64,000 nucleotides of DNA from Candidatus Cloacimonadota bacterium (GTDB taxonomy: Bacteria > Cloacimonadota > Cloacimonadia > Cloacimonadales > Cloacimonadaceae), in contig JAAYEF010000029.1 of NCBI GenBank assembly GCA_012728875.1, positions 1-64,000 on the forward strand. Reading direction: 5' to 3'. Shown piece after piece: positions 1-64,000 of the stretch. A program made the position numbers and the translations under genes. The notes below the pieces were generated by a model that worked only from the letters and a program-made list of their open reading frames with translations, was not told where the DNA came from and did not search any database. Each line of letters starts with the position of its first letter. The stretch's first letter is position 1.

Positions 1-26
1 AAAAAGGGAGAGGATTTACCTCTCCC
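1..26 (-). terminator. Rho-independent terminator-like hairpin at the window edge (minus strand)
   Basis: GGGAGAGG (6-13) / CCTCTCCC (19-26) perfect 8-bp stem with 5-nt loop; reads into T5 on the minus strand. Confidence 0.7.
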
Positions 27-50
27 ACAGTGTTTTGCGTTAGTGCATCA

Positions 51-260
51 TTACTGTTGCCAGGAATCTATGATGCTTTCATCCAGAATATAGACTTTTG
101 AGGCTTTCCTACTATTTAGTTTCTCCGTATCCACCCTCACTGCCTCCCTTTCTATCAAGCTCGCCACGCATTCGCCAAACTCTCTTTTTTTCATGTGGGA
201 GAGGTTCATCAGGTCGCTGTGTCTCGCTTTCCCATTGAATTTGTTTGCCAGGAGGTTCAC
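51..260 (-). CDS. Small hypothetical protein, possibly the 3' remnant of a longer gene
   Basis: 69-aa ORF with GTG start; the frame stays open upstream of the GTG without an obvious ATG; followed by the terminator at 1-26. Confidence 0.4.
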   Translation of the reverse strand: MNLLANKFNGKARHSDLMNLSHMKKREFGECVASLIEREAVRVDTEKLNSRKASKVYILDESIIDSWQQ

Positions 261-338
261 GATCTTGCGTTCGCCGGACAGATTATCAGGATGGGATGAC
301 TGATGTGATGGAGTTTATTACAAAGGGCAAAGCTGGGA

Positions 339-530
339 GATGGTGACAGGGCTTTTGGGGCGCCACGGACTGGATCCTATCGCTTCGCTCCAGGATGACG
401 CGTGGGTGCTGGGTTTGGGTGTGTTTTTTCTCGTGGCTGGCGGATGGTGACAGGGCTTTTTATTCCCAAGGACTGGATCCCTCACGTGCGTTCGGGATGA
501 CAGACTGGCTCTGGGTTTGGACGTGTTTGT
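339..530. repeat. Two diverged tandem copies of a ~104-bp intergenic repeat
   Basis: GATGGTGACAGGGCTTTT at 339-356 and 443-460; both followed by GGACTGGATCC...GGATGAC and CTGGGTTTGG...GTGTTT. Confidence 0.7.
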
Positions 531-807
531 AACAGGTTTGCGTGTCACACAAACGTTTTAGCGTTTTAACGTTTTAGGGTTCCCGCGGATGGAACGGAAG
601 AGGACGTTTTAGCGTATCCCGTGGCAAGCCCACCTTGCCTCTTTTTCACTTCTTATCTTCTTATCTTTAAAATCTGCGGAATCGGCGTAATCTGCGTGAA
701 CCAAAAGCGCCATCACCTTCTCCCAGCCATGCACTTTAGCGGCAAACCACCTCGCTAAAACGAAAATCCCCTTTTCATCCTCCCCATCCTGTGCATCCCC
801 AAATCCA

Positions 808-1569
808 TTAAGGGTCTGCGTGAATCAGACGCACTTCATTTGAGAAAAGCCAGGATGGCAGAAGTTCATAGTTCTGGTCGAAGTGTTCCAGGAGATGGGA
901 GTCGCTGCCAATGCTGAAGAGGGTTCCGCCCATGTCGCGGTAGAGGTCGATCTGCCATTGATCGGGCAGGATTCTGCCGTAGGGTTTGCGCAGGGAGGAG
1001 AAGTTTATTTCGAGGGCGATATTTCTGCTGATGAGGGCGCTGAAAATGTCCCGTATAACGCCCTCACAGTGCGTTTCCGGAGGTTCTTCCGTGAGATAGC
1101 GTTTGTGTACGCCCAGGTGTCCCAAGACGTCAAAATCGCAGTTTTCGGCGAGGGTGAGGTTTTGTTTGTAATAGTCTTCACTGTCCTCTTTTCGCAGGGG
1201 ACGCTTGAAGGGAATCGCCACATTTGTGCCGTCGGAAAGGAAGTGTACCGAGCCCAGACGCAGTTCGAAGTCCAGTTCTGCCAAAAACTCATCGGCAAAA
1301 GATTTCACACGGTGGAAATCGCCCACCTCCACGCCGCGGATGATGCGGAGTCCCTTGGGGGCAAATTTGCTTTGAAGCGGACGCAGATGGTCGATGTAGC
1401 GCATGAAGGCAGGCAAGCCCCAGCGGCTCAATTCCCAGGGGAGTAGGTCCAGATGTTCGGTGATGGCAATCAGGCTGTAGCCAAGCTCCAGAGCGCGATG
1501 GGCGAGTTCGCCGGCCTTGATGCGGCTGTCGTAGCTGAATTCAGCGTGGAGGTGGTGGTCAACCTTCAT
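808..1569 (-). CDS. PHP-domain phosphoesterase (histidinol-phosphatase-like)
   Basis: MKVDHHLHAEFSYDS...AITEHLD...EVGDF...FSIGSDSH PHP motifs; internal ATG at 1569 preferred over the track start. Confidence 0.85.
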   Translation of the reverse strand: MKVDHHLHAEFSYDSRIKAGELAHRALELGYSLIAITEHLDLLPWELSRWGLPAFMRYIDHLRPLQSKFAPKGLRIIRGVEVGDFHRVKSFADEFLAELDFELRLGSVHFLSDGTNVAIPFKRPLRKEDSEDYYKQNLTLAENCDFDVLGHLGVHKRYLTEEPPETHCEGVIRDIFSALISRNIALEINFSSLRKPYGRILPDQWQIDLYRDMGGTLFSIGSDSHLLEHFDQNYELLPSWLFSNEVRLIHADP

Positions 1570-2324
1570 TTTGAAACCAGGATGGCGGCACCCAAAGCGC
1601 CGGTGATCTGAGGCAGGGAGGGCAGCAGAACTTCGGTTTGAAGCTGATGGGAAAGGCAGAGAGCGAGGTCGGAGTTCAGGGCCACACCGCCGGTGAAAGC
1701 CACGGGAGGACGCCAATCCAGAGCGCTCATCTGAACCTGGATGCGCTTGGCAATGGAGTTGTGGACGGCGCGGGCAATGTCTGCAGGAGAGGCGTTGTCG
1801 GCAATCATTCCCACAATCTCGCTTTCGGCAAAAACCACGCAGGTGGAGGAAATATCCAGTTCACCCCGGGAATCCGAGGCACAAAGTGAGAGCTCTTCCA
1901 GGCTGCACGCCAGGCGAAGCGCGGTCATTTCCAAAAACCTTCCGGTTCCGGCGGCGCATTTGTCGTTCATCACAAAGTCGCTCACTTTTCCGGCGTCGTC
2001 CAGCGTGATGATCTTGGAATCCTGTCCGCCGATGTCGATGATGGTTTTGGTTTGGGGAAGGAAGTGGAGCACACCCGCAGCGTGACAGGATATTTCGGAA
2101 AAAACCTTGTGTTTGCAGAGTTTGCGCCCATAACCTGTACAAGCCACTTTAGAAAAATCATCATAAGATACTGAGGTACGTGCGGATAGGCTTAGCATTT
2201 CCACGGATTTGAGGGGGTTTACGTCGGTGGCGAGCCAGTCGGAAAAGAGGATCTTGTCTTCACCGGGGCTATAGACCACCAGTTTGGTGTTGCGGGAGCC
2301 GATATCGATACCGAGACTTGTCAT
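1566..2324 (-). CDS. BadF/BadG/BcrA/BcrD-type ATPase (2-hydroxyacyl-CoA dehydratase activase family)
   Basis: MTSLGIDIGSRNTKLVVY, IDIGGQDSK, NDKCAAGTGRFLE, FTGGVALN motifs. Confidence 0.9.
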   Translation of the reverse strand: MTSLGIDIGSRNTKLVVYSPGEDKILFSDWLATDVNPLKSVEMLSLSARTSVSYDDFSKVACTGYGRKLCKHKVFSEISCHAAGVLHFLPQTKTIIDIGGQDSKIITLDDAGKVSDFVMNDKCAAGTGRFLEMTALRLACSLEELSLCASDSRGELDISSTCVVFAESEIVGMIADNASPADIARAVHNSIAKRIQVQMSALDWRPPVAFTGGVALNSDLALCLSHQLQTEVLLPSLPQITGALGAAILVSK

Positions 2325-4924
2325 AGCAATATGTGGGACCATTGGTTTGAGCTTGTGAGCCATTTTTCCGCCACATCATTGATCTGGGCGGGGGTGACGG
2401 CGCGGATGCGCTCTTCGCGGCGCAGAAAGTATTCCGGGTCGTAGCCTAAAGCACCGAGGCTGGAAAGCATAAGCGCTTGCAGGGAAGGGCTTTCCGCTTC
2501 AAAGCGGTTCATGCCGCAAAGGTAGTTTTGAGCGCGCAGGAGTTCGCTTTCTTCAACTCCGTTTGAGCAAACGTCGGAAATCACTTCGCGGGTGAGCTGA
2601 AGGCAGGCTTTGGCGTCGTCGGGGTCGCTGTAGGAATAAGCGTACCACCAGCCGAGTTCATGGGTGCTGTTGTATTCAAAGCCGGTTTGGTAGGCGTAGC
2701 CATATTTTTCGCGTACGAGGTTGAAGAGGCGGGAGTCCATATCACCGCCAAGGATTTGGCTGAGGATGTGGAAAATGGTGGTTTCCTCTTTGTCTCGCGC
2801 GGGAGGGGCAAAGCCGCCCAGATGGATGATGGCCTGGCAGGAACCGAGCCGGTGAATCCGGTTTTTGACGGGGCTGGGCTTGGGCGGGGGGATGGCTCCG
2901 TTTTCGGGAGCGGAAAAATTCGGTTTGACGTCAAAGAACGACGCAGCGAGGTTCGCCACATCGTCCGGGGGAAGGGGACCCACCACGGCGAGGCTGAAAC
3001 GCTCTGGCGAATAGTGGGTTTGATACCAGGAAAGAATATCCTGGCGTTTGAGCGAGAGCAGGGACTTGATTCCACCGGGGAAGCCGGCGTAGGGACTTGC
3101 TGGACCCACCAGGCTTCTGAACCAACGGTTGAACGCTTGAGTGACGGGGTTTTGTTTGTCACGTCTCAGGAAGTCCACCGTGGTGTTTTTCAAGAGTCGG
3201 ATATGGTCGTCCGGGAAGGCGGGTTCCCAAAAGATTTCCGCCAAAACGCCCAGCGCGACGGGCAGGGCGCTGTGGAAACACTTTCCGCGGAAGATGGTGC
3301 AATCCGGCTGGGGTTCAACGTTCAGGGTCACCCCGTGTTCGCGGCAGGTTTTCATGAGCTGGGCGTGGCTGTGGGAAAGCGTGGCGTGCATCATTCCGGC
3401 GGAGCAGAGGTAGTTTATCCCGCGTTGGGCGGGGCTTTCCCAAAGCTGGCTGAGCGAGGTGGACAAAGCCACTCCGCAGACAGGCCGCTGGGGTTGATGG
3501 CGGTAGATGAACTTCAGTCCGTTGGCGAAAGTGGCGGTGTAAAGCAGGTTTGGATGGGCTTTGGTTTTGTAGAGACGCGTGGGGTGGGGGAGAGGAAACC
3601 GGGCAGGCGCTTCGGGCTCCTGAGCTTCGGGTTTCGGTTTTCTGCCGGAAAGCGGGAGAGGGCTCAAAGCGGACTTTTTGGGGGATTGGTGAATCACCTG
3701 TCGGCGTTCGGGAAGCCAGTATTTACGCGCAACGCGCACCACTTCGTCCACGTCCAGAGGAAGGATCTGGGCTTCATAGTCGTAGAGTTTTTCAAAGCCG
3801 TCGATGAACTCTTCGGCACCCAGCATTCCCGCCAGGTTTTCCACACCGTCGAAGCCGAAAAGCCAGGTGTTGATCACATCGCGCTTGATGAGTTCGAGCT
3901 CGTCGGGGTCGATGTTTCCGTCCAAAAGCCTTTGAAGTTCGTCGTTGAAAGCGCTGATCAGGCGGTTTTGGAGTCCGGGACGCAGGGGAGAGGCCACGAT
4001 GGAGGAAACGCCGTCCAAAACGCCGCTGAAAGAGGAAACCTTCACCGAGGACGCCAGCTTTTCGCCCTGGACAATCCTTTTGAACAGCCTGGAGGAGGGT
4101 CCGATGGCAAGCCAGCGTTGAGCCAGCATCAGGGCATCGCCGTCGGGATGGGGATCGCCGAGTTCGGGCAAAATCCAAGCCAGATATTCCTGTTGGTTTT
4201 TGCGCCAGAGGGTGGCTTGGGAAGGGGTTTCAAGGATGCCGTTCCCTCTTTGGATGATGGTTTGGGCGCTTTGGGGAGCCCAGGAGTCAAAGTGTTTGGC
4301 GATGGCGGCGGCTGTGGCCTCAGGTTCGTGGTCACCCACCACGACGAGGAAGGAATTTTGGGGACGGTAGTTTTTGCGGTGGAAGGCTTGGAGTTCCTTC
4401 AGTCCGGCTTTGGAGACGGAGGCTTTGGTTCCCAGAACGGGACGGCGGAGCGGGCTGTTTTGGAAGGCGGAATCCTGGATGAAATTCAGAAAATCCATCT
4501 CGGGGTCGTTTTTGCTTTGCTCCATCTCTTCGATGATGATGTCTTTTTCCAGCTTGACGTCTTCCAGGGTGAAAGTGGGGTGGATGGCAAGCTCGGAAAG
4601 CACCTTCAGCCCTTCATCCAGATATTCGGAAGGGAGCAGCAGGTAGTAGCAGGTGCAGTCGAAGTCCGTGTAGGCGTTCAGGGTTCCGCCGAGGGCGGAG
4701 ATGTGGCTGCTGATCTCGTTGTAGCCAAAAACTCGGGTGGACTTGAAGGCGAGGTGTTCCAAAAAATGGGAGTAACCGCCTTCAGAAGCGGCTTCCCAGG
4801 CGCTGCCCATGCGGATGAAAAGCTGGAGACAGAGCACGGGATTCGAGGCATCCTGATGGAGGATGTATTTGAAGCGGTTTGGCAAAAATCCCGCGGAGGC
4901 GCGGCGGAGCTGGGAGGAGGTCAT
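2321..4924 (-). CDS. M16 family zinc metallopeptidase (pitrilysin-like, two-domain)
   Basis: Inverse zincin motif HFLEHLAFKST, second M16 half with YGYAYQTGF; internal ATG at 4924 preferred. Confidence 0.9.
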   Translation of the reverse strand: MTSSQLRRASAGFLPNRFKYILHQDASNPVLCLQLFIRMGSAWEAASEGGYSHFLEHLAFKSTRVFGYNEISSHISALGGTLNAYTDFDCTCYYLLLPSEYLDEGLKVLSELAIHPTFTLEDVKLEKDIIIEEMEQSKNDPEMDFLNFIQDSAFQNSPLRRPVLGTKASVSKAGLKELQAFHRKNYRPQNSFLVVVGDHEPEATAAAIAKHFDSWAPQSAQTIIQRGNGILETPSQATLWRKNQQEYLAWILPELGDPHPDGDALMLAQRWLAIGPSSRLFKRIVQGEKLASSVKVSSFSGVLDGVSSIVASPLRPGLQNRLISAFNDELQRLLDGNIDPDELELIKRDVINTWLFGFDGVENLAGMLGAEEFIDGFEKLYDYEAQILPLDVDEVVRVARKYWLPERRQVIHQSPKKSALSPLPLSGRKPKPEAQEPEAPARFPLPHPTRLYKTKAHPNLLYTATFANGLKFIYRHQPQRPVCGVALSTSLSQLWESPAQRGINYLCSAGMMHATLSHSHAQLMKTCREHGVTLNVEPQPDCTIFRGKCFHSALPVALGVLAEIFWEPAFPDDHIRLLKNTTVDFLRRDKQNPVTQAFNRWFRSLVGPASPYAGFPGGIKSLLSLKRQDILSWYQTHYSPERFSLAVVGPLPPDDVANLAASFFDVKPNFSAPENGAIPPPKPSPVKNRIHRLGSCQAIIHLGGFAPPARDKEETTIFHILSQILGGDMDSRLFNLVREKYGYAYQTGFEYNSTHELGWWYAYSYSDPDDAKACLQLTREVISDVCSNGVEESELLRAQNYLCGMNRFEAESPSLQALMLSSLGALGYDPEYFLRREERIRAVTPAQINDVAEKWLTSSNQWSHILL

Positions 4925-4925
4925 T

Positions 4926-5708
4926 TCAGGCCAGCCGGGGACGGCAGACCAGCGCGTAGGCGTTGTGGTTGTGGATGGATTCAAAGCTTTCCACTTCCAC
5001 GCTGAATTCCTGGATCCGGGGGTCGGATTCAAGCCTTTGCGTGGCTTCCCGGGCGATGTCCTCCACAAAACGAGGCCGGGCGTAGGCGGTTTCGGTCACA
5101 AACTTTTCGTCATGACGCTTCAGCAGGGGATAGACCGGGCAGCTCGCCACTTCCTCCACCACTTCGATGAGCTCTTCCAGCCAGATGAAATCTTCATAGC
5201 GAACCTTGAGAGTGACCAGGGAACGCTGGTTGTGGGCGCCTTCGGTGGAGATCTCCTTTGAGCAGGGGCAGAGCAGGGTCACGGGAATCCGGGCGCCGAT
5301 CCAAAGCTCGAAATCATCGGCGTAGGAGGCGTTGAAAAAGCACTGGTAGTCCATCAGGGCGGAAATTTTGGAGACAGGAGCCTGTTTTTGAATGAAATAG
5401 GGGAAAGCGAGGTCGATGTAGGCGGCATCGGCATCCAGAACGGTTTTGAGCTCGATGAGGAGTTTGTCCAGCTGGGCGATGATGTTGTCCTGATGATAGC
5501 GGTTCAAAATCTCGATGAAGCGGGACATGTGGGTTCCGCGCTTGCTGTGGTGGAGGTCAACATAGAGGTTCACTTCGGCGATGGTGGCTTGAACGCCGTT
5601 GGCACGGTCGTCAACCAGAATGGGATAGCGGACGCCCTTGACGCCAACCTTGTCGATGGTGATGCGACGACTGTCGTTTTGGGCTTGGATGTCGGGCATG
5701 GGGTTCAT
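4926..5708 (-). CDS. folE2: GTP cyclohydrolase FolE2 (type IB)
   Basis: DLHHSKRGTHMSRFIEIL and CPCSKEIS...HNQRS motifs of GCYH-IB. Confidence 0.92.
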   Translation of the reverse strand: MNPMPDIQAQNDSRRITIDKVGVKGVRYPILVDDRANGVQATIAEVNLYVDLHHSKRGTHMSRFIEILNRYHQDNIIAQLDKLLIELKTVLDADAAYIDLAFPYFIQKQAPVSKISALMDYQCFFNASYADDFELWIGARIPVTLLCPCSKEISTEGAHNQRSLVTLKVRYEDFIWLEELIEVVEEVASCPVYPLLKRHDEKFVTETAYARPRFVEDIAREATQRLESDPRIQEFSVEVESFESIHNHNAYALVCRPRLA

Positions 5709-6727
5709 TCGTCGTGCCAGTCCAATTCTTTCATTCCCATACTTTTAAGGGAGACGATCTTATCCTGTTCCTGATAGAAGATAACCGAATTGCTTTGGGG
5801 ATAGATCTTTAAAGCTTCAATGGCGTCAGCCGGAGGCAGCAGGAAGAGGGCGGTGGAAAGCCCGTCGGACCAAGCCGCAGAAGGATGGATCACGGTGATG
5901 GAAAAAACGCCGTCCACGGGGTAGCCGGTTTTGGGGTTGAGGATGTGGTGATAGCGTTTTCCTTCGTGTTCAAAATAGTTTTGGTAGTCTCCGGAGGTGC
6001 TCAGGGAGCCGTTTTTGATCTTGAAGCTGCCGATGGTTTGAGCCTGCACTCCGGCACGGGGATGGCGCACTCCCACCACCTGGGCGCGCTTTTGGCCAAA
6101 GAAGGTCATCCCGCTGGTGCAGTCTATCTGTCCGCTTTCCAAGCCGAGTTTTTCCATGAAGAGGCGGGCTTGATCCAGGACGTAGCCTTTGGCGAGGGCA
6201 CCGAAGGTGATTTGCATTCCCTTGGGCAGGGTGATGCGCTTCTCGTTGTAGCGGATCCTCTTGAAACCAACGTTTTTCAAGGCTTCCTGGAGGGCAAGGG
6301 AATCGGGGGGAACGGGGTCGAAGTCCGGGTCGCCCAAACGGCTGAAGCCCCAAAGGTCATAGAGCGGCTTCACGCTGATGTCGAAATAGCCGTCCGTGAG
6401 CTGGTAAAGACTGTCCGCCAGGCAAAGCAGTTCATAGGCGTGGGGGTCCATGGGCACGGGCTTTCCCTGGGCGGAATTTACTTTCGAGACCCAACTGGTG
6501 GAGTCGTAGTCGTTGAAAATGGCTTCAAAGCTCTTCATGAAGGCAAACACGGAGTCGATCTGGGCGCCGATGTTTTTGCTTTTGGAACTGGCGGAGATGG
6601 TGACCACGGTGTCCATCAAGTCCGGTTCGGCGCGGGTGTGGGAATAGGAGCGGTTGAACCAATTCCAAGCCCCGTAAGCAATTACGAGAGCGAGCAGGAT
6701 GAGGGAGATGATCTCTTTTTTCGACAC
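5705..6727 (-). CDS. apbE: FAD:protein FMN transferase (ApbE family)
   Basis: MDTVVTISA, GALAKGYVLDQA, HHILNPKTGYPV, SDGLSTALF motifs. Confidence 0.92.
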   Translation of the reverse strand: MSKKEIISLILLALVIAYGAWNWFNRSYSHTRAEPDLMDTVVTISASSKSKNIGAQIDSVFAFMKSFEAIFNDYDSTSWVSKVNSAQGKPVPMDPHAYELLCLADSLYQLTDGYFDISVKPLYDLWGFSRLGDPDFDPVPPDSLALQEALKNVGFKRIRYNEKRITLPKGMQITFGALAKGYVLDQARLFMEKLGLESGQIDCTSGMTFFGQKRAQVVGVRHPRAGVQAQTIGSFKIKNGSLSTSGDYQNYFEHEGKRYHHILNPKTGYPVDGVFSITVIHPSAAWSDGLSTALFLLPPADAIEALKIYPQSNSVIFYQEQDKIVSLKSMGMKELDWHDE

Positions 6728-6736
6728 GCTGCAAAC

Positions 6737-7540
6737 CTATTTTTGAGAACGGATGATCTCGTATTCCAAGAGCAGGTCCGTGTAGTCCCGAATGGCAAAC
6801 CAGGACAGGGGCAGGGTGAAAATGAGCGGAATGAACGCCAGGGCTACGCCGAGCAGATTCAACAGAATCAGGATGAGCGACAGGCGCCAGAGCTGCCAGC
6901 GCGCCACATGGAAGTGTCTGTATGCGGTTTTGAAGGCTTTGAAGGGCTTTTGTCCCAAGCGTTCCATCAAAATCGGCACCGGCAGAAACACCGCCCAAAA
7001 GTAGTTCACCAAAACCACCCAAACCAAGCGCAGGATGGGGTCGCCGCCAAAGCTGGGAAGTCCGAAACAGACGAGGTAGATCACCACAAACCAAAGCACG
7101 GTGAGCAAGGAAAGCACAAGCTGGCGGGGATAGTGTTTCAGGGTGCCGAGGATGTCCTTGAAGCTCAGGCTGTGGCCTTCAGCGCGGCAAACCGCAGGGA
7201 AGGGAATCAGGAGGAAGGGGAAAAAGACCCCCATTCCCACCGCCATGATGAACAGGTTCAACAGCAGGGAAGCGGTGCTTTGCTCCTGGGAAAAGTCCAG
7301 GCGTCCGAAAAAGTACATCACAGCCAGCACGGCAGCCATGGGAATCATCCCTGCCACGATGGAAAAAGCCGCCGCCGGGATGTTCAAACCCTTGGCGGGC
7401 AGATACTTGTTCAGGGTCCTATTCAAGCTGGTCCAGGAGGAGAGGTCATTGGTGACCACCTGGGTTTGTTTGCCGCAATTTGAGCACCAAAAGTCGTGTG
7501 CTGCCAAAGGGGCGTCACAATTTTTACAGCGCATGTTCAC
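6737..7540 (-). CDS. Zinc-ribbon-containing multi-pass membrane protein
   Basis: N-terminal CKNCDAPLAAHDFWCSNCGKQ, then several hydrophobic helices. Confidence 0.7.
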   Translation of the reverse strand: MNMRCKNCDAPLAAHDFWCSNCGKQTQVVTNDLSSWTSLNRTLNKYLPAKGLNIPAAAFSIVAGMIPMAAVLAVMYFFGRLDFSQEQSTASLLLNLFIMAVGMGVFFPFLLIPFPAVCRAEGHSLSFKDILGTLKHYPRQLVLSLLTVLWFVVIYLVCFGLPSFGGDPILRLVWVVLVNYFWAVFLPVPILMERLGQKPFKAFKTAYRHFHVARWQLWRLSLILILLNLLGVALAFIPLIFTLPLSWFAIRDYTDLLLEYEIIRSQK

Positions 7541-7552
7541 TCCGGATTGTTG

Positions 7553-10662
<3,110 letters not shown>

Positions 10663-11463
10663 TTATTCAAACCAGCTTTCAAACAGGCGCAAACGCTGGA
10701 GCTGGAGGTTTTTCATGCCCAGGATGCGGCTGGCAAGCTGATGAAACTTTTCTTCGTTGTCGCTCACGTAAAACTTGTCCACACCAAGGCGCTGGGTGTC
10801 ACAAGGAGGCAAAATGCTTTTCAGATGGAGCGCAATGGCGTCGGCGCTGTCCACAAGGTTCACCCCGGCGCCCAACTCTTCGGCAAAAAGCGCTTTCAGC
10901 AAAGGATAGTGGGTGCAGCCCAAAACCAGGGTGTCGATGCCTTTTTCCTTGTATTCGCCAAGGCAGTCTTTCACCACCAGGCGTGTGACCGGGTGATCCA
11001 GCCAGCCTTCCTCCGCCAAGGGTACCAGCAGGGGACAGGCTCGGGAAAAAACCTGAGCATTGGGGAGAAGCGACAAAATCGCCTGGGTGTAGGCGCCGGA
11101 ACGGATGGTCCCCTCGGTGCCGATCACGCCGATTTTCTGGTTTTGGCTGAGCTGAGCCACCATCTCGGCTCCGGGTTCGATCACGCCGATCACGGGGATT
11201 TGCGCCAGTTCTTGAAGAGCCGGCAAAGCCACAGCAGAAGCCGTGTTACAGGCAACAACCAGGGCTTTGATGCCTTTTTGCAGGAGGAAGCGAGCGTTTT
11301 GAACCGAATATTCAATCACGGTGTGGTGGGATTTGGGACCATAGGGAACCCTGGCGGTGTCGCCAAAATAAATCAGGTCTTCACTGGGGAAAGCGGCACG
11401 GATGGCCTTGTAAACAGTGAGTCCTCCCACCCCGGAATCGAATATCCCGATCGGCTTTGTCAT
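10663..11463 (-). CDS. murI: Glutamate racemase
   Basis: IGIFDSGVGGLTV, VACNTASA, LGCTHYPLL. Confidence 0.95.
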   Translation of the reverse strand: MTKPIGIFDSGVGGLTVYKAIRAAFPSEDLIYFGDTARVPYGPKSHHTVIEYSVQNARFLLQKGIKALVVACNTASAVALPALQELAQIPVIGVIEPGAEMVAQLSQNQKIGVIGTEGTIRSGAYTQAILSLLPNAQVFSRACPLLVPLAEEGWLDHPVTRLVVKDCLGEYKEKGIDTLVLGCTHYPLLKALFAEELGAGVNLVDSADAIALHLKSILPPCDTQRLGVDKFYVSDNEEKFHQLASRILGMKNLQLQRLRLFESWFE

Positions 11464-13718
11464 CTCTTCCTCTTTAGTTTTTTACTTGTCTGAACACTTT
11501 TTTTCTGGGCAGTCTTATAGTCAATCGATTTTCTGGTTTTGGCAGCCGATTTTTTGAGCGGGGGGAGATCTGGATGTTGATGTGCGTTTTTCACATTCTG
11601 TAATTCCAAATAGATATCGTCACTGATCTCCATGATTTGAACCAACACTTTATCAAGAAGCTGGAAATAGTTTGAATTGGTGGGGTTTATAAAGCGCATT
11701 TCCTTGTCTTTATAGATCCAGCGTCCACGGGGCAGTTGCTCCGCCCTGATGAAGCCATTCACCGGAATTTGGTCCAAACGTACCACCAGACCCGCCGATT
11801 TTGCCGAAACAACCGTCCCGCTAAAGCTTTCGCCCACAAATTTCTTCATGTATGCCATGCTGTAAACGCGCTCGATGTCCCGTTCGGCTTGATTTGCAAG
11901 CAGTTCTTGTTCCGACGCCGTGCTGGCAAAGTGTTTCATCTGCTCACTGCTGAATTTCACTTGCTCGGAACGGATGAGATAGGTTTTGCAAAGCTGGTGG
12001 ACCACGAGGTCGCACAAACGCCGGATGGGGCTGGTGAAATGGGTGTAGGTCTCCATGCCCAAGCCAAAGTGGCGAATGTGGCGGATGGAATACTGCGCTT
12101 TCTTCATGCTGCGTAAGATGATGTGGTCGAATACCTTATGATACTGGGGTCCGGGAAGGGAATTCAGCAGATATTGCATGGAAGCGTTCAGTGAACCGCG
12201 GTCGTAGTAAGTGATGCCGTAATGCGAGAGCAGTTCGATCAATTTCTCGATCTTTTCCATGTCAGGATTTTCATGAATCCTGTAAAGCGTAGTGGGGGAG
12301 AGCCTTGTAAGCTGTTTGGCGGCATATTCGTTCGCCACCAACATAAAGTTTTCAATCAATTTATGGGATTCCGTTTCCTGGGCAAGCGTGAACCTGTGGA
12401 TGAAGCCTTCGTCGTCATATTCATACTCCAGTTCCGGCAGGTCGAAAAAGATGTAACCCTGTTCCAGCCGTTTCTGGCTCAGAAGTGTGGAGAGCTCCCT
12501 GGCTTCGTTCAAGGCATGAACAAGCTCCTGGGGAAGGTCGATTTCCTCACCATCAAAAAGAGCATCCACTTGCTCATAGTTGAGCCTGTAGTTGCTTTTC
12601 ACGATGGATTCCGCCATCCTTTGATTCAGGATCCTGCCCTCGCGATCAAATTCCGTGATCACGCTCAGGGTCAGTTTTTCCTCATCCGGACGCAAGCTGC
12701 AAACCCGGTTGGAAAGAAGTTCCGGCAGCATCGGAAGCACTTTTTTGGGAAAGTAGAAGCTGTTTCCACGCTTGATCGCTTCCTTGAAAATGGCGGTGCC
12801 GGGCTTGACGTAGTGGCTCACATCGGCAATGTGTACAAACAGGCGCCAGCCTTTGGCGGTGCTTTCAATGGAGACGGCATCGTCAAAATCCTTGGCGGAA
12901 ATGGGGTCGATCGTGAAGGTATGGAGTTCGCGAAGATCAAGCCTGCCGCTTAATTCCGTCTTGCTGATCTCGGTTTTTATCTGCTGAACTTCCTCCAAAA
13001 CTTCATCGGGAAATTCCAGTGGCAGTTGATATTGTCGGATTACTGCCAAAAGCTCCACCTGCGGGTCGCCGGAGGGGCCTAAAACCTCAATCACATTGCC
13101 GATCGGCAATTTGCTCATCAGGGGATTGCCCCAATTTAAGACCTGTAAAACCACCTTTTCGCCTTCCTTGGCTTGCCCAGCGTCTTGAACCTCAAACCAG
13201 TTGTGGATCTTTTGGTTTCCGCTGATGAAAATCTTGCGTTTTCCGCTGAAGCTGATATCTCCAGCCATCACTTCATTGGCACGTTTAACTATCTTGCGAA
13301 CGTAGCCACGGTCGGCTTTTCCGCCCCGAAAACGTGGATCGATCAGAACCTTGTCTCCATGATAGGCGTTCATCGTATCTTCCGCACCCACAAAGAAATC
13401 CCCCTTTTCCGTGCGCACAAAGGCGAAGGAGAGATTTTTTGCCAAGGGCGTGGCGTCGAAAGTGCCTTCAAGATATTTTGGGTGAACGACCTCGCGGATG
13501 GGTTCTTCAGGTTCCTGTTTATTGGGATTTGGCCAAAACTTCCGGCTTTTTTTGCTTAATACACCCTCGGACACAAGCTCGTTCAGCGTCTCCGAGAGCG
13601 TCGCTTTCTCTTTTTTGGTCAGCTTCAGTTCGCCTACTATTTCATTGTAGGAGAGCGGTTTATATCGATTCCGCTTGAAAAGTTCAGTCAATCGTTCGCT
13701 AATATTATGATTTTTCAA
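11460..13718 (-). CDS. rnr: Ribonuclease R (RNB/S1 domains)
   Basis: DPISAKDFDDAVSIE, FVHIADVSHYV, FYFPKKVLPMLPE, HFTSPIRRLCDL. Confidence 0.93.
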   Translation of the reverse strand: MKNHNISERLTELFKRNRYKPLSYNEIVGELKLTKKEKATLSETLNELVSEGVLSKKSRKFWPNPNKQEPEEPIREVVHPKYLEGTFDATPLAKNLSFAFVRTEKGDFFVGAEDTMNAYHGDKVLIDPRFRGGKADRGYVRKIVKRANEVMAGDISFSGKRKIFISGNQKIHNWFEVQDAGQAKEGEKVVLQVLNWGNPLMSKLPIGNVIEVLGPSGDPQVELLAVIRQYQLPLEFPDEVLEEVQQIKTEISKTELSGRLDLRELHTFTIDPISAKDFDDAVSIESTAKGWRLFVHIADVSHYVKPGTAIFKEAIKRGNSFYFPKKVLPMLPELLSNRVCSLRPDEEKLTLSVITEFDREGRILNQRMAESIVKSNYRLNYEQVDALFDGEEIDLPQELVHALNEARELSTLLSQKRLEQGYIFFDLPELEYEYDDEGFIHRFTLAQETESHKLIENFMLVANEYAAKQLTRLSPTTLYRIHENPDMEKIEKLIELLSHYGITYYDRGSLNASMQYLLNSLPGPQYHKVFDHIILRSMKKAQYSIRHIRHFGLGMETYTHFTSPIRRLCDLVVHQLCKTYLIRSEQVKFSSEQMKHFASTASEQELLANQAERDIERVYSMAYMKKFVGESFSGTVVSAKSAGLVVRLDQIPVNGFIRAEQLPRGRWIYKDKEMRFINPTNSNYFQLLDKVLVQIMEISDDIYLELQNVKNAHQHPDLPPLKKSAAKTRKSIDYKTAQKKSVQTSKKLKRKR

Positions 13719-13726
13719 TATCTTCC

Positions 13727-14173
13727 TCAGTATTGTTTGCCCACTTTGCGTCCCAGTATCTCTATCAGCTTTTCCTTTTCCTCCTGGCTCTTGGAAAATC
13801 GCAGTGACAGACCCCTGAAAGGGTCCAAACGCCGCGGCAGTTTGAAGGTGCTGAGCATGATTCCGCGCTTGTCGCTGTAAAAACAGCCAAAGTCTGTATA
13901 ACGGCGCGAAATCTTCAGAAAGAGATAGTAAACCACTATCTCGTATTCATATAGATAATATGTGGTGGGAATGAAGTAGGGGAGAAGGTTGCCCAAAACC
14001 AAGAGCATTCCCAAAAAATAGAACCAGGGCTGTTCCCAGTTATCCACAGCCTTATTCCACAAAAACCAGGCCAGAAACGCTAGAAAAGCTATTAAGAGAA
14101 TGGATGTTACAGGACGCTCCACAAAGGGCCAGGAACGCCAGCTAAGCATAGGTTTAGGCGACATTTTGCACAA
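13727..14173 (-). CDS. Hypothetical membrane protein
   Basis: 148-aa ORF with two N-terminal hydrophobic helices, located between rnr and yicC. Confidence 0.6.
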   Translation of the reverse strand: MCKMSPKPMLSWRSWPFVERPVTSILLIAFLAFLAWFLWNKAVDNWEQPWFYFLGMLLVLGNLLPYFIPTTYYLYEYEIVVYYLFLKISRRYTDFGCFYSDKRGIMLSTFKLPRRLDPFRGLSLRFSKSQEEKEKLIEILGRKVGKQY

Positions 14174-15029
14174 TCTCCCTACATTTTTCCACCTCTTCCT
14201 TCAAGACAAGAATGTGGGTGAAGGTCTTGGAAGTGGAGAACTTGGAGCCCAAGGTGTTGGCTTCCCGCTGCATTTCCTGCAAAACAAAATTCAGGCTCTT
14301 GCCATTGTCATCTTCTCTTTTTAAAGCATCAAGCAGGGTGGCAATGTGGCTTCTCAGGCGGGAAAGCTCTTCATGGATATCATATCGATCAATATAGATG
14401 GCGATTTCCTGAAAGAGGCGCTGTTCCAGATTGTCATGGTTATAGGAGCTCATGAGTTCTGATGTTCTGGTCTTCATTTCGGTGAAAAGCGCTTCCTTAT
14501 AGGGCTGGATCTCCTTTTCAATCAAGTCCAAAGACTCCAGCATCCTCTCACATGAAGCATGGATAACATCATGTATCCCAGATGCTTCAGCCTTCATGGA
14601 TGATAATAACCTTGATATGGCTTCTTCCAATACTCTATATAATATTGATGTTAGCTCTTCATCCTCATCAAGATCGTTGGTACTCTCGATGATGCCAGGC
14701 TCTTTTAGATAGAACTCCAAAGGCAGCATTTCTTCAAGTTCCAGAAAGCTTCCAGCCTCTTCAGCCAAGGCTTGGAGCTTGCGCAGCTTGGGTAGGTTCA
14801 ATTTCAAGCGGGGCTCTCGATGGTCCTGGAAGTTGACGCGCACTTCAACAGTGCCACGTCCCAGCACTTCAGAGAGTTTCTTCCGCAGAGGGTGTTCAAA
14901 GAAGCTGAGTTCGCGGGGCTGATAAATCCGCAGGTCCAGAAATCTTCCGTTGATGGATCTCAGCTCAATTTCCAAGCTGAGATCATCCGCATGGTGTTTT
15001 GCCAACCCGTGGCCGGTCATGCTTTTCAT
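14154..15029 (-). CDS. yicC: YicC family endoribonuclease/stress-induced protein
   Basis: MKSMTGHG N-terminus; C-terminal GKSLNFVLQEMQREANTLGSK. Confidence 0.95.
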   Translation of the reverse strand: MKSMTGHGLAKHHADDLSLEIELRSINGRFLDLRIYQPRELSFFEHPLRKKLSEVLGRGTVEVRVNFQDHREPRLKLNLPKLRKLQALAEEAGSFLELEEMLPLEFYLKEPGIIESTNDLDEDEELTSILYRVLEEAISRLLSSMKAEASGIHDVIHASCERMLESLDLIEKEIQPYKEALFTEMKTRTSELMSSYNHDNLEQRLFQEIAIYIDRYDIHEELSRLRSHIATLLDALKREDDNGKSLNFVLQEMQREANTLGSKFSTSKTFTHILVLKEEVEKCREIVQNVA

Positions 15030-15140
15030 TCCATACTCCTTAAAAATGCATGGGGGAGAACTGTTTGTGTGCCAGCATCTTAATCCCCATATACGTAAGT
15101 TTACATAACATATATTATCATCAGGATACTATGTTGGGCG

Positions 15141-16415
15141 TTAACAAATCAGGGTGCCTGCTGTGGCGCTTTTCACCCTGGCTTTTTTCAGGGTTCCGAT
15201 GTCGGATTCGTCTCCATCCAAAACCGCAATTTTGTAGTCCCGGGTTTTTCCCGAAACTTGGTGAACGGATTTTTTACTCAGGCTCTCCACATAAACTTCG
15301 ATTTCGTTTCCAACTTGTGCGGAAAACTTTTCCAAGGTGATCTCACGCTGCAGGTCGATCATCTCCTGAAGCCTGGAAAGCCGTTCGGTTTCAGGAACTT
15401 GGTTTTCAAATGAACAAGCCGCAGTGCCTTCACGTTCGCTGTATTTGAAGCAGAATGCATAATCAAAGCGGATTTCACGCATGGCGTCCAAAGTCAGCTC
15501 AAAATCTGCATGCGTTTCACCCGGAAAGCCTGCAATCAGGTCTGTGGTCAAAGATATATTAGGGATGGCAGCCCGCAGTTTTTCCACCAGTCCAAAGTAA
15601 TGCTCTATCGTATATTTACGGTTCATGGCCTTTAAAACCGGATTGCTGCCGCTTTGAAGTGGCAGGTGAATATGTTCGCAAACCTTGTCGCAATCAGCCA
15701 TGGCCTGAACCAACCCGTCTGAAAGGTCCTTGGGATGTGATGTCACAAAACGCAATCTATATATGGAATCAATCTTATTCAATTCAAGCAAGAGCCGTGG
15801 AAAATTATAATCTCCCCAGCGGTAGGAATTGACATTTTGTCCCAGTAAAGTCACATCCTTCATTCCGTTATCGCCGCATTTTGCCACTTCTTCAACGATT
15901 TGCTCAAAGTCCACACTGCGTTCTCTGCCACGAACATGCGGCACGATACAATATGAACAGAAGTTGTCACAACCCCGCATGATGGTGACAAATGCGCAGC
16001 TTTGATCGCCATGGACCGGCTTCAAGCCTGGATAAATCTGAAAATGATCGAATTCCGTTTCCATGCCACGTTCTTGGCTCAAAAGCTCTGGCAACTGGAG
16101 ATATTGGTCCACCCCCACCACAAAATCCACCCCGAAATCCTTTTCCAACAGCCTCTTCCCCACTCTTTGTGCCATGCAGCCCAGCACGGCAATTTTCAGT
16201 TCCGGGTTTTGCATTTTGCGGTGTTTTTCATTCGCTATGCGTCCCAGAACCCGATCCTCAGCGTGTTGACGCACAGAGCAGGTGTTAAAAAGGATCAGGT
16301 CTGCATCGTCGATTGCAAAAGCCTGTTCCCAGCCTGCATTTAGCAGGATTCCGCTTACCAGTTCGCTGTCTGAAACATTCATCTGACAGCCGTATGTCTC
16401 AATATAAAACTTCAT
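15141..16415 (-). CDS. miaB: tRNA-2-methylthio-N6-dimethylallyladenosine synthase
   Basis: YIETYGCQMNVSDSE, RGCDNFCSYCIVPHVRGRERS, LPLQSGSNPVLKAMNRKYT, TTDLIAGFPGET; internal ATG at 16415. Confidence 0.95.
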   Translation of the reverse strand: MKFYIETYGCQMNVSDSELVSGILLNAGWEQAFAIDDADLILFNTCSVRQHAEDRVLGRIANEKHRKMQNPELKIAVLGCMAQRVGKRLLEKDFGVDFVVGVDQYLQLPELLSQERGMETEFDHFQIYPGLKPVHGDQSCAFVTIMRGCDNFCSYCIVPHVRGRERSVDFEQIVEEVAKCGDNGMKDVTLLGQNVNSYRWGDYNFPRLLLELNKIDSIYRLRFVTSHPKDLSDGLVQAMADCDKVCEHIHLPLQSGSNPVLKAMNRKYTIEHYFGLVEKLRAAIPNISLTTDLIAGFPGETHADFELTLDAMREIRFDYAFCFKYSEREGTAACSFENQVPETERLSRLQEMIDLQREITLEKFSAQVGNEIEVYVESLSKKSVHQVSGKTRDYKIAVLDGDESDIGTLKKARVKSATAGTLIC

Positions 16416-18397
16416 TTCTTCTTCCGTTTGGGGCGCTGAATCCAAAGATTGTAGCCCCAGGATATACCATGATGACAAACAATAAAATCACGCATCCCGA
16501 ATCTGTCCATCAGAGAATTATAGAGCAGCGCACTGAGCTTGATGAAAGCCCTGGATCTGCTTTCCGCCGCAAAACGCAGTCGCTTTTCATAATCATCAGA
16601 ATCGAGGTCATGGCTCAAGGCAAGCAAGTCTTTTTTACCAATCCTGGTTCCATGGATGCGATCCGGACGATATTTTTCCTGCTTCAACGCTATTTTTGCC
16701 AAAAAAACTGCGGAAAGACCAACGCAGATGAGCAGGTCAACATCTTCATCCAAAAAGGGAATCTTCTGTAGATTTTCCTGGATGATGGCGTGCACATCCA
16801 AGCCTTCTTTTTCAGCCCTGCTCAGGGTTAAAAGCCCCATGGGCAGGCTGATGCCACTCTTTTTGAAAGCATCCCCGCGCAGTGTAATCTCCGTGCTGAA
16901 ACCACCGATATCTACAATGACAGCGGCGTTTCCTTGCGGGATGAGCTGCTCCGCCGCCAAAGCCGACAGTTCGCTTTCAAACTCTGCTCCAATCACGCGC
17001 AACGACGTATTCCAATGTTTTTCAAACCAAGGCAGCAAAACATCAGACACATTGCTATTCCTGCTGATGCCGGTGGCAATGGCACTTTTTTCGGAATCCA
17101 AAGCTTTGTCCAGCGTCAGGATCGGCGTCACAGCCTTTTTGAACCCAGCCATCTGTTTTGCGCCCACTTTTACGCTTTCAGAACCCAGATTTCGGTATCC
17201 GGTTCCCAGTCCCGTTCTGGTCTGCGCTGTGTGCAGAGGTTCTGAAACACCCTGGGCGCAGAGGCAATAATTCAAATTATTGGAACCGACATCAAAAACG
17301 GATCTCAATTTTTTAGAGCCATATTTCAATTCCAGGAAGCGCTTCACGATGAGCGCCGCAACTTTGGCATTCGCATTGGGCACTTTCTTAGTGGGACCAT
17401 GATAATCAAGGATGGGGTCAAAAACCCGTTTCCATTCACTTTTTGAAAGTCCGAAGCCGGAGAGTTCGGTTTTGTGAGGATAGTTTTTTATCCCCTTGAT
17501 CAAGATCTCTTCTTCTGGATAGTTCGCGCGAGGACGGTAAATCAGGTGCGTTCCGTTCTGGATGGCTTCCGAAAAACTGCTGTAGCCCGGTTTGGTGAGA
17601 AATACATCCGCCTGCGCCACCAATGAGGAAAAATCCATTTCCCGGGGGATTTGGATATGGTTTGAGGCTCTTTCCGCCGTTCCCAGAGAAATCACGGTAC
17701 CGTCAAAAGCGGCACAAACCCTCTCAAGATCGAACTCCATCTCCCCCGCTCCACCGAAGGAACAAAGCAGCGTCTTCTCGTCCTTGTCTATGCCCAGTTC
17801 AGCCTTTATATCTGTTCCGGATCTAGGTTTACGAGCCAAAAGTCCTGTTTTTTCAACTCTTCTGAACGGTGCCATGCTCGCCACAGAACTCAAGGGCAGC
17901 CTGAAAGCATTGTCAACCCTTTGATAGAGACCAAAAATGGTGTTCAAAACAGGCTTGAGCCGCGATTCCTGCTCAAAAAGCCTTTCATAGATGAAGAGCC
18001 AGTCAAAATTTGAAACTGCGAACACAGGCACACCGGCATAAGTTCCGGCCTCCACAGGCAACCAGGGGATGTCCGAAATGATGAGGTCGATCCCCTCGCG
18101 CCGCAAAAACTCAACTTCCCGCTCCAACAGTTCAGACCTCTGCCCCATCAATTCGAGCAAAGCGGCTTTTGTGGCATCCAAATCCGGAGCCAGGTTTTTG
18201 CCGTGTTTCACGCCCAGATCGCATGCCACATCATACTTTTGATGATATTTGGAATCCAAGCCCGCAAAGATAAAATCAGGTCTGGCACTGCGAATGTGTA
18301 CAAAGATCCCAAAACGAATGAATTCCTCCGCCAAAGCCGCCATGCGGGTGGCATGCCCAAAACCGTGGTCGGAAACATAGATGGCAAAATTCAGCAT
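16412..18397 (-). CDS. Fusion protein: N-terminal GT-B-like glycosyltransferase/MurG-like domain + C-terminal Ppx/GppA-type phosphatase domain
   Basis: N-term YVSDHGFGHATRMAALAEEF...LTKPGYSSFSEAI; C-term VFDVGSNNLNYCL...RTGLGTG...VIDIGGFSTEITL...SLPMGLLTL; one uninterrupted frame. Confidence 0.8.
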   Translation of the reverse strand: MLNFAIYVSDHGFGHATRMAALAEEFIRFGIFVHIRSARPDFIFAGLDSKYHQKYDVACDLGVKHGKNLAPDLDATKAALLELMGQRSELLEREVEFLRREGIDLIISDIPWLPVEAGTYAGVPVFAVSNFDWLFIYERLFEQESRLKPVLNTIFGLYQRVDNAFRLPLSSVASMAPFRRVEKTGLLARKPRSGTDIKAELGIDKDEKTLLCSFGGAGEMEFDLERVCAAFDGTVISLGTAERASNHIQIPREMDFSSLVAQADVFLTKPGYSSFSEAIQNGTHLIYRPRANYPEEEILIKGIKNYPHKTELSGFGLSKSEWKRVFDPILDYHGPTKKVPNANAKVAALIVKRFLELKYGSKKLRSVFDVGSNNLNYCLCAQGVSEPLHTAQTRTGLGTGYRNLGSESVKVGAKQMAGFKKAVTPILTLDKALDSEKSAIATGISRNSNVSDVLLPWFEKHWNTSLRVIGAEFESELSALAAEQLIPQGNAAVIVDIGGFSTEITLRGDAFKKSGISLPMGLLTLSRAEKEGLDVHAIIQENLQKIPFLDEDVDLLICVGLSAVFLAKIALKQEKYRPDRIHGTRIGKKDLLALSHDLDSDDYEKRLRFAAESRSRAFIKLSALLYNSLMDRFGMRDFIVCHHGISWGYNLWIQRPKRKKK

Positions 18398-18406
18398 CGG
18401 CAGCCT

Positions 18407-18775
18407 CTATTGGACAATCAGCCTCCGCGGAGCCTGCAAAGGACGAATTTCCACCACCACCCGGTTTGGCAGACACACGATGGGCAAAGCGTCGCCAAAA
18501 CCTTGTTTCACACAGCGTTTGTCTGGACAATCGGCTTCCTTCATGCCCACTTTTCCATTCTTGATTTCAACCGTGTTGTGCTCATCAATCCTGATCATGC
18601 GGTTTTGATCCAGAGGAAACACGCCCACGCTCAAGCCGTCCTTTTGGATGTGAACGTAAAGCCGCTCCTCCTTTTTGCCGAGCGTGGCTGCGCTGACCCC
18701 GATGGCAACCAAGATCACGATGATCAGCAGAAAATCTGCCAAACTGAGATGTTCCCGAATTTTACGGTACATCAA
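18407..18775 (-). CDS. NusG domain II-containing protein
   Basis: N-terminal TM helix, then VHIQKDGLSVGVFPLDQ...VEIKNGKVGMKEADCPDKRCVKQGF...IVCLPNRVVVEI. Confidence 0.85.
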   Translation of the reverse strand: MMYRKIREHLSLADFLLIIVILVAIGVSAATLGKKEERLYVHIQKDGLSVGVFPLDQNRMIRIDEHNTVEIKNGKVGMKEADCPDKRCVKQGFGDALPIVCLPNRVVVEIRPLQAPRRLIVQ

Positions 18776-19761
18776 AACACCCCATAAATCTCTTGGCCAC
18801 AGCTTTTGCAGGCTGCTCCATCCAGACCCACAACTCTGCGTCCACGTGAAATCAGTTCACTGCCGCAGTTTGGACACTTTGTGGCGCTGAACTCGTTGGG
18901 TCCGATATTGCCGGCATACACAAAGTCCAGGCTTTCCCTCGCCATGCGGCAGGCTTTCAAAACCGTGGCAAGCGGTGTGGCGGGAATATTGGATTTATAA
19001 GCCGGATGGTAGGCGGAAAAGTGCAGGGGAATTCGTTTGTCCAGTTCAGCAACGAATTGCACCAAATCCCGGATGTCCTCATCGCTATCGTTCAAACCGG
19101 GAATGAGCAGGTTGGTAAGCTCCAGATGAACCCCGGCTTCGTGAGCATTGGTGATGGTCTGCAAAGTCACATCCAGCGAGGCGCCGCAGTGGTCCTGATA
19201 AAACTGGTCGCGAAAGGATTTGAGGTCGATATTCATCGCCTTTACAAAGGGCAAAAGCTGTTTGAGCGGTTCTGGATTGATGAAGCCATTGCTGATTAGA
19301 ACTATATCCACATCCGGCGCAAGCCGGGCAAAGTCATAAATATATTCAAACCAAGTGAGCGGCTCGGTGTAGGTGAACGCGACCTGCGCTGTGAGATTTC
19401 TTTCCCGAATCAAATCCAGCAGCTGCTCCGGACTTATATCCAGGGTGGGACTTGGTTCCTGGCTGCTATTGTGGTTCTGGCAAAAGAAACAGCTCAGGTT
19501 GCAGGAATTGGGTCCCAGAGAAAGGATGGATGAGCCCGGATGAAAGTGGTAAAGAGGTTTTTTTTCGATGGGATCGACCGCCAAACCGATACTGCGCCCA
19601 TAGTTTGTGGCAATCAGCCTGCCATCTTGATTTTGACGTCCGCGGCAAAGACCGGTCTCGCTTTCCCGCAAGATGCAAAGGTGGGGACACAAAAGACATT
19701 GAACCGCCGTCCCTTCCTGTTTTTGATAGTGCATGCATTCGCGAATGTCAAAATTGTTCAT
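18772..19761 (-). CDS. AmmeMemoRadiSam-system-type radical SAM enzyme (AmrS-like)
   Basis: CLLCPHLCILRESETGLCRGRQN, radical SAM motif NLSCFFCQNHNSSQ, TYTEPLTWFEY, C-terminal CPNCGSEL...CKSCG. Confidence 0.9.
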   Translation of the reverse strand: MNNFDIRECMHYQKQEGTAVQCLLCPHLCILRESETGLCRGRQNQDGRLIATNYGRSIGLAVDPIEKKPLYHFHPGSSILSLGPNSCNLSCFFCQNHNSSQEPSPTLDISPEQLLDLIRERNLTAQVAFTYTEPLTWFEYIYDFARLAPDVDIVLISNGFINPEPLKQLLPFVKAMNIDLKSFRDQFYQDHCGASLDVTLQTITNAHEAGVHLELTNLLIPGLNDSDEDIRDLVQFVAELDKRIPLHFSAYHPAYKSNIPATPLATVLKACRMARESLDFVYAGNIGPNEFSATKCPNCGSELISRGRRVVGLDGAACKSCGQEIYGVF

Positions 19762-19807
19762 GGCTCCTTCTTGCGAGGTTCCCCGACCCTAGAGGGTCGT
19801 GACCCTC

Positions 19808-19834
19808 AAAAAAAAAGATGCCGTTTCCGGCATC
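19808..19834 (-). terminator. Rho-independent terminator of the tRNA gene
   Basis: Minus strand GATGCCGGAAACGGCATC hairpin followed by a T-run; directly 3' of the tRNA. Confidence 0.85.
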
Positions 19835-19842
19835 CGAGTATA

Positions 19843-19920
19843 TGGCGGGAGCGACGAGACTCGAACTCGCGGCCTCTTGCGTGACAGGCAAGCGTTCTAA
19901 CCAAACTGAACTACGCCCCC
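19843..19920 (-). tRNA. tRNA-Asp (anticodon GUC), CCA encoded
   Basis: GGGGGCG...CGCTCCCGCCA acceptor pairing, CTTGC-CTGTCAC-GCAAG anticodon arm, GAGTTCGAGTCTC T-arm. Confidence 0.93.
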
Positions 19921-20166
19921 GGCGCTGTTCATTCAATATTCAAGTTTAGGCACATTTTTGAACATCCCTTTTTCTGTCAAGACAAAAATGTGCTTTGACC
20001 AAACATTCTTTTTCTCCAAAGGTGCAAGCTCAGGCTAAGTGATTAAAACGCAATCTTCAAAGCCTGCCTCTCCCTTGAGCCCAAAAGCAGAGTTACCTGC
20101 CAGCCTCCCGTGTGTCTCCCCAATTTTTATGGGGTGCCTCATGAACATTTGCGCTCCAAGCCTCTT

Positions 20167-20739
20167 TCACGAACCAAGGGAGGAGTGGCGAAAACAGCTG
20201 GTGAGATGGTCGTTCACCATGCCCGCCGCCTGCATGAAAGCATAGCAGATCACGCTTCCTGCAAATTTGAAGCCGTGGGAACGCAGATCCTTGCTCATGG
20301 CGTCGGATTCAGGGCTTTGCACAGGAATCTGTTCCGCTCTGCTCCAGTGGTTCACAATGGTTTTACCATCCGTAAACTGCCAGATATAATCCGAAAAAGA
20401 GCCGTACTCTGCCTGCACTTTCAAAAAAGCCGCGGCATTGGTCACCGCAGCATTCATTTTCAAACGATTGCGAATCAGCCCCGGATCCTGCATCAACGCT
20501 TCAATCTTGTCGGCTCCATATTTCGCGATGACGGCGGGCTCGAAGCCGTCCATGGCATTGCGGAAATTATCGCGCTTGCGAAGCACACACTGCCAACTTA
20601 GCCCAGCCTGAAAGCCGTCCAAAACCAAAAACTCAAAGAGCTTGAGATCGTCGAACAGGGGAACGCCCCATTCGCGGTCGTGATAGCGGATCATCAGCTC
20701 ATCGTTGCCGGGCCAGGGGCAGCGCATCGGTTCGCTCAT
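20167..20739 (-). CDS. tag: DNA-3-methyladenine glycosylase I
   Basis: RCPWPGNDELMIRYHDREWGVPLFDD...LDGFQAGLSWQCVLRKRDNFR. Confidence 0.93.
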   Translation of the reverse strand: MSEPMRCPWPGNDELMIRYHDREWGVPLFDDLKLFEFLVLDGFQAGLSWQCVLRKRDNFRNAMDGFEPAVIAKYGADKIEALMQDPGLIRNRLKMNAAVTNAAAFLKVQAEYGSFSDYIWQFTDGKTIVNHWSRAEQIPVQSPESDAMSKDLRSHGFKFAGSVICYAFMQAAGMVNDHLTSCFRHSSLGS

Positions 20740-21068
20740 TTTGCTCTGGGTTTTTTGGGTTTGGGAGCCGGCAGTTCACGCGCCGTGATCTGCGCCAATT
20801 CCTGCAGCCAAGCGCTTTCTTCCCACATTTCTTCAGGGATCAGAAACCAAGGCTTGGAACCGGGATAGGGATGGTCTTCTTCGGGCTTGCCGATGTGTTT
20901 GCGCCCTGCCTGAGTCGGTTTGAAGAAAAGCCGGTCGTCCGCAACAAGCGCGATCAGCTTCCCATCCAGCCAGAAGCCATATTCGCCAAACATTTTGCGC
21001 AAAACGAGATCGCCTGCAGCGTCAAGCTTTGCCGCAACGTGGTCTGCAATCTCCTTCCGGCTGGACAG
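20736..21068 (-). CDS. TfoX N-terminal domain protein, probable CTG start
   Basis: LSSRKEIADHVAAKLDAAGDLVLRKMFGEYGFWLDGKLIALVADDRLFFKPT; no ATG/GTG between the in-frame TAG (21080-21078) and the domain; AGGAG 6 nt 5' of CTG 21068-21066. Confidence 0.7.
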   Translation of the reverse strand: MSSRKEIADHVAAKLDAAGDLVLRKMFGEYGFWLDGKLIALVADDRLFFKPTQAGRKHIGKPEEDHPYPGSKPWFLIPEEMWEESAWLQELAQITARELPAPKPKKPRAK

Positions 21069-21099
21069 GGTTCGCTCCTAAAAAGGCTTTATATCTTTC

Positions 21100-22074
21100 T
21101 TATGCGGCCAGTCTTTTTGCCGCACTCAGGGTGGTGAGTCTCAGTCCGGCAGCTTTGATTTTGGTGATGAAATCCTGCAGGGCGTTCAGCTTTTCACGAG
21201 TGTGGCAGTGGGTGATGATGATCACGGGTTGCTTGCGGCCTTTGAATCTGCCCAAATATTCAATCTTGGCGTTGATGGAGGCCTCTGAATTTGGTTTGTG
21301 TTTGTCATCCACGTCCAGGAACATGTCCCGTTTGAGGGCAGGATGACCTAAATCCGTAGCTACATCAGGCGTCACGGCATTTGTGGTCATGCTATCCACA
21401 AAAAACATCCCCTGGTTTTTGATTTCCTTGAGCACTTTTTCCATCAAGTCACGATCTTTGGTGGCGGTGCTGCCCATGTGGTTGTTGGCGCCAATGGCCA
21501 TGGGAAGCTGGCTTTTAAAGTCTCGCAGCAAAGCGGCAATTTCTTCACTAGTGGAATCCATTTTAACGTATCTCTTGCCCACGTTGTTTGTGGGTCCGGC
21601 ATACATGGGAAGGTGGATGATCACTTCGTGGCCATATTGTGCGCCCACTTCGCCCGACCTTTTGGTGGCGCCGAGGTCTGGAAGCACGGCAAAAACCACT
21701 TCCGAGGGCAGCTTGCCAAAGTCTTCCAGCAAGGTGGTGCTGTTGCCAAAGTCGTCCACGATAACCACGATGTCCGGCATGGCAGAGCCGCTCCAGCTGT
21801 ATTCAAACTTTTTCAAGGGCTCTTTGTTTGCGGTATCCTTGGCCTGGTCTTTTTCCTTGTCTTTTTCGTCTTTCTTTTTGGAGTCGTCAGTCTTGTTTTG
21901 ATCTGAGTCCTCAATGATATCAGTATCTTGATTCTGAACCTGATCGCCTTTTTCGATCAAGGTTCCAGGTTCCTGCTGGTCAGCACCTTTGCCGATCTTA
22001 TCGCAGGAGGTCAGCAAGGTCAGCAGCAAAACGCTGACGATTACAAGCATTATTCCGATGTGTTTTCTATCCAT
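21100..22074 (-). CDS. Divergent polysaccharide deacetylase family lipoprotein/exported protein
   Basis: LLTSCDK lipobox-like N-terminus; PDIVVIVDDFGNS...VVFAVLPDL...EVIIHLPM...IGANNHMGS...VIIITHCH. Confidence 0.88.
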   Translation of the reverse strand: MDRKHIGIMLVIVSVLLLTLLTSCDKIGKGADQQEPGTLIEKGDQVQNQDTDIIEDSDQNKTDDSKKKDEKDKEKDQAKDTANKEPLKKFEYSWSGSAMPDIVVIVDDFGNSTTLLEDFGKLPSEVVFAVLPDLGATKRSGEVGAQYGHEVIIHLPMYAGPTNNVGKRYVKMDSTSEEIAALLRDFKSQLPMAIGANNHMGSTATKDRDLMEKVLKEIKNQGMFFVDSMTTNAVTPDVATDLGHPALKRDMFLDVDDKHKPNSEASINAKIEYLGRFKGRKQPVIIITHCHTREKLNALQDFITKIKAAGLRLTTLSAAKRLAA

Positions 22075-22565
22075 TCGATCTTATCTCCGATCTTTATTTC
22101 ATTTTTCTTCACTTGGCCGGCGTTAAGCTCCAGCACATATCTGTATGGTTCAGGGCATTGAATCAAATCCTCACTGAACGGAACAGTATTTTCAACAAAA
22201 TATTCCACCTGCTTCTTTGTGTCAATGAAAATAATGTCCAAAGGAATATAGGTGTTTTTCATCCAAAAAGCAGTGTCAGAAATACCCTCGGGGTCAAAAA
22301 ACATCCCCTGGTTTTCCGCCATCTTTTCGCGATACATCAATCCTTGCATGGAAGCCTCACGCGAGGAGGCGATTTCAATTTCGTAGCTGGCTTTGGGCTC
22401 GTCTGACATGGACTTGACCATGAGCACGGCATCGAGGCGGAATTGGGTGCCTTCAATGATGCTTTCTTCTTTCTCAATCTGATCTTTGTGACATGCGATC
22501 AAGGCAAGGGAAAGTGCCATTAAAAGCACATATAGAAGCCGGTTTCTCATGATTTTCCTCTTCAT
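22050..22565 (-). CDS. DUF192 family lipoprotein
   Basis: LALIACHKD lipobox; MQGLMYREKMAENQGMFFDPEG...FWMKNTYIPLDIIFID. Confidence 0.9.
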   Translation of the reverse strand: MKRKIMRNRLLYVLLMALSLALIACHKDQIEKEESIIEGTQFRLDAVLMVKSMSDEPKASYEIEIASSREASMQGLMYREKMAENQGMFFDPEGISDTAFWMKNTYIPLDIIFIDTKKQVEYFVENTVPFSEDLIQCPEPYRYVLELNAGQVKKNEIKIGDKIEWIENTSE

Positions 22566-25474
22566 TTCATAAGCACCATTTTGCGATTTTGAATTTCTCC
22601 GCCACTTTCCAATGTATAGAAATAGATGCCGCTGGAAAGGGGTCTGCCTTGTTCGTCACAGCCATCCCAAAAGAGCATGTTTTGACCACGTGTAAAGACG
22701 CCATCTGCCAGAGTTTTCAGCTTCTGACCCTTGAGGTTGTAGATCACAAGGCGTGCATTTTGCTCGGCAGGCAGGGAAAAACTGATGCGGGTGTTGGGAT
22801 TGAAGGGATTGGGATGGTTCTGATACAGCGCAAAAACCGAGACGGGCTCCACCTCTTCCTGCACCGCAGTGTCGTCGGAAATGGGTAAAATTCCGAAACG
22901 TCCATTCACGTTGTAATGCAACTCAAGTTCCTGCTCCGGAGTTTGAAACTCAATCTGAAACTTGAGGTCCTTGGCTTCATCCCTGCCAGCCCAGGCAAAT
23001 TTTTGCAGCACAGGGTTGTAAGCCGAAAAATCCATTCCCAAGCCGAGGGCAGAAATGTCCAGATGGGAGAAGGAGCCTGTGGGAAGCAACTGAAAATCTA
23101 TACAATAGATGGATTCAGCGGGAATCCCTTTGATCAGGACAGCTTGATACTCTTTTTGAGGCTGATCTTCCACAACAAGGATCACCTCTGGCAGGGACAG
23201 CTCTTCCCCACCTTGAGCCGGGAAGCGATAGTTCGGATCATGCAGGTAATGTTGGATCAAATAGGCGTCCTTGGAATCGAGATTCTCGCTCAAATCCACA
23301 TCCGCTGCGGCGAAACGTTGCAGGCTCCAGGGAAGGGGATCAATCTCCGGGATGGGGTCGAAGCCAACGCAGTGTTCAAGCAGGATTTCCGCATCCCGGG
23401 CACGGATGATCCGGTCTCCATCAAGATCGCCGTGTGCAATCTGATCAAAGGGCAAGCCGGAAATCAGAATATCGTTAAGATAGATGCCATCTGCATTCAC
23501 ATACCAATCGGATTCCAGGATGAAGCGGATATAAACGCTCTGACCGGCAAATTGTTCCAGCGAAAAACTGAAAGGCTGCCAATTCAACTGCGTTCCAGTG
23601 AAACTGCCCAGTGTGGTCCAGTTTGAAGTGCTGGTGGAGGCTTGAACATGAACGAAGTCGTAGCCATCTTCCAAATCCCAGGCGGCGTTGAAAGAAATAG
23701 TCGGCTCTGCTATGTTTTGCAGGGAGATAATGCTTGAGGTTCTAAGTGTTCTATTAACATTATTGCTATAATTACCACTGGGCGAGTCTGTTATGGCAGG
23801 CAATCCCTGATATGTGACCGCTCCCCAAGGACCTGAAGCCGTCCAGTTGGAGATGTTCTCACATGGGTCGTGAAACACTTCCACGGGTTCGATGTAAACA
23901 AAGACCAGGCGGTTATCACTTTGATTGAGAACGAAATCCTTGGTGAACTTGGTTTGGGTTCCAGTTTTCGCTTCAAGCTGATACAAGCCTTCAAAGATGT
24001 CGTGAATTTCAAAACACCCTTGGGCGTCCACCGCTGCATTTGTGGGCGGTTGGGTGTTCAGGCTCACATTCAAACCCTGGATGGGAAAGCCTTCAATATC
24101 GCGCACCTGACCATAAAGGTTGGTGATCTGGGCTTGGGAAAGCACAAAATCGTATTGTGCTGAGCCGGAAGCGGGAATTGTGACCGTCACCGTTTGGGGC
24201 AGATACCCTTCTGCAGATGCCGTAACTTCATAAGTCCCAGGCAAAAGCAGCCTGTGATAGTCACCCGCATTGGGGTCCGTGTGCACCAGTTTACTGTTGC
24301 CGGCAATGATAATTTCAGCAGCCAGCGGCGCTCCCTCGGCAGATTTCACGGTTCCATGCAGTCCCCGATGCACAAATTCCATATATGAGAGCATGGATTC
24401 ACGATTTTGGTTCCAGAAGTTGGGAAGCTGTGAAGCCTGCGGCCATTTGGTGTTCCCGATTTCCATGGTGATGTCCATGCCATCGGTGTAGGCATAAGTC
24501 CAGTCCTGCAGGGAACCTGTGATCACATACCAGGCCGCCCCGTTGGTGATGCCCTGGGAAAATTCGCTGCTGTTATACATGGCGGAGTTGTTGCTGGAAT
24601 AGGTTAGTGCAGCCTGGATCAAAAGATCATTGTCCGGAGTCAAGCTATGGCTGTAATCCCAGGGATAATTTGCCACCAGCGCTCCCCCGTGGAAGTTTGC
24701 CGAAAGAACGAAATTCCGCTCTGTCAAAAAGTTCATCATGGCAATGTTTTCCGGCGCCCAGGGATTGCCGTCCGGATTCGGGTTTATCCCAAAAGGCATG
24801 GGATAGTTGCGGTTCAGGTCCACTCCCTGCGCATTGTAACGTTGGCCTGCCACAAACCCATCGGGGTTGAACATCGGGCAAATCCAGATTTCGGTGTTGT
24901 CCACCAGGTTCGTGATGCGCGGGTCTGTTCCATAGTCTTCGGTGAGCAGCTTGATCAGGCGGATGCACATGTCATAGCCAACCGGCTCGTCGCCGTGGAT
25001 GGAGGAGATGAAAAGAAATTCCGGTTCCTCTTCATTAAGCTGGGGATTGTCTGTGATTTTCAAAACATAAAGCGGCCTGCCCTGTACGGTTGAGCCGATT
25101 TGCTGAAGCTGGCAGAGGTTTGGATATGAAGCGGCGGTATCCTGCATGAATTGTTCATATTGCGTGATGGTGTAATATTGATCCCGCGAAGGATAGAAGG
25201 ATCTATCACGATGCAATTCCAGCGCGTTTTGCCAGGCAAGGTCGGGAAGCTTTTCAGCCTTGAATCCGTGTTCCAAAAGTTTGGCAAACTCCGCCTCATC
25301 ATGAAGATAGACCACGATCGTGCCGGTGGAGCGGCTAACGTTGTCCACGCTGAATTTCAGTTGGTTCAAGGTTTTCAAGTCTTGATCCACTCTCCAGCTT
25401 TCGATGCGGGCAGGAAAAGCGCTCAACAGTGAAATTACCAGACACAGCATTGCCAAGACAAAGGATTTTTTCAT
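22562..25474 (-). CDS. Secreted M14 zinc carboxypeptidase with CarbopepD-reg-like, dockerin-like and C-terminal FlgD/T9SS-type sorting domains
   Basis: HGDEPVGYD, ANFHGGALVANYPWDY, ITMEIGNTKWP; DLDGDRIIRARDAEILLEH / DVDLSENLDSKDAYLIQHYL; LYQNHPNPFNPNTRISFSLP...SSGIYFYTLESG; signal peptide start at 25474. Confidence 0.9.
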   Translation of the reverse strand: MKKSFVLAMLCLVISLLSAFPARIESWRVDQDLKTLNQLKFSVDNVSRSTGTIVVYLHDEAEFAKLLEHGFKAEKLPDLAWQNALELHRDRSFYPSRDQYYTITQYEQFMQDTAASYPNLCQLQQIGSTVQGRPLYVLKITDNPQLNEEEPEFLFISSIHGDEPVGYDMCIRLIKLLTEDYGTDPRITNLVDNTEIWICPMFNPDGFVAGQRYNAQGVDLNRNYPMPFGINPNPDGNPWAPENIAMMNFLTERNFVLSANFHGGALVANYPWDYSHSLTPDNDLLIQAALTYSSNNSAMYNSSEFSQGITNGAAWYVITGSLQDWTYAYTDGMDITMEIGNTKWPQASQLPNFWNQNRESMLSYMEFVHRGLHGTVKSAEGAPLAAEIIIAGNSKLVHTDPNAGDYHRLLLPGTYEVTASAEGYLPQTVTVTIPASGSAQYDFVLSQAQITNLYGQVRDIEGFPIQGLNVSLNTQPPTNAAVDAQGCFEIHDIFEGLYQLEAKTGTQTKFTKDFVLNQSDNRLVFVYIEPVEVFHDPCENISNWTASGPWGAVTYQGLPAITDSPSGNYSNNVNRTLRTSSIISLQNIAEPTISFNAAWDLEDGYDFVHVQASTSTSNWTTLGSFTGTQLNWQPFSFSLEQFAGQSVYIRFILESDWYVNADGIYLNDILISGLPFDQIAHGDLDGDRIIRARDAEILLEHCVGFDPIPEIDPLPWSLQRFAAADVDLSENLDSKDAYLIQHYLHDPNYRFPAQGGEELSLPEVILVVEDQPQKEYQAVLIKGIPAESIYCIDFQLLPTGSFSHLDISALGLGMDFSAYNPVLQKFAWAGRDEAKDLKFQIEFQTPEQELELHYNVNGRFGILPISDDTAVQEEVEPVSVFALYQNHPNPFNPNTRISFSLPAEQNARLVIYNLKGQKLKTLADGVFTRGQNMLFWDGCDEQGRPLSSGIYFYTLESGGEIQNRKMVLMK

Positions 25475-25724
25475 TCGCTTCCTCAAAAGATTTTGTAAAA
25501 TTGACTGTTTAAATGCAAGCAAAACTCCAGCCAAGCCATCAGAAAAAAGATGCCAGGCTGACAGCGACACACGGACAACGTTGCTTAATGCTGCTTCATT
25601 CCTGATCTGACATGGTTCACAAGCGTCCGTTGCACTGCGCCTGGCAATTGCCAAAGATTCGATGGGGCTCAATTTGTCAACTGTTTTGATGGATTTTCCT
25701 TGTCAAAAACTGCCAGCCCAAAAA

Positions 25725-27239
25725 ATGACTCCACAAATGAAAAATCACGAAATTAAAGAAAATCAAGATAAAACCCCGGATGAGCAATCAGCTCCAGAAA
25801 CCAGCCCCAAAGCTGGGAAGCGCGTCTTTTGGCGTCCATTTTTGGTGGCTGCGGGCGCTGTGTTGCTTCTGATCTTGATCGCTCCGCTCATCCCTGCAAA
25901 CGAGAATAGTATTTTTTCCATCAAGAAGTTTGATTTGCTGGCAAAGCTGAAAGGCACTGGAGAAACCACCGAACTCGATTCCGTGGTGGTTGCCGCACGT
26001 GAGCTGCAAATTGACGACGAACTCCAAGCCTTGGAACCCTTTCTGCACAAGATTCACGACTTTCAAAAAGGCAGCGGCGAAACCCTGCGCATTGCCTTTT
26101 ATGGTGATTCCATCATCGAAGGCGATTTGCTGACCGAAACCCTGCGAGCCCGCCTGCAGGAAGAATATGGCGGCCACGGCGTCGGCTTGGTTCCCATCAC
26201 CTCCATCGTGAGCGGGTTCCGCCAAACCATTCGCCATTCCTTTTCCAAAAATTGGGAAACGGTGTCTTTCATGAAACGCGGCGAGAACAGATTTCCGCTG
26301 GGCATGATCGGCTACACTTTCATCCCCCGCACTTGGTATTATGAAGAATCCGTGATCGAAACCAAGGAACAGCCTGCGGTTTTCGACTCTCTGGGGAATC
26401 TGGTTTCAGCAGCTGTGCAGGGAAGTTCGCGCAAGGAAGGCAAACGTTACGGCGCCAGCGGACCCTCCTGGGTGGAGTATTCCGGATCCAAAGCCAAGGG
26501 CGGAGCCAATGATTTTCGTCGGATTCGACTTTTCTATTCCCATGCTTCGGCGAATTCAAAGGTGACCGTGAACCTTGATGGCGGAGAGGACATGGTTCGT
26601 TCCCTCACCCCCGGTGAAGGCGTACAGATGCTCGATCTCAGTCCCTCCAGCCCGGTTTCAAAGGTTCGTCTCACTTTCAGCCCCACCGACCCCATCCACG
26701 TTTACGGAGTTTCCTTTGACGACCGCAGCGGCTTGTATGTGGACAATCTCTCCGTGCGCGGATATTCCGGGATGTATTTTGATGCCATCCCCGCCTCCAT
26801 ACTTAGCTCTTTCCAAAGATATCTGGACTACGACCTCGTGGTGCTTCAATATGGCGGAAACGTTTCCAGTCCGCAAACCCGGGACTACAGCCGCTACAAA
26901 AACGGGATGATCCAAACCGTGCGCCACATCCAAAGCGCCATGCCGGGAGTGCCGATTTTGCTGATCGGGGTTCAAGACCGCAGCACAAACCAGGGCGGCG
27001 TCTATCAAACCGCTCCGGACATTCCCATCCTGGTGAAGGCTCAAAGTGAGATGGCTCATGAAACCGGAGCAGCTTTTTGGAACCTTTTCAAAGCCATGGG
27101 CGGGCTGAACTCCATGCCCACCTATGTGAACGCCAGACCACAGCTTGCCGCACGGGACTACACCCATTTCACCCGATCCGGAGCCGACAAGCTTGCCGAA
27201 ATGCTCCACAAGGTTATCACCACGGGAAGAAGTGACTAA
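25725..27239 (+). CDS. SGNH/GDSL-hydrolase family membrane-anchored protein
   Basis: N-terminal TM; IAFYGDSIIEGD block I, C-terminal ARDYTHFTRSGA (DxxH); start 25725 or 25737. Confidence 0.8.
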   Translation: MTPQMKNHEIKENQDKTPDEQSAPETSPKAGKRVFWRPFLVAAGAVLLLILIAPLIPANENSIFSIKKFDLLAKLKGTGETTELDSVVVAARELQIDDELQALEPFLHKIHDFQKGSGETLRIAFYGDSIIEGDLLTETLRARLQEEYGGHGVGLVPITSIVSGFRQTIRHSFSKNWETVSFMKRGENRFPLGMIGYTFIPRTWYYEESVIETKEQPAVFDSLGNLVSAAVQGSSRKEGKRYGASGPSWVEYSGSKAKGGANDFRRIRLFYSHASANSKVTVNLDGGEDMVRSLTPGEGVQMLDLSPSSPVSKVRLTFSPTDPIHVYGVSFDDRSGLYVDNLSVRGYSGMYFDAIPASILSSFQRYLDYDLVVLQYGGNVSSPQTRDYSRYKNGMIQTVRHIQSAMPGVPILLIGVQDRSTNQGGVYQTAPDIPILVKAQSEMAHETGAAFWNLFKAMGGLNSMPTYVNARPQLAARDYTHFTRSGADKLAEMLHKVITTGRSD

Positions 27240-28140
27240 AAGCCTCATTAAAACCCTGCTATTCTGCCTCATTCTGTCTTTGGCGGCTGTGGCTTTTGCC
27301 CAGGAAACCGCAGACGACGACGATTCCAGCCTTGAAAACCTGCCTGTGGGGGTGGATCTTTTGGAAGAATTCATCCGGGGACACGTTGCCCTCAAAACCG
27401 TGGACACAAACTTTTCCCAATGGCCCTTCCTGCGGCGCGAACTGAACGAAATCCCCGGTGCAGACAGCCTTTTGGCACCCTTCCTTTTCAAAATGATGGA
27501 ACTGCGCGGCGGTCTGCGCGAACAGGTTACCATCTACCAATTCGGCGGTTCCCACATCAAGCCCGGCTGGTTTGCCGGCGCCACCGAAAACCTTTTCGAC
27601 AACTTCTTTGAAGAACAATCCGAAAACCCCGGCGCCCCCGGTTTTCGCTTTCTCTATAAAGGAATAAACGGCGCCTCTTTCACGAACCAATTCAACAACG
27701 ATGAGGTTTTTGCCAGCTATCGCGACCTCAAGCCCGATCTCATCGTAATCTCCATGGGCACAAACGACGCCCAGGGAACCTATAGCGCTCAGCGCTTCCA
27801 CACCGCGCTGACCAAATATATGGAAAAAATGTATAAATACAGCGGCGACACGCCCATCCTTTTCACCCTGCCTCCGGATTCATATAAAAACGGTGTGCCG
27901 AACCCGGATGTGGTGAAGGTTGCCAACGAAATCAAAGCTTACGCTGCCGAACATGGCCACGCCTGGTGGGACCTGCAACAGGTGATGGGTGGTCCCGGCT
28001 CTTTTTCCACTTGGCAAAACCAAGGCATCGGCGGCAAAGACATGGTACATTTCAACGCCCAGGGCTATCGCCTGCAGGGACAGCTTCTCTATGAAGCCCT
28101 GCTTCGGGCATATAAAAGTTATGCGGAGCGCGGAGAATGA
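27232..28140 (+). CDS. SGNH/GDSL-hydrolase family exported protein
   Basis: GTG start overlapping the upstream stop; signal peptide SLIKTLLFCLILSLAAVAFA; ISMGTNDAQGT, GGKDMVHFNAQGY (DxxH). Confidence 0.85.
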   Translation: MTKSLIKTLLFCLILSLAAVAFAQETADDDDSSLENLPVGVDLLEEFIRGHVALKTVDTNFSQWPFLRRELNEIPGADSLLAPFLFKMMELRGGLREQVTIYQFGGSHIKPGWFAGATENLFDNFFEEQSENPGAPGFRFLYKGINGASFTNQFNNDEVFASYRDLKPDLIVISMGTNDAQGTYSAQRFHTALTKYMEKMYKYSGDTPILFTLPPDSYKNGVPNPDVVKVANEIKAYAAEHGHAWWDLQQVMGGPGSFSTWQNQGIGGKDMVHFNAQGYRLQGQLLYEALLRAYKSYAERGE

Positions 28141-29627
28141 TCCTGCAAAACCTTCTTTCCAGTTTAAAATACAACCCCGCCAACCCTCTGATTTTCAACA
28201 GCGGCTTCTTCCTGGCTTTCTTTATTGTCATAATGTTTTTCTATCCCTTTGTGGTGAAAAAGGTGAAGCTGCGCACCTGGTATCTGATGCTGGCTTCGCT
28301 GTATTTTTACTACAAAACCAGCGGCGTTTTCCTCCTGCTTTTGGTGATCACGGCAGGGATCAACTATCTCATCGGCATTTGGATTTACAGAGCCCAAAAA
28401 CCCTCCAACCGCAAAGCTCTCATGTGGCTCAGCGTGTTTTGGAACCTTGGTTCGCTGGGCTATTTCAAATATACGAACTTCCTCATCGACACCGTGAATC
28501 ACCTCATCGGCGGAAACCTGCCCATGCTGGATATTTTCCTGCCGGTGGGAATTTCGTTTTTCACCTTCCAAACGATGAGCTACACGCTGGACATCTATTT
28601 CAAAAAGCTCGAACCCATCAACGATTTTGCGGATTTTCTCTTCTTCGTTTCCTTTTTCCCCCAGTTGGTGGCGGGTCCCATTCTCCGCGCTTCCTGGTTC
28701 ATACCTCAAATCAACAAAGAACTGAGCCTGGATCGCAACAGGATGGCAAAAGCGCTCACCATCATCTTTGCCGGGCTCATCAAAAAAGGCGTGATTGCGG
28801 ATTATATCAGCATAAACTTTGTGGATAGAATCTTCGACAACCCTGCGCTCTACTCCGGAGTGGAAAATCTTTTGGCGCTCTATGGCTATTCCCTGCAGGT
28901 ATATTGCGACTTCAGCGGCTATTCCGACATCGCCATCGGCCTTGCCACCATGATGGGATTCAACCTCCAGCCAAACTTCAATTCACCCTATAAAGCCACC
29001 TCGCTGGGCGATTTCTGGCGTCGCTGGCACATTTCGCTGAGCACCTGGCTGCGCGACTACCTCTATTTCCCCCTGGGCGGAAGCCGCAAAGGAAAGTTCC
29101 GCACCTATGTGAACCTCATGATCACCATGCTTTTGGGTGGACTTTGGCACGGCGCTTCCTGGAATTTTGTCATCTGGGGCGGCTTGAACGGATTGGGCCT
29201 GAGTGTGGAGCGCTTTTTCCGCAATCTTTTGGGCATCAAAACACCACCCAAAGGCGCTGTTGTGCCCAAGCCTGCTTTCTGGAAACAGGCTCTAAGCATC
29301 ATCTTCACCTTTAATTTCATCACTTTCACCCGCATCTTTTTCCGCAGCCGCAGCTTTGAGGGAGCCATCACCATGATCCGCACCATCTTCACCGATTTCC
29401 GTGGACACCTTGCCCTGCAGTGGCTCCAACAATATCAGGTGGTGGCGGCGCTCATCGTGATTGGTTATCTGCTGCACTGGCTGCCGCAAAGAGCGCGTTC
29501 CGGTTTTGAAGGCTTCCTGCGCCGCAGCCCCGTTCCCGTCCAGGCTGCCATGCTGGCAATCCTCATCTGGGTGCTTTTCCAGTTCCGTTCTGCGGATCTC
29601 CAGCCCTTCATCTATTTCCAGTTCTAA
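28137..29627 (+). CDS. MBOAT family O-acyltransferase (AlgI-like)
   Basis: Multi-TM; FFPQLVAGPILRA, YCDFSGYSDIAIG, DFWRRWHISLSTWLRDYLYFPLGG, LLGGLWHGASWNFVIWGGLNG. Confidence 0.95.
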   Translation: MILQNLLSSLKYNPANPLIFNSGFFLAFFIVIMFFYPFVVKKVKLRTWYLMLASLYFYYKTSGVFLLLLVITAGINYLIGIWIYRAQKPSNRKALMWLSVFWNLGSLGYFKYTNFLIDTVNHLIGGNLPMLDIFLPVGISFFTFQTMSYTLDIYFKKLEPINDFADFLFFVSFFPQLVAGPILRASWFIPQINKELSLDRNRMAKALTIIFAGLIKKGVIADYISINFVDRIFDNPALYSGVENLLALYGYSLQVYCDFSGYSDIAIGLATMMGFNLQPNFNSPYKATSLGDFWRRWHISLSTWLRDYLYFPLGGSRKGKFRTYVNLMITMLLGGLWHGASWNFVIWGGLNGLGLSVERFFRNLLGIKTPPKGAVVPKPAFWKQALSIIFTFNFITFTRIFFRSRSFEGAITMIRTIFTDFRGHLALQWLQQYQVVAALIVIGYLLHWLPQRARSGFEGFLRRSPVPVQAAMLAILIWVLFQFRSADLQPFIYFQF

Positions 29628-29874
29628 ACAGTTTCACTTTTTCTCAGTACTTTCAGGAGGCTCATATAAGTTCTCACCCCATATTTCAAATGCTTGGGGT
29701 GTGACAAAAACCCGAATTTGAAATAATTCTGATACGATTTGAAAAAATAAGTGAGAACGCATAATGTTGCAGCTCATACGCTTGTTTTAGCCTTTCCGTC
29801 ACTTTTATCTTGACAAAAATCAAGACTTTCGGATGATTAGCTGAAATGTATTTCAGGTAAAAGGAGTAAGTGTA

Positions 29875-30531
29875 ATGCGTGGCAAATACTTGATTCTCGG
29901 ATTATTTTTGATTTTAAGCTTGGCGGGCTGCAGTCTGTTTACCAAGCCGGACGACCAGGATGATCCGCCCGAAACCTACACCGGCGGAGAAATTTCCAGC
30001 CTCACCATGGAGATCGCGGGTCCCACCAAGGTCAAACTCACCTGGACAGATACTTTTGAAGACGAAGACGGCTTCTATATCGACAGAAGAGAATGGGACG
30101 GAGCCTGGGTAGAAAAGATGATCACGGTTGGCGTCGAGGTGAATACTGCCATTGATAACGAAGCTGAGCTTGGAAAAGTTTACTATTACCGTGTACGCGC
30201 CTTCAAAGGCAGTGCCATTTCCCAGGAAGAAGCCCATCAATTAAATTTCTACCTCCCTGCGCCCCAAAATATCGATTACGACTTCAGTTGGAGCAATCCA
30301 CGCCGCATCTGTCTGTTTTGGGACAATGTGGCAACCTGGGCAGACAGCATCGTGATTGCCAAAAAACACAGCGGTGAGGACTGGGTGCCCCGTTATGCCG
30401 TTTTACCCGGTTCCGCCATACAGTATAACGATATGGATTTCTACACGAACAAAACCACGACATGGAGCTTCACTGCCCACTACGGCGAGCAAAGATCAAT
30501 CAGCCCCACACTGACCATCCAGGCACCCTGA
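29875..30531 (+). CDS. Lipoprotein with fibronectin type III-like domain
   Basis: SLAGCSL lipobox; VKLTWTDTFEDEDGFYIDRRE...YYYRVRAF. Confidence 0.8.
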   Translation: MRGKYLILGLFLILSLAGCSLFTKPDDQDDPPETYTGGEISSLTMEIAGPTKVKLTWTDTFEDEDGFYIDRREWDGAWVEKMITVGVEVNTAIDNEAELGKVYYYRVRAFKGSAISQEEAHQLNFYLPAPQNIDYDFSWSNPRRICLFWDNVATWADSIVIAKKHSGEDWVPRYAVLPGSAIQYNDMDFYTNKTTTWSFTAHYGEQRSISPTLTIQAP

Positions 30532-30593
30532 TTTTTACTATTCCAAGTTAGAAATAAAAGAAAGCAACCCTTTTTCAAAAAAGGAGGCAAGCG

Positions 30594-31088
30594 ATGAGCA
30601 CGACGCAAAAATGTATGAATTGCGCTCGAGACGTGGACCTGGTGTTTCGCAGATGTCCCCATTGCAATCACAAAATGGGCGACAAAACGATCAACGACTT
30701 CACCGATGAAGAGCTTCTGCAGCAAACAGAAATGTGGCTTTCCCAAATGGGGAAAGTGCACAAATCATATGTTGACCACAAAAGCACCAGCAAAAAGAAT
30801 GTTGATTTTAATGAATTGGCCACGGAGACGCTAAAAAGGCACATCAAAGCCCACTTGAGCCTGCTGTCCTTTCGGGGTGCCAGCAATCCCGAATTGAAAG
30901 CCGCTTACTTCAAATACCGGAACCAATATCGCAGATTTTACAATCGCAGAACGACTTTCAAGCTTCTGACTTTCGTCTTTTTCGGCTTGATAGTCTTTAT
31001 CTTGTTCTATTGCAGCATCAGAAAAGAACACAATCTCAAAGTGGAAGAATCTCGCTCTCAGGACATCAAGCAGGAATCTACCAACTGA
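30594..31088 (+). CDS. Zinc-ribbon hypothetical protein with C-terminal TM helix
   Basis: CMNCARDVDLVFRRCPHCNHKMGDK; C-terminal hydrophobic LLTFVFFGLIVFILFYC. Confidence 0.65.
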   Translation: MSTTQKCMNCARDVDLVFRRCPHCNHKMGDKTINDFTDEELLQQTEMWLSQMGKVHKSYVDHKSTSKKNVDFNELATETLKRHIKAHLSLLSFRGASNPELKAAYFKYRNQYRRFYNRRTTFKLLTFVFFGLIVFILFYCSIRKEHNLKVEESRSQDIKQESTN

Positions 31089-31240
31089 TGGATGCAGAAA
31101 AGCCTGATGCAGCCTTGGCGAAAGCGGAAGAACTCTCCTGGAATCAGCATCCCGTTTTCTTCCCCGACAAAGTAATCAAATATCACTTTCAACGCGCGAG
31201 CTTGATAAAGTCGATCAAGCAGAAGGAGAATAAACCGTAG
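31088..31240 (+). CDS. Small hypothetical protein (50 aa), translationally coupled
   Basis: TGATG overlap with the upstream gene; MDAEKPDAALAKAEELSWNQHPVFFPDKVIKYHFQRASLIKSIKQKENKP. Confidence 0.4.
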   Translation: MDAEKPDAALAKAEELSWNQHPVFFPDKVIKYHFQRASLIKSIKQKENKP

Positions 31241-31406
31241 AGTGTGCTGTTTATCGAAACTTCCAGTCTCTCATTTTCTCTAAAGGTGGTTGAAACAGAA
31301 TACTGAATATTATAAAAAACCCGTGTGGCAGATTTGCTAAATTCATCACAATTTGAGACCAAAACGAAGATAAAGTGTCCAATGAATCACATAAAAGGAG
31401 CGTGAC

Positions 31407-33104
31407 ATGAAAAGAAAAAGTGTATTTTGGCTTACCTTGATTCTTATCCCGGCCCTTCCCTTGTTTGCCCAGTTTGCCGGAGGTTCCGGGACCGCGCAGG
31501 ACCCCTGGCAGGTGGCAACGGCTGGCCATCTTAACAACGTTCGGGGCTACCTGGATGGCCATTTCATTCAAACTGCCGACATCGATCTGGGCGTGGCGCC
31601 CTGGAATGATGGAGCTGGCTGGGCTGCGCTGGGGCAATATTCCCACCTCCCTTTTGGGGGTAATTACGATGGAAACGGACACACGGTTTCCGGACTTTAT
31701 GTAAACAGCATGGCAACTATTTCCGAATACAAAGGGCTGTTCGGCTCCTCGGTGGGAACCATTCAAAACCTGCATCTCACAGACGTGGACCTGAAAGCCA
31801 ACAGAGACTATCTCGGGGCTTTGCTCAGCATAAATAACGGCACTGTAATAAACTGCTCCAGCAGTGGAATTGTTAAAAATTACAGTCAGAAACGATTCCT
31901 TGGCGGCTTGGTGGGGCTGAATCAAGGCGACATCATCAATTGTCACAGCTCTGGAAACGTTTCGCCGGACTCATACCTCACTCAAAACATTGGCGGTTTG
32001 GTGGGCCATAATGATGGGGATGGCAACATCACTGGCTGCTACAGCACTGCAAATGTTACTAACGGTAATCAAAATATCGGCGGCTTGGTGGGTGAGAACA
32101 ATGGAGATATTACAGACTGCCACAGCTCCGGCATTATTACTGGAAACAGTAGTCTGGGCGGTCTGGTGGGTATAAGCACCAGTGGCAACATCACAAACAG
32201 CAACAGCACAGCGGAAGTATCAGGAACCAATTATATTGGCGGCTTGGTGGGATCCCTTATTTCCTCGGATGGTGAATCCATCATCGCCAACTGCTACAGC
32301 GCTGGGCAAGTTACCGGAACGGCTCAAAGCACCGGAGGTTTGGTGGGCAGGAGCGATGGCGGTGAAATCAATAGCTGCTACAGCTCTGGAAGCGTCACGG
32401 GTGGAACTTATTACACCGGCGGCTTGATGGGTTCAAGCTCTTATTCGTTTACTAACACTGTAACATACATTAACAATTGCTATAGTTCTGCAACTGTCTC
32501 CGGTAACAGTACGATAGGCGGTTTAGTGGGCTATAATCAGCAAAGTATTATCACCAACTCCTACAGCAACGGTCATGTTTCAGGTAATTCCGCTGTTGGT
32601 GGCATGGTAGGATCGAGCATGATTGGAATCCACAACAACTGCTATTGGGACATTGAAGCGTCTGGACAAACCACAAGTAGGGGCGGCGAAGGAAGAACCA
32701 CAGCCCAAATGGTTTGCCCCCATGATGAAAATACATATGTGGGCTGGGATTGGGAGATTTGGGCAGCGGATATGAATCACACAATCAACAACGGCTATCC
32801 TTATTTAAGCTTTTTTAACGATGGGACTCCTGATCGCCCTGCCGCCGTGGAAGGCCTGACCATTTCCATCTTGGAAAACGATGTTTTGCTGACCTGGCAA
32901 CCCGTCACTGAAACCGTAAACGGTTCACCCATTGTGCCGGATGGCTACATCGTTCTCGTTGGCGAGGATCCCTGTGGCGATGTCATCTCTTTTTCAGAGC
33001 TTGGCTTTGTTTCAGACACCAGTTTTCAGCACATCCAAGCCGCTCAAAATCACCGGCACCTATTCTACCGGATTGTGGCTGTGCATGATCCATCTGGCAA
33101 ATGA
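31407..33104 (+). CDS. Secreted GLUG-motif repeat protein
   Basis: Signal peptide; repeated GGLVGxNxGxIxxCxSSGxVxG units; C-terminal Fn3-like segment. Confidence 0.9.
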   Translation: MKRKSVFWLTLILIPALPLFAQFAGGSGTAQDPWQVATAGHLNNVRGYLDGHFIQTADIDLGVAPWNDGAGWAALGQYSHLPFGGNYDGNGHTVSGLYVNSMATISEYKGLFGSSVGTIQNLHLTDVDLKANRDYLGALLSINNGTVINCSSSGIVKNYSQKRFLGGLVGLNQGDIINCHSSGNVSPDSYLTQNIGGLVGHNDGDGNITGCYSTANVTNGNQNIGGLVGENNGDITDCHSSGIITGNSSLGGLVGISTSGNITNSNSTAEVSGTNYIGGLVGSLISSDGESIIANCYSAGQVTGTAQSTGGLVGRSDGGEINSCYSSGSVTGGTYYTGGLMGSSSYSFTNTVTYINNCYSSATVSGNSTIGGLVGYNQQSIITNSYSNGHVSGNSAVGGMVGSSMIGIHNNCYWDIEASGQTTSRGGEGRTTAQMVCPHDENTYVGWDWEIWAADMNHTINNGYPYLSFFNDGTPDRPAAVEGLTISILENDVLLTWQPVTETVNGSPIVPDGYIVLVGEDPCGDVISFSELGFVSDTSFQHIQAAQNHRHLFYRIVAVHDPSGK

Positions 33105-33210
33105 AGCGCCTGATTGATGAATCGGTAAAACTTGCAAACCGACTAAATGAACTGGGTTGAGGTGAAATACCTTTAAAACTTAGAATCCATAAATCGATAT
33201 TCAATTGAAT

Positions 33211-33240
33211 AAACCGCTTTCTTTCGAGAAGGCGGTTTTT
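33211..33240 (+). terminator. Terminator-like hairpin downstream of the GLUG gene
   Basis: AAACCGC...GCGGTTT stem followed by T-rich sequence. Confidence 0.6.
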
Positions 33241-33542
33241 GATTTCCAAATTTGACAGGTTAACCGTTTTGCGAATCGAACGGAATTTACTGTACTCTTC
33301 CTGCTTGATTCCAACCAATATACCACTGCAACACATCCCATAGGGCACCCAAGAAAGATTAAGGAGGTCTTTAGGAAGCAGAGCAGCAGCACGTGGGCTG
33401 GAGCCAAGGGAGAGGCTGTGTTCAGTTGAAAATGTGAATCTGGCCATCTTTTGGAAGCTGGGATGGAGAAGAGCTGAAACATTAAATGATGGGATTCATA
33501 AAAATCCTAAGACCAACTTCCCAGTCCAGTTTTATACAGCAC

Positions 33543-33567
33543 AAAAAAAACGACCCGAAGGCCGTTT
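33543..33567 (-). terminator. Rho-independent terminator of the 33.6-34.6 kb gene
   Basis: Minus strand AACGGCCTTCGGGTCGTT hairpin (TTCG loop) + T8. Confidence 0.8.
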
Positions 33568-33593
33568 TTGAGGATCTATATATTGGGAGAGGA

Positions 33594-34637
33594 TTAATTT
33601 CTGCCGTGTCCGGTAACTTTTCTCAGCACATCCATGGGAGTGGTGTCTTTGTCGGAGTCCTTGCTTTTTGTATCGTTCTGTGATGAACTCCTTTGCACTG
33701 AGCCGCTGTGGCTGCCGCCGGAAGAAGGCTTGGTATTGCTGTCTGAAGGTGTGTGGGAGCTTCCTCCACCACTGGGAGGGTTATATCCGCTTCCGCCACT
33801 TCCACCGCTGCCTCCACCATGTCCACCACCTGGAGGATTGGGAGGATTATAGCCTCCGCCGCCACTTCCGCCGCTACCGCTACCGCCACTCCCACCACTT
33901 GGGGGAAGAGGAGGATTGTAGCCGCCTCCACTGCTTCCGCCACCATGCCCACCTCCGCCTGGAGGCTGGGGAGGGTTGTATCCACCACCACTGGATCCAC
34001 TGCCGCCACCTGGAGGAAGAGGAGGATAGTAGCCGCCTCCACTGCCACCGTGGCTTCCACCGTGTTCACCGCCACCACTGGGGGGATTAACTCCCGATCC
34101 GCCGTGGCTTCCCTGTCCATTGCTGCCAAAAGGCGGACGCGGAGGAATGTATCCGGGCGGACGGGGTTTGTAGCCGCCGGGAGGGGGCGGATACCAATAG
34201 TGGGACGGCCAATAGTAGTAGTCTATGGGACGCGCTCGATAGTAGTTGTAAGAATAGTAGATAACAGTGTTGTAATAGGTGTTGCTCCTGTCCCGGGTGA
34301 GCCGGAAGTTAAAAACAGTGGGATGACGCAGGGCATCACGCTGATTGTCGTACAGGAAGGGCACAAAGAGAGATTTTCGAATGGGGACATAGCCTTCCAT
34401 GGTGATGATCACGTTGATGGTTCTGCCGGGGATTCCCTCATGCAACTCCATGAATTCATCCATCAAAACAGGATAGACCGGGCTTGGCGTGGAGCAGAGA
34501 TAAAGGTCGATGTCTTCCAGATTCACGTCCGCACCTTTGGGCGAGGTCCGGATCTGAAAGGCTCCATAATACTCATAAGCGCCAAGCAGGCTGAAAGCCA
34601 TCAGCAGAGTCAAAGCCAAAAATAGTTTCGTTTTCAT
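33594..34637 (-). CDS. Secreted PEGA-like protein with long Gly/Ser/Pro/Tyr-rich repeat tail
   Basis: Signal peptide MKTKLFLALTLLMAFSLLGA; YYGAFQIRTSPKGADVNLEDIDLYL; GGSGSSGGGYNPPQPPGGG repeats. Confidence 0.8.
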   Translation of the reverse strand: MKTKLFLALTLLMAFSLLGAYEYYGAFQIRTSPKGADVNLEDIDLYLCSTPSPVYPVLMDEFMELHEGIPGRTINVIITMEGYVPIRKSLFVPFLYDNQRDALRHPTVFNFRLTRDRSNTYYNTVIYYSYNYYRARPIDYYYWPSHYWYPPPPGGYKPRPPGYIPPRPPFGSNGQGSHGGSGVNPPSGGGEHGGSHGGSGGGYYPPLPPGGGSGSSGGGYNPPQPPGGGGHGGGSSGGGYNPPLPPSGGSGGSGSGGSGGGGYNPPNPPGGGHGGGSGGSGGSGYNPPSGGGSSHTPSDSNTKPSSGGSHSGSVQRSSSQNDTKSKDSDKDTTPMDVLRKVTGHGRN

Positions 34638-34814
34638 TTTAATCCTCCCATCGGAGTCGTTGTTCTTACAATATAATACTCTGTTTTGTGTCAACCCTGC
34701 ATTTAATTTTGTCTCAAACGTTCAAGCCGTTCTCAGGCATAGTTTCAGATATGAACAAACCTTGCAAGCCTCTGCCCCACTTTTAATTTGAAGATGGTGT
34801 CTCCTTGGGTTCAA

Positions 34815-35468
34815 TCAAAGCGGTTTTCGCGCGCTGATGACCACAAAGCCGCCTTCACCATGACCTTTGATGGCTTCCTGCAGGCTTTGAACCTGGTCCA
34901 GATCGCTAAAAATGGTCTGCCAAAATTCCTCAACTGCAAAGCCAGCTTCATCCAGCTTTTGATCGAGCTCGGAAGCGCCAACGAATACGGCTTCACGGTA
35001 GAAGGGGTTTTCGTGTTTGTGGATTTGATATTGACGGCCCAAAAAACTGTCCTTATCCACAAAAGCAATCACCAGCAAACCGCCTGGACGCAGAACCCGT
35101 CTGGCTTCCAGAAGACTTTTGGGAATGCTGTCCACAAAGCAGATGCTGGTGACCATGAGGGCATGGTCCACGCTTTCATCGGCATAGGGCAAGGCTTCCG
35201 CAACTGCGTCTTGAACTTCAAGCCCGCGCTGGTGAGCCTTTTCCCTCATCGCGGCGGAAGGATCGACTCCCTCCCTGATTCCCAGGGGACTGGCAAACAG
35301 GCCGCTGCCAATGCCGATTTCGATCCCTCTGCCGGATGTGGGAAGCACCTTGCGGATTGCTTCCAGTTCACTTTCGTAAACCCAACTGTTCACGGTGAAC
35401 CAGTGTTCATATTCTTCCAAATGCTGGTTAAATGGTTCAACCTTCGGCACTCTGGGCGCTTCCTTCAA
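34815..35468 (-). CDS. Class I SAM-dependent methyltransferase
   Basis: GIEIGIGSGLFASPLGI, ALPYADESVDHALMVTSICFVD, LLEARRVLRPGGLLVIAFVD. Confidence 0.9.
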   Translation of the reverse strand: MKEAPRVPKVEPFNQHLEEYEHWFTVNSWVYESELEAIRKVLPTSGRGIEIGIGSGLFASPLGIREGVDPSAAMREKAHQRGLEVQDAVAEALPYADESVDHALMVTSICFVDSIPKSLLEARRVLRPGGLLVIAFVDKDSFLGRQYQIHKHENPFYREAVFVGASELDQKLDEAGFAVEEFWQTIFSDLDQVQSLQEAIKGHGEGGFVVISARKPL

Positions 35469-36264
35469 CCTTATCGATGATTTTCTGGACTGCTTCCGTC
35501 AAGGCTTCCGCCGAGGGCTGTTTGTTGTTGAAATAGATGTAGGGCTTGCCTTGATCCGCAGAAAGAGCGATGGCGGGGTCGATTTCCAATTCAGCCAAAA
35601 TGTCGGTTTGATATTGGAAAACCAGTTCGCCGATTCCTTCGCCGGTGTAGATGGCGGTTTGTTCGCCACATTTGGGACAACGGAAAAACTTCATGTTCAC
35701 AATCACGCCCAGAATGGGGACATCCATCTTCTCGGCGAAATTCATGGATTTTTTCACGTCCAACACGGCAAGGTCCTGCGGAGTGGTCACAATCACGGTT
35801 CCATCCACATTTCCAAGGGTTTGGATGATGCTCAGGGGCTCGTCACCAGTTCCGGGAGGGCAATCCACAACCAGATAATCCAGCTCTTCCCAGTCGAAAT
35901 CGGTGAAAAACTGTTTGATGAGCGCCATTTTGAGCGGTCCGCGCCAGATGAGGGCGTCGTGCTCGTTTCCCAAAATGGAGGCGACAGTCAGCACCCAGAG
36001 GTTCGACAAAACCTGGATGGGAGTGGGTCTTCCCGTTTCGGGATGCACAGGAATGGGCACGCCTTCAATGTTTGTGAGCTTGGCAATGGAAGGACCGTGG
36101 ATGTCAACGTCCAAAAGTCCCACCTTTTTGCCCTGCAAGGCAAGTCCGTAGGCGAGATTGGTGGCCACAAAGCTTTTGCCCACGCCACCTTTCCCGCTCA
36201 TCACGATGATTCTGTGTTTGATTCTAGCCAAATTGGCTTGGAGTTGGAGTTCTTTTTCGTCCAT
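35437..36264 (-). CDS. Mrp/NBP35-type Fe-S carrier ATPase
   Basis: VMSGKGGVGKSFVATNLAYGLA, DVDIHGPSIAKL, VVDCPPGTGDEPL, CPKCGEQ. Confidence 0.92.
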   Translation of the reverse strand: MDEKELQLQANLARIKHRIIVMSGKGGVGKSFVATNLAYGLALQGKKVGLLDVDIHGPSIAKLTNIEGVPIPVHPETGRPTPIQVLSNLWVLTVASILGNEHDALIWRGPLKMALIKQFFTDFDWEELDYLVVDCPPGTGDEPLSIIQTLGNVDGTVIVTTPQDLAVLDVKKSMNFAEKMDVPILGVIVNMKFFRCPKCGEQTAIYTGEGIGELVFQYQTDILAELEIDPAIALSADQGKPYIYFNNKQPSAEALTEAVQKIIDKVEGSAQSAEG

Positions 36265-36570
36265 TTATTCAGTTTCTTCCTTTGAGATTTGTTCGTTTAG
36301 CCATTGCAATTGGCGTTCCAGATCTTCCTTTTGGGCAATCAGATCTTCGCGGGTGTAGGGATACATTTCCTCCCCATATTGGTAGCCGGGAGTTCCCAGC
36401 CATCTGCGGCCTCTGCCAGAAGCGCGAAAACCAAATCCGCGTCCACGGCCAAAGCCCCTTGTGCACCTGGGTCCAAAGCCACGTTCACCGGCTCCAAACC
36501 TTCCGCAAGCGCCCATACCCTTTCCCGGACGTCCGTCTCCAAAGGGTCCTTTTCCATCATAATTAGGCAT
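36265..36570 (-). CDS. DUF5320-type Gly/Arg-rich protein
   Basis: MPNYDGKGPFGDGRPGKGMGACGRF...; C-terminal coiled coil YTREDLIAQKEDLERQLQWLNEQI. Confidence 0.8.
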   Translation of the reverse strand: MPNYDGKGPFGDGRPGKGMGACGRFGAGERGFGPRCTRGFGRGRGFGFRASGRGRRWLGTPGYQYGEEMYPYTREDLIAQKEDLERQLQWLNEQISKEETE

Positions 36571-36572
36571 TT

Positions 36573-36779
36573 TTATCTCCTTTTATCTATGGATCTGCGA
36601 TCCATGATCGATTCGATCAGCCGGATGAAAAACTCGGCACCGCTGCTGATCAGATTGCGGCTGCCGCTGTCGTTAAAATCCTTTGTCAAGTCACGCCTTT
36701 GGCGTCCTTTTCCACAGGGACCCAAACCCCGTCCAATTCTGCCGTCTCCCAGAGGGCCGGTTCCATCGCGTCCGGGCAT
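36573..36779 (-). CDS. DUF5320-type short protein
   Basis: MPGRDGTGPLGDGRIGRGLGPCGKGRQRR. Confidence 0.75.
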   Translation of the reverse strand: MPGRDGTGPLGDGRIGRGLGPCGKGRQRRDLTKDFNDSGSRNLISSGAEFFIRLIESIMDRRSIDKRR

Positions 36780-36781
36780 CT

Positions 36782-37123
36782 TTACGCTCCTTGCGCGAGC
36801 TGTCCTCTTTGATATGCTTCATAGGCTTCGCGGACTGTCATTTCGCCCGCACCCACAAAGATCTTAAGTTCCATTTGCTTCAGGGCTTCGGCTGCGTTTC
36901 CGCCCGGGCCGTTTCCCGTGATGAGGACCTGTGCTCCGCGCTCAAATAGTTTTTGTGCGGTTTTCGGCCCGACACCGTGCGCCTGATCTGCAACTTCTCT
37001 ATTGTCAAGATGGCTAAGTTCCTGCGTATCTTCGTTGTAGAAGAGGATGTAGTCTGTTCTTCCGAAACGAGGGTCCATTTTGGAATCCCAGTCCGTTCCT
37101 TTGCTCGTAAAAGCGATAATCAT
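36782..37123 (-). CDS. NifX/NifB-C-terminal-like (dinitrogenase Fe-Mo cofactor / orange-protein-like) protein
   Basis: MIIAFTSKGTDWDSKMDPRFGRTDYILFYN...GPKTAQKLFERGAQVLITGNGPGGNA. Confidence 0.88.
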   Translation of the reverse strand: MIIAFTSKGTDWDSKMDPRFGRTDYILFYNEDTQELSHLDNREVADQAHGVGPKTAQKLFERGAQVLITGNGPGGNAAEALKQMELKIFVGAGEMTVREAYEAYQRGQLAQGA

Positions 37124-37992
37124 GATAGCTCCTTTTTGATTTGTTCCCAGATCTTTGCAAAGATTGGTTTCCACTTTTGAGGGTCATATTCCACCAGGCT
37201 CTGTCCCTGGGTGATGGCTCGGGAAAAATCTTCGTCATAGGGGATTTCCGCGATGACGCCGATTCCTTCCCGGCCTAAAAATTCACGAATTTGAGAGCTG
37301 ACTCCAGAGTTGAGGTCGGCTTTGTTTATCACGCAGACGCCATGGATGCCAAAGCGTTTGGTGAGTTCCCACACGCGTTTGAGGTCGCTGAGTCCAGATA
37401 GGCTGGGCTCGGTTACAAAGACAACCAAGTTTGCGCCGGAAAGCGAGGAAATCACCGGACAGCCGATTCCGGGGGAACCGTCCACCAGCACATATTCCAA
37501 GCCATCTTCCCCGGCGATGCGTTTGGCGTCTTTTTTCACCTTCGCCACCAGTTTGCCGGAATTGTCTGCACCGATGCCGAGACGGGCATGAACCAGGCTT
37601 GCACCCAGTTTTGTGTTCGAGATAAAGCTCTGCCCCACGTTCTGTTGGGGAAGACTGATGGCTCCCACCGGGCAAACTTCAAAGCAGTATCCACAGCCTT
37701 CGCAGGCCAAAAAGTCAACTTCAAAAACCCCGTGCTTGATTTGGATGGCGTTGAAGCGGCAGACTTCTTTGCAGAGCCCGCAGAAAGAACATTTGGCGGG
37801 ATCAATTTCCGCTTTCAAGCCGCTGTAAAAATCTTGTGCCTGCTTGTGGTCCGGCTTCAAAATGAGGTGCATGTCGGCGGCGTCCACGTCGCAATCCGCC
37901 ATCAGCGACTTTTCTGCCACGAAGGCAAGCGCTGCCGCCACGGATGTCTTTCCGGTTCCACCTTTTCCCGAGATGATGACTATTTCCTTCAT
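37120..37992 (-). CDS. MinD-superfamily P-loop ATPase with inserted 2[4Fe-4S] ferredoxin domain
   Basis: IISGKGGTGKTSVAAALA; CSFCGLCKEVCRFNAIQ...CEGCGYCFEVCPVGAI. Confidence 0.92.
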   Translation of the reverse strand: MKEIVIISGKGGTGKTSVAAALAFVAEKSLMADCDVDAADMHLILKPDHKQAQDFYSGLKAEIDPAKCSFCGLCKEVCRFNAIQIKHGVFEVDFLACEGCGYCFEVCPVGAISLPQQNVGQSFISNTKLGASLVHARLGIGADNSGKLVAKVKKDAKRIAGEDGLEYVLVDGSPGIGCPVISSLSGANLVVFVTEPSLSGLSDLKRVWELTKRFGIHGVCVINKADLNSGVSSQIREFLGREGIGVIAEIPYDEDFSRAITQGQSLVEYDPQKWKPIFAKIWEQIKKELS

Positions 37993-38849
37993 TTGCCGCC
38001 TCCCAAGCTTGAAATCTGGGTATGGATGGCGTCCATACCGGTGCGGATGGAGTCAACTTTGTCGTAAAGCGTTTCCCCGCGGGAATAGAGCTCGGCAACT
38101 CGGCGATCATGCGGAAATGAAGCCCAAACGGGGATGCCTTCAGCTTCGCAATATCTGAACACATCGTCGTTGCCAATTCCAACCCGGTTCACCGCCACAG
38201 CGATTGGTTTATCCAGATGACGCATGGTTTCAACCGCCAGGCTCAGGTCGTGAAGCCCGAAGGGCGTTGGTTCCGTAACCAAAAGGGCAAAATCAGCGTC
38301 TCTTGTGGCGTTGATCACCGAGCATGAGGTTCCGGGAGGGCAGTCCCGAATCTGGAGGTCGGCACCTGCGATTTCCGCTTCAGCATAGGCTAAAGTCTGT
38401 TCAATCAAGGGAGTTGCCATCTCCACGCCGATCTCCATCTTGCTTTCCACAAAGTCCAGACCGTCCTGCTCATAATGACGCAAAAACCCCAGGGATTTTT
38501 GTGTCATGGGCAGGGCATTTTCCGGGCACAATTCGCTGCAGGCGTAGCAACTGTGGCAAAGCTCCGGCATCACCAAAATGTGCTTTCCCAGCTTCAAAAC
38601 CGCATTGAAACGGCAAAGTTCGGAACACTTTCCGCAGAGGATGCAGGCTTCCTTCTTCCATTCGGGCACGGCTCTGAACAGCTGCTTTTCGCGCTTGAGC
38701 TTGCCTTTGAGGAAGATTCCGCTGTTGGGCTCCTCCACATCGAGGTCCAAAAGCGCAACCCTGCGTGTGGCAGCGGCATAGAGCGCCAGATTCACAGCAA
38801 GCGTGGTTTTTCCGGTTCCGCCCTTTCCGCTGGCAATGGCAAGTTTCAT
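37989..38849 (-). CDS. MinD-superfamily P-loop ATPase with inserted 2[4Fe-4S] ferredoxin domain (paralog)
   Basis: IASGKGGTGKTTLAVNLAL; CILCGKCSELCRFNAVLK...CHSCYACSELCPENAL. Confidence 0.92.
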   Translation of the reverse strand: MKLAIASGKGGTGKTTLAVNLALYAAATRRVALLDLDVEEPNSGIFLKGKLKREKQLFRAVPEWKKEACILCGKCSELCRFNAVLKLGKHILVMPELCHSCYACSELCPENALPMTQKSLGFLRHYEQDGLDFVESKMEIGVEMATPLIEQTLAYAEAEIAGADLQIRDCPPGTSCSVINATRDADFALLVTEPTPFGLHDLSLAVETMRHLDKPIAVAVNRVGIGNDDVFRYCEAEGIPVWASFPHDRRVAELYSRGETLYDKVDSIRTGMDAIHTQISSLGGGK

Positions 38850-39181
38850 TAATGGTCGCAGCGGTTTTCGCCGGACTGCAGGTCACCCCGCAGATATTGT
38901 TCCACCAGTTCGCGCAAGGGAAGCTGCGGCGCGCCAATGATAACTTTGATATCTTGTGCGCTCATCAGCTCCTGGGCGCGGTTTCCCATGCCACCGGCAA
39001 TGACCACGTTGCAGCCGTGTTTGTGCAGAAAAGCGGGATGTGATCCGGGTTCGTGGACCGGCGGGTCCAAAATTTCCTCTTTCACGATTTTAGTGTCCTC
39101 GATCGTGAAAATGGCAAAAGCTTCACAGTGTCCAAAGTGGGAGCTGATGCTTCCTTGAGTGATCGGGATGGCGATTTTCAT
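38849..39181 (-). CDS. NifX/NifB-C-terminal-like (orange-protein-like) protein
   Basis: MKIAIPITQGSISSHFGHCEAFAIFTIED...HKHGCNVVIAGGMGNRAQELM. Confidence 0.88.
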   Translation of the reverse strand: MKIAIPITQGSISSHFGHCEAFAIFTIEDTKIVKEEILDPPVHEPGSHPAFLHKHGCNVVIAGGMGNRAQELMSAQDIKVIIGAPQLPLRELVEQYLRGDLQSGENRCDH

Positions 39182-39198
39182 TTTGTTCTCCTGTTTAT

Positions 39199-39438
39199 TT
39201 AGTTTTCTTCATTGGTGCTGGGCTCGAATTCCTTCAGCCGTTCTTCAATCCAGCGAACCTCTTTTTCAAGAGCCGCCTTGCGTTCCAAAAGCTCTTCGCG
39301 CGTGTATTCATATATATGACCCTGAAAACCCTGAACCATGTTTGAATCGGGAATGTGCCCAAAACCCTGGCCACGGCCTGCACCGCGACCCATTCCCCGT
39401 CCTCCGCGTCTGGGTCCGATTCCGTCAAAATCTGGCAT
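39199..39438 (-). CDS. DUF5320-type Gly/Arg-rich protein
   Basis: MPDFDGIGPRRGGRGMGRGAGRGQGFGH...EYTREELLERKAALEKEVRWIEERLKEF. Confidence 0.8.
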   Translation of the reverse strand: MPDFDGIGPRRGGRGMGRGAGRGQGFGHIPDSNMVQGFQGHIYEYTREELLERKAALEKEVRWIEERLKEFEPSTNEEN

Positions 39439-39889
39439 TTCTACCTCCATGGCGGCAACGGCCGCACTTTTTGCATTGTTGTTCATGGCAATCCTTCAGT
39501 GAGACAAGGTTTGGACCTTCGCAATCCGGACAGTGAAACACATATTTTTCTTCGCTTTGGGAAAAGCTGTCGCAGTCCTCACACCAGAAAGAGTGTTCCT
39601 TCAAGCGCACATCTCCACCTTCGATCAGGATCTGCGCACCCTCCACCAAAGCGGAGGCGAATTTCCGCCGGGCACGATCGTAAATTCGGGTCAGGGTGGG
39701 ACGCGAAACCTGCATCAATTCGGCAGCTTCAGCTTGGGTGAGAAGTTCATGATCCAAAAGGCGGATGGCTTCATATTCATCCAAGGCAAGCACCACTTGA
39801 CGGCGCTTCCCTTCCAAGCGGCCATAAGGACGGAAACCTTTGACCAGCGGAGTCGTCTGTACCTGTCTCAATATACGTTTTCTTGCCAT
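39425..39889 (-). CDS. DUF134 family HTH protein (predicted transcriptional regulator)
   Basis: VVLALDEYEAIRLLDHELLTQAEAAELMQVSRPTLTRIYDRARRKFASALVEG; C-terminal Cys-rich. Confidence 0.92.
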   Translation of the reverse strand: MARKRILRQVQTTPLVKGFRPYGRLEGKRRQVVLALDEYEAIRLLDHELLTQAEAAELMQVSRPTLTRIYDRARRKFASALVEGAQILIEGGDVRLKEHSFWCEDCDSFSQSEEKYVFHCPDCEGPNLVSLKDCHEQQCKKCGRCRHGGRNARF

Positions 39890-39905
39890 TTCTAAATTCT
39901 CTCTA

Positions 39906-39921
39906 ATGAACTTATGTTCAT
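39906..39921. promoter_or_regulatory. 16-bp palindrome, candidate operator of the DUF134 operon
   Basis: ATGAAC-TTAT-GTTCAT, perfect 6+6 inverted repeat abutting the -10 element. Confidence 0.65.
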
Positions 39922-39948
39922 AATAATCGAACCCGGTCTTTCTGTCAA
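39920..39948 (-). promoter_or_regulatory. Sigma70-like promoter of the DUF134 operon
   Basis: Minus strand TTGACA (39948-39943) - 17 nt - TATTAT (39925-39920). Confidence 0.75.
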
Positions 39949-40027
39949 GTGCGTTTTTTGGGGCATGGGGAAAAACCATGACTTTCAATGGCAAAAGATT
40001 GGCTTCAAAAGGGGTTTTCTGTTTGTA

Positions 40028-40057
40028 CAAAAAAACCATCCCCGGGGGTGGGGATGG
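40028..40057 (-). terminator. Rho-independent terminator
   Basis: Minus strand CCATCCCCACCCCCGGGGATGG + T7. Confidence 0.85.
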
Positions 40058-40091
40058 TCGGCTGGGAGGCTTGAGCAGAGTATGGCTCAAC

Positions 40092-40673
40092 TTAGGGACG
40101 TGGTTTTCCAGAATGACTTCCGTGTCCGCCTTGGTTGTTGCCAGGAGGGTTGGGTCCGCCGGGTCCGTGTGAACCGCCGGAGGGAGGTTTGTGTCCGGGG
40201 CCGGATGGCGGTTTGGGAGGCTGGGGATGATGATTTCCAGGACCATGGCCATGTCCATGTCCGGGAGGGTTCGTGATTGGATAGTAGTATGCCGGATAGC
40301 CGTAGTTCCAAACCGGCGGCGGCGGGGTCAGTTGCAAGGTGAAATGATATACGCTTGGGTTGCGAAGGGCGTCGCGCTCCCACTTTTTGGTGTAAGGAAC
40401 AAAAATCTGTTGGCGCATGCTGATGTAGCCGGGTTTTGAAATCAAAAGATCCAGCATCTGTCCGGGTCTTCCACCCACATACACCATGCTTTGGTCCATT
40501 TGAACCGGGATGAGAATGTTGGGTGATGTGCCCAGATATTGGTTTGTGCCAAACAGGGATACAATTGCGCCCTGGGGCTGGGTGGTGATCTTAAACGCCC
40601 CAAAGATGTTTTGAGCGCTAAGCATTCCGACCGCGAGGGCCAGCATTGTGACGAGCAGGGCTGTGCGTTTCAT
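40092..40673 (-). CDS. Secreted PEGA-like protein with Gly/Pro/His-rich tail (paralog of 33594-34637)
   Basis: Signal peptide MKRTALLVTMLALAVGMLSA; FGAFKITTQPQGAIVSLFGTNQYLGTSPNILIPVQMD; FVPYTKKWERDALRNPSVYHFTL matches FVPFLYDNQRDALRHPTVFNFRL. Confidence 0.8.
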   Translation of the reverse strand: MKRTALLVTMLALAVGMLSAQNIFGAFKITTQPQGAIVSLFGTNQYLGTSPNILIPVQMDQSMVYVGGRPGQMLDLLISKPGYISMRQQIFVPYTKKWERDALRNPSVYHFTLQLTPPPPVWNYGYPAYYYPITNPPGHGHGHGPGNHHPQPPKPPSGPGHKPPSGGSHGPGGPNPPGNNQGGHGSHSGKPRP

Positions 40674-40737
40674 GACTTCCTCCTTCAGGAATTTTATGTT
40701 GCTACAATGAATACACAGCCCTTCAAAAATCCTGCAC

Positions 40738-40772
40738 AAAAAAAAAGCCCCTCTTCTGGTGGAACTGCCTGA
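40738..40772 (-). terminator. Rho-independent terminator of the GcvT-like gene
   Basis: Minus strand AGCCTCTCTTC...GAAGAGGGGCT + T-run. Confidence 0.8.
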
Positions 40773-40809
40773 AGAGAGGCTTGAGGAGGTTTAGGGATTT
40801 TTGTATGAA

Positions 40810-42189
40810 CTATAGGTTTTCGATATTTTTGAGGGGTTTGGGCGCCGTGGCCGGGCTCACGCCTTCCATGGTCAAATAGCCCAAAACGGGACTGCCCGCG
40901 GGTTTTTGTTCATCATCCACGCGGAAAAGCTGAACCGGGATGCGCAGCGGAGCGCCGTCTTTCTCGGCAATCGGATTTCCTTCTTGATCCAGAGGGAAGG
41001 GATTACGCTGGAGCCACGCCATTCCAATTGCCGCACTGCCGTTTTCGGCGTTCACGTTTTTGCGGGATGAACCCAGCGCCAAACGCTGCTCCATGGAAAG
41101 GTTGGGGGAATTGATGCTGGAGGAAACGCTGCCAAGCAACTCGCCATCCAAAAAGACCTTGCGGCCGCTGGCGATGCCTTCGCTGAAGAGCATGATCAGA
41201 GCTTTTTGCGGGTTTTCAGCCAGTTCTTTTTCCAAGGCGGCTTTGCCCACAAAGAAATCCTTGCTCATATCCACTGCGGCGCCATAGAGCGGAGCGTTGA
41301 TGGGGGTGTGAGTAGGATCATATTCGCTGCCCATCAGCGGAAGTCCGAAGGGTCCGGCGGAGATGCGGTTTTCGTCGCGTCCGCCCAATCCCACCAGCAA
41401 ACCGCCCAGATCCAGAGCCAGGCTTACTATCTTTTTAAAATCTTCCTCGGCGTTTTTCACAGGGATGTAAAGCTCCCAGCCCCAGCGGTTTGTGTAGCCA
41501 GTGCGGCTGATGTAATAGCGTTCGCCATTACGTTCAAACTCGTTGAAACTGAAAAAGCTCATGTTCTTTTCCGGGTTGTTTCGGTTTTTGAGTACATCCG
41601 GACCGAAAACGCTTTTGATCACCTTGTAGGAAAGCAGACCCTGAATGTCCACCTTCACCAGTTTGTCCGAAATATCCTCGGCTTCAACCTCTTCCCCATC
41701 CTGCTTTTGAGCCATGATGCGGTCGAGATCGGCAATTTTTTGCACTCCATCCACGGTGTCCGTGATGTCGTGCCCGGCATTGATCACTGCAATGAATTCC
41801 GTGTCCGACACTCGCATCACAATCATGTCGTCTTCCACGCCGCCGTTTTCATTCAGCAGAAGGGTATATTTGCAGCTTCCCACCTTCATTTCGCTCATTT
41901 TACCAGCCAGGGCGCGGTCCAAAAGTGCAGGAGCGTCCTTGCCTGAAAAGCGAAGCTGTGCCATGTGGTCGATGTTGTAAATGGCAAGTTGATTCACCGC
42001 CGCGGATTCTTCCAAAACGGAGGTGAGATAATTCACAGCCATGCTGTACTCGCCAAAGTTGCTGCGTTTGATCTGTCCGGGCTGAAGCCCACGTTTTTCC
42101 GCCAAAAGCGGCAGATACCAGTTTTCCTCCAGGTCAAAGAGGAAGGTTTTGCGAGCTTGTTCGGGAAATTTGAAACCGTATTGACTCAT
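40810..42189 (-). CDS. GcvT-like aminomethyltransferase / folate-binding family protein
   Basis: FGEYSMAVNYLTSVLEESAAVNQLAIYNIDHMAQLRFSGKDAPALLDRAL; LLNENGGVEDDMIVMR; GYTNRWGWELYIP. Confidence 0.82.
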   Translation of the reverse strand: MSQYGFKFPEQARKTFLFDLEENWYLPLLAEKRGLQPGQIKRSNFGEYSMAVNYLTSVLEESAAVNQLAIYNIDHMAQLRFSGKDAPALLDRALAGKMSEMKVGSCKYTLLLNENGGVEDDMIVMRVSDTEFIAVINAGHDITDTVDGVQKIADLDRIMAQKQDGEEVEAEDISDKLVKVDIQGLLSYKVIKSVFGPDVLKNRNNPEKNMSFFSFNEFERNGERYYISRTGYTNRWGWELYIPVKNAEEDFKKIVSLALDLGGLLVGLGGRDENRISAGPFGLPLMGSEYDPTHTPINAPLYGAAVDMSKDFFVGKAALEKELAENPQKALIMLFSEGIASGRKVFLDGELLGSVSSSINSPNLSMEQRLALGSSRKNVNAENGSAAIGMAWLQRNPFPLDQEGNPIAEKDGAPLRIPVQLFRVDDEQKPAGSPVLGYLTMEGVSPATAPKPLKNIENL

Positions 42190-42237
42190 TGAGAGCTCCT
42201 TTTTTATGTTTTAATCATTTTTTAATAAGATAAGCGT

Positions 42238-43836
42238 TCACACGCCTTCGCGCCACAGAATCTCACCGCCCACGATGGTCAACAGCGAACGCGCTTGCAG
42301 CCAATATTCGTCCGGAAGCCTGGTGAAATCTTCAATCACGATGAGGTCTGCCAGTTTGCCGGGCACGATGGACCCTTTTAATCCTGCTTCGGAGGAAGCC
42401 GCCGCCGCACCCAAAGTGTAGCCATGCAAAGCTTCCCAAACCGTGATTCGCTGCTCTGGAAGCCAGGGTTCTTCCTTTGGGTTCAGAGCCTTTTTGCGGG
42501 TGATGGCGGTGTAAATTCCCCAAAAGGGATTGATGGACTCGATGGGCGAATCCGAACCAAAACCCAGCGGAATGCCCACATCCAGCAGGGATCGGAAGCT
42601 GTATGCCTGTTCTTTTGTGTGCGCCCAGTGCCGTTCAATCAAGTCCACATCGTTGGCCAGATGAACAGGCTGCACAGCGCAAAACGCCCCGCTATTCTTG
42701 AGTTTTGGAATATCTTCAGCGCGGATGGACTGCACGTGTTCGATCCTCTGCGGTAAAGGCAAATCCCACTTCTTCGTTTTCTGAAAAGCTTGGATGGCGG
42801 TGAAAACAGCGCGGTCACCAAGAGCGTGAACCGATGTGGCAAAGCCATTTTGAGCCGCTTTTTCGATCAGATCGAGCAGTTCTTCCTCGCTGTGACGCAG
42901 TATGCCCCGGTTTCCGTTGGAATCGGGATATTCGTCAAACATCGCCGCAGTTTGCGAACCCAGAGCCCCATCGGCAAAGAGTTTCAGTCCGCCCAAACGA
43001 TACCAATCATCGCCATCACCGGATTTTTTGCCCGAGGCAGCCATCGCTTCAAATTCATCCAGATAAAAATGACGGCAAACCCGCAGGGCATGGCTGATTT
43101 GGCAAAATTCTTCCAACACCTGGGCTCCGGCGGAAACCTCCATGCTATGCAGGCTGCCAAGCCCAAAACCATGAAGTTCGGGCACAGTTTCAGTCATGCA
43201 ATGTTTGGTTTCGCCATTGCTCAGGGGAATGATGTACCTTTCCACGAGCTCCGACGCCGTTTCCAAAAGGATTCCAGTGGGCTCGCCCTGCGCGTCACGG
43301 CATATTTTTCCACCCTGGGGGTCTGGGCTGGAAACGTTGATCCCCGCGGCTTTCAAGGCGGCTGAATTGCAACAGCGGCTGTGGTAATCCTTGCTGAAAA
43401 GCGCCACCGGTGTCTTGGGGAAAAACTCATCCAAGAGGGTTTTATCGAATTTTTCGGGAAAATCCAAGCAGTTTTTATCCCAACCCCCGCCCAGAATCCA
43501 AGCCGGTAAAATGTGATTATTTTGGCGAAACTCCCCAAGCCGGGTGCGGATCTCCGAAATGCTGTTGAGCCCGGAGAGATCCACCTGCTTCCGCTTTTTG
43601 GCATATTCGCTGAAATGCGTATGCGTGTCGATAAATGCAGGCAGCAGAGCCTTTTTTTGAAGGTCGATAAGCTCATATTTTCCCCGGCAGGCGGCTTGGC
43701 AGGAAGCCAAATCAGCAATCAGGGAAATTTTGTCGCCCTCGATTAAAACTGAAGCCACAAAGCTCTCCCCCACTTTTTCCATGGGGAAGATTTTAGCGTT
43801 GTGTAAAATCAGGTTCAAAGACGCCCTCACGCGCAA
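42238..43836 (-). CDS. Amidohydrolase (YtcJ-like, Amidohydro_3)
   Basis: LLPAFIDTHTHFSEYA, LGGGWD, LKLFADGALGSQTAAMFDEY, VHALGDRAV, GFGSDSPIESINPFWGIY. Confidence 0.9.
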   Translation of the reverse strand: MRVRASLNLILHNAKIFPMEKVGESFVASVLIEGDKISLIADLASCQAACRGKYELIDLQKKALLPAFIDTHTHFSEYAKKRKQVDLSGLNSISEIRTRLGEFRQNNHILPAWILGGGWDKNCLDFPEKFDKTLLDEFFPKTPVALFSKDYHSRCCNSAALKAAGINVSSPDPQGGKICRDAQGEPTGILLETASELVERYIIPLSNGETKHCMTETVPELHGFGLGSLHSMEVSAGAQVLEEFCQISHALRVCRHFYLDEFEAMAASGKKSGDGDDWYRLGGLKLFADGALGSQTAAMFDEYPDSNGNRGILRHSEEELLDLIEKAAQNGFATSVHALGDRAVFTAIQAFQKTKKWDLPLPQRIEHVQSIRAEDIPKLKNSGAFCAVQPVHLANDVDLIERHWAHTKEQAYSFRSLLDVGIPLGFGSDSPIESINPFWGIYTAITRKKALNPKEEPWLPEQRITVWEALHGYTLGAAAASSEAGLKGSIVPGKLADLIVIEDFTRLPDEYWLQARSLLTIVGGEILWREGV

Positions 43837-43848
43837 TACTACTGACTT

Positions 43849-44673
43849 CTATTCCAAAACCGCACGCAGATCCTGTTCCAATTGCAGGGCGTTGTCGGTC
43901 TTGGAATCGCGATATTTGATGATCACGGGGCAATAGACCTGGAAGCTGGGATCATTCTTCATTTGGCGACTTCCGGGAACCATCACCGCACCATCGGGAA
44001 TGGTGAAGGCTCCGCCAGGTTCGGATTTCAGAAACTCACGATTAACGCTGTCGTAGACAGGGGTTGAGGCAGTAATGATGGTTCCGGAGGCGATCACTGC
44101 ACGTTTTTTCACCAAAATGCCTTCGTAAATCCCGGTGTTTCCGCCGATGAAGGCGTCATCTTCAATCACCACGGGTCTTGAACCGATGGGCTCCAAAACC
44201 CCGCCGATCATGGCTCCGGCGGAAAGATGCACGTTTTTGCCGATTTGGGCGCAGGAACCCACCAAGGCATGGGAATCCACCATTGAGCCGGAATCCACCC
44301 AGGCGCCTATATTGATGTAGGAAGGCGGCATGATTGTGACCCCGGGAGCGATGTAACAGCCACTGCGGGCGGAACTTCCGCCGGGAACGATGCGGAGTTT
44401 GTCATCCAAACTGAAGCTCTTTTCCGGCAGGGTGTCCTTGTCGATGAAAAGCTTGTTTTCACCCCAGGGCATTTCAGCCAAAACGCCCATCCGGAAACCA
44501 ACCAAAATGCCCATTTTGACCCATTGATTCACCTGCCAGCCGGATTCTGTAGGCTCGCAGGCTCGGATCAGACCTTGATTCAAGGCTTCGCGAAATTCAG
44601 CAAACAGATTCCGGTCTGCCTGGCTGTAGCTTTCAGGCTTGCTTTCGAACAGCATTGTGATTCTTGATTTCAT
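43849..44673 (-). CDS. dapD: 2,3,4,5-tetrahydropyridine-2,6-dicarboxylate N-succinyltransferase (DapD-like)
   Basis: Left-handed beta-helix hexapeptides; YINIGAWVDSGSMVDSHALVGSCAQIGKNVHLSAGAMIGGVLEP...VIEDDAFIGGNTGIYEG. Confidence 0.9.
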   Translation of the reverse strand: MKSRITMLFESKPESYSQADRNLFAEFREALNQGLIRACEPTESGWQVNQWVKMGILVGFRMGVLAEMPWGENKLFIDKDTLPEKSFSLDDKLRIVPGGSSARSGCYIAPGVTIMPPSYINIGAWVDSGSMVDSHALVGSCAQIGKNVHLSAGAMIGGVLEPIGSRPVVIEDDAFIGGNTGIYEGILVKKRAVIASGTIITASTPVYDSVNREFLKSEPGGAFTIPDGAVMVPGSRQMKNDPSFQVYCPVIIKYRDSKTDNALQLEQDLRAVLE

Positions 44674-44675
44674 GC

Positions 44676-45842
44676 TTAAAGCTCTCCCAAAGCGGTTTTC
44701 AGACGCTGGACAGCCTCTTCCAAAATGGAGCGCGGACAGGCAAAATTCAGCCTCTGGAAGCCAGACCCCTCAGGACCGAAATTGGTGCCGGGAACTGCTG
44801 CAATCCGGGCCTTATGCACCATAAATTCTCTGATCTCATTGTCATCCATACCCAAGGCGCTGAAATCCACCCAAGCCAAATAGGTGGCTTCGGGATGGAT
44901 TAACTTCAAGTCCGGCAGTTCGTTGGCAAAGGCGTCGATCAAGAAGCGGCGGTTGCCATCAAGATATTTCAGCACCGCATCCAGCCAATCCCGCCCTTCG
45001 CGGTAGGCGGCGGTGACCGCGGTGATGCCAAAGCTGTTGCCCATAAAAAGATGCAGGTTTCGCAGCGCCACCTGCAGTTTCAAGCGCAGATCAGGGTTTT
45101 TCACGATCGCAGCAGCGGTGGCAAGCCCCGCCAGGTTAAACGATTTCGCCGTGGAAAAACAGCAGATGGTGAAATCGGCAAAATCCTCCAAAGAGGCAAT
45201 GGAGATGGCTTTGGCGCCATCGTAAACCAAATCGGCATGGATCTCATCGCTGATGATCAAAACCCCGTGTTCGCGGCAAAGCGAGCCCATTTTACGCAGT
45301 TCTTCCTCGCTCCAAAGCCTTCCCACCGGGTTGTGCGGACTGCACAGCAGAAAAATCCTGCTCTGTTTCAGTTTGGCTTCAAAATCATCAAAATCTATCT
45401 CATAGCGACCGTCCACCAGTTTCAACTGATTGGTGAGCAGGGTTCTGTTCTGATCGCGCGCTGCTTTGAAAAAAGGTTCATAAACCGGGGTTTGGATCAG
45501 GATTCCGTCTCCGGGTTCGGAAAAAATGGAAACCGCAAGGCTCACCGCGGGCATCACGCCCGGGCTGTCCAAAATCCAGTCCGGTTCAGGCCTGTAGCCA
45601 TATTGAGCAGCAGCCCAATCCGCCACTGCATCATAGTATTCCGGCAGGCGGAAATTGTAGCCAAAAACAGGGTGGTCCAGGCGTTTTTGCATGGCTTGAA
45701 TGATTTGCGGCGCCACGGCAAACTCCATATCCGCCACCCAAAGCGGAAGCAGGTCTTCCCTGCCATAGATGCTTTTCATGGCGTCATGTTTGAAACAGCC
45801 GCTTCCCTTGCGGCTGATGATGCTGTCAAAATCGTAGGTCAT
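44676..45842 (-). CDS. MalY/PatB-type PLP-dependent aminotransferase / cystathionine beta-lyase
   Basis: MTYDFDSIISRKGSGCFKHDAM, LPLWVADMEFAVAPQI, CSPHNPVGRLW, ISDEIHADLVYDGAKAIS, FSTAKSFNLAGL. Confidence 0.92.
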   Translation of the reverse strand: MTYDFDSIISRKGSGCFKHDAMKSIYGREDLLPLWVADMEFAVAPQIIQAMQKRLDHPVFGYNFRLPEYYDAVADWAAAQYGYRPEPDWILDSPGVMPAVSLAVSIFSEPGDGILIQTPVYEPFFKAARDQNRTLLTNQLKLVDGRYEIDFDDFEAKLKQSRIFLLCSPHNPVGRLWSEEELRKMGSLCREHGVLIISDEIHADLVYDGAKAISIASLEDFADFTICCFSTAKSFNLAGLATAAAIVKNPDLRLKLQVALRNLHLFMGNSFGITAVTAAYREGRDWLDAVLKYLDGNRRFLIDAFANELPDLKLIHPEATYLAWVDFSALGMDDNEIREFMVHKARIAAVPGTNFGPEGSGFQRLNFACPRSILEEAVQRLKTALGEL

Positions 45843-46393
45843 TGTGGGGCTTCTTCCTGTGCTTCTTTTGAACGTTTGATGACGCCCATCATTTTCTCAA
45901 GTTCGGGGTCAAGCTGAGCCTGGGGCGCCAAACTGTAGATATTGTACATGATCTCAATCATTTTGGGAAAGGAGGCGGGATTTTTCAGAATCCTGGTTTT
46001 CCCGCGCTGGTCCGTGTAAGTTAAAAACATGTAATAGGTTACCACCTTGCGCAGTTCCATCCTGGTGATGCTTTCATATTCCACAGCGCGCGAGGGCATA
46101 AGCAAATAGCGGAACCAAATGCATTCCGGGGTGAAAACCACGGAATTCAGCGAACTGAAATGGCGCAGAAGCGCGTCCAGCGAGATAAAAATGGCGAGGA
46201 TGGGCAGAATTCTCATCAGAAAATGGGAATCCACTGAGACTCTGGTGAAAAGAAACCAGATGAAATATGCAGTGATCAAGAGATGGGCGGCGATGCCCAA
46301 AACCCTGCTGATCACAGGAACCCTGTAACGCACAGGCATTCTGCCTTGAACGGATTCGATATTCAGTTTACGCGACACTGATATTCCCTCCAA
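45839..46393 (-). CDS. Hypothetical PH-like membrane protein
   Basis: Two TM helices; overlaps the flanking genes in a minus-strand operon. Confidence 0.65.
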   Translation of the reverse strand: MEGISVSRKLNIESVQGRMPVRYRVPVISRVLGIAAHLLITAYFIWFLFTRVSVDSHFLMRILPILAIFISLDALLRHFSSLNSVVFTPECIWFRYLLMPSRAVEYESITRMELRKVVTYYMFLTYTDQRGKTRILKNPASFPKMIEIMYNIYSLAPQAQLDPELEKMMGVIKRSKEAQEEAPQ

Positions 46394-47220
46394 AGCTGGT
46401 TCACGCTTTCCAAAATCACCTCGTTGGCAGGAACGGCGTCGAACACATTGTGGCGGTCTTGGTCGCCATGAAAGTCGCTGCCGGCGGTCATGTAAAGCCC
46501 ATTGTTCTGGCAGATTTCAATGAATTCCTTCACCTGATATTGATAGTGGTCGGGATGCCAAACCTCCAAGCCATCGATTCCCATTTCCACAAACTCATGG
46601 ATATAGGAGCCGCTTTCCAGCTTGCCGGGATGGGCAATCAGGGCAAACCCGTTCGCCTGATGGATGGCGTCAATCGCTTCCGGCACAGAGAATTCCGGCT
46701 TGGGGGAATAGGCGGGGCCGTCGTTGCCGATAAATTTGTCGAAGGCTTCATTTTTTGAGGAAACATAGCCCTTGGCAAGCAGCACCTGCGCGATGTGGGG
46801 ACGCACAATCAACTCCCGGCTTCCGGAAACGGCTGCCACCTCGTCCAAGCTCAAATCCATGCCCAGATCAACCAACTTTTCGATCATCCTGGCGGCACGG
46901 TCACGCCTGCCAACCAGATACATTTCAATCATTTCCGCCAGTTTTGCGGACTCAAAATTCACGCCGAAGCCCAGGATGTGGACATCCGAGCCCTCGTGGG
47001 TGGAACTGAGTTCCAAGCCCGGCAGGATCTTCAGATTGCCAAGCTCTTTGGGCAGAAGCTGATAGGCGTCTCCAGTGTCGTGGTCTGTGATGGAAATCAT
47101 GTCCAGGTTTCTTTCCCTGGCGCGTTCTACAACTTGGGACGGACTCAAAAATCCGTCGGAAACATTGCTGTGCAGATGCAAATTAATGCGTCTGATGGGA
47201 TCTATTTTTTTGACTATCAT
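46363..47220 (-). CDS. PHP-domain phosphoesterase (YciV/RNase AM-like)
   Basis: INLHLHSNVSDGFLSPSQVV, ISITDHDTGDAY, GLELSSTHEGSDVHILGF, TAGSDFHGDQD. Confidence 0.88.
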   Translation of the reverse strand: MIVKKIDPIRRINLHLHSNVSDGFLSPSQVVERARERNLDMISITDHDTGDAYQLLPKELGNLKILPGLELSSTHEGSDVHILGFGVNFESAKLAEMIEMYLVGRRDRAARMIEKLVDLGMDLSLDEVAAVSGSRELIVRPHIAQVLLAKGYVSSKNEAFDKFIGNDGPAYSPKPEFSVPEAIDAIHQANGFALIAHPGKLESGSYIHEFVEMGIDGLEVWHPDHYQYQVKEFIEICQNNGLYMTAGSDFHGDQDRHNVFDAVPANEVILESVNQLWREYQCRVN

Positions 47221-47316
47221 AATCTATTTTCTATTGACGTATTTCTGGCCGCCTTAAAATCGTCAATGATTTTCTTTAACAGGCTCCCCATCGGGAGAAA
47301 TCGCCGCCAAGGAGAC

Positions 47317-48123
47317 ATGATGCGCTACGACCCCATCAAAGACCTCGCCGCCCGCCTGATCAGCTTTCATCCGGCTTTCAGGGAGCTTTTCTTTCGTGGG
47401 CTGGATTTGCTGCTTTTGCGTCAACGCTATGTGAAGCGTGAGATCAACGCTCTGTTCCCGATTGGGACGCAGTTTCAGCACTACGACGCCGGCGCCGGTT
47501 TCTGCCAATATTCCTGGTACAGCCTGAAGCGCTGGCCTCGCTCGAAAGTGTTTGCCACCGATCTGAAGCGGGACTATCTGGCGGATTTTTCTGAATATGC
47601 CAGCCAGAAATTCCCGGGGCGTTTCTTTTGGAAAAGTGCCGACCTTCAGGTGTTCAAACCCCAAAGGCGCTATGACCTGGTGACCGCCATCGACATCCTG
47701 GAACACATCCCGGATGATAGAGCGGTTTTGGCAAATTTCCACGCTGCTTTGAAGGAGGGCGGAACACTTTTGATATCAGTGCCTTCCGACACGGATAAGG
47801 CGGCAAGATTCACCTCCGAACACGTCCGTCCCGGCTATTCAAAACAGGATCTGGAGCAAAAGCTGATTGAAAGCGGCTTTGAGGTGGAAAAACTGATCCA
47901 TAGTTACGGCACCTGGGGCAGTCTGTCCTGGCGACTGTTGATGAAATATCCGCTGTCGCTACTCAACAGAAGCAAGGCATTCATCGTGTTTTTGCCTTTG
48001 TGGTATCTATTGGTCTTCCCCATCGCGGAACTCTTGATGCGCAGGGATTTGAGCCTTGAAAACAGCTCTGGAACAGGTCTGATCGTAGTTGCCCGCAAAC
48101 CTTCCGGCAAGCCTCTTCCTTGA
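47317..48123 (+). CDS. Class I SAM-dependent methyltransferase with C-terminal TM helix
   Basis: MMRYDPIKDL start (GGAGAC RBS); HYDAGAGFCQYSWY, YDLVTAIDILEHIPDDRAVLANFHAALKEGGTLLISVPSD. Confidence 0.85.
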   Translation: MMRYDPIKDLAARLISFHPAFRELFFRGLDLLLLRQRYVKREINALFPIGTQFQHYDAGAGFCQYSWYSLKRWPRSKVFATDLKRDYLADFSEYASQKFPGRFFWKSADLQVFKPQRRYDLVTAIDILEHIPDDRAVLANFHAALKEGGTLLISVPSDTDKAARFTSEHVRPGYSKQDLEQKLIESGFEVEKLIHSYGTWGSLSWRLLMKYPLSLLNRSKAFIVFLPLWYLLVFPIAELLMRRDLSLENSSGTGLIVVARKPSGKPLP

Positions 48124-48287
48124 GCCCTGCCCGTCAGCCTCCCATATCGCACTCTTTAGCCTCCCGCCCAAGATCGAGTTTTTGACGGGGATCGCAGCAC
48201 AAAGAGATTGGCTCGGCTCAAGGGTGAATCAATTATCAAGCCGTTTTCCAAAAAAGAATAGGGAAAAAAGCCGAAAAGTTTGAAAAT

Positions 48288-48317
48288 GAAAAACGGCCCG
48301 GAGACGTTCCAGGCCGC
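48288..48317 (-). terminator. Rho-independent terminator of the SppA gene
   Basis: Minus strand CGGCCTGG...CGGGCCG + T5. Confidence 0.7.
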
Positions 48318-48337
48318 TTCATTTCGAATTATTCTGA

Positions 48338-50794
48338 TTAGAATTTCAGGTTTTTCATATTGAGGGGGCTGAGCATCAGGGTGCTTTCATTGCCAAAGTC
48401 GCGCCACATTTCGTATGCGCGGATATAGTCGTCCAGAATTTCCTCGAGGGCATCGTCGCGCAGACTGGCTCCCAGCGGGTTTGCGTTCATGGTCACCTGC
48501 ATTCCCTTTTTGGAAGTGGTGGCATCCACAAGCTTGATTTCACCTTTGATGCGGGCAATTCTGCGCATCGCTTCAACCGCGGTATCCAAGCCGCCAAGCT
48601 CGTCGATCAAGCCGTTTTCAAGCGCCTGCTGTCCGGTCCAGACTCGTCCCTGCGCAATTTCATGGATTTGATCGTAACTCAGGTTATCACGGCCTTTGTC
48701 CACTTTGCCAACAAATTCCTCGTAAGCAGCTTCGATGTAGTTTTCCATGCGCAAAACTTCGGTTTCGCTCCAGGGGCGATGTGTGGCCCCAAAGTCGGAA
48801 TTGGCGCCCTTTTTCACGGTGCTCCAGTTCACGCCCAGCTTTTCATAAAGGCGCGGGAAAGTGAACATCAGCCCCACCACTCCGATGGAGCCGGTGAGCG
48901 TGGCAGGATCCGCCACAATGTGGTCGGCACCGCAGGAAATGTAGTATCCGCCGGAAGCCGCCGCTCCAGCCATGGAGACCACCACGGGCTTGAAATTCTC
49001 TTTTTGAGCCAGTTCAAGCTCGCGCAGGATGATGTCGGAAGCCTGGGCAGAACCGCCGCCGCTGTCAACCCTCAGGATTATTCCTTTGTAGAGCGGGTTT
49101 TTGCGGGCTTCACGGATCAGTTTCACCGTGTTCTCATGAGCGATTTTTTTGCCGGGGTCGCCTTTTCCCATCACGATGTCGCCCTGGGCATAAATCACTG
49201 CCACCATGCTTTCGCGCGGTTTGTGCCAGGTGTAGTCCACATAGTTGGGAATCTTTTTGAGGCTTTTGCCAAAACCGAAATCCGCTTTCAGGGTCTTGTC
49301 GAGTTCATCTTCATAGATGATTTTGTCGATCAATCCTGCATCCAGCGCATCGGTGGACAAAAAGTAGGGTCCCGCATCCACGAGCTTGGTAAAAGAGGAT
49401 TTCAGCTTTTCACCGCGTCCGGCTTCCACTCCGTCCACCATTTGACCGAAAATGCTGTCCAAGAGAGTATCGTAGGATTCGCGCTCGGCTTCGGTCATCT
49501 CGGTTTCGGAGAACATGTTGCCGGCATTTTTATATTTGTGGCTGCGGAAATTCAGCACGTCCACACCCACTTTGTCCAAAAGTTCGGCAAAATAGGGGCT
49601 GTTGATTGCCATACCGCGCAGATCAACCATTCCCAGGGGGTTGAGATAGATGGCGTCTGCCACGGAGGCGGCAAACATATAGCTGCCGTTGCTGATGTTG
49701 TTGTAGTAGAAACTCACCTTTTTGCCGCTGGCTTTGAAGTCCTGAATCGCTTCGGTGAATTCCTGCAAAAGGGCAAAAGAGCTGCTAAAGCTGGGGTTTT
49801 TGAACACGATGCCCTGTACGCTGGAGTCGTTTTTCGCCTTTTTCACATCCTGGATCAGGGTTTCGATGCTTTTGGTCTTGGAATCCATGATCCTGATGTT
49901 GCCCAGGGAATACTTCGGCGCCACATAGGTTTTCACGTCGCCATCCAGCTTCATTGAATACCATTTCTCTTTTTGCATGCCCAAAAATGGACGGAACATG
50001 TTGTCGGACAGATAGATATAGGGAGCCAAGCTACCCTTGCTGCCCTTTTGGAAGTTCGAGAGCGTTCCCAGTTCGGTTTTGTTCAGGCTGAGGCTGAAAT
50101 TGAGCATGGCGGTTTTTTTGTCAAAATTGTAGCCGCCGCCGATGTTCAAGCCATCCAGCAGTCTGGTTTGCACGCCCAGGGCCAAGTCGTTCACCTTGTA
50201 GGAGCCGCCGTCCTTGTCATAATCCAGATCTGCGCTGAGCTCCAGGCGCTGTTCCCATCCGGGATTCACAAACGCCAGCGGACGCAGGGAAAGCCCACCA
50301 TGGTAGGCGGGGGATTCGTTGTCAACGTTGTCGAGTCTGAAAGCCAGCGAAGTGGATTTGTGGGGCCTCCAGGTGAGCGCACTGCGCCAGTCAGCTTCGC
50401 CGATTTGGCTGTTTTTCCATCTCAGCGAGGTTCCGATGTAAAGATTTCGCCAGATGGGGCTTCCCATCGCCAAAGTGTGGTGTGACTGGGAATTATCAAG
50501 TTCGTCCACACCGTGTTCAAACACATAACTCAAGTTTTTCATATTGGCAAACAGCCAATAGTGATCCTGAATTTTCATGCTTTCCGCGCCCTGTGCCCAG
50601 CCAAAACCGCTGGAATTCTCGGTTCCCAAAAGGGATGGGTTCACAAGTGGCGTAAAAAGGTTTTCTGTGCTCGCACTGGGCCAGTCCAAGGCTCCCAGAT
50701 CCAAGTCTTGGTGGGTCCGGGGATTGCTCTGTTGGGCAAAAGCCAGCGCCGGAATGATGATCAGGAGCAGCAGGCTCCACATTCCTTTTTTCAT
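48338..50794 (-). CDS. sppA: Signal peptide peptidase SppA (S49) with N-terminal outer-membrane-beta-barrel-like domain
   Basis: Signal peptide MKKGMWSLLLLIIIPALAFA; barrel-like N-terminus (VNPSLLGTENSSGFGWAQG...); S49: GIVFKNPSFSSSF, HKYKNAGNMFSE, ILRVDSGGGSAQASD, MAGAAASGGYYISCGADHIVA. Confidence 0.88.
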   Translation of the reverse strand: MKKGMWSLLLLIIIPALAFAQQSNPRTHQDLDLGALDWPSASTENLFTPLVNPSLLGTENSSGFGWAQGAESMKIQDHYWLFANMKNLSYVFEHGVDELDNSQSHHTLAMGSPIWRNLYIGTSLRWKNSQIGEADWRSALTWRPHKSTSLAFRLDNVDNESPAYHGGLSLRPLAFVNPGWEQRLELSADLDYDKDGGSYKVNDLALGVQTRLLDGLNIGGGYNFDKKTAMLNFSLSLNKTELGTLSNFQKGSKGSLAPYIYLSDNMFRPFLGMQKEKWYSMKLDGDVKTYVAPKYSLGNIRIMDSKTKSIETLIQDVKKAKNDSSVQGIVFKNPSFSSSFALLQEFTEAIQDFKASGKKVSFYYNNISNGSYMFAASVADAIYLNPLGMVDLRGMAINSPYFAELLDKVGVDVLNFRSHKYKNAGNMFSETEMTEAERESYDTLLDSIFGQMVDGVEAGRGEKLKSSFTKLVDAGPYFLSTDALDAGLIDKIIYEDELDKTLKADFGFGKSLKKIPNYVDYTWHKPRESMVAVIYAQGDIVMGKGDPGKKIAHENTVKLIREARKNPLYKGIILRVDSGGGSAQASDIILRELELAQKENFKPVVVSMAGAAASGGYYISCGADHIVADPATLTGSIGVVGLMFTFPRLYEKLGVNWSTVKKGANSDFGATHRPWSETEVLRMENYIEAAYEEFVGKVDKGRDNLSYDQIHEIAQGRVWTGQQALENGLIDELGGLDTAVEAMRRIARIKGEIKLVDATTSKKGMQVTMNANPLGASLRDDALEEILDDYIRAYEMWRDFGNESTLMLSPLNMKNLKF

Positions 50795-50907
50795 TAAAAC
50801 CTCCAGGTTTTGATATCTATTTTTGGATAATTTAGTCAAAGCAGACTGATATGAGTAATGAAACTTTTCTTTTTTCATGGCTCATTTGTTGTCAATCAAA
50901 AAAATCA

Positions 50908-51756
50908 TTATTGCAATTCCCGGCGCTTGTAAAGAACTGCACCCAAGATTCCAAGAACTGCGCTCAGCCCGATTTTCAAGGCACTGGTGGTGGAAAAAAT
51001 ATCCCGCCAATTCGCCCGAACGAGACTTGCAAGGCTGGAACTTGTGTATTTACCCGTGAGGAGAAAACTGCTCACATTCAGGTCCACCATCATCGACAAG
51101 CCCTCCATCAAAGAAGGTATCTGCCAGCCAACCATGTAGTTAATGGTTTGCCGCACGATTTCAATCCCCAGCAGGCAGAGGAAACCCAGCAGGATGGATT
51201 TGCGCTTGAAGAGTCCGGAAAAAAACCACGCCAGGGAGCTTAGAAACAGGATGCTCAGCGAGGCGGAAATGAAGGATTGAAGCCAGCCGGTCATCCCCAA
51301 GGCAAAGGATGGGATTGAATAAAGCCCTGACCAAAGGCTGAGAACCAGAGCGTGCACAAGCGAAACCACACCAAACAGTAGGATGGGACCAAAATTGGAG
51401 AACAGATATTTCACACCCACGATCTTCAGAAAAGAAGCGGGTTGGGAGAAATGGAAGATCTGGCAACGTTGCTTGTGGTCGCTGTTGAGCATGGATTCCG
51501 CCAAAACGATCCCGGACATCGCATGCAAGAATGCCAAAGCGATGGTCACAGACATCGTTACCCAATAGGGCGCCTGCAATCCGATCCCCTGCAAAACAAG
51601 CATGGGATGCGGAGCCGGGTCACTGCGCTTGATGAGGACGATCAAATATGACACAAGCACCGTAACATAGATCAGGATTACAAATAGCAGCGGCGCCATA
51701 AGAGATTTCCAATGGGTTTGCCATTCTTTTTTCAGCAGAGCTTTACACTGTTTCAT
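50908..51756 (-). CDS. ABC transporter permease (ABC-2-like)
   Basis: MKQCKALLKKEWQTHW start at 51756; about six hydrophobic helices; adjacent to the ATPase gene. Confidence 0.8.
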   Translation of the reverse strand: MKQCKALLKKEWQTHWKSLMAPLLFVILIYVTVLVSYLIVLIKRSDPAPHPMLVLQGIGLQAPYWVTMSVTIALAFLHAMSGIVLAESMLNSDHKQRCQIFHFSQPASFLKIVGVKYLFSNFGPILLFGVVSLVHALVLSLWSGLYSIPSFALGMTGWLQSFISASLSILFLSSLAWFFSGLFKRKSILLGFLCLLGIEIVRQTINYMVGWQIPSLMEGLSMMVDLNVSSFLLTGKYTSSSLASLVRANWRDIFSTTSALKIGLSAVLGILGAVLYKRRELQ

Positions 51757-52600
51757 TTGAACCTCCCACTTCGGAAAGAAAGATGTCTGCCAGATCCGGT
51801 CTGTCATATTCGGCGCCTTCAATATTCACGCCTGAATCCAAAATGACACTGCTGCTGCCCAGGGCTCGAGAAATCACGCGTGGATTGAATGCCAGAAGTT
51901 CCTGCTCGCGTTCGCGCGGCAGGCTTACAATCCGCCGGCTGTTTTTGAGGGTTTCCAAGTCTTCATGCAAAACCACCCTGCCCTGATCCAAAAAGATAAC
52001 TTCCTGCAAAAGACCTTCCACCTCCTCGGCTTGGTGGGTCGAGATCAGGATGGTCTTTGTTTCGTCGAAAAATTCGCCCAAAATGGTGTTGAAAAATTCC
52101 TTTCTGAAGGCGATGTCCAAGCCCAAAGTGGGTTCATCCAAAAGCAGATATTTCACATCCAGGGAAAGCGTGATCAAAAGATAGAGCTTGGTTTTCATGC
52201 CCTTTGAGAGCTTCCCCACCTTCTGTTTGTGAGGCAGATTGCTGATGGAAAAAAGCTTCTGAGCGCGGTCTTCGTTCCAGTTGGGATTCATGCCGCGCAC
52301 ATAGTCCAGGCTCTGTTTCACGGTGAGGCGGTCGTCCAAACCGCTGACGTCTGGAATGAACGCCACATCCTTGAACACGCGATGATCCAGATGCTTCACT
52401 TCCATCCCACCCAGGTTCACGCTGCCTTCATGCTTCAAAAGCCCAAGCATGCAGCGCAGCAGGGTGGATTTTCCGGCACCGTTTTTGCCCAAAAGGCCGA
52501 TCATCTTGCCGCGTCCAAGGCTGAGATTCACGTTGTCCAGCGCCTTGAGCTTGCCGTAGTGTTTGCTGAGATTTTCCACGCGATAAACGTATTCACTCAT
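51743..52600 (-). CDS. ABC transporter ATP-binding protein
   Basis: GLLGKNGAGKSTLLRCMLG, LSKGMKTKLYLL, YLLLDEPTLGLD. Confidence 0.93.
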   Translation of the reverse strand: MSEYVYRVENLSKHYGKLKALDNVNLSLGRGKMIGLLGKNGAGKSTLLRCMLGLLKHEGSVNLGGMEVKHLDHRVFKDVAFIPDVSGLDDRLTVKQSLDYVRGMNPNWNEDRAQKLFSISNLPHKQKVGKLSKGMKTKLYLLITLSLDVKYLLLDEPTLGLDIAFRKEFFNTILGEFFDETKTILISTHQAEEVEGLLQEVIFLDQGRVVLHEDLETLKNSRRIVSLPREREQELLAFNPRVISRALGSSSVILDSGVNIEGAEYDRPDLADIFLSEVGGSNETV

Positions 52601-52967
52601 CTTTTTCTCCATATATTTCTTTAATCATTTTCAAAACATCCTCAAAGGGGACTTGGAGCTGTTGTGCCCGCTGCAAAGCAGGCTCCAACTCTTCCTCAAT
52701 AAAAGCGCCGGATCGATTCTTGATGATGAGATCGCGGGCGCCCGGGCTCACAAAGATCCCCACTCCGCGGCGTTTATACAAAACACCTTCATCCACCAGG
52801 CTGCCCAGCGCATTGCCAACCGTCAAAGGGTTGAGCTCATACTGGCGTGCCAATTCACGGATTGAAGGTATCGCGGCTTCCTCGGGGATCCGTTCTTCCA
52901 ATATCTGCTCTTCGATGTGTTTGCGAAGCTGCAGATAAAGCGGCGATTCGTTGTTGAATAGTTTCAT
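52593..52967 (-). CDS. GntR family (YtrA-like) transcriptional regulator
   Basis: PLYLQLRKHIEEQILEERIPEEAAIPSIRELARQYELNPLTVGNALGSLVDEGVLYKRRGVGIFV. Confidence 0.92.
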   Translation of the reverse strand: MKLFNNESPLYLQLRKHIEEQILEERIPEEAAIPSIRELARQYELNPLTVGNALGSLVDEGVLYKRRGVGIFVSPGARDLIIKNRSGAFIEEELEPALQRAQQLQVPFEDVLKMIKEIYGEKDE

Positions 52968-53262
52968 AAGCACCTTTGTGATATTCAGTTATCTTAAGCT
53001 GTCTCAGTGTCATGGTCATCTAATACACCAACACGTTTTCTGTCAAGCGATTTTTTGGGATATTTGGGATTTATCAGGGCATAAATTTATGTATCTCACA
53101 TTGTCACAGTGAGTTATGTATATGTAGAAATATCTGAAAGGGTTTCCAAAGTTTCATTCTGTGAAGCCGAATGATGTATTTAGAAAAGAGCAAGTATTGG
53201 AAAACTGGCTGCTCAAAAAAGCCAAGCACGATAAACTGGTCCCCACAAAAACGGAATTTATC

Positions 53263-53290
53263 TTGACAGATAGAGCCGAATAAATAGAAT
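53263..53290 (+). promoter_or_regulatory. Sigma70-like promoter upstream of the GNAT gene
   Basis: TTGACA (53263-53268) - 16 nt - TAGAAT (53285-53290). Confidence 0.65.
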
Positions 53291-53396
53291 TATCCAAGAT
53301 TTGAATCTTGGGTTTCAGCTTGTTGCAAACTCAAGCAATCTTGCTGATGATTAATGCCTCCATCATATTTATTTGCAAGTCATTAAGGAGAGAAAG

Positions 53397-54005
53397 ATGA
53401 AGTATTTCAGGAAGATGATTGGCCCAAAGTGCTATCTTTCACCCATCTCGCTGGATGATACCGAGCGCTATACGGAGTGGGTGAACGATATGGAGATTGG
53501 TCAATTCATGTTGTTTTCCGCCACAGTTTTCGATCTCGACCGGGAGCGTGAAGCCCTGCAAAAGCTGATGAAAGATACTGTTTCCTTTGCCATTGTTGAA
53601 AACGATACGAATAAAGCTGTGGGAAACAGCGGCCTTTTCGGCATCAGCGAAATTCATCGCCATGCAGAATTCGGCTGCTTTATTGGCGACAAAAGCTATT
53701 GGAACCGGGGCTTCGGCACCGAAGCCACCGCCCTGACCCTGGATTATGGCTTCAACGTTTTGAACCTGAAAAACATCTTTTTGCATGTGGTGGAATACAA
53801 TCGCCGAGCCATCCGCTGCTATGAAAAAGTAGGCTTCAAACTGGTTGGAAAACACCGGAAATATATCTTCATGGCGGGTGAATATCACGATATTTTGATC
53901 TATGACATCCTTGCCAGCGAATTTGAAAGCCCTTATGTGAACAAACTTTTTGCCCAAAGCACCAGCGAAGACGCGGGAAGAGGAAAGATCAGCATTGAGC
54001 CTTAA
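53397..54005 (+). CDS. GNAT family N-acetyltransferase
   Basis: AEFGCFIGDKSYWNRGFGTEATALTLDYGFNVLNLKNIFLHVVEYNRRAIRCYEKVGFKLVG. Confidence 0.92.
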   Translation: MKYFRKMIGPKCYLSPISLDDTERYTEWVNDMEIGQFMLFSATVFDLDREREALQKLMKDTVSFAIVENDTNKAVGNSGLFGISEIHRHAEFGCFIGDKSYWNRGFGTEATALTLDYGFNVLNLKNIFLHVVEYNRRAIRCYEKVGFKLVGKHRKYIFMAGEYHDILIYDILASEFESPYVNKLFAQSTSEDAGRGKISIEP

Positions 54006-54172
54006 GCTTGGCTTGAGCCACAGTCTTGAACAGCCTTTTGCCTCAAAAAGCCCTGGGCTTGGATGCTGCGTCTAATGCATCCAAGGGTAAAAATTGCTGT
54101 ATTTCCAGTGGCCATAGCATTTAACACCCATCCAGACTTGCATTTCATCAAGAATGATTAGATCACCAAAAC

Positions 54173-55297
54173 ATGTTTAACAAGATCAAAGGTCAAAACG
54201 GAGCCATTTCAAACCTGAAGGCAGCCATCGCCAACCAGCGTGTTGCACAGGCATACCTGTTTCACGGCGGTCCGGGCACGGGAAAATTTACAACCGCACT
54301 GGGGTTTGGCATGGCTTTGAACTGCCTGGCTCAAAGTGAATACCGCCCCTGCGGACAGTGTTCTTCCTGCCGCAAATTTCTGGCCTTGGACCATCCCGAT
54401 TTGCTCTACGTCTTTCCTTCTTCAAACCTGAAATTGAGCCTTGAAGGAGAGATTGGAAACCCTGAAGCAAGAAAGGAATATGACGAATATATGCAGTTGA
54501 AGCGCGAAAGCCCCTGGGAGCAATATCGCTTCAGCACAAACACCATGATCCGCATCGAAAGCATAAACTGGCTGATCCGGCGTTTGAGCCTCAGCGTCCA
54601 TGAAGCCAGACGCAGGCTCTGTTTGATCGAAAACGCAGACCAGATGAACACCGAATCTCAAAACGCTTTTCTAAAGACCCTGGAGGAGCCTCCTGCGGAT
54701 ACGGTGATCATCCTGACCAGCAGCCAGCCCTCAAAGCTGCTTCCCACGGTGGTTTCACGCTGCCAGCCTCTCCGATTTCAGGATTTGGCGCCCGGGGTGA
54801 TGGAAGACGTGCTGTGCGATGAATTCCACATCCCCCGCGAACAAGCCAGAGCCGCAGCCCACATCAGTGCTGGCAACATCAAGCGCGCCATCCGCTTTGC
54901 TCAAAATGAAAGCTCCGAACTGCGCGCCCAAGCTTTCGAGATTTTGCAGATGACTTCCGAAGGCAAAGACCTGGCTTTGTTTCGCTACATCCAGGCTCTG
55001 CCCAAAAGCTTCAATGCAGAAAGCGCCATCGGGGTTTTGCGCTATATCGAAATGTTCATTGGCGATCTGGCTTTGATTGCCGACGCACCCCAGCAGATCG
55101 TTAATATCGACAAAGAGGATTTTCTGAAATCCCTGAGGGAAAAGCTTGCCGGGATTGACCCCGCCGAACTCGGTGACCGCATTCTGGATTTCACCAAAAC
55201 CGTTGAAGACTACACCCGCAGGCTGCAGGGAAACATAAACCCCCGGCTGGTGATGATCAACATGTGCACACACCTGAAAAAGCTGCTGAGCCCATAA
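54173..55297 (+). CDS. holB: DNA polymerase III delta' subunit
   Basis: AYLFHGGPGTGKFTTALGFG, CGQCSSCRKFLALDHPDLLYV, NTESQNAFLKTLEEPPADTVIIL. Confidence 0.88.
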   Translation: MFNKIKGQNGAISNLKAAIANQRVAQAYLFHGGPGTGKFTTALGFGMALNCLAQSEYRPCGQCSSCRKFLALDHPDLLYVFPSSNLKLSLEGEIGNPEARKEYDEYMQLKRESPWEQYRFSTNTMIRIESINWLIRRLSLSVHEARRRLCLIENADQMNTESQNAFLKTLEEPPADTVIILTSSQPSKLLPTVVSRCQPLRFQDLAPGVMEDVLCDEFHIPREQARAAAHISAGNIKRAIRFAQNESSELRAQAFEILQMTSEGKDLALFRYIQALPKSFNAESAIGVLRYIEMFIGDLALIADAPQQIVNIDKEDFLKSLREKLAGIDPAELGDRILDFTKTVEDYTRRLQGNINPRLVMINMCTHLKKLLSP

Positions 55298-55305
55298 AAA
55301 ACCAG

Positions 55306-56868
55306 ATGACAGAACAAAAACTCATCCGCAATATCAGCATGATGTCTGTCGCCATATTTTTCAGCCGCGTTCTGGGGTTGGTGCGCGATCAGCTCATGGC
55401 GTTTTATTTTGGAACCACCTTTTTGAACGACGCCTTCGTGGTGGGATTCAAAATTCCCAACCTTCTGCGCAGCCTCTTTGGAGAAGGTGCTCTGTCTGCG
55501 TCCTTTGTGCCAATTTACAACGAAATCGGAATCAAGGAAAGCCGTCACCGTCAAATCAATTTCGCGCTGCAGGTTTTGGGCATCTTAACTTTCTTTCTAT
55601 TGATTCTCACTGCGATTGGAATCGCCGCAGCCCCGTGGATCGTGAAGCTGCTGTACCCCGGATTGGCTCCAGAGACCACCAGCCTTGCCATCGTCCTCAC
55701 CCGCATCATGTTTCCCTATCTTTTGTGGATCGGGCTTTCCTCCACCCTGATCGCCATTCTGAATTCCCACGACAAGTTTTTCCTCACCGGGCTGTCTTCC
55801 GGGCTTTTGAACCTCGGGATGATCTTCAGCATGGTGCTGCCCCGTTATGCTTTTGGCTTGGAGGGTGTGGCGCTGGTGAAATGGGCTGCCTGGGGCGTTT
55901 TTGGTGGCGGATTGCTGCAAACCTTGATCAACTTTCCCTATCTGAAACAGCTTGGCTATCCTCTGAAAATTTTCGTGCGTTTTGGCGGTGAAGCGCTTAA
56001 AACAATGTGGACGCGCTTCATTCCTTCCCTGATCGGAGTGGGCATCCGGGAAATCAATTTGGTTGCAGACAGCCTGATGGCGTCGTTTTTGGCGGTGGGC
56101 AGCATCTCCGCACTGGAATATGGCTATCGGCTGTTTCAGTTTCCTTTGGGAATGTTCGCCATCTCCACCGGGACGGTGCTTTTACCCACATATTCAAGAC
56201 TGATGACGCATGGCGACTGGGATGGGCTTTCCAAAAACCTGAGACTGGCGGCGGTGAACCTGACCTATATCATGCTGCCGGTCACGACCCTGATCGTCGC
56301 GCTGGGCCCAGATGCGGTCAAAATCGTTTTTCAGCGCGGAGCCTTCGATGCCACAGCCAGCCTCTGGACCGAACAGGCCTTGATCTTCTACAGCCTGGGG
56401 CTCATCTTTTTCAGCTTCAACCAAGCTCTCACGCCGCTTTTTTATGCAAACAAGGATACCCGCACCCCCATGCGCATCGCCGCCGCAATGGTGACTCTGA
56501 ATATAGTATTGAATTTGATTTTGATGCAGTTCATGCAGCATCGCGGACTGGCTTTTGCCACCTCCATCACCGGGATGGTAAACTTTGCCGTTCAGTTCCA
56601 TCTGATCCGCAAGAAAATGCCCGAAATCAGTTTTGCCGGCATTGTCCCCAATATATTGAAGACCCTCGCCATCTGCGTGGTGATGCTTTTCCTTCTCTTG
56701 GGCGCGGAGCGGCTCATCCCCGTGCAGGGTTTTTGGCAGCGGTTGGGCAAACTCGCCGGACTGAGCATCGCCAGCATTCTGTATTTTTATGGAGCCGGTC
56801 TCCTCTTAAAACTGGACTTTCTGCCTGAAGCCGCCGCCCGCCTATGGAAAAGATTCCCGAAAAAATAG
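55306..56868 (+). CDS. murJ: Lipid II flippase MurJ
   Basis: SRVLGLVRDQLMAFYFG, NDAFVVGFKIPNLLRSLFGEGALSASFVPIY. Confidence 0.93.
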   Translation: MTEQKLIRNISMMSVAIFFSRVLGLVRDQLMAFYFGTTFLNDAFVVGFKIPNLLRSLFGEGALSASFVPIYNEIGIKESRHRQINFALQVLGILTFFLLILTAIGIAAAPWIVKLLYPGLAPETTSLAIVLTRIMFPYLLWIGLSSTLIAILNSHDKFFLTGLSSGLLNLGMIFSMVLPRYAFGLEGVALVKWAAWGVFGGGLLQTLINFPYLKQLGYPLKIFVRFGGEALKTMWTRFIPSLIGVGIREINLVADSLMASFLAVGSISALEYGYRLFQFPLGMFAISTGTVLLPTYSRLMTHGDWDGLSKNLRLAAVNLTYIMLPVTTLIVALGPDAVKIVFQRGAFDATASLWTEQALIFYSLGLIFFSFNQALTPLFYANKDTRTPMRIAAAMVTLNIVLNLILMQFMQHRGLAFATSITGMVNFAVQFHLIRKKMPEISFAGIVPNILKTLAICVVMLFLLLGAERLIPVQGFWQRLGKLAGLSIASILYFYGAGLLLKLDFLPEAAARLWKRFPKK

Positions 56869-58655
56869 AGAAAAAACTGCATCTTTTGCCAGAACAGCCG
56901 GGGATCTATCTCTGGAAAGATGCGGACGGCAGGGTGATCTATGTGGGCAAAGCGCTTTCGCTGAAAAACCGCATTCGCTCATATCTGAGCACACCGGAAA
57001 AGGATGTCAAAACCCGCCTGCTGATGAGCCAGGCACAGGATCTGGACTACATCATCACCCTTTCCGAAAAAGACGCCTTCCTTTTGGAAACCACCTTGGT
57101 GAAGCGGCACCGTCCCAAATACAACATTCTGCTCAAAGACGACAAACGCTATCCCTTCGTGAAAATCACCTCGGCGGAACCCTTTCCCCGCCTGATCCTG
57201 ACCAGAGACCGGGTTGAAGATGGTTCCAGATATTTCGGACCATACACCGATGTGAAATCGCTGCGCCTCACTCTGCGCAATTTTGAATGGGTCTTCCCCA
57301 TCCGAACCTGCAAACGCGAAATCCCGGCAGACAAGGTTCGCTACAAAAAAGCCTGCATCAACTATCAGCTTGGAAAATGCCTGGCGCCCTGCATCGGAGC
57401 GGTTTCACAGGAAGAATATCTGCGCGTGGTGAAAAGGTTGGTGGCTTTTTTTGAAGGACGCCACCAGGAAGTTTTGGAAGAGCTGCGCGCTGAAATGAAT
57501 CAACAATCCGAAAACTTGGAATTTGAACAGGCGGCCAAAAGCAGAGATAGAATTCAAGCCATCGAACGCATCCAAAAGCGCCAGGTGGTGCATTCCATCG
57601 AAGCGCGAAACCTCGATGTGATCGGCTTTTACCAGGAGGAAAATGTGGCTGTGGCGGCGGTGCTGCGAATCATGAATGGAATGGTGGTAAACCGCGAGGA
57701 CTATCCCCTGAGCAATGTGTCAAACATTGAATCTCAGGACGTTTTGGCGGCTTTCATCAAACTGTATTATGCGGATAAGGACATGCTGCCCGAGGAGATT
57801 TTGCTTCCCTTGGAACCCTCTGACTTTGATGAACTTCAAACCTGGCTGAAAGGCAGGCTGCACCTTCCTCAACGTGGTGACAAAAGCCACCTGCTGGCCA
57901 TGGCAAAACGCAATGCTTTCCAACTGGTGGAAGAACGCAAACTGGCCCATATCCGGCGCGCGAACCGCACCATCTTTCCGGTTCAGGAATTGAAGGAAAA
58001 GCTGGCTCTGCCAAAGCTGCCGCGCAAAATGGTCTGCCTGGATATTTCCACCATCCAAGGTTCGAACATGGTTTCCTCCGCTGTGTTTTTTGAAAACGGC
58101 AAACCCAAAAAGAGTTTCTACCGGCGTTTCATCATTCGTGAAATTGACACTCAAAACGACTATGCCGCATTGCAGGAAACCCTTTCCCGCTTTTTGGAGG
58201 AAACCCACAAGAATGAAGCCATGCTGCCCGACCTCATCATCATCGACGGCGGCAAAGGTCAGCTTTCAGCCTGCAAAAAGGTTTTGGACAGTTCCGAACA
58301 TTCAGACATTCCGATCCTTTCCCTGGCAGAGCGGGCGGAGGAGGTTTTCCTGCCCGGACGCTCGGACTCGATAACCCTGCCGCGTTCATCGGCATCACTG
58401 CGCCTATTGATTGCCATCCGCGATGAAGCACACCGTTTTGCCATCACTTTCCACCGTTCCCGGCGCTCCAAACGCACGCTGCTGAGCGAATTGGAAGATA
58501 TCCCGGGTGTGGGTGAACACACCAAGTTCCTGCTGCTCAAGCAATTTGGCTCGGTGGAGGGAGTGCGCAAAGCCGAAGTGGACCAACTGATGACGGTGAA
58601 GGGCATTGGCCGCCAAAGGGCGTTACAAATCTACGAGCATTATCATAGCAGTTAA
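56844..58655 (+). CDS. uvrC: Excinuclease ABC subunit C
   Basis: LPEQPGIYLWKDADGRVIYVGKALSLKNRIRSYL (GIY-YIG), FECDIS-equivalent CLDISTIQGSN, DGGKGQLSA, C-terminal HhH. Confidence 0.95.
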   Translation: MEKIPEKIEKKLHLLPEQPGIYLWKDADGRVIYVGKALSLKNRIRSYLSTPEKDVKTRLLMSQAQDLDYIITLSEKDAFLLETTLVKRHRPKYNILLKDDKRYPFVKITSAEPFPRLILTRDRVEDGSRYFGPYTDVKSLRLTLRNFEWVFPIRTCKREIPADKVRYKKACINYQLGKCLAPCIGAVSQEEYLRVVKRLVAFFEGRHQEVLEELRAEMNQQSENLEFEQAAKSRDRIQAIERIQKRQVVHSIEARNLDVIGFYQEENVAVAAVLRIMNGMVVNREDYPLSNVSNIESQDVLAAFIKLYYADKDMLPEEILLPLEPSDFDELQTWLKGRLHLPQRGDKSHLLAMAKRNAFQLVEERKLAHIRRANRTIFPVQELKEKLALPKLPRKMVCLDISTIQGSNMVSSAVFFENGKPKKSFYRRFIIREIDTQNDYAALQETLSRFLEETHKNEAMLPDLIIIDGGKGQLSACKKVLDSSEHSDIPILSLAERAEEVFLPGRSDSITLPRSSASLRLLIAIRDEAHRFAITFHRSRRSKRTLLSELEDIPGVGEHTKFLLLKQFGSVEGVRKAEVDQLMTVKGIGRQRALQIYEHYHSS

Positions 58656-58819
58656 TTATTTCCTCTCATTTGCATCCGGGTCATTGAAATTCTTTTTTGC
58701 AACCCTCACTTGTATTGTCAGTTACAGTTCTGAAAATAATTTTCGTTATTTCTTGACAAAAAAAGCCTTTGGTTTTTGTTGAATTCAATTAAACAAAAAG
58801 TATTGAATTGAGGTGAGTT

Positions 58820-59434
58820 ATGTTGCAAATGTACCCGAAACCCCGTAAAAAATCTGTGATGCCCACGGATTATCGGAACAAAATCCTGAACGCAGCCAAA
58901 AAAGCTTTTTCGCAAAAAGGCTATGCGAAATGCACCATGTCGGACGTGGCAAATCAAGCCAAAGTGGGCATTGGCACCCTCTACAACTATTTCAAAAACA
59001 AGGACGAACTCCTTCAGCTCTGCATTCAAAAGACCATCCAGGATGAACTTGAGGTTATTCATAAGAACAGCCAGCATATTGAAGACCCGCTGGATAAATT
59101 GCGCTATTTCTTCGCCGAACATTTTAATTTGCTGAAAGAGAATCCCACCTTGGCACGGCTTCTTTTGGTTGAAGTTCGCCAAAGTGAAGGCTTCTACAAA
59201 AGAAACCCCACCTACAATCCCATGAAATTCTACCTGGATTTCTACAAAAAAATATACGATGAAGCACTCGAGAAAAAAATGATCCGCAACGTGGATACGG
59301 AAGCTTTGGTGCACCTCATTGTGGGCACCCAGGAAGTGCTTTTGCTGCAATGGTTTATCCTCGGTGAAGATTTCGATATTGAAACCATTTTCCAAGGAGT
59401 GCGCGACATCGTGAAATTCGGTGTGGATAAATAA
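58820..59434 (+). CDS. TetR/AcrR family transcriptional regulator
   Basis: RNKILNAAKKAFSQKGYAKCTMSDVANQAKVGIGTLYNYFKNKDELL. Confidence 0.93.
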   Translation: MLQMYPKPRKKSVMPTDYRNKILNAAKKAFSQKGYAKCTMSDVANQAKVGIGTLYNYFKNKDELLQLCIQKTIQDELEVIHKNSQHIEDPLDKLRYFFAEHFNLLKENPTLARLLLVEVRQSEGFYKRNPTYNPMKFYLDFYKKIYDEALEKKMIRNVDTEALVHLIVGTQEVLLLQWFILGEDFDIETIFQGVRDIVKFGVDK

Positions 59435-59459
59435 TCCCCTCTTCTCACTAAAAACCTTG

Positions 59460-59484
59460 GCCTGTCACCCGACAGGCTTTTTTT
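59460..59484 (+). terminator. Rho-independent terminator of the TetR gene
   Basis: GCCTGTC-ACCC-GACAGGC + T7. Confidence 0.9.
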
Positions 59485-59650
59485 ATCTCAGTTTTTTGAT
59501 CAAGAGTTAAGAATATGCCTGGACTTCAACCATGCATTAACGCTCACCTTCTGGGCGGATCAACTTCTCTCCTTGATCTTGATTATCGATCAACCTGGTT
59601 CAGGACGGGTCACATTAAGTTTGCAACCATGTTTCGAGGCGTCGATCACT

Positions 59651-59721
59651 TCTTAATCAAGCCTTAATCAAGTCTTAACTATTAACGCTTGATTAAGACT
59701 TGATAATCACTTGATTAAGGC
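59651..59721. repeat. Intergenic CTTAATCAAG/CTTGATTAAG inverted-repeat array
   Basis: GCCTTAATCAAGT (59661-59673) exactly inverted as ACTTGATTAAGGC (59709-59721); nested TCAAGTCTTAA / TTAAGACTTGA. Confidence 0.75.
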
Positions 59722-59971
59722 TGTGGCTCAAGAAGCGGACAGCTTCATTTCCGTCAGAAAGATCATTGCCATCCTGTAATAGATTGACTTAACGTATTGT
59801 AAAATGGCATGGATAAACCATCCAAAAGGGTTTGCCCACCACGTGACATGATGAGTGTTTTCCACATCAAAAACCCCGATTCCGGCAAAACCCGCAGGCA
59901 AGGCTAAGATTTTCCTTGTCAAATGCCCTCAGCTTTAAAAGATGGCAAAAAACACAAAAAAGGATCTGATA

Positions 59972-61162
59972 ATGAAGCTTTCACAACGCGCGCTGGAAAT
60001 CCAGGCCTCCCCCATCCGCAAGCTGATGCCCCACGCTGTGGCAGCAAAACAACGCGGCACAAAAGTATTTCACCTCAACATCGGCCAGCCCGATATTCCC
60101 ACCCCTCACCAGATGATTGAAGCCTACCACTCTTTTTCAGAAAAAGTGCTGGCTTATGGACCCTCACAGGGCTTGGACGTCTATCGAGACGGTTTGGTGC
60201 AATATTATGCCCGCCACAACATTCCCTTGCAGGAAAACCAAATCATTGTGACCCAAGCCGGCTCGGAAGCCGTCACATTTGCAATGATGGTGGTGGCGGA
60301 AGCGGGGGACGAAATCATCGTTCCAGAGCCTTTTTACACGAACTACAACGGCTTTGCCACCATGGCGGGCATCACCATCCGTCCTTTGCTCACCGTTGCT
60401 GAAGATGGGTTCCAACTTCCTCCAAACGAAGCAATCGAGGCGCTCATCGGTCCCAAAACCAAAGCAATCATGATTTGCAACCCCGGCAACCCCACCGGCA
60501 CGGTCTATACCAAGGAAGACATCTTCCGCCTGGGAGAGCTTGCCAAGCGTCACGGCCTCTATGTGATCTCCGACGAAGTGTATCGTGAATTTATATATGA
60601 AGGGCTTTCCCACACCAGCATGCTGCAGGTTCCCGGGCTGGAGGAGCACGCCATCGTGGTGGACAGCGTTTCCAAGCGCTACAGTGCCTGCGGTGCCCGC
60701 ATCGGCTGCATCGTTTCCCGGAACAAGGAACTGATGGCTGCCACGCTCAAGTTTGCCCAAGCCAGGCTTTGCCCTCCAACTGTGGACCAGCTTGCCTCGC
60801 TGGCTTGCGTGCCTCTTGCAGACGACTTTTTCAAACCCCTCATCGCGGAATATCAAGCCCGGCGCGATCTGGCCTATGATGCTCTGATGAAGATCCCCGG
60901 TATGGTTTGCGTTAAACCCCAGGGTGCTTTCTATATTTTGGTGAAGCTTCCTGTGGACGATTGTGAAAAATTCATCATCTGGATGCTTGACGAATTCAAT
61001 ATCGACAATGAAACCGTGATGGGCGCTCCCGGCGAAGGTTTTTATGCCACACCCGGCCTGGGAAAAAACGAAATGCGCCTGGCGTATGTGCTTAACGAAG
61101 ATGAACTTGCCCGTGCGATGAGTGTGTTCGCCCGCGGATTTGAGGCTTACAAAAACCTTTAA
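59972..61162 (+). CDS. Class I/II pyridoxal-phosphate aminotransferase
   Basis: FHLNIGQPDIPTP, YGPSQGLDVYRDGL, ICNPGNPTGTVYTKED, VISDEVYREFIYEG, DSVSKRYSACGARIGC. Confidence 0.93.
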   Translation: MKLSQRALEIQASPIRKLMPHAVAAKQRGTKVFHLNIGQPDIPTPHQMIEAYHSFSEKVLAYGPSQGLDVYRDGLVQYYARHNIPLQENQIIVTQAGSEAVTFAMMVVAEAGDEIIVPEPFYTNYNGFATMAGITIRPLLTVAEDGFQLPPNEAIEALIGPKTKAIMICNPGNPTGTVYTKEDIFRLGELAKRHGLYVISDEVYREFIYEGLSHTSMLQVPGLEEHAIVVDSVSKRYSACGARIGCIVSRNKELMAATLKFAQARLCPPTVDQLASLACVPLADDFFKPLIAEYQARRDLAYDALMKIPGMVCVKPQGAFYILVKLPVDDCEKFIIWMLDEFNIDNETVMGAPGEGFYATPGLGKNEMRLAYVLNEDELARAMSVFARGFEAYKNL

Positions 61163-61186
61163 CAAACCATAAATCAAGGCGGCCAA

Positions 61187-62131
61187 ATGAAAACCAAGCG
61201 TAAGATCGAGCCCTATCTCTATCTGCTTCCGGCGCTGGTGCTGTTGTTGCTGTTTCGCTTCATACCCATTCTGATGTCCTTTGCCATCAGCTTTTTCGAT
61301 TTTGGGGTCACCAACATCGGAAAGTTTACCGGTTTTGGACACTACAGCAGGCTTTTTGCAGATAAAGAGTTTTGGCAGTCCATGGGAAACACCCTCTGGC
61401 TGGTGCTGATTGCGGTTCCCGCCAGCATCATCCTGCCGCTGATCTTTGCCCAGCTGCTGAACCAGGTGGAGCGCTTCAAAGGCTTTTTCCGCACCATCTA
61501 TTTCATGCCTTTCGTAACCTCGCTGGTGGCTGTGTCCATCGTTTGGAAAATCATTTTTTCCGAACAAGCCGGCTTGGCAAACACCTTTTTGGAATGGCTG
61601 GGAATGAAGCCCCAGCTTTGGCTTGCCGAGCCCAAGGGAATTCTGCCCCTGTTTTTGGAAAACATCGGCATCACGGCACCGCAGTGGATGGACGGCTGGC
61701 TGGGCGGACCCTCTCTGGCTCTGTTTTCCATCATCATCATGACGGTTTGGAAAAGCCTGGGCTACAACACCATCATCTACCTGGCTGGCTTGCAAAACAT
61801 TTCCAAGGTTTACTATGAGGCTGCCGATATCGATGGAGCCGGAAAGCTGCGCCAGTTCTTCAAAATCACCGTGCCGCTGATCTCCCCCACCACCTTCTAT
61901 GTGCTTTTGATGACCACCATCGTCAGCTTTCAAACCTTTGCCCAAATCTATATGATGACGGACAAGGGCGGCCCCCTGGGCACCACGAAGTTGATTGTGT
62001 ATTACATCTATGAAAAAGGATTCGACAAAATGGACATGGGCTATGCCAGTGCCGCCGCCATCATTCTTTTCATCGTGATTCTGGCACTCACCCTGCTGCA
62101 GCGTCGGCTGGAAAAAAAGGTTAACTACTAA
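61187..62131 (+). CDS. Carbohydrate ABC transporter permease (MalF/UgpA-like)
   Basis: Six TM; EAADIDGAGKLRQFFKITVPLISPTTFYV EAA motif. Confidence 0.93.
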   Translation: MKTKRKIEPYLYLLPALVLLLLFRFIPILMSFAISFFDFGVTNIGKFTGFGHYSRLFADKEFWQSMGNTLWLVLIAVPASIILPLIFAQLLNQVERFKGFFRTIYFMPFVTSLVAVSIVWKIIFSEQAGLANTFLEWLGMKPQLWLAEPKGILPLFLENIGITAPQWMDGWLGGPSLALFSIIIMTVWKSLGYNTIIYLAGLQNISKVYYEAADIDGAGKLRQFFKITVPLISPTTFYVLLMTTIVSFQTFAQIYMMTDKGGPLGTTKLIVYYIYEKGFDKMDMGYASAAAIILFIVILALTLLQRRLEKKVNY

Positions 62132-62143
62132 GGGGAGTTGAAG

Positions 62144-63139
62144 ATGAAAAATCCAATCGCCTCCGCACTTACTTACATTTTCCTGATCATCTTCGGCGCC
62201 GTGATGGTGGTTCCCTTCATTTGGATGCTTTCCACGTCGCTGATGACCCAGGGTGAATTCAATAAAAACGATTCCATCTTCATTCCCAAGGAAGAATATC
62301 ACGTTTGGCAGGATGGGGATACGGAACGTCGCGTGATCTTGGTTCAAAGCAAGGACGGCAAGGCCGTGATCCACGTTTTGAACAGCGAAGGCCAGATCTC
62401 CACAGATTTTGAAGAATATCTGGAAGTGCCGGACGATCAGGTGAAAATGGTGCGCAAAAAGCCCAGCTTCCACTTCGACAACTTTGTGAAGGCCTTCAAA
62501 AAAGTCCCCTTTGCCACCTATTTTGCGAATACGCTCTACGTCTCCTTCATCACGCTCATCGGGGTTTTGATCAGTTCGGTTTTGGCAGCCTACGCCTTTG
62601 CGCGCCTTGAGTTCAAGGGCAAGGACCTGATCTTCTACCTCTTTTTGAGCATGATGATGGTGCCGGAGCCCATCTATATCATTTCGTCCTACATCATGTT
62701 GGACAAATTCAACTGGCTGGATACCTACAACGCGCTCATCATCCCCTGGTGTGTGAATATCTTCACCATCTTCCTCTTCAGGCAACACTTCAAGAGCCTG
62801 CCGCAGGAGCTTTTCGACGCCGCTTCGATTGACGGCTGCAGCACCTTTGGCATGCTCACCCGCGTGGTTTTGCCTCTTTCAAAAGGGGTGATGGCCACCG
62901 CAGCGGTCTTTTCCGTGATCGGCTCCTGGAACAGTTTCATGTGGCCGCTGGTGATGACCGACCGCCCGGAATTGCGCGTGTTGCAGGTGGGGCTCAGCTA
63001 TTTCAATCAGGAAGCCTCCACTCAAACCACACTGTTGATGGCGGCATCCACATTCAGCATCGTGCCCATTCTCATCATCTTTTTCCTGGCTCAAAAACAG
63101 ATCATTGCCAGCTATGCCAAGGCTGGCTTGAAAGACTAA
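62144..63139 (+). CDS. Carbohydrate ABC transporter permease (MalG/UgpE-like) with enlarged first periplasmic loop
   Basis: DAASIDGCSTFGMLTRVVLPLSKGVMATAAVFSVIGSWNSFMWPL; extra ~55 aa after TM1. Confidence 0.92.
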   Translation: MKNPIASALTYIFLIIFGAVMVVPFIWMLSTSLMTQGEFNKNDSIFIPKEEYHVWQDGDTERRVILVQSKDGKAVIHVLNSEGQISTDFEEYLEVPDDQVKMVRKKPSFHFDNFVKAFKKVPFATYFANTLYVSFITLIGVLISSVLAAYAFARLEFKGKDLIFYLFLSMMMVPEPIYIISSYIMLDKFNWLDTYNALIIPWCVNIFTIFLFRQHFKSLPQELFDAASIDGCSTFGMLTRVVLPLSKGVMATAAVFSVIGSWNSFMWPLVMTDRPELRVLQVGLSYFNQEASTQTTLLMAASTFSIVPILIIFFLAQKQIIASYAKAGLKD

Positions 63140-63152
63140 AAGGGAATTTTTT

Positions 63153-64000
63153 ATGAACAAGCGTAAAACAGATGTGCGTCACATCAAAAAACAAATCCAA
63201 AAACAGGAAGTCATCAAGCATAAGGAATATAAGGTTCCGGAAAAGCCCAAGCCGCTGGAAGACTTCCGTTTCCGTCCCCAGCCTTTGGCAAATCCGAAGC
63301 TGAACAACATCGTTGCCTGGGCTGTTTTTGCCGTGGTGATACTGATTTACCTGCTCACCCAGGCGCGCAGCACCTCCTTTTGGGATTCGGGTGAATATGC
63401 CACCTGCGTGAGCATCCTCGGTGTTCCACACCCTCCGGGAAACCCGTTTTATGTGATTTTGGGACGCGCCTTGGTCACCCTCTTTGGCGGACTCTTTTCC
63501 CATGCCCAGATAGCGGCGTTTATGTCCGGACTCTTCAGCGCTTTTGCTGCCATGTTCACCTATCTCATCACAGTTCAGCTGGTCAGCATGCTGCGCGTCC
63601 GGGATTGGGAGGCAATGTTTGCCGGGATCGTGGCATCGCTGCTCACGGCTTTTTCCTTCACCTTCTGGATGAATGCTGTGGAAGCCGAAGTCTATTCCGG
63701 ACTTGTCTTCTTTGTGAACCTGATCATCTGGCTCACGCTGCGCTGGGTGGATAAATCCCGGGATTTTGATAATCAAAACGGTCTCCTGCTCATTGTTTAT
63801 CTGTTTTTCGTGGCTTTCAGTATGCACCAATCAGCGCTGCAAATCGCCCCGGCGGTATTGTTTATCGTGGTTTGGCCCCTGCTCTATCAAGGCTCAAAAG
63901 AAAGCAAATTCTGGGGAAAATTTGTGGGCTACGGTTTGGCGCTGGTGCTCAGCTACTGGATTTTTGGACTCATCGGAAAAGCAGCCAATTTGGACGTTTT
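63153..64000 (+). CDS. DUF2723 family membrane protein, truncated by the window end
   Basis: My translation from ATG 63153: MNKRKTDVRHIKKQIQKQEVIKHKEYK...TSFWDSGEYATCVSILGVPHPPGNPFYVILGR...; frame open to 64000; absent from the supplied ORF track. Confidence 0.88.
   Translation, partial: MNKRKTDVRHIKKQIQKQEVIKHKEYKVPEKPKPLEDFRFRPQPLANPKLNNIVAWAVFAVVILIYLLTQARSTSFWDSGEYATCVSILGVPHPPGNPFYVILGRALVTLFGGLFSHAQIAAFMSGLFSAFAAMFTYLITVQLVSMLRVRDWEAMFAGIVASLLTAFSFTFWMNAVEAEVYSGLVFFVNLIIWLTLRWVDKSRDFDNQNGLLLIVYLFFVAFSMHQSALQIAPAVLFIVVWPLLYQGSKESKFWGKFVGYGLALVLSYWIFGLIGKAANLDV

Follow-up and report, generated by a model that had tools for sequence, protein, structure and literature searches.

A DUF134 protein appears to control a ten-gene ORP-type gene set through a conserved 14-letter DNA site in a Candidatus Cloacimonadota bacterium

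The closest described systems are the orange-protein (orp) operons of the sulfate reducer D. vulgaris (i.e. Orp3, Orp4, Orp5, Orp8 and Orp9/MrpORP). They encode a pair of MinD-type ATPases that contain ferredoxin motifs, a Di-Nase protein of ORP type and Mrp/NBP35 with an MrpORP-type Di-Nase domain, the latter two being fused in MrpORP (NF041136; PMC6345978). These genes form two divergent operons under the control of sigma54, DVU2106 and IHF (PMC3897727). A second relevant system is IssA of Pyrococcus furiosus, which acts in thioferrate storage (PMC5524996) and carries a Nitro_FeMo-Co scaffold and a cationic Gly-rich tail in one chain. Clusters of DUF134, DUF5320, NifX, paired ferredoxin-MinD and Mrp genes are found across bacterial phyla and in some archaea, and this kind of cluster is already known. 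DUF134 itself is a family without an assigned function in the open-access literature searched; searches of open-access papers for the motif described below and for DUF134 or DUF5320 function found nothing relevant.

One such cluster was examined in a 64,000-nucleotide stretch (i.e. the window) of contig JAAYEF010000029.1 from an anaerobic Candidatus Cloacimonadota bacterium (GCA_012728875.1). Gene calls and Pfam searches confirmed ten genes on the minus strand (34815-39889), contiguous and in the order given in an earlier note; all ten families were matched, with the first DUF5320 protein falling below the Pfam cut-off. Neighbouring genes overlap or lie no more than 17 bp apart (spacings along the run of -14, +17, -1, -4, -4, +2, +2, 0 and -5 bp). 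A minus-strand terminator-like site lies upstream of the run at 40059-40034 and none was found on this strand within the ten genes; we infer that the genes are probably co-transcribed. Most DUF134 loci in relatives of the same order have the arrangement DUF134-(DUF5320)-NifX-FdA-FdB-NifX-(DUF5320)-Mrp, in full or in part, indicating that the run is not a chance assembly. As in the D. vulgaris operons, two ferredoxin-containing MinD-type ATPases adjoin Nitro_FeMo-Co genes, and an ORP-type Di-Nase protein and Mrp/NBP35 with an MrpORP-type Di-Nase domain are encoded; gene content, the ORP-type second NifX protein and the paired ATPases thus bear out the proposed ORP-like character of the cluster. 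Unlike those operons, the window encodes three DUF5320 proteins and a methyltransferase, its MrpORP is split and its genome lacks MoaC.

Control of the run also differs from that in D. vulgaris. Neither sigma54 promoters nor a DVU2106-type activator was found at the run; instead, a DUF134 gene leads the run, as the earlier note had stated, behind one sigma70-type promoter and a predicted DUF134 operator. Control by sigma54 and DVU2106 is a trait of the D. vulgaris operon and need not define the ORP kind. The promoter search gave a -35 element (TTGACA; 39943..39948, minus strand) and a -10 element (TATTAT; 39920..39925, minus strand) separated by a 17-bp spacer, the sole near-consensus promoter of the region (39948-39920; 11/12 match). 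Its start at 39948 coincides with the end set for the feature in the earlier note. In most close relatives TTGACA lies 27-28 bp ahead of the operator start.

The predicted operator (TGAACATAAGTTCA; 39907..39920, minus strand) is a palindromic 14-mer with the motif TGMACATANGTKCA, stands directly ahead of the DUF134 gene, shares the last base of the -10 element and is conserved in the order, the phylum and other phyla. In the 2.17 Mb genome TGMACAWAWGTKCA matches once only, at window position 39907-39920. A looser pattern (TGMAC-N4-GTKCA) was rejected, as its 18 genome places are about chance level, indicating that the AT-rich centre is needed. The operator was present upstream of 30/45 DUF134 genes in the order set, on which the motif had been built (0.02 expected in shuffles), and of 14/32 in a named set spanning several phyla (0.005 expected in shuffles). 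Among 64 phylum genomes, none of which was used in motif discovery, the exact 14-mer lay just upstream of 45 of the 53 testable DUF134 genes. As the exact motif is absent from 15/45 order and 18/32 cross-phylum genes, the operator rule is not universal. Across loci the operator either adjoins the -10 element or sits within the spacer. Such a conserved palindromic site, carried by DUF134 genes and predicted to act as their operator, is new here.

Operator places totalled 107 in 125 genomes. Eight precede detached DUF5320 genes and one precedes Mrp, which argues that these parts form one regulon; three precede a lipoprotein gene (L210-L212), for whose product a Pfam search gave no match, and approximately 23 have no recognised link. 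Ownership of the site by another regulator, with DUF134 merely the first gene beneath it, would account for those places without DUF134 nearby and for an 80% complete genome (G010) in which the operator leads a DUF5320 pair and no DUF134 was detected. This alternative is improbable, since 72 of the 107 places stand directly ahead of DUF134, the motif tracks DUF134 across phyla and the DUF134 model contains an HTH fold. The DUF134 protein (39425..39889, minus strand; 154 aa; Pfam 83.7 bits), a predicted autoregulator, joins this HTH to a C-terminal Cys ribbon. In its structure model (pLDDT 85), 40-46 residues of the HTH aligned with the DeoR-operator complex and with SigR region 4, at 0.6-0.7 Å. 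Foldseek matches of the whole protein to MCM and HypA ran via the Cys ribbon with E > 0.001 and were not accepted as homology. DUF134 and NifX occur together in 40 genomes, both are missing from 18 and NifX occurs alone in three. Also new here is the fusion of DUF134 with NifX domains, which occurs in no fewer than three lineages; the cases include L055/L067, L154 and L161 as well as a true orange protein in Mailhella, whose DUF134-ORP fusion matches 2wfb at 141 bits. DUF134 thus appears to control the ten-gene set through the conserved 14-letter site, and the predicted operator and regulon support the earlier suggestion of a probable dedicated regulator.

Both NifX-like proteins scored over the Nitro_FeMo-Co cut-off (73.2 and 57.7 bits), a search that could have placed them outside this family. 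The earlier note had described two paralogs; both are present but they are not equivalent copies, the first corresponding to the C-terminal part of an MrpORP divided between two genes and the second being of ORP/IssA type. The Mrp/NBP35 ATPase (35437..36264, minus strand; NUBPL/ParA 286 bits) has a deviant Walker A (GKGGVGKS) and a CXXC motif (CPKC) and covers positions 1-257 of the NCBIfam MrpORP model (E 1.6e-97), whilst NifX1, the stand-alone Di-Nase half (38849..39181, minus strand), covers 265-364 (E 2.3e-35). Together they span almost the entire model, and Mrp-NifX fusions occur; on these profile matches MrpORP is here divided between Mrp and the first NifX, a further new observation. 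In contrast to MrpORP, the halves are separate genes approximately 2.6 kb apart, each scores below the equivalog cut-off of 450 bits (i.e. 327 and 123 bits, respectively) and the conserved NifX1 signature (SHFGHCE...PPVHEPGSHP...CDH) has, in the window, Ser in place of the first Cys of CXHFGHCE. NifX2 (36782..37123, minus strand; 113 aa) is an ORP/MTH1175-type Nitro_FeMo-Co protein by Pfam and matched 1rdu (56.2 bits) ahead of ORP 2wfb (47.6 bits), as well as 1eo1.

The DUF5320 proteins comprise a Gly/Arg-rich DUF5320-like protein of 79 aa (39199..39438; Pfam 16 bits against a cut-off of 27, 43 bits with a relative-based profile), a basic protein of 68 aa (36573..36779; 31.7 bits, over cut-off) and a Gly/Arg/aromatic-rich protein of 101 aa (36265..36570; 50.5 bits, over cut-off), all encoded on the minus strand; DUF5320a of the window has a net charge of -3 (i.e. 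acidic). A Nitro_FeMo-Co scaffold with a Gly/Arg/aromatic-rich partner recalls IssA, although here the partners are separate genes. NifX2 and DUF5320 are fused into one protein only in genus g4 relatives (L035, L040 and L046); the likeness of DUF5320 to the IssA tail would be one of composition and fusion, not homology. The last gene encodes a class I SAM methyltransferase (34815..35468, minus strand; Methyltransf_11 59 bits, over cut-off), whose translation may instead begin at an internal GTG near 35449. A methyltransferase of this family is present in two other clusters (L073 and L123) and is recurrent, not core.

FdA (37989..38849) and FdB (37120..37992), both on the minus strand, are MinD-type ATPases with two inserted [4Fe-4S] motifs (CbiA plus two Fer4) and an invariant cysteine (Cys176 and Cys178, respectively). 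Two such paralogs had been taken as special to this cluster, but are instead the norm, with 94 pairs recovered and a precedent in D. vulgaris Orp3/Orp4 (PMC6345978). The switch-II cysteine is invariant in 94/94 FdA and FdB, a feature that is new here, as judged from sequence. FdB was modelled with a MinD/NifH fold (pLDDT 94) that is as similar to MinD, which gave the best E-value, as to NifH, and its sequence profile matched MinD ahead of NifH-like proteins. These matches would suit a system for cell division or polar positioning in which FdA and FdB behave like MinD, a role put forward for the ORP complex of Desulfovibrio, as would the polar location of D. vulgaris MrpORP (PMC6345978) and the detection of MinC over cut-off in 0/61 relatives, leaving room for another system. 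We regard this as unlikely: the cluster is unevenly distributed, with NifX-like genes in 43/61 relatives, DUF134 above the cut-off in 40/61 and neither of them in several members of the same genus, an odd pattern for a division-site system, and the role in D. vulgaris is itself a hypothesis (PMC4672049). MinD-like membrane targeting was also rejected, as the C-terminal amphipathic helices of FdA and FdB were not stronger than internal 26-mers.

The metal cargo was considered with respect to the Mo/Cu cluster of Desulfovibrio orange proteins invoked earlier. In a true orange-protein system, NifX2 would bind the S2MoS2CuS2MoS2 cluster known from Desulfovibrio, with the other genes maturing or using it; the NifX2 match to 2wfb, the Mailhella fusion and the overlap in gene content with orp operons (PMC6345978) favour such a system, but MoaC is absent from 59/61 genomes, that of the window included, and ModA is absent from the window's genome and exceeds the cut-off in only 3/61, whereas 43/61 have NifX-like genes. 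This lack of MoaC and, for the most part, of ModA in the clade is likewise new here. Absence of ModA is compatible with other molybdate importers. As the clade lacks Mo-cofactor synthesis, a Mo-Cu cofactor, and with it the orange-protein explanation, is unlikely. Nitrogenase cofactor assembly was ruled out by the absence of PF00148 matches in the window's own genome. In a lineage lacking Mo-cofactor synthesis, such as this one, iron-sulfide rather than Mo-Cu is the most probable cargo; of the metal-sulfur assembly or delivery machine thought plausible earlier, Fe-S scaffolding and delivery are favoured and Mo/Cu cargo is disfavoured.

Overall, the operon is probably a metal-sulfur cluster scaffold and delivery module of anaerobes, of the ORP/MrpORP/IssA kind, autoregulated by its first product. 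In this module, a DUF134 dimer would bind the predicted operator via its HTH and block RNA polymerase, and binding may depend on metal-sulfur cluster loading, as hinted by the Cys ribbon and the DUF134-NifX fusions. NifX2 and Gly-rich DUF5320 would act as a divided IssA, with a globular scaffold and a tail that together keep a cluster or iron-sulfide in place, FdA-FdB would reduce or remodel the cluster with ATP and their own Fe-S centres, and Mrp-NifX1 would hand clusters over to client proteins. A bolder proposal, which is possible but rather doubtful, is that DUF134 is a widespread family of one-component repressors sensing the loading of NifX/ORP-type scaffolds (directly in fusions) and acting via TGMACATANGTKCA on a regulon that stores and delivers iron-sulfide independently of Mo, with an FdA-FdB heterodimer as an ATP-driven NifH-like reductase having the switch-II cysteine at its interface. 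ORP-type clusters are common in anaerobes, and the predicted operator and regulon give DUF134 a testable role. The operator ties DUF5320 to the ORP-type system without recourse to gene order, and in carriers that lack Mo-cofactor synthesis the choice between Fe-S and Mo-Cu cargo becomes directly testable.

Ten minus-strand genes were present in the order described in the earlier note, the first being DUF134 (39425-39889) and the last a SAM methyltransferase (34815-35468; Methyltransf_11). Profile searches matched DUF134, Nitro_FeMo-Co (twice, upholding the family assigned to the NifX-like proteins, here NifX1 and NifX2), CbiA with two Fer4 motifs (twice, i.e. the ferredoxin-MinD-type ATPases FdA and FdB), NUBPL/ParA and Methyltransf_11; two proteins of the window exceeded the DUF5320 cut-off and one fell below it. 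Co-transcription of the run is likely, as intergenic gaps were short (-14 to +17 bp), a single promoter-like site was found (TTGACA-17-TATTAT, 11/12 matches; 39948-39920, minus strand) and no terminator-like sites were detected within the run on the operon's strand. Related Gly/Pro-rich secreted proteins, PEGA-type in appearance, were observed on both flanks (33594-34694 and 40092-40739), and a secreted protein with GLUG-like repeats was encoded on the plus strand at 31407-33104. Clusters of this kind are already known from the orp operons of Desulfovibrio, under sigma54/IHF control (PMC3897727). The open-access literature searched yielded no mention of a DUF134 operator, its regulon or a DUF134-ORP fusion.

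The core arrangement DUF134-(DUF5320)-NifX-FdA-FdB-NifX-(DUF5320)-Mrp recurred in relatives from the order, and at 80 loci in bacterial phyla and some archaea an Fd-MinD core was accompanied, in variable order, by NifX, Mrp, DUF5320 or DUF134. DUF134 and NifX tended to occur together: among 61 genomes, 40 carried both DUF134 and NifX, 18 neither and three NifX alone (P = 1e-12, a value not to be taken literally as the genomes are related). Distribution was patchy within the genus. Two ORP operons from different genera (L042 and L044, in genomes G012 and G025) were 98.3% identical over 3.6 kb, reflecting either recent transfer or mis-binning. The methyltransferase recurred in a few clusters (L073, L123) and is not part of the core; at another locus (L211:1-2036) a relative was fused to a ThiD-like kinase beside a TenA-like gene, indicating that ORP clusters are not the only setting of this family.

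Upstream of DUF134 lay a palindrome with the sequence TGAACATATGTTCA or a variant of it, and the pattern TGMACAWAWGTKCA matched exactly once in the own genome (39907-39920; ~0.26 expected at equal base frequencies). The TGMAC-N4-GTKCA palindrome was present in 30 of the 45 order DUF134 upstreams from which it had been derived (0.02 expected in shuffles) and in 14 of 32 multi-phylum upstreams (0.005 expected in shuffles), including Bacteroidales, Calditrichota, Neomarinimicrobiota and Nautiliales. In 64 phylum genomes not used to find the palindrome, TGMACATANGTKCA occurred just upstream of 45 of 53 testable DUF134 genes (own tally). Over 125 genomes, 107 distinct operator places were counted versus seven matches of a backward control: 72 preceded DUF134, eight DUF5320 genes detached from the operon, one Mrp and three an unannotated lipoprotein of ~195 aa (L210, L211 and L212, with a TTGACA-like element; an MBL-fold-like protein came next in L211 and L212), the remainder being unlinked or outside the examined set. 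The conservation of the palindrome and the genes that follow it are established at sequence level, and DUF134 very probably binds this predicted operator. The operator started 27-28 bp after the start of the -35 element, abutting or overlapping the -10, whereas in other lineages it sat in the spacer between the -35 and -10 elements; as both positions would block polymerase, DUF134 probably acts there as a repressor.

In a structure model of DUF134 (pLDDT 85), the predicted HTH superposed on the DeoR-operator complex and on region 4 of SigR (0.6-0.7 A, ~40 residues); the protein also carries a Cys ribbon. DUF134-Nitro_FeMo-Co fusions were found at L055/L067, L154 and L161, the last from Mailhella, with a Nitro_FeMo-Co domain matching D. 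gigas ORP at 141 bits. These fusions suggest that DUF134 may respond to the state of the cluster on NifX-type scaffolds; metal-sulfur sensing by DUF134 is conceivable, at a little under an even chance.

Besides eight ferredoxin cysteines, FdA and FdB each contained one more in switch II (D-x6-C), which did not vary among the 94 pairs recovered. NifH has identical spacing at its cluster-binding Cys132; MinD is not known to have a cysteine at this position, and MinD alignments were consistent with this. A structure model of FdB (pLDDT 94) was about as similar to MinD as to NifH. That FdA-FdB would use ATP to drive a NifH-like reduction is conceivable but less likely than not. MinC exceeded the cut-off in none of 61 order relatives.

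Mrp and NifX1 correspond in sequence to two halves of MrpORP, encoded apart, since they cover positions 1-257 (E 1.6e-97) and 265-364 (E 2.3e-35) of the NCBIfam MrpORP model. NifX1 retained SHFGHCE, PPxHEPGSHP and CDH, motif types known from MrpORP, which transfers clusters to Orp proteins (PMC6345978). NifX2 was of the ORP/MTH1175 type. The own genome (2.17 Mb, 33 contigs, 90% complete) contained no further Nitro_FeMo-Co protein and no nitrogenase-type protein.

MoaC was absent from the own genome and 59 of 61 order relatives, exceeding the cut-off in only two; ModA was absent from the own genome and over the cut-off in just three of the 61. Both families were detected in 11 of 14 control genomes. 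These absences make a Mo-Cu cargo unlikely in this lineage, with molybdate import assessed by ModA only. Within one genus, three genomes encoded NifX2 and DUF5320 as one polypeptide, recalling IssA, in which a Nitro_FeMo-Co domain carries a basic, Gly- and aromatic-rich tail as the proposed thioferrate binder (PMC5524996). Iron-sulfide would be the favoured cargo, and the chances that the system provides an IssA-like scaffold may be about even.
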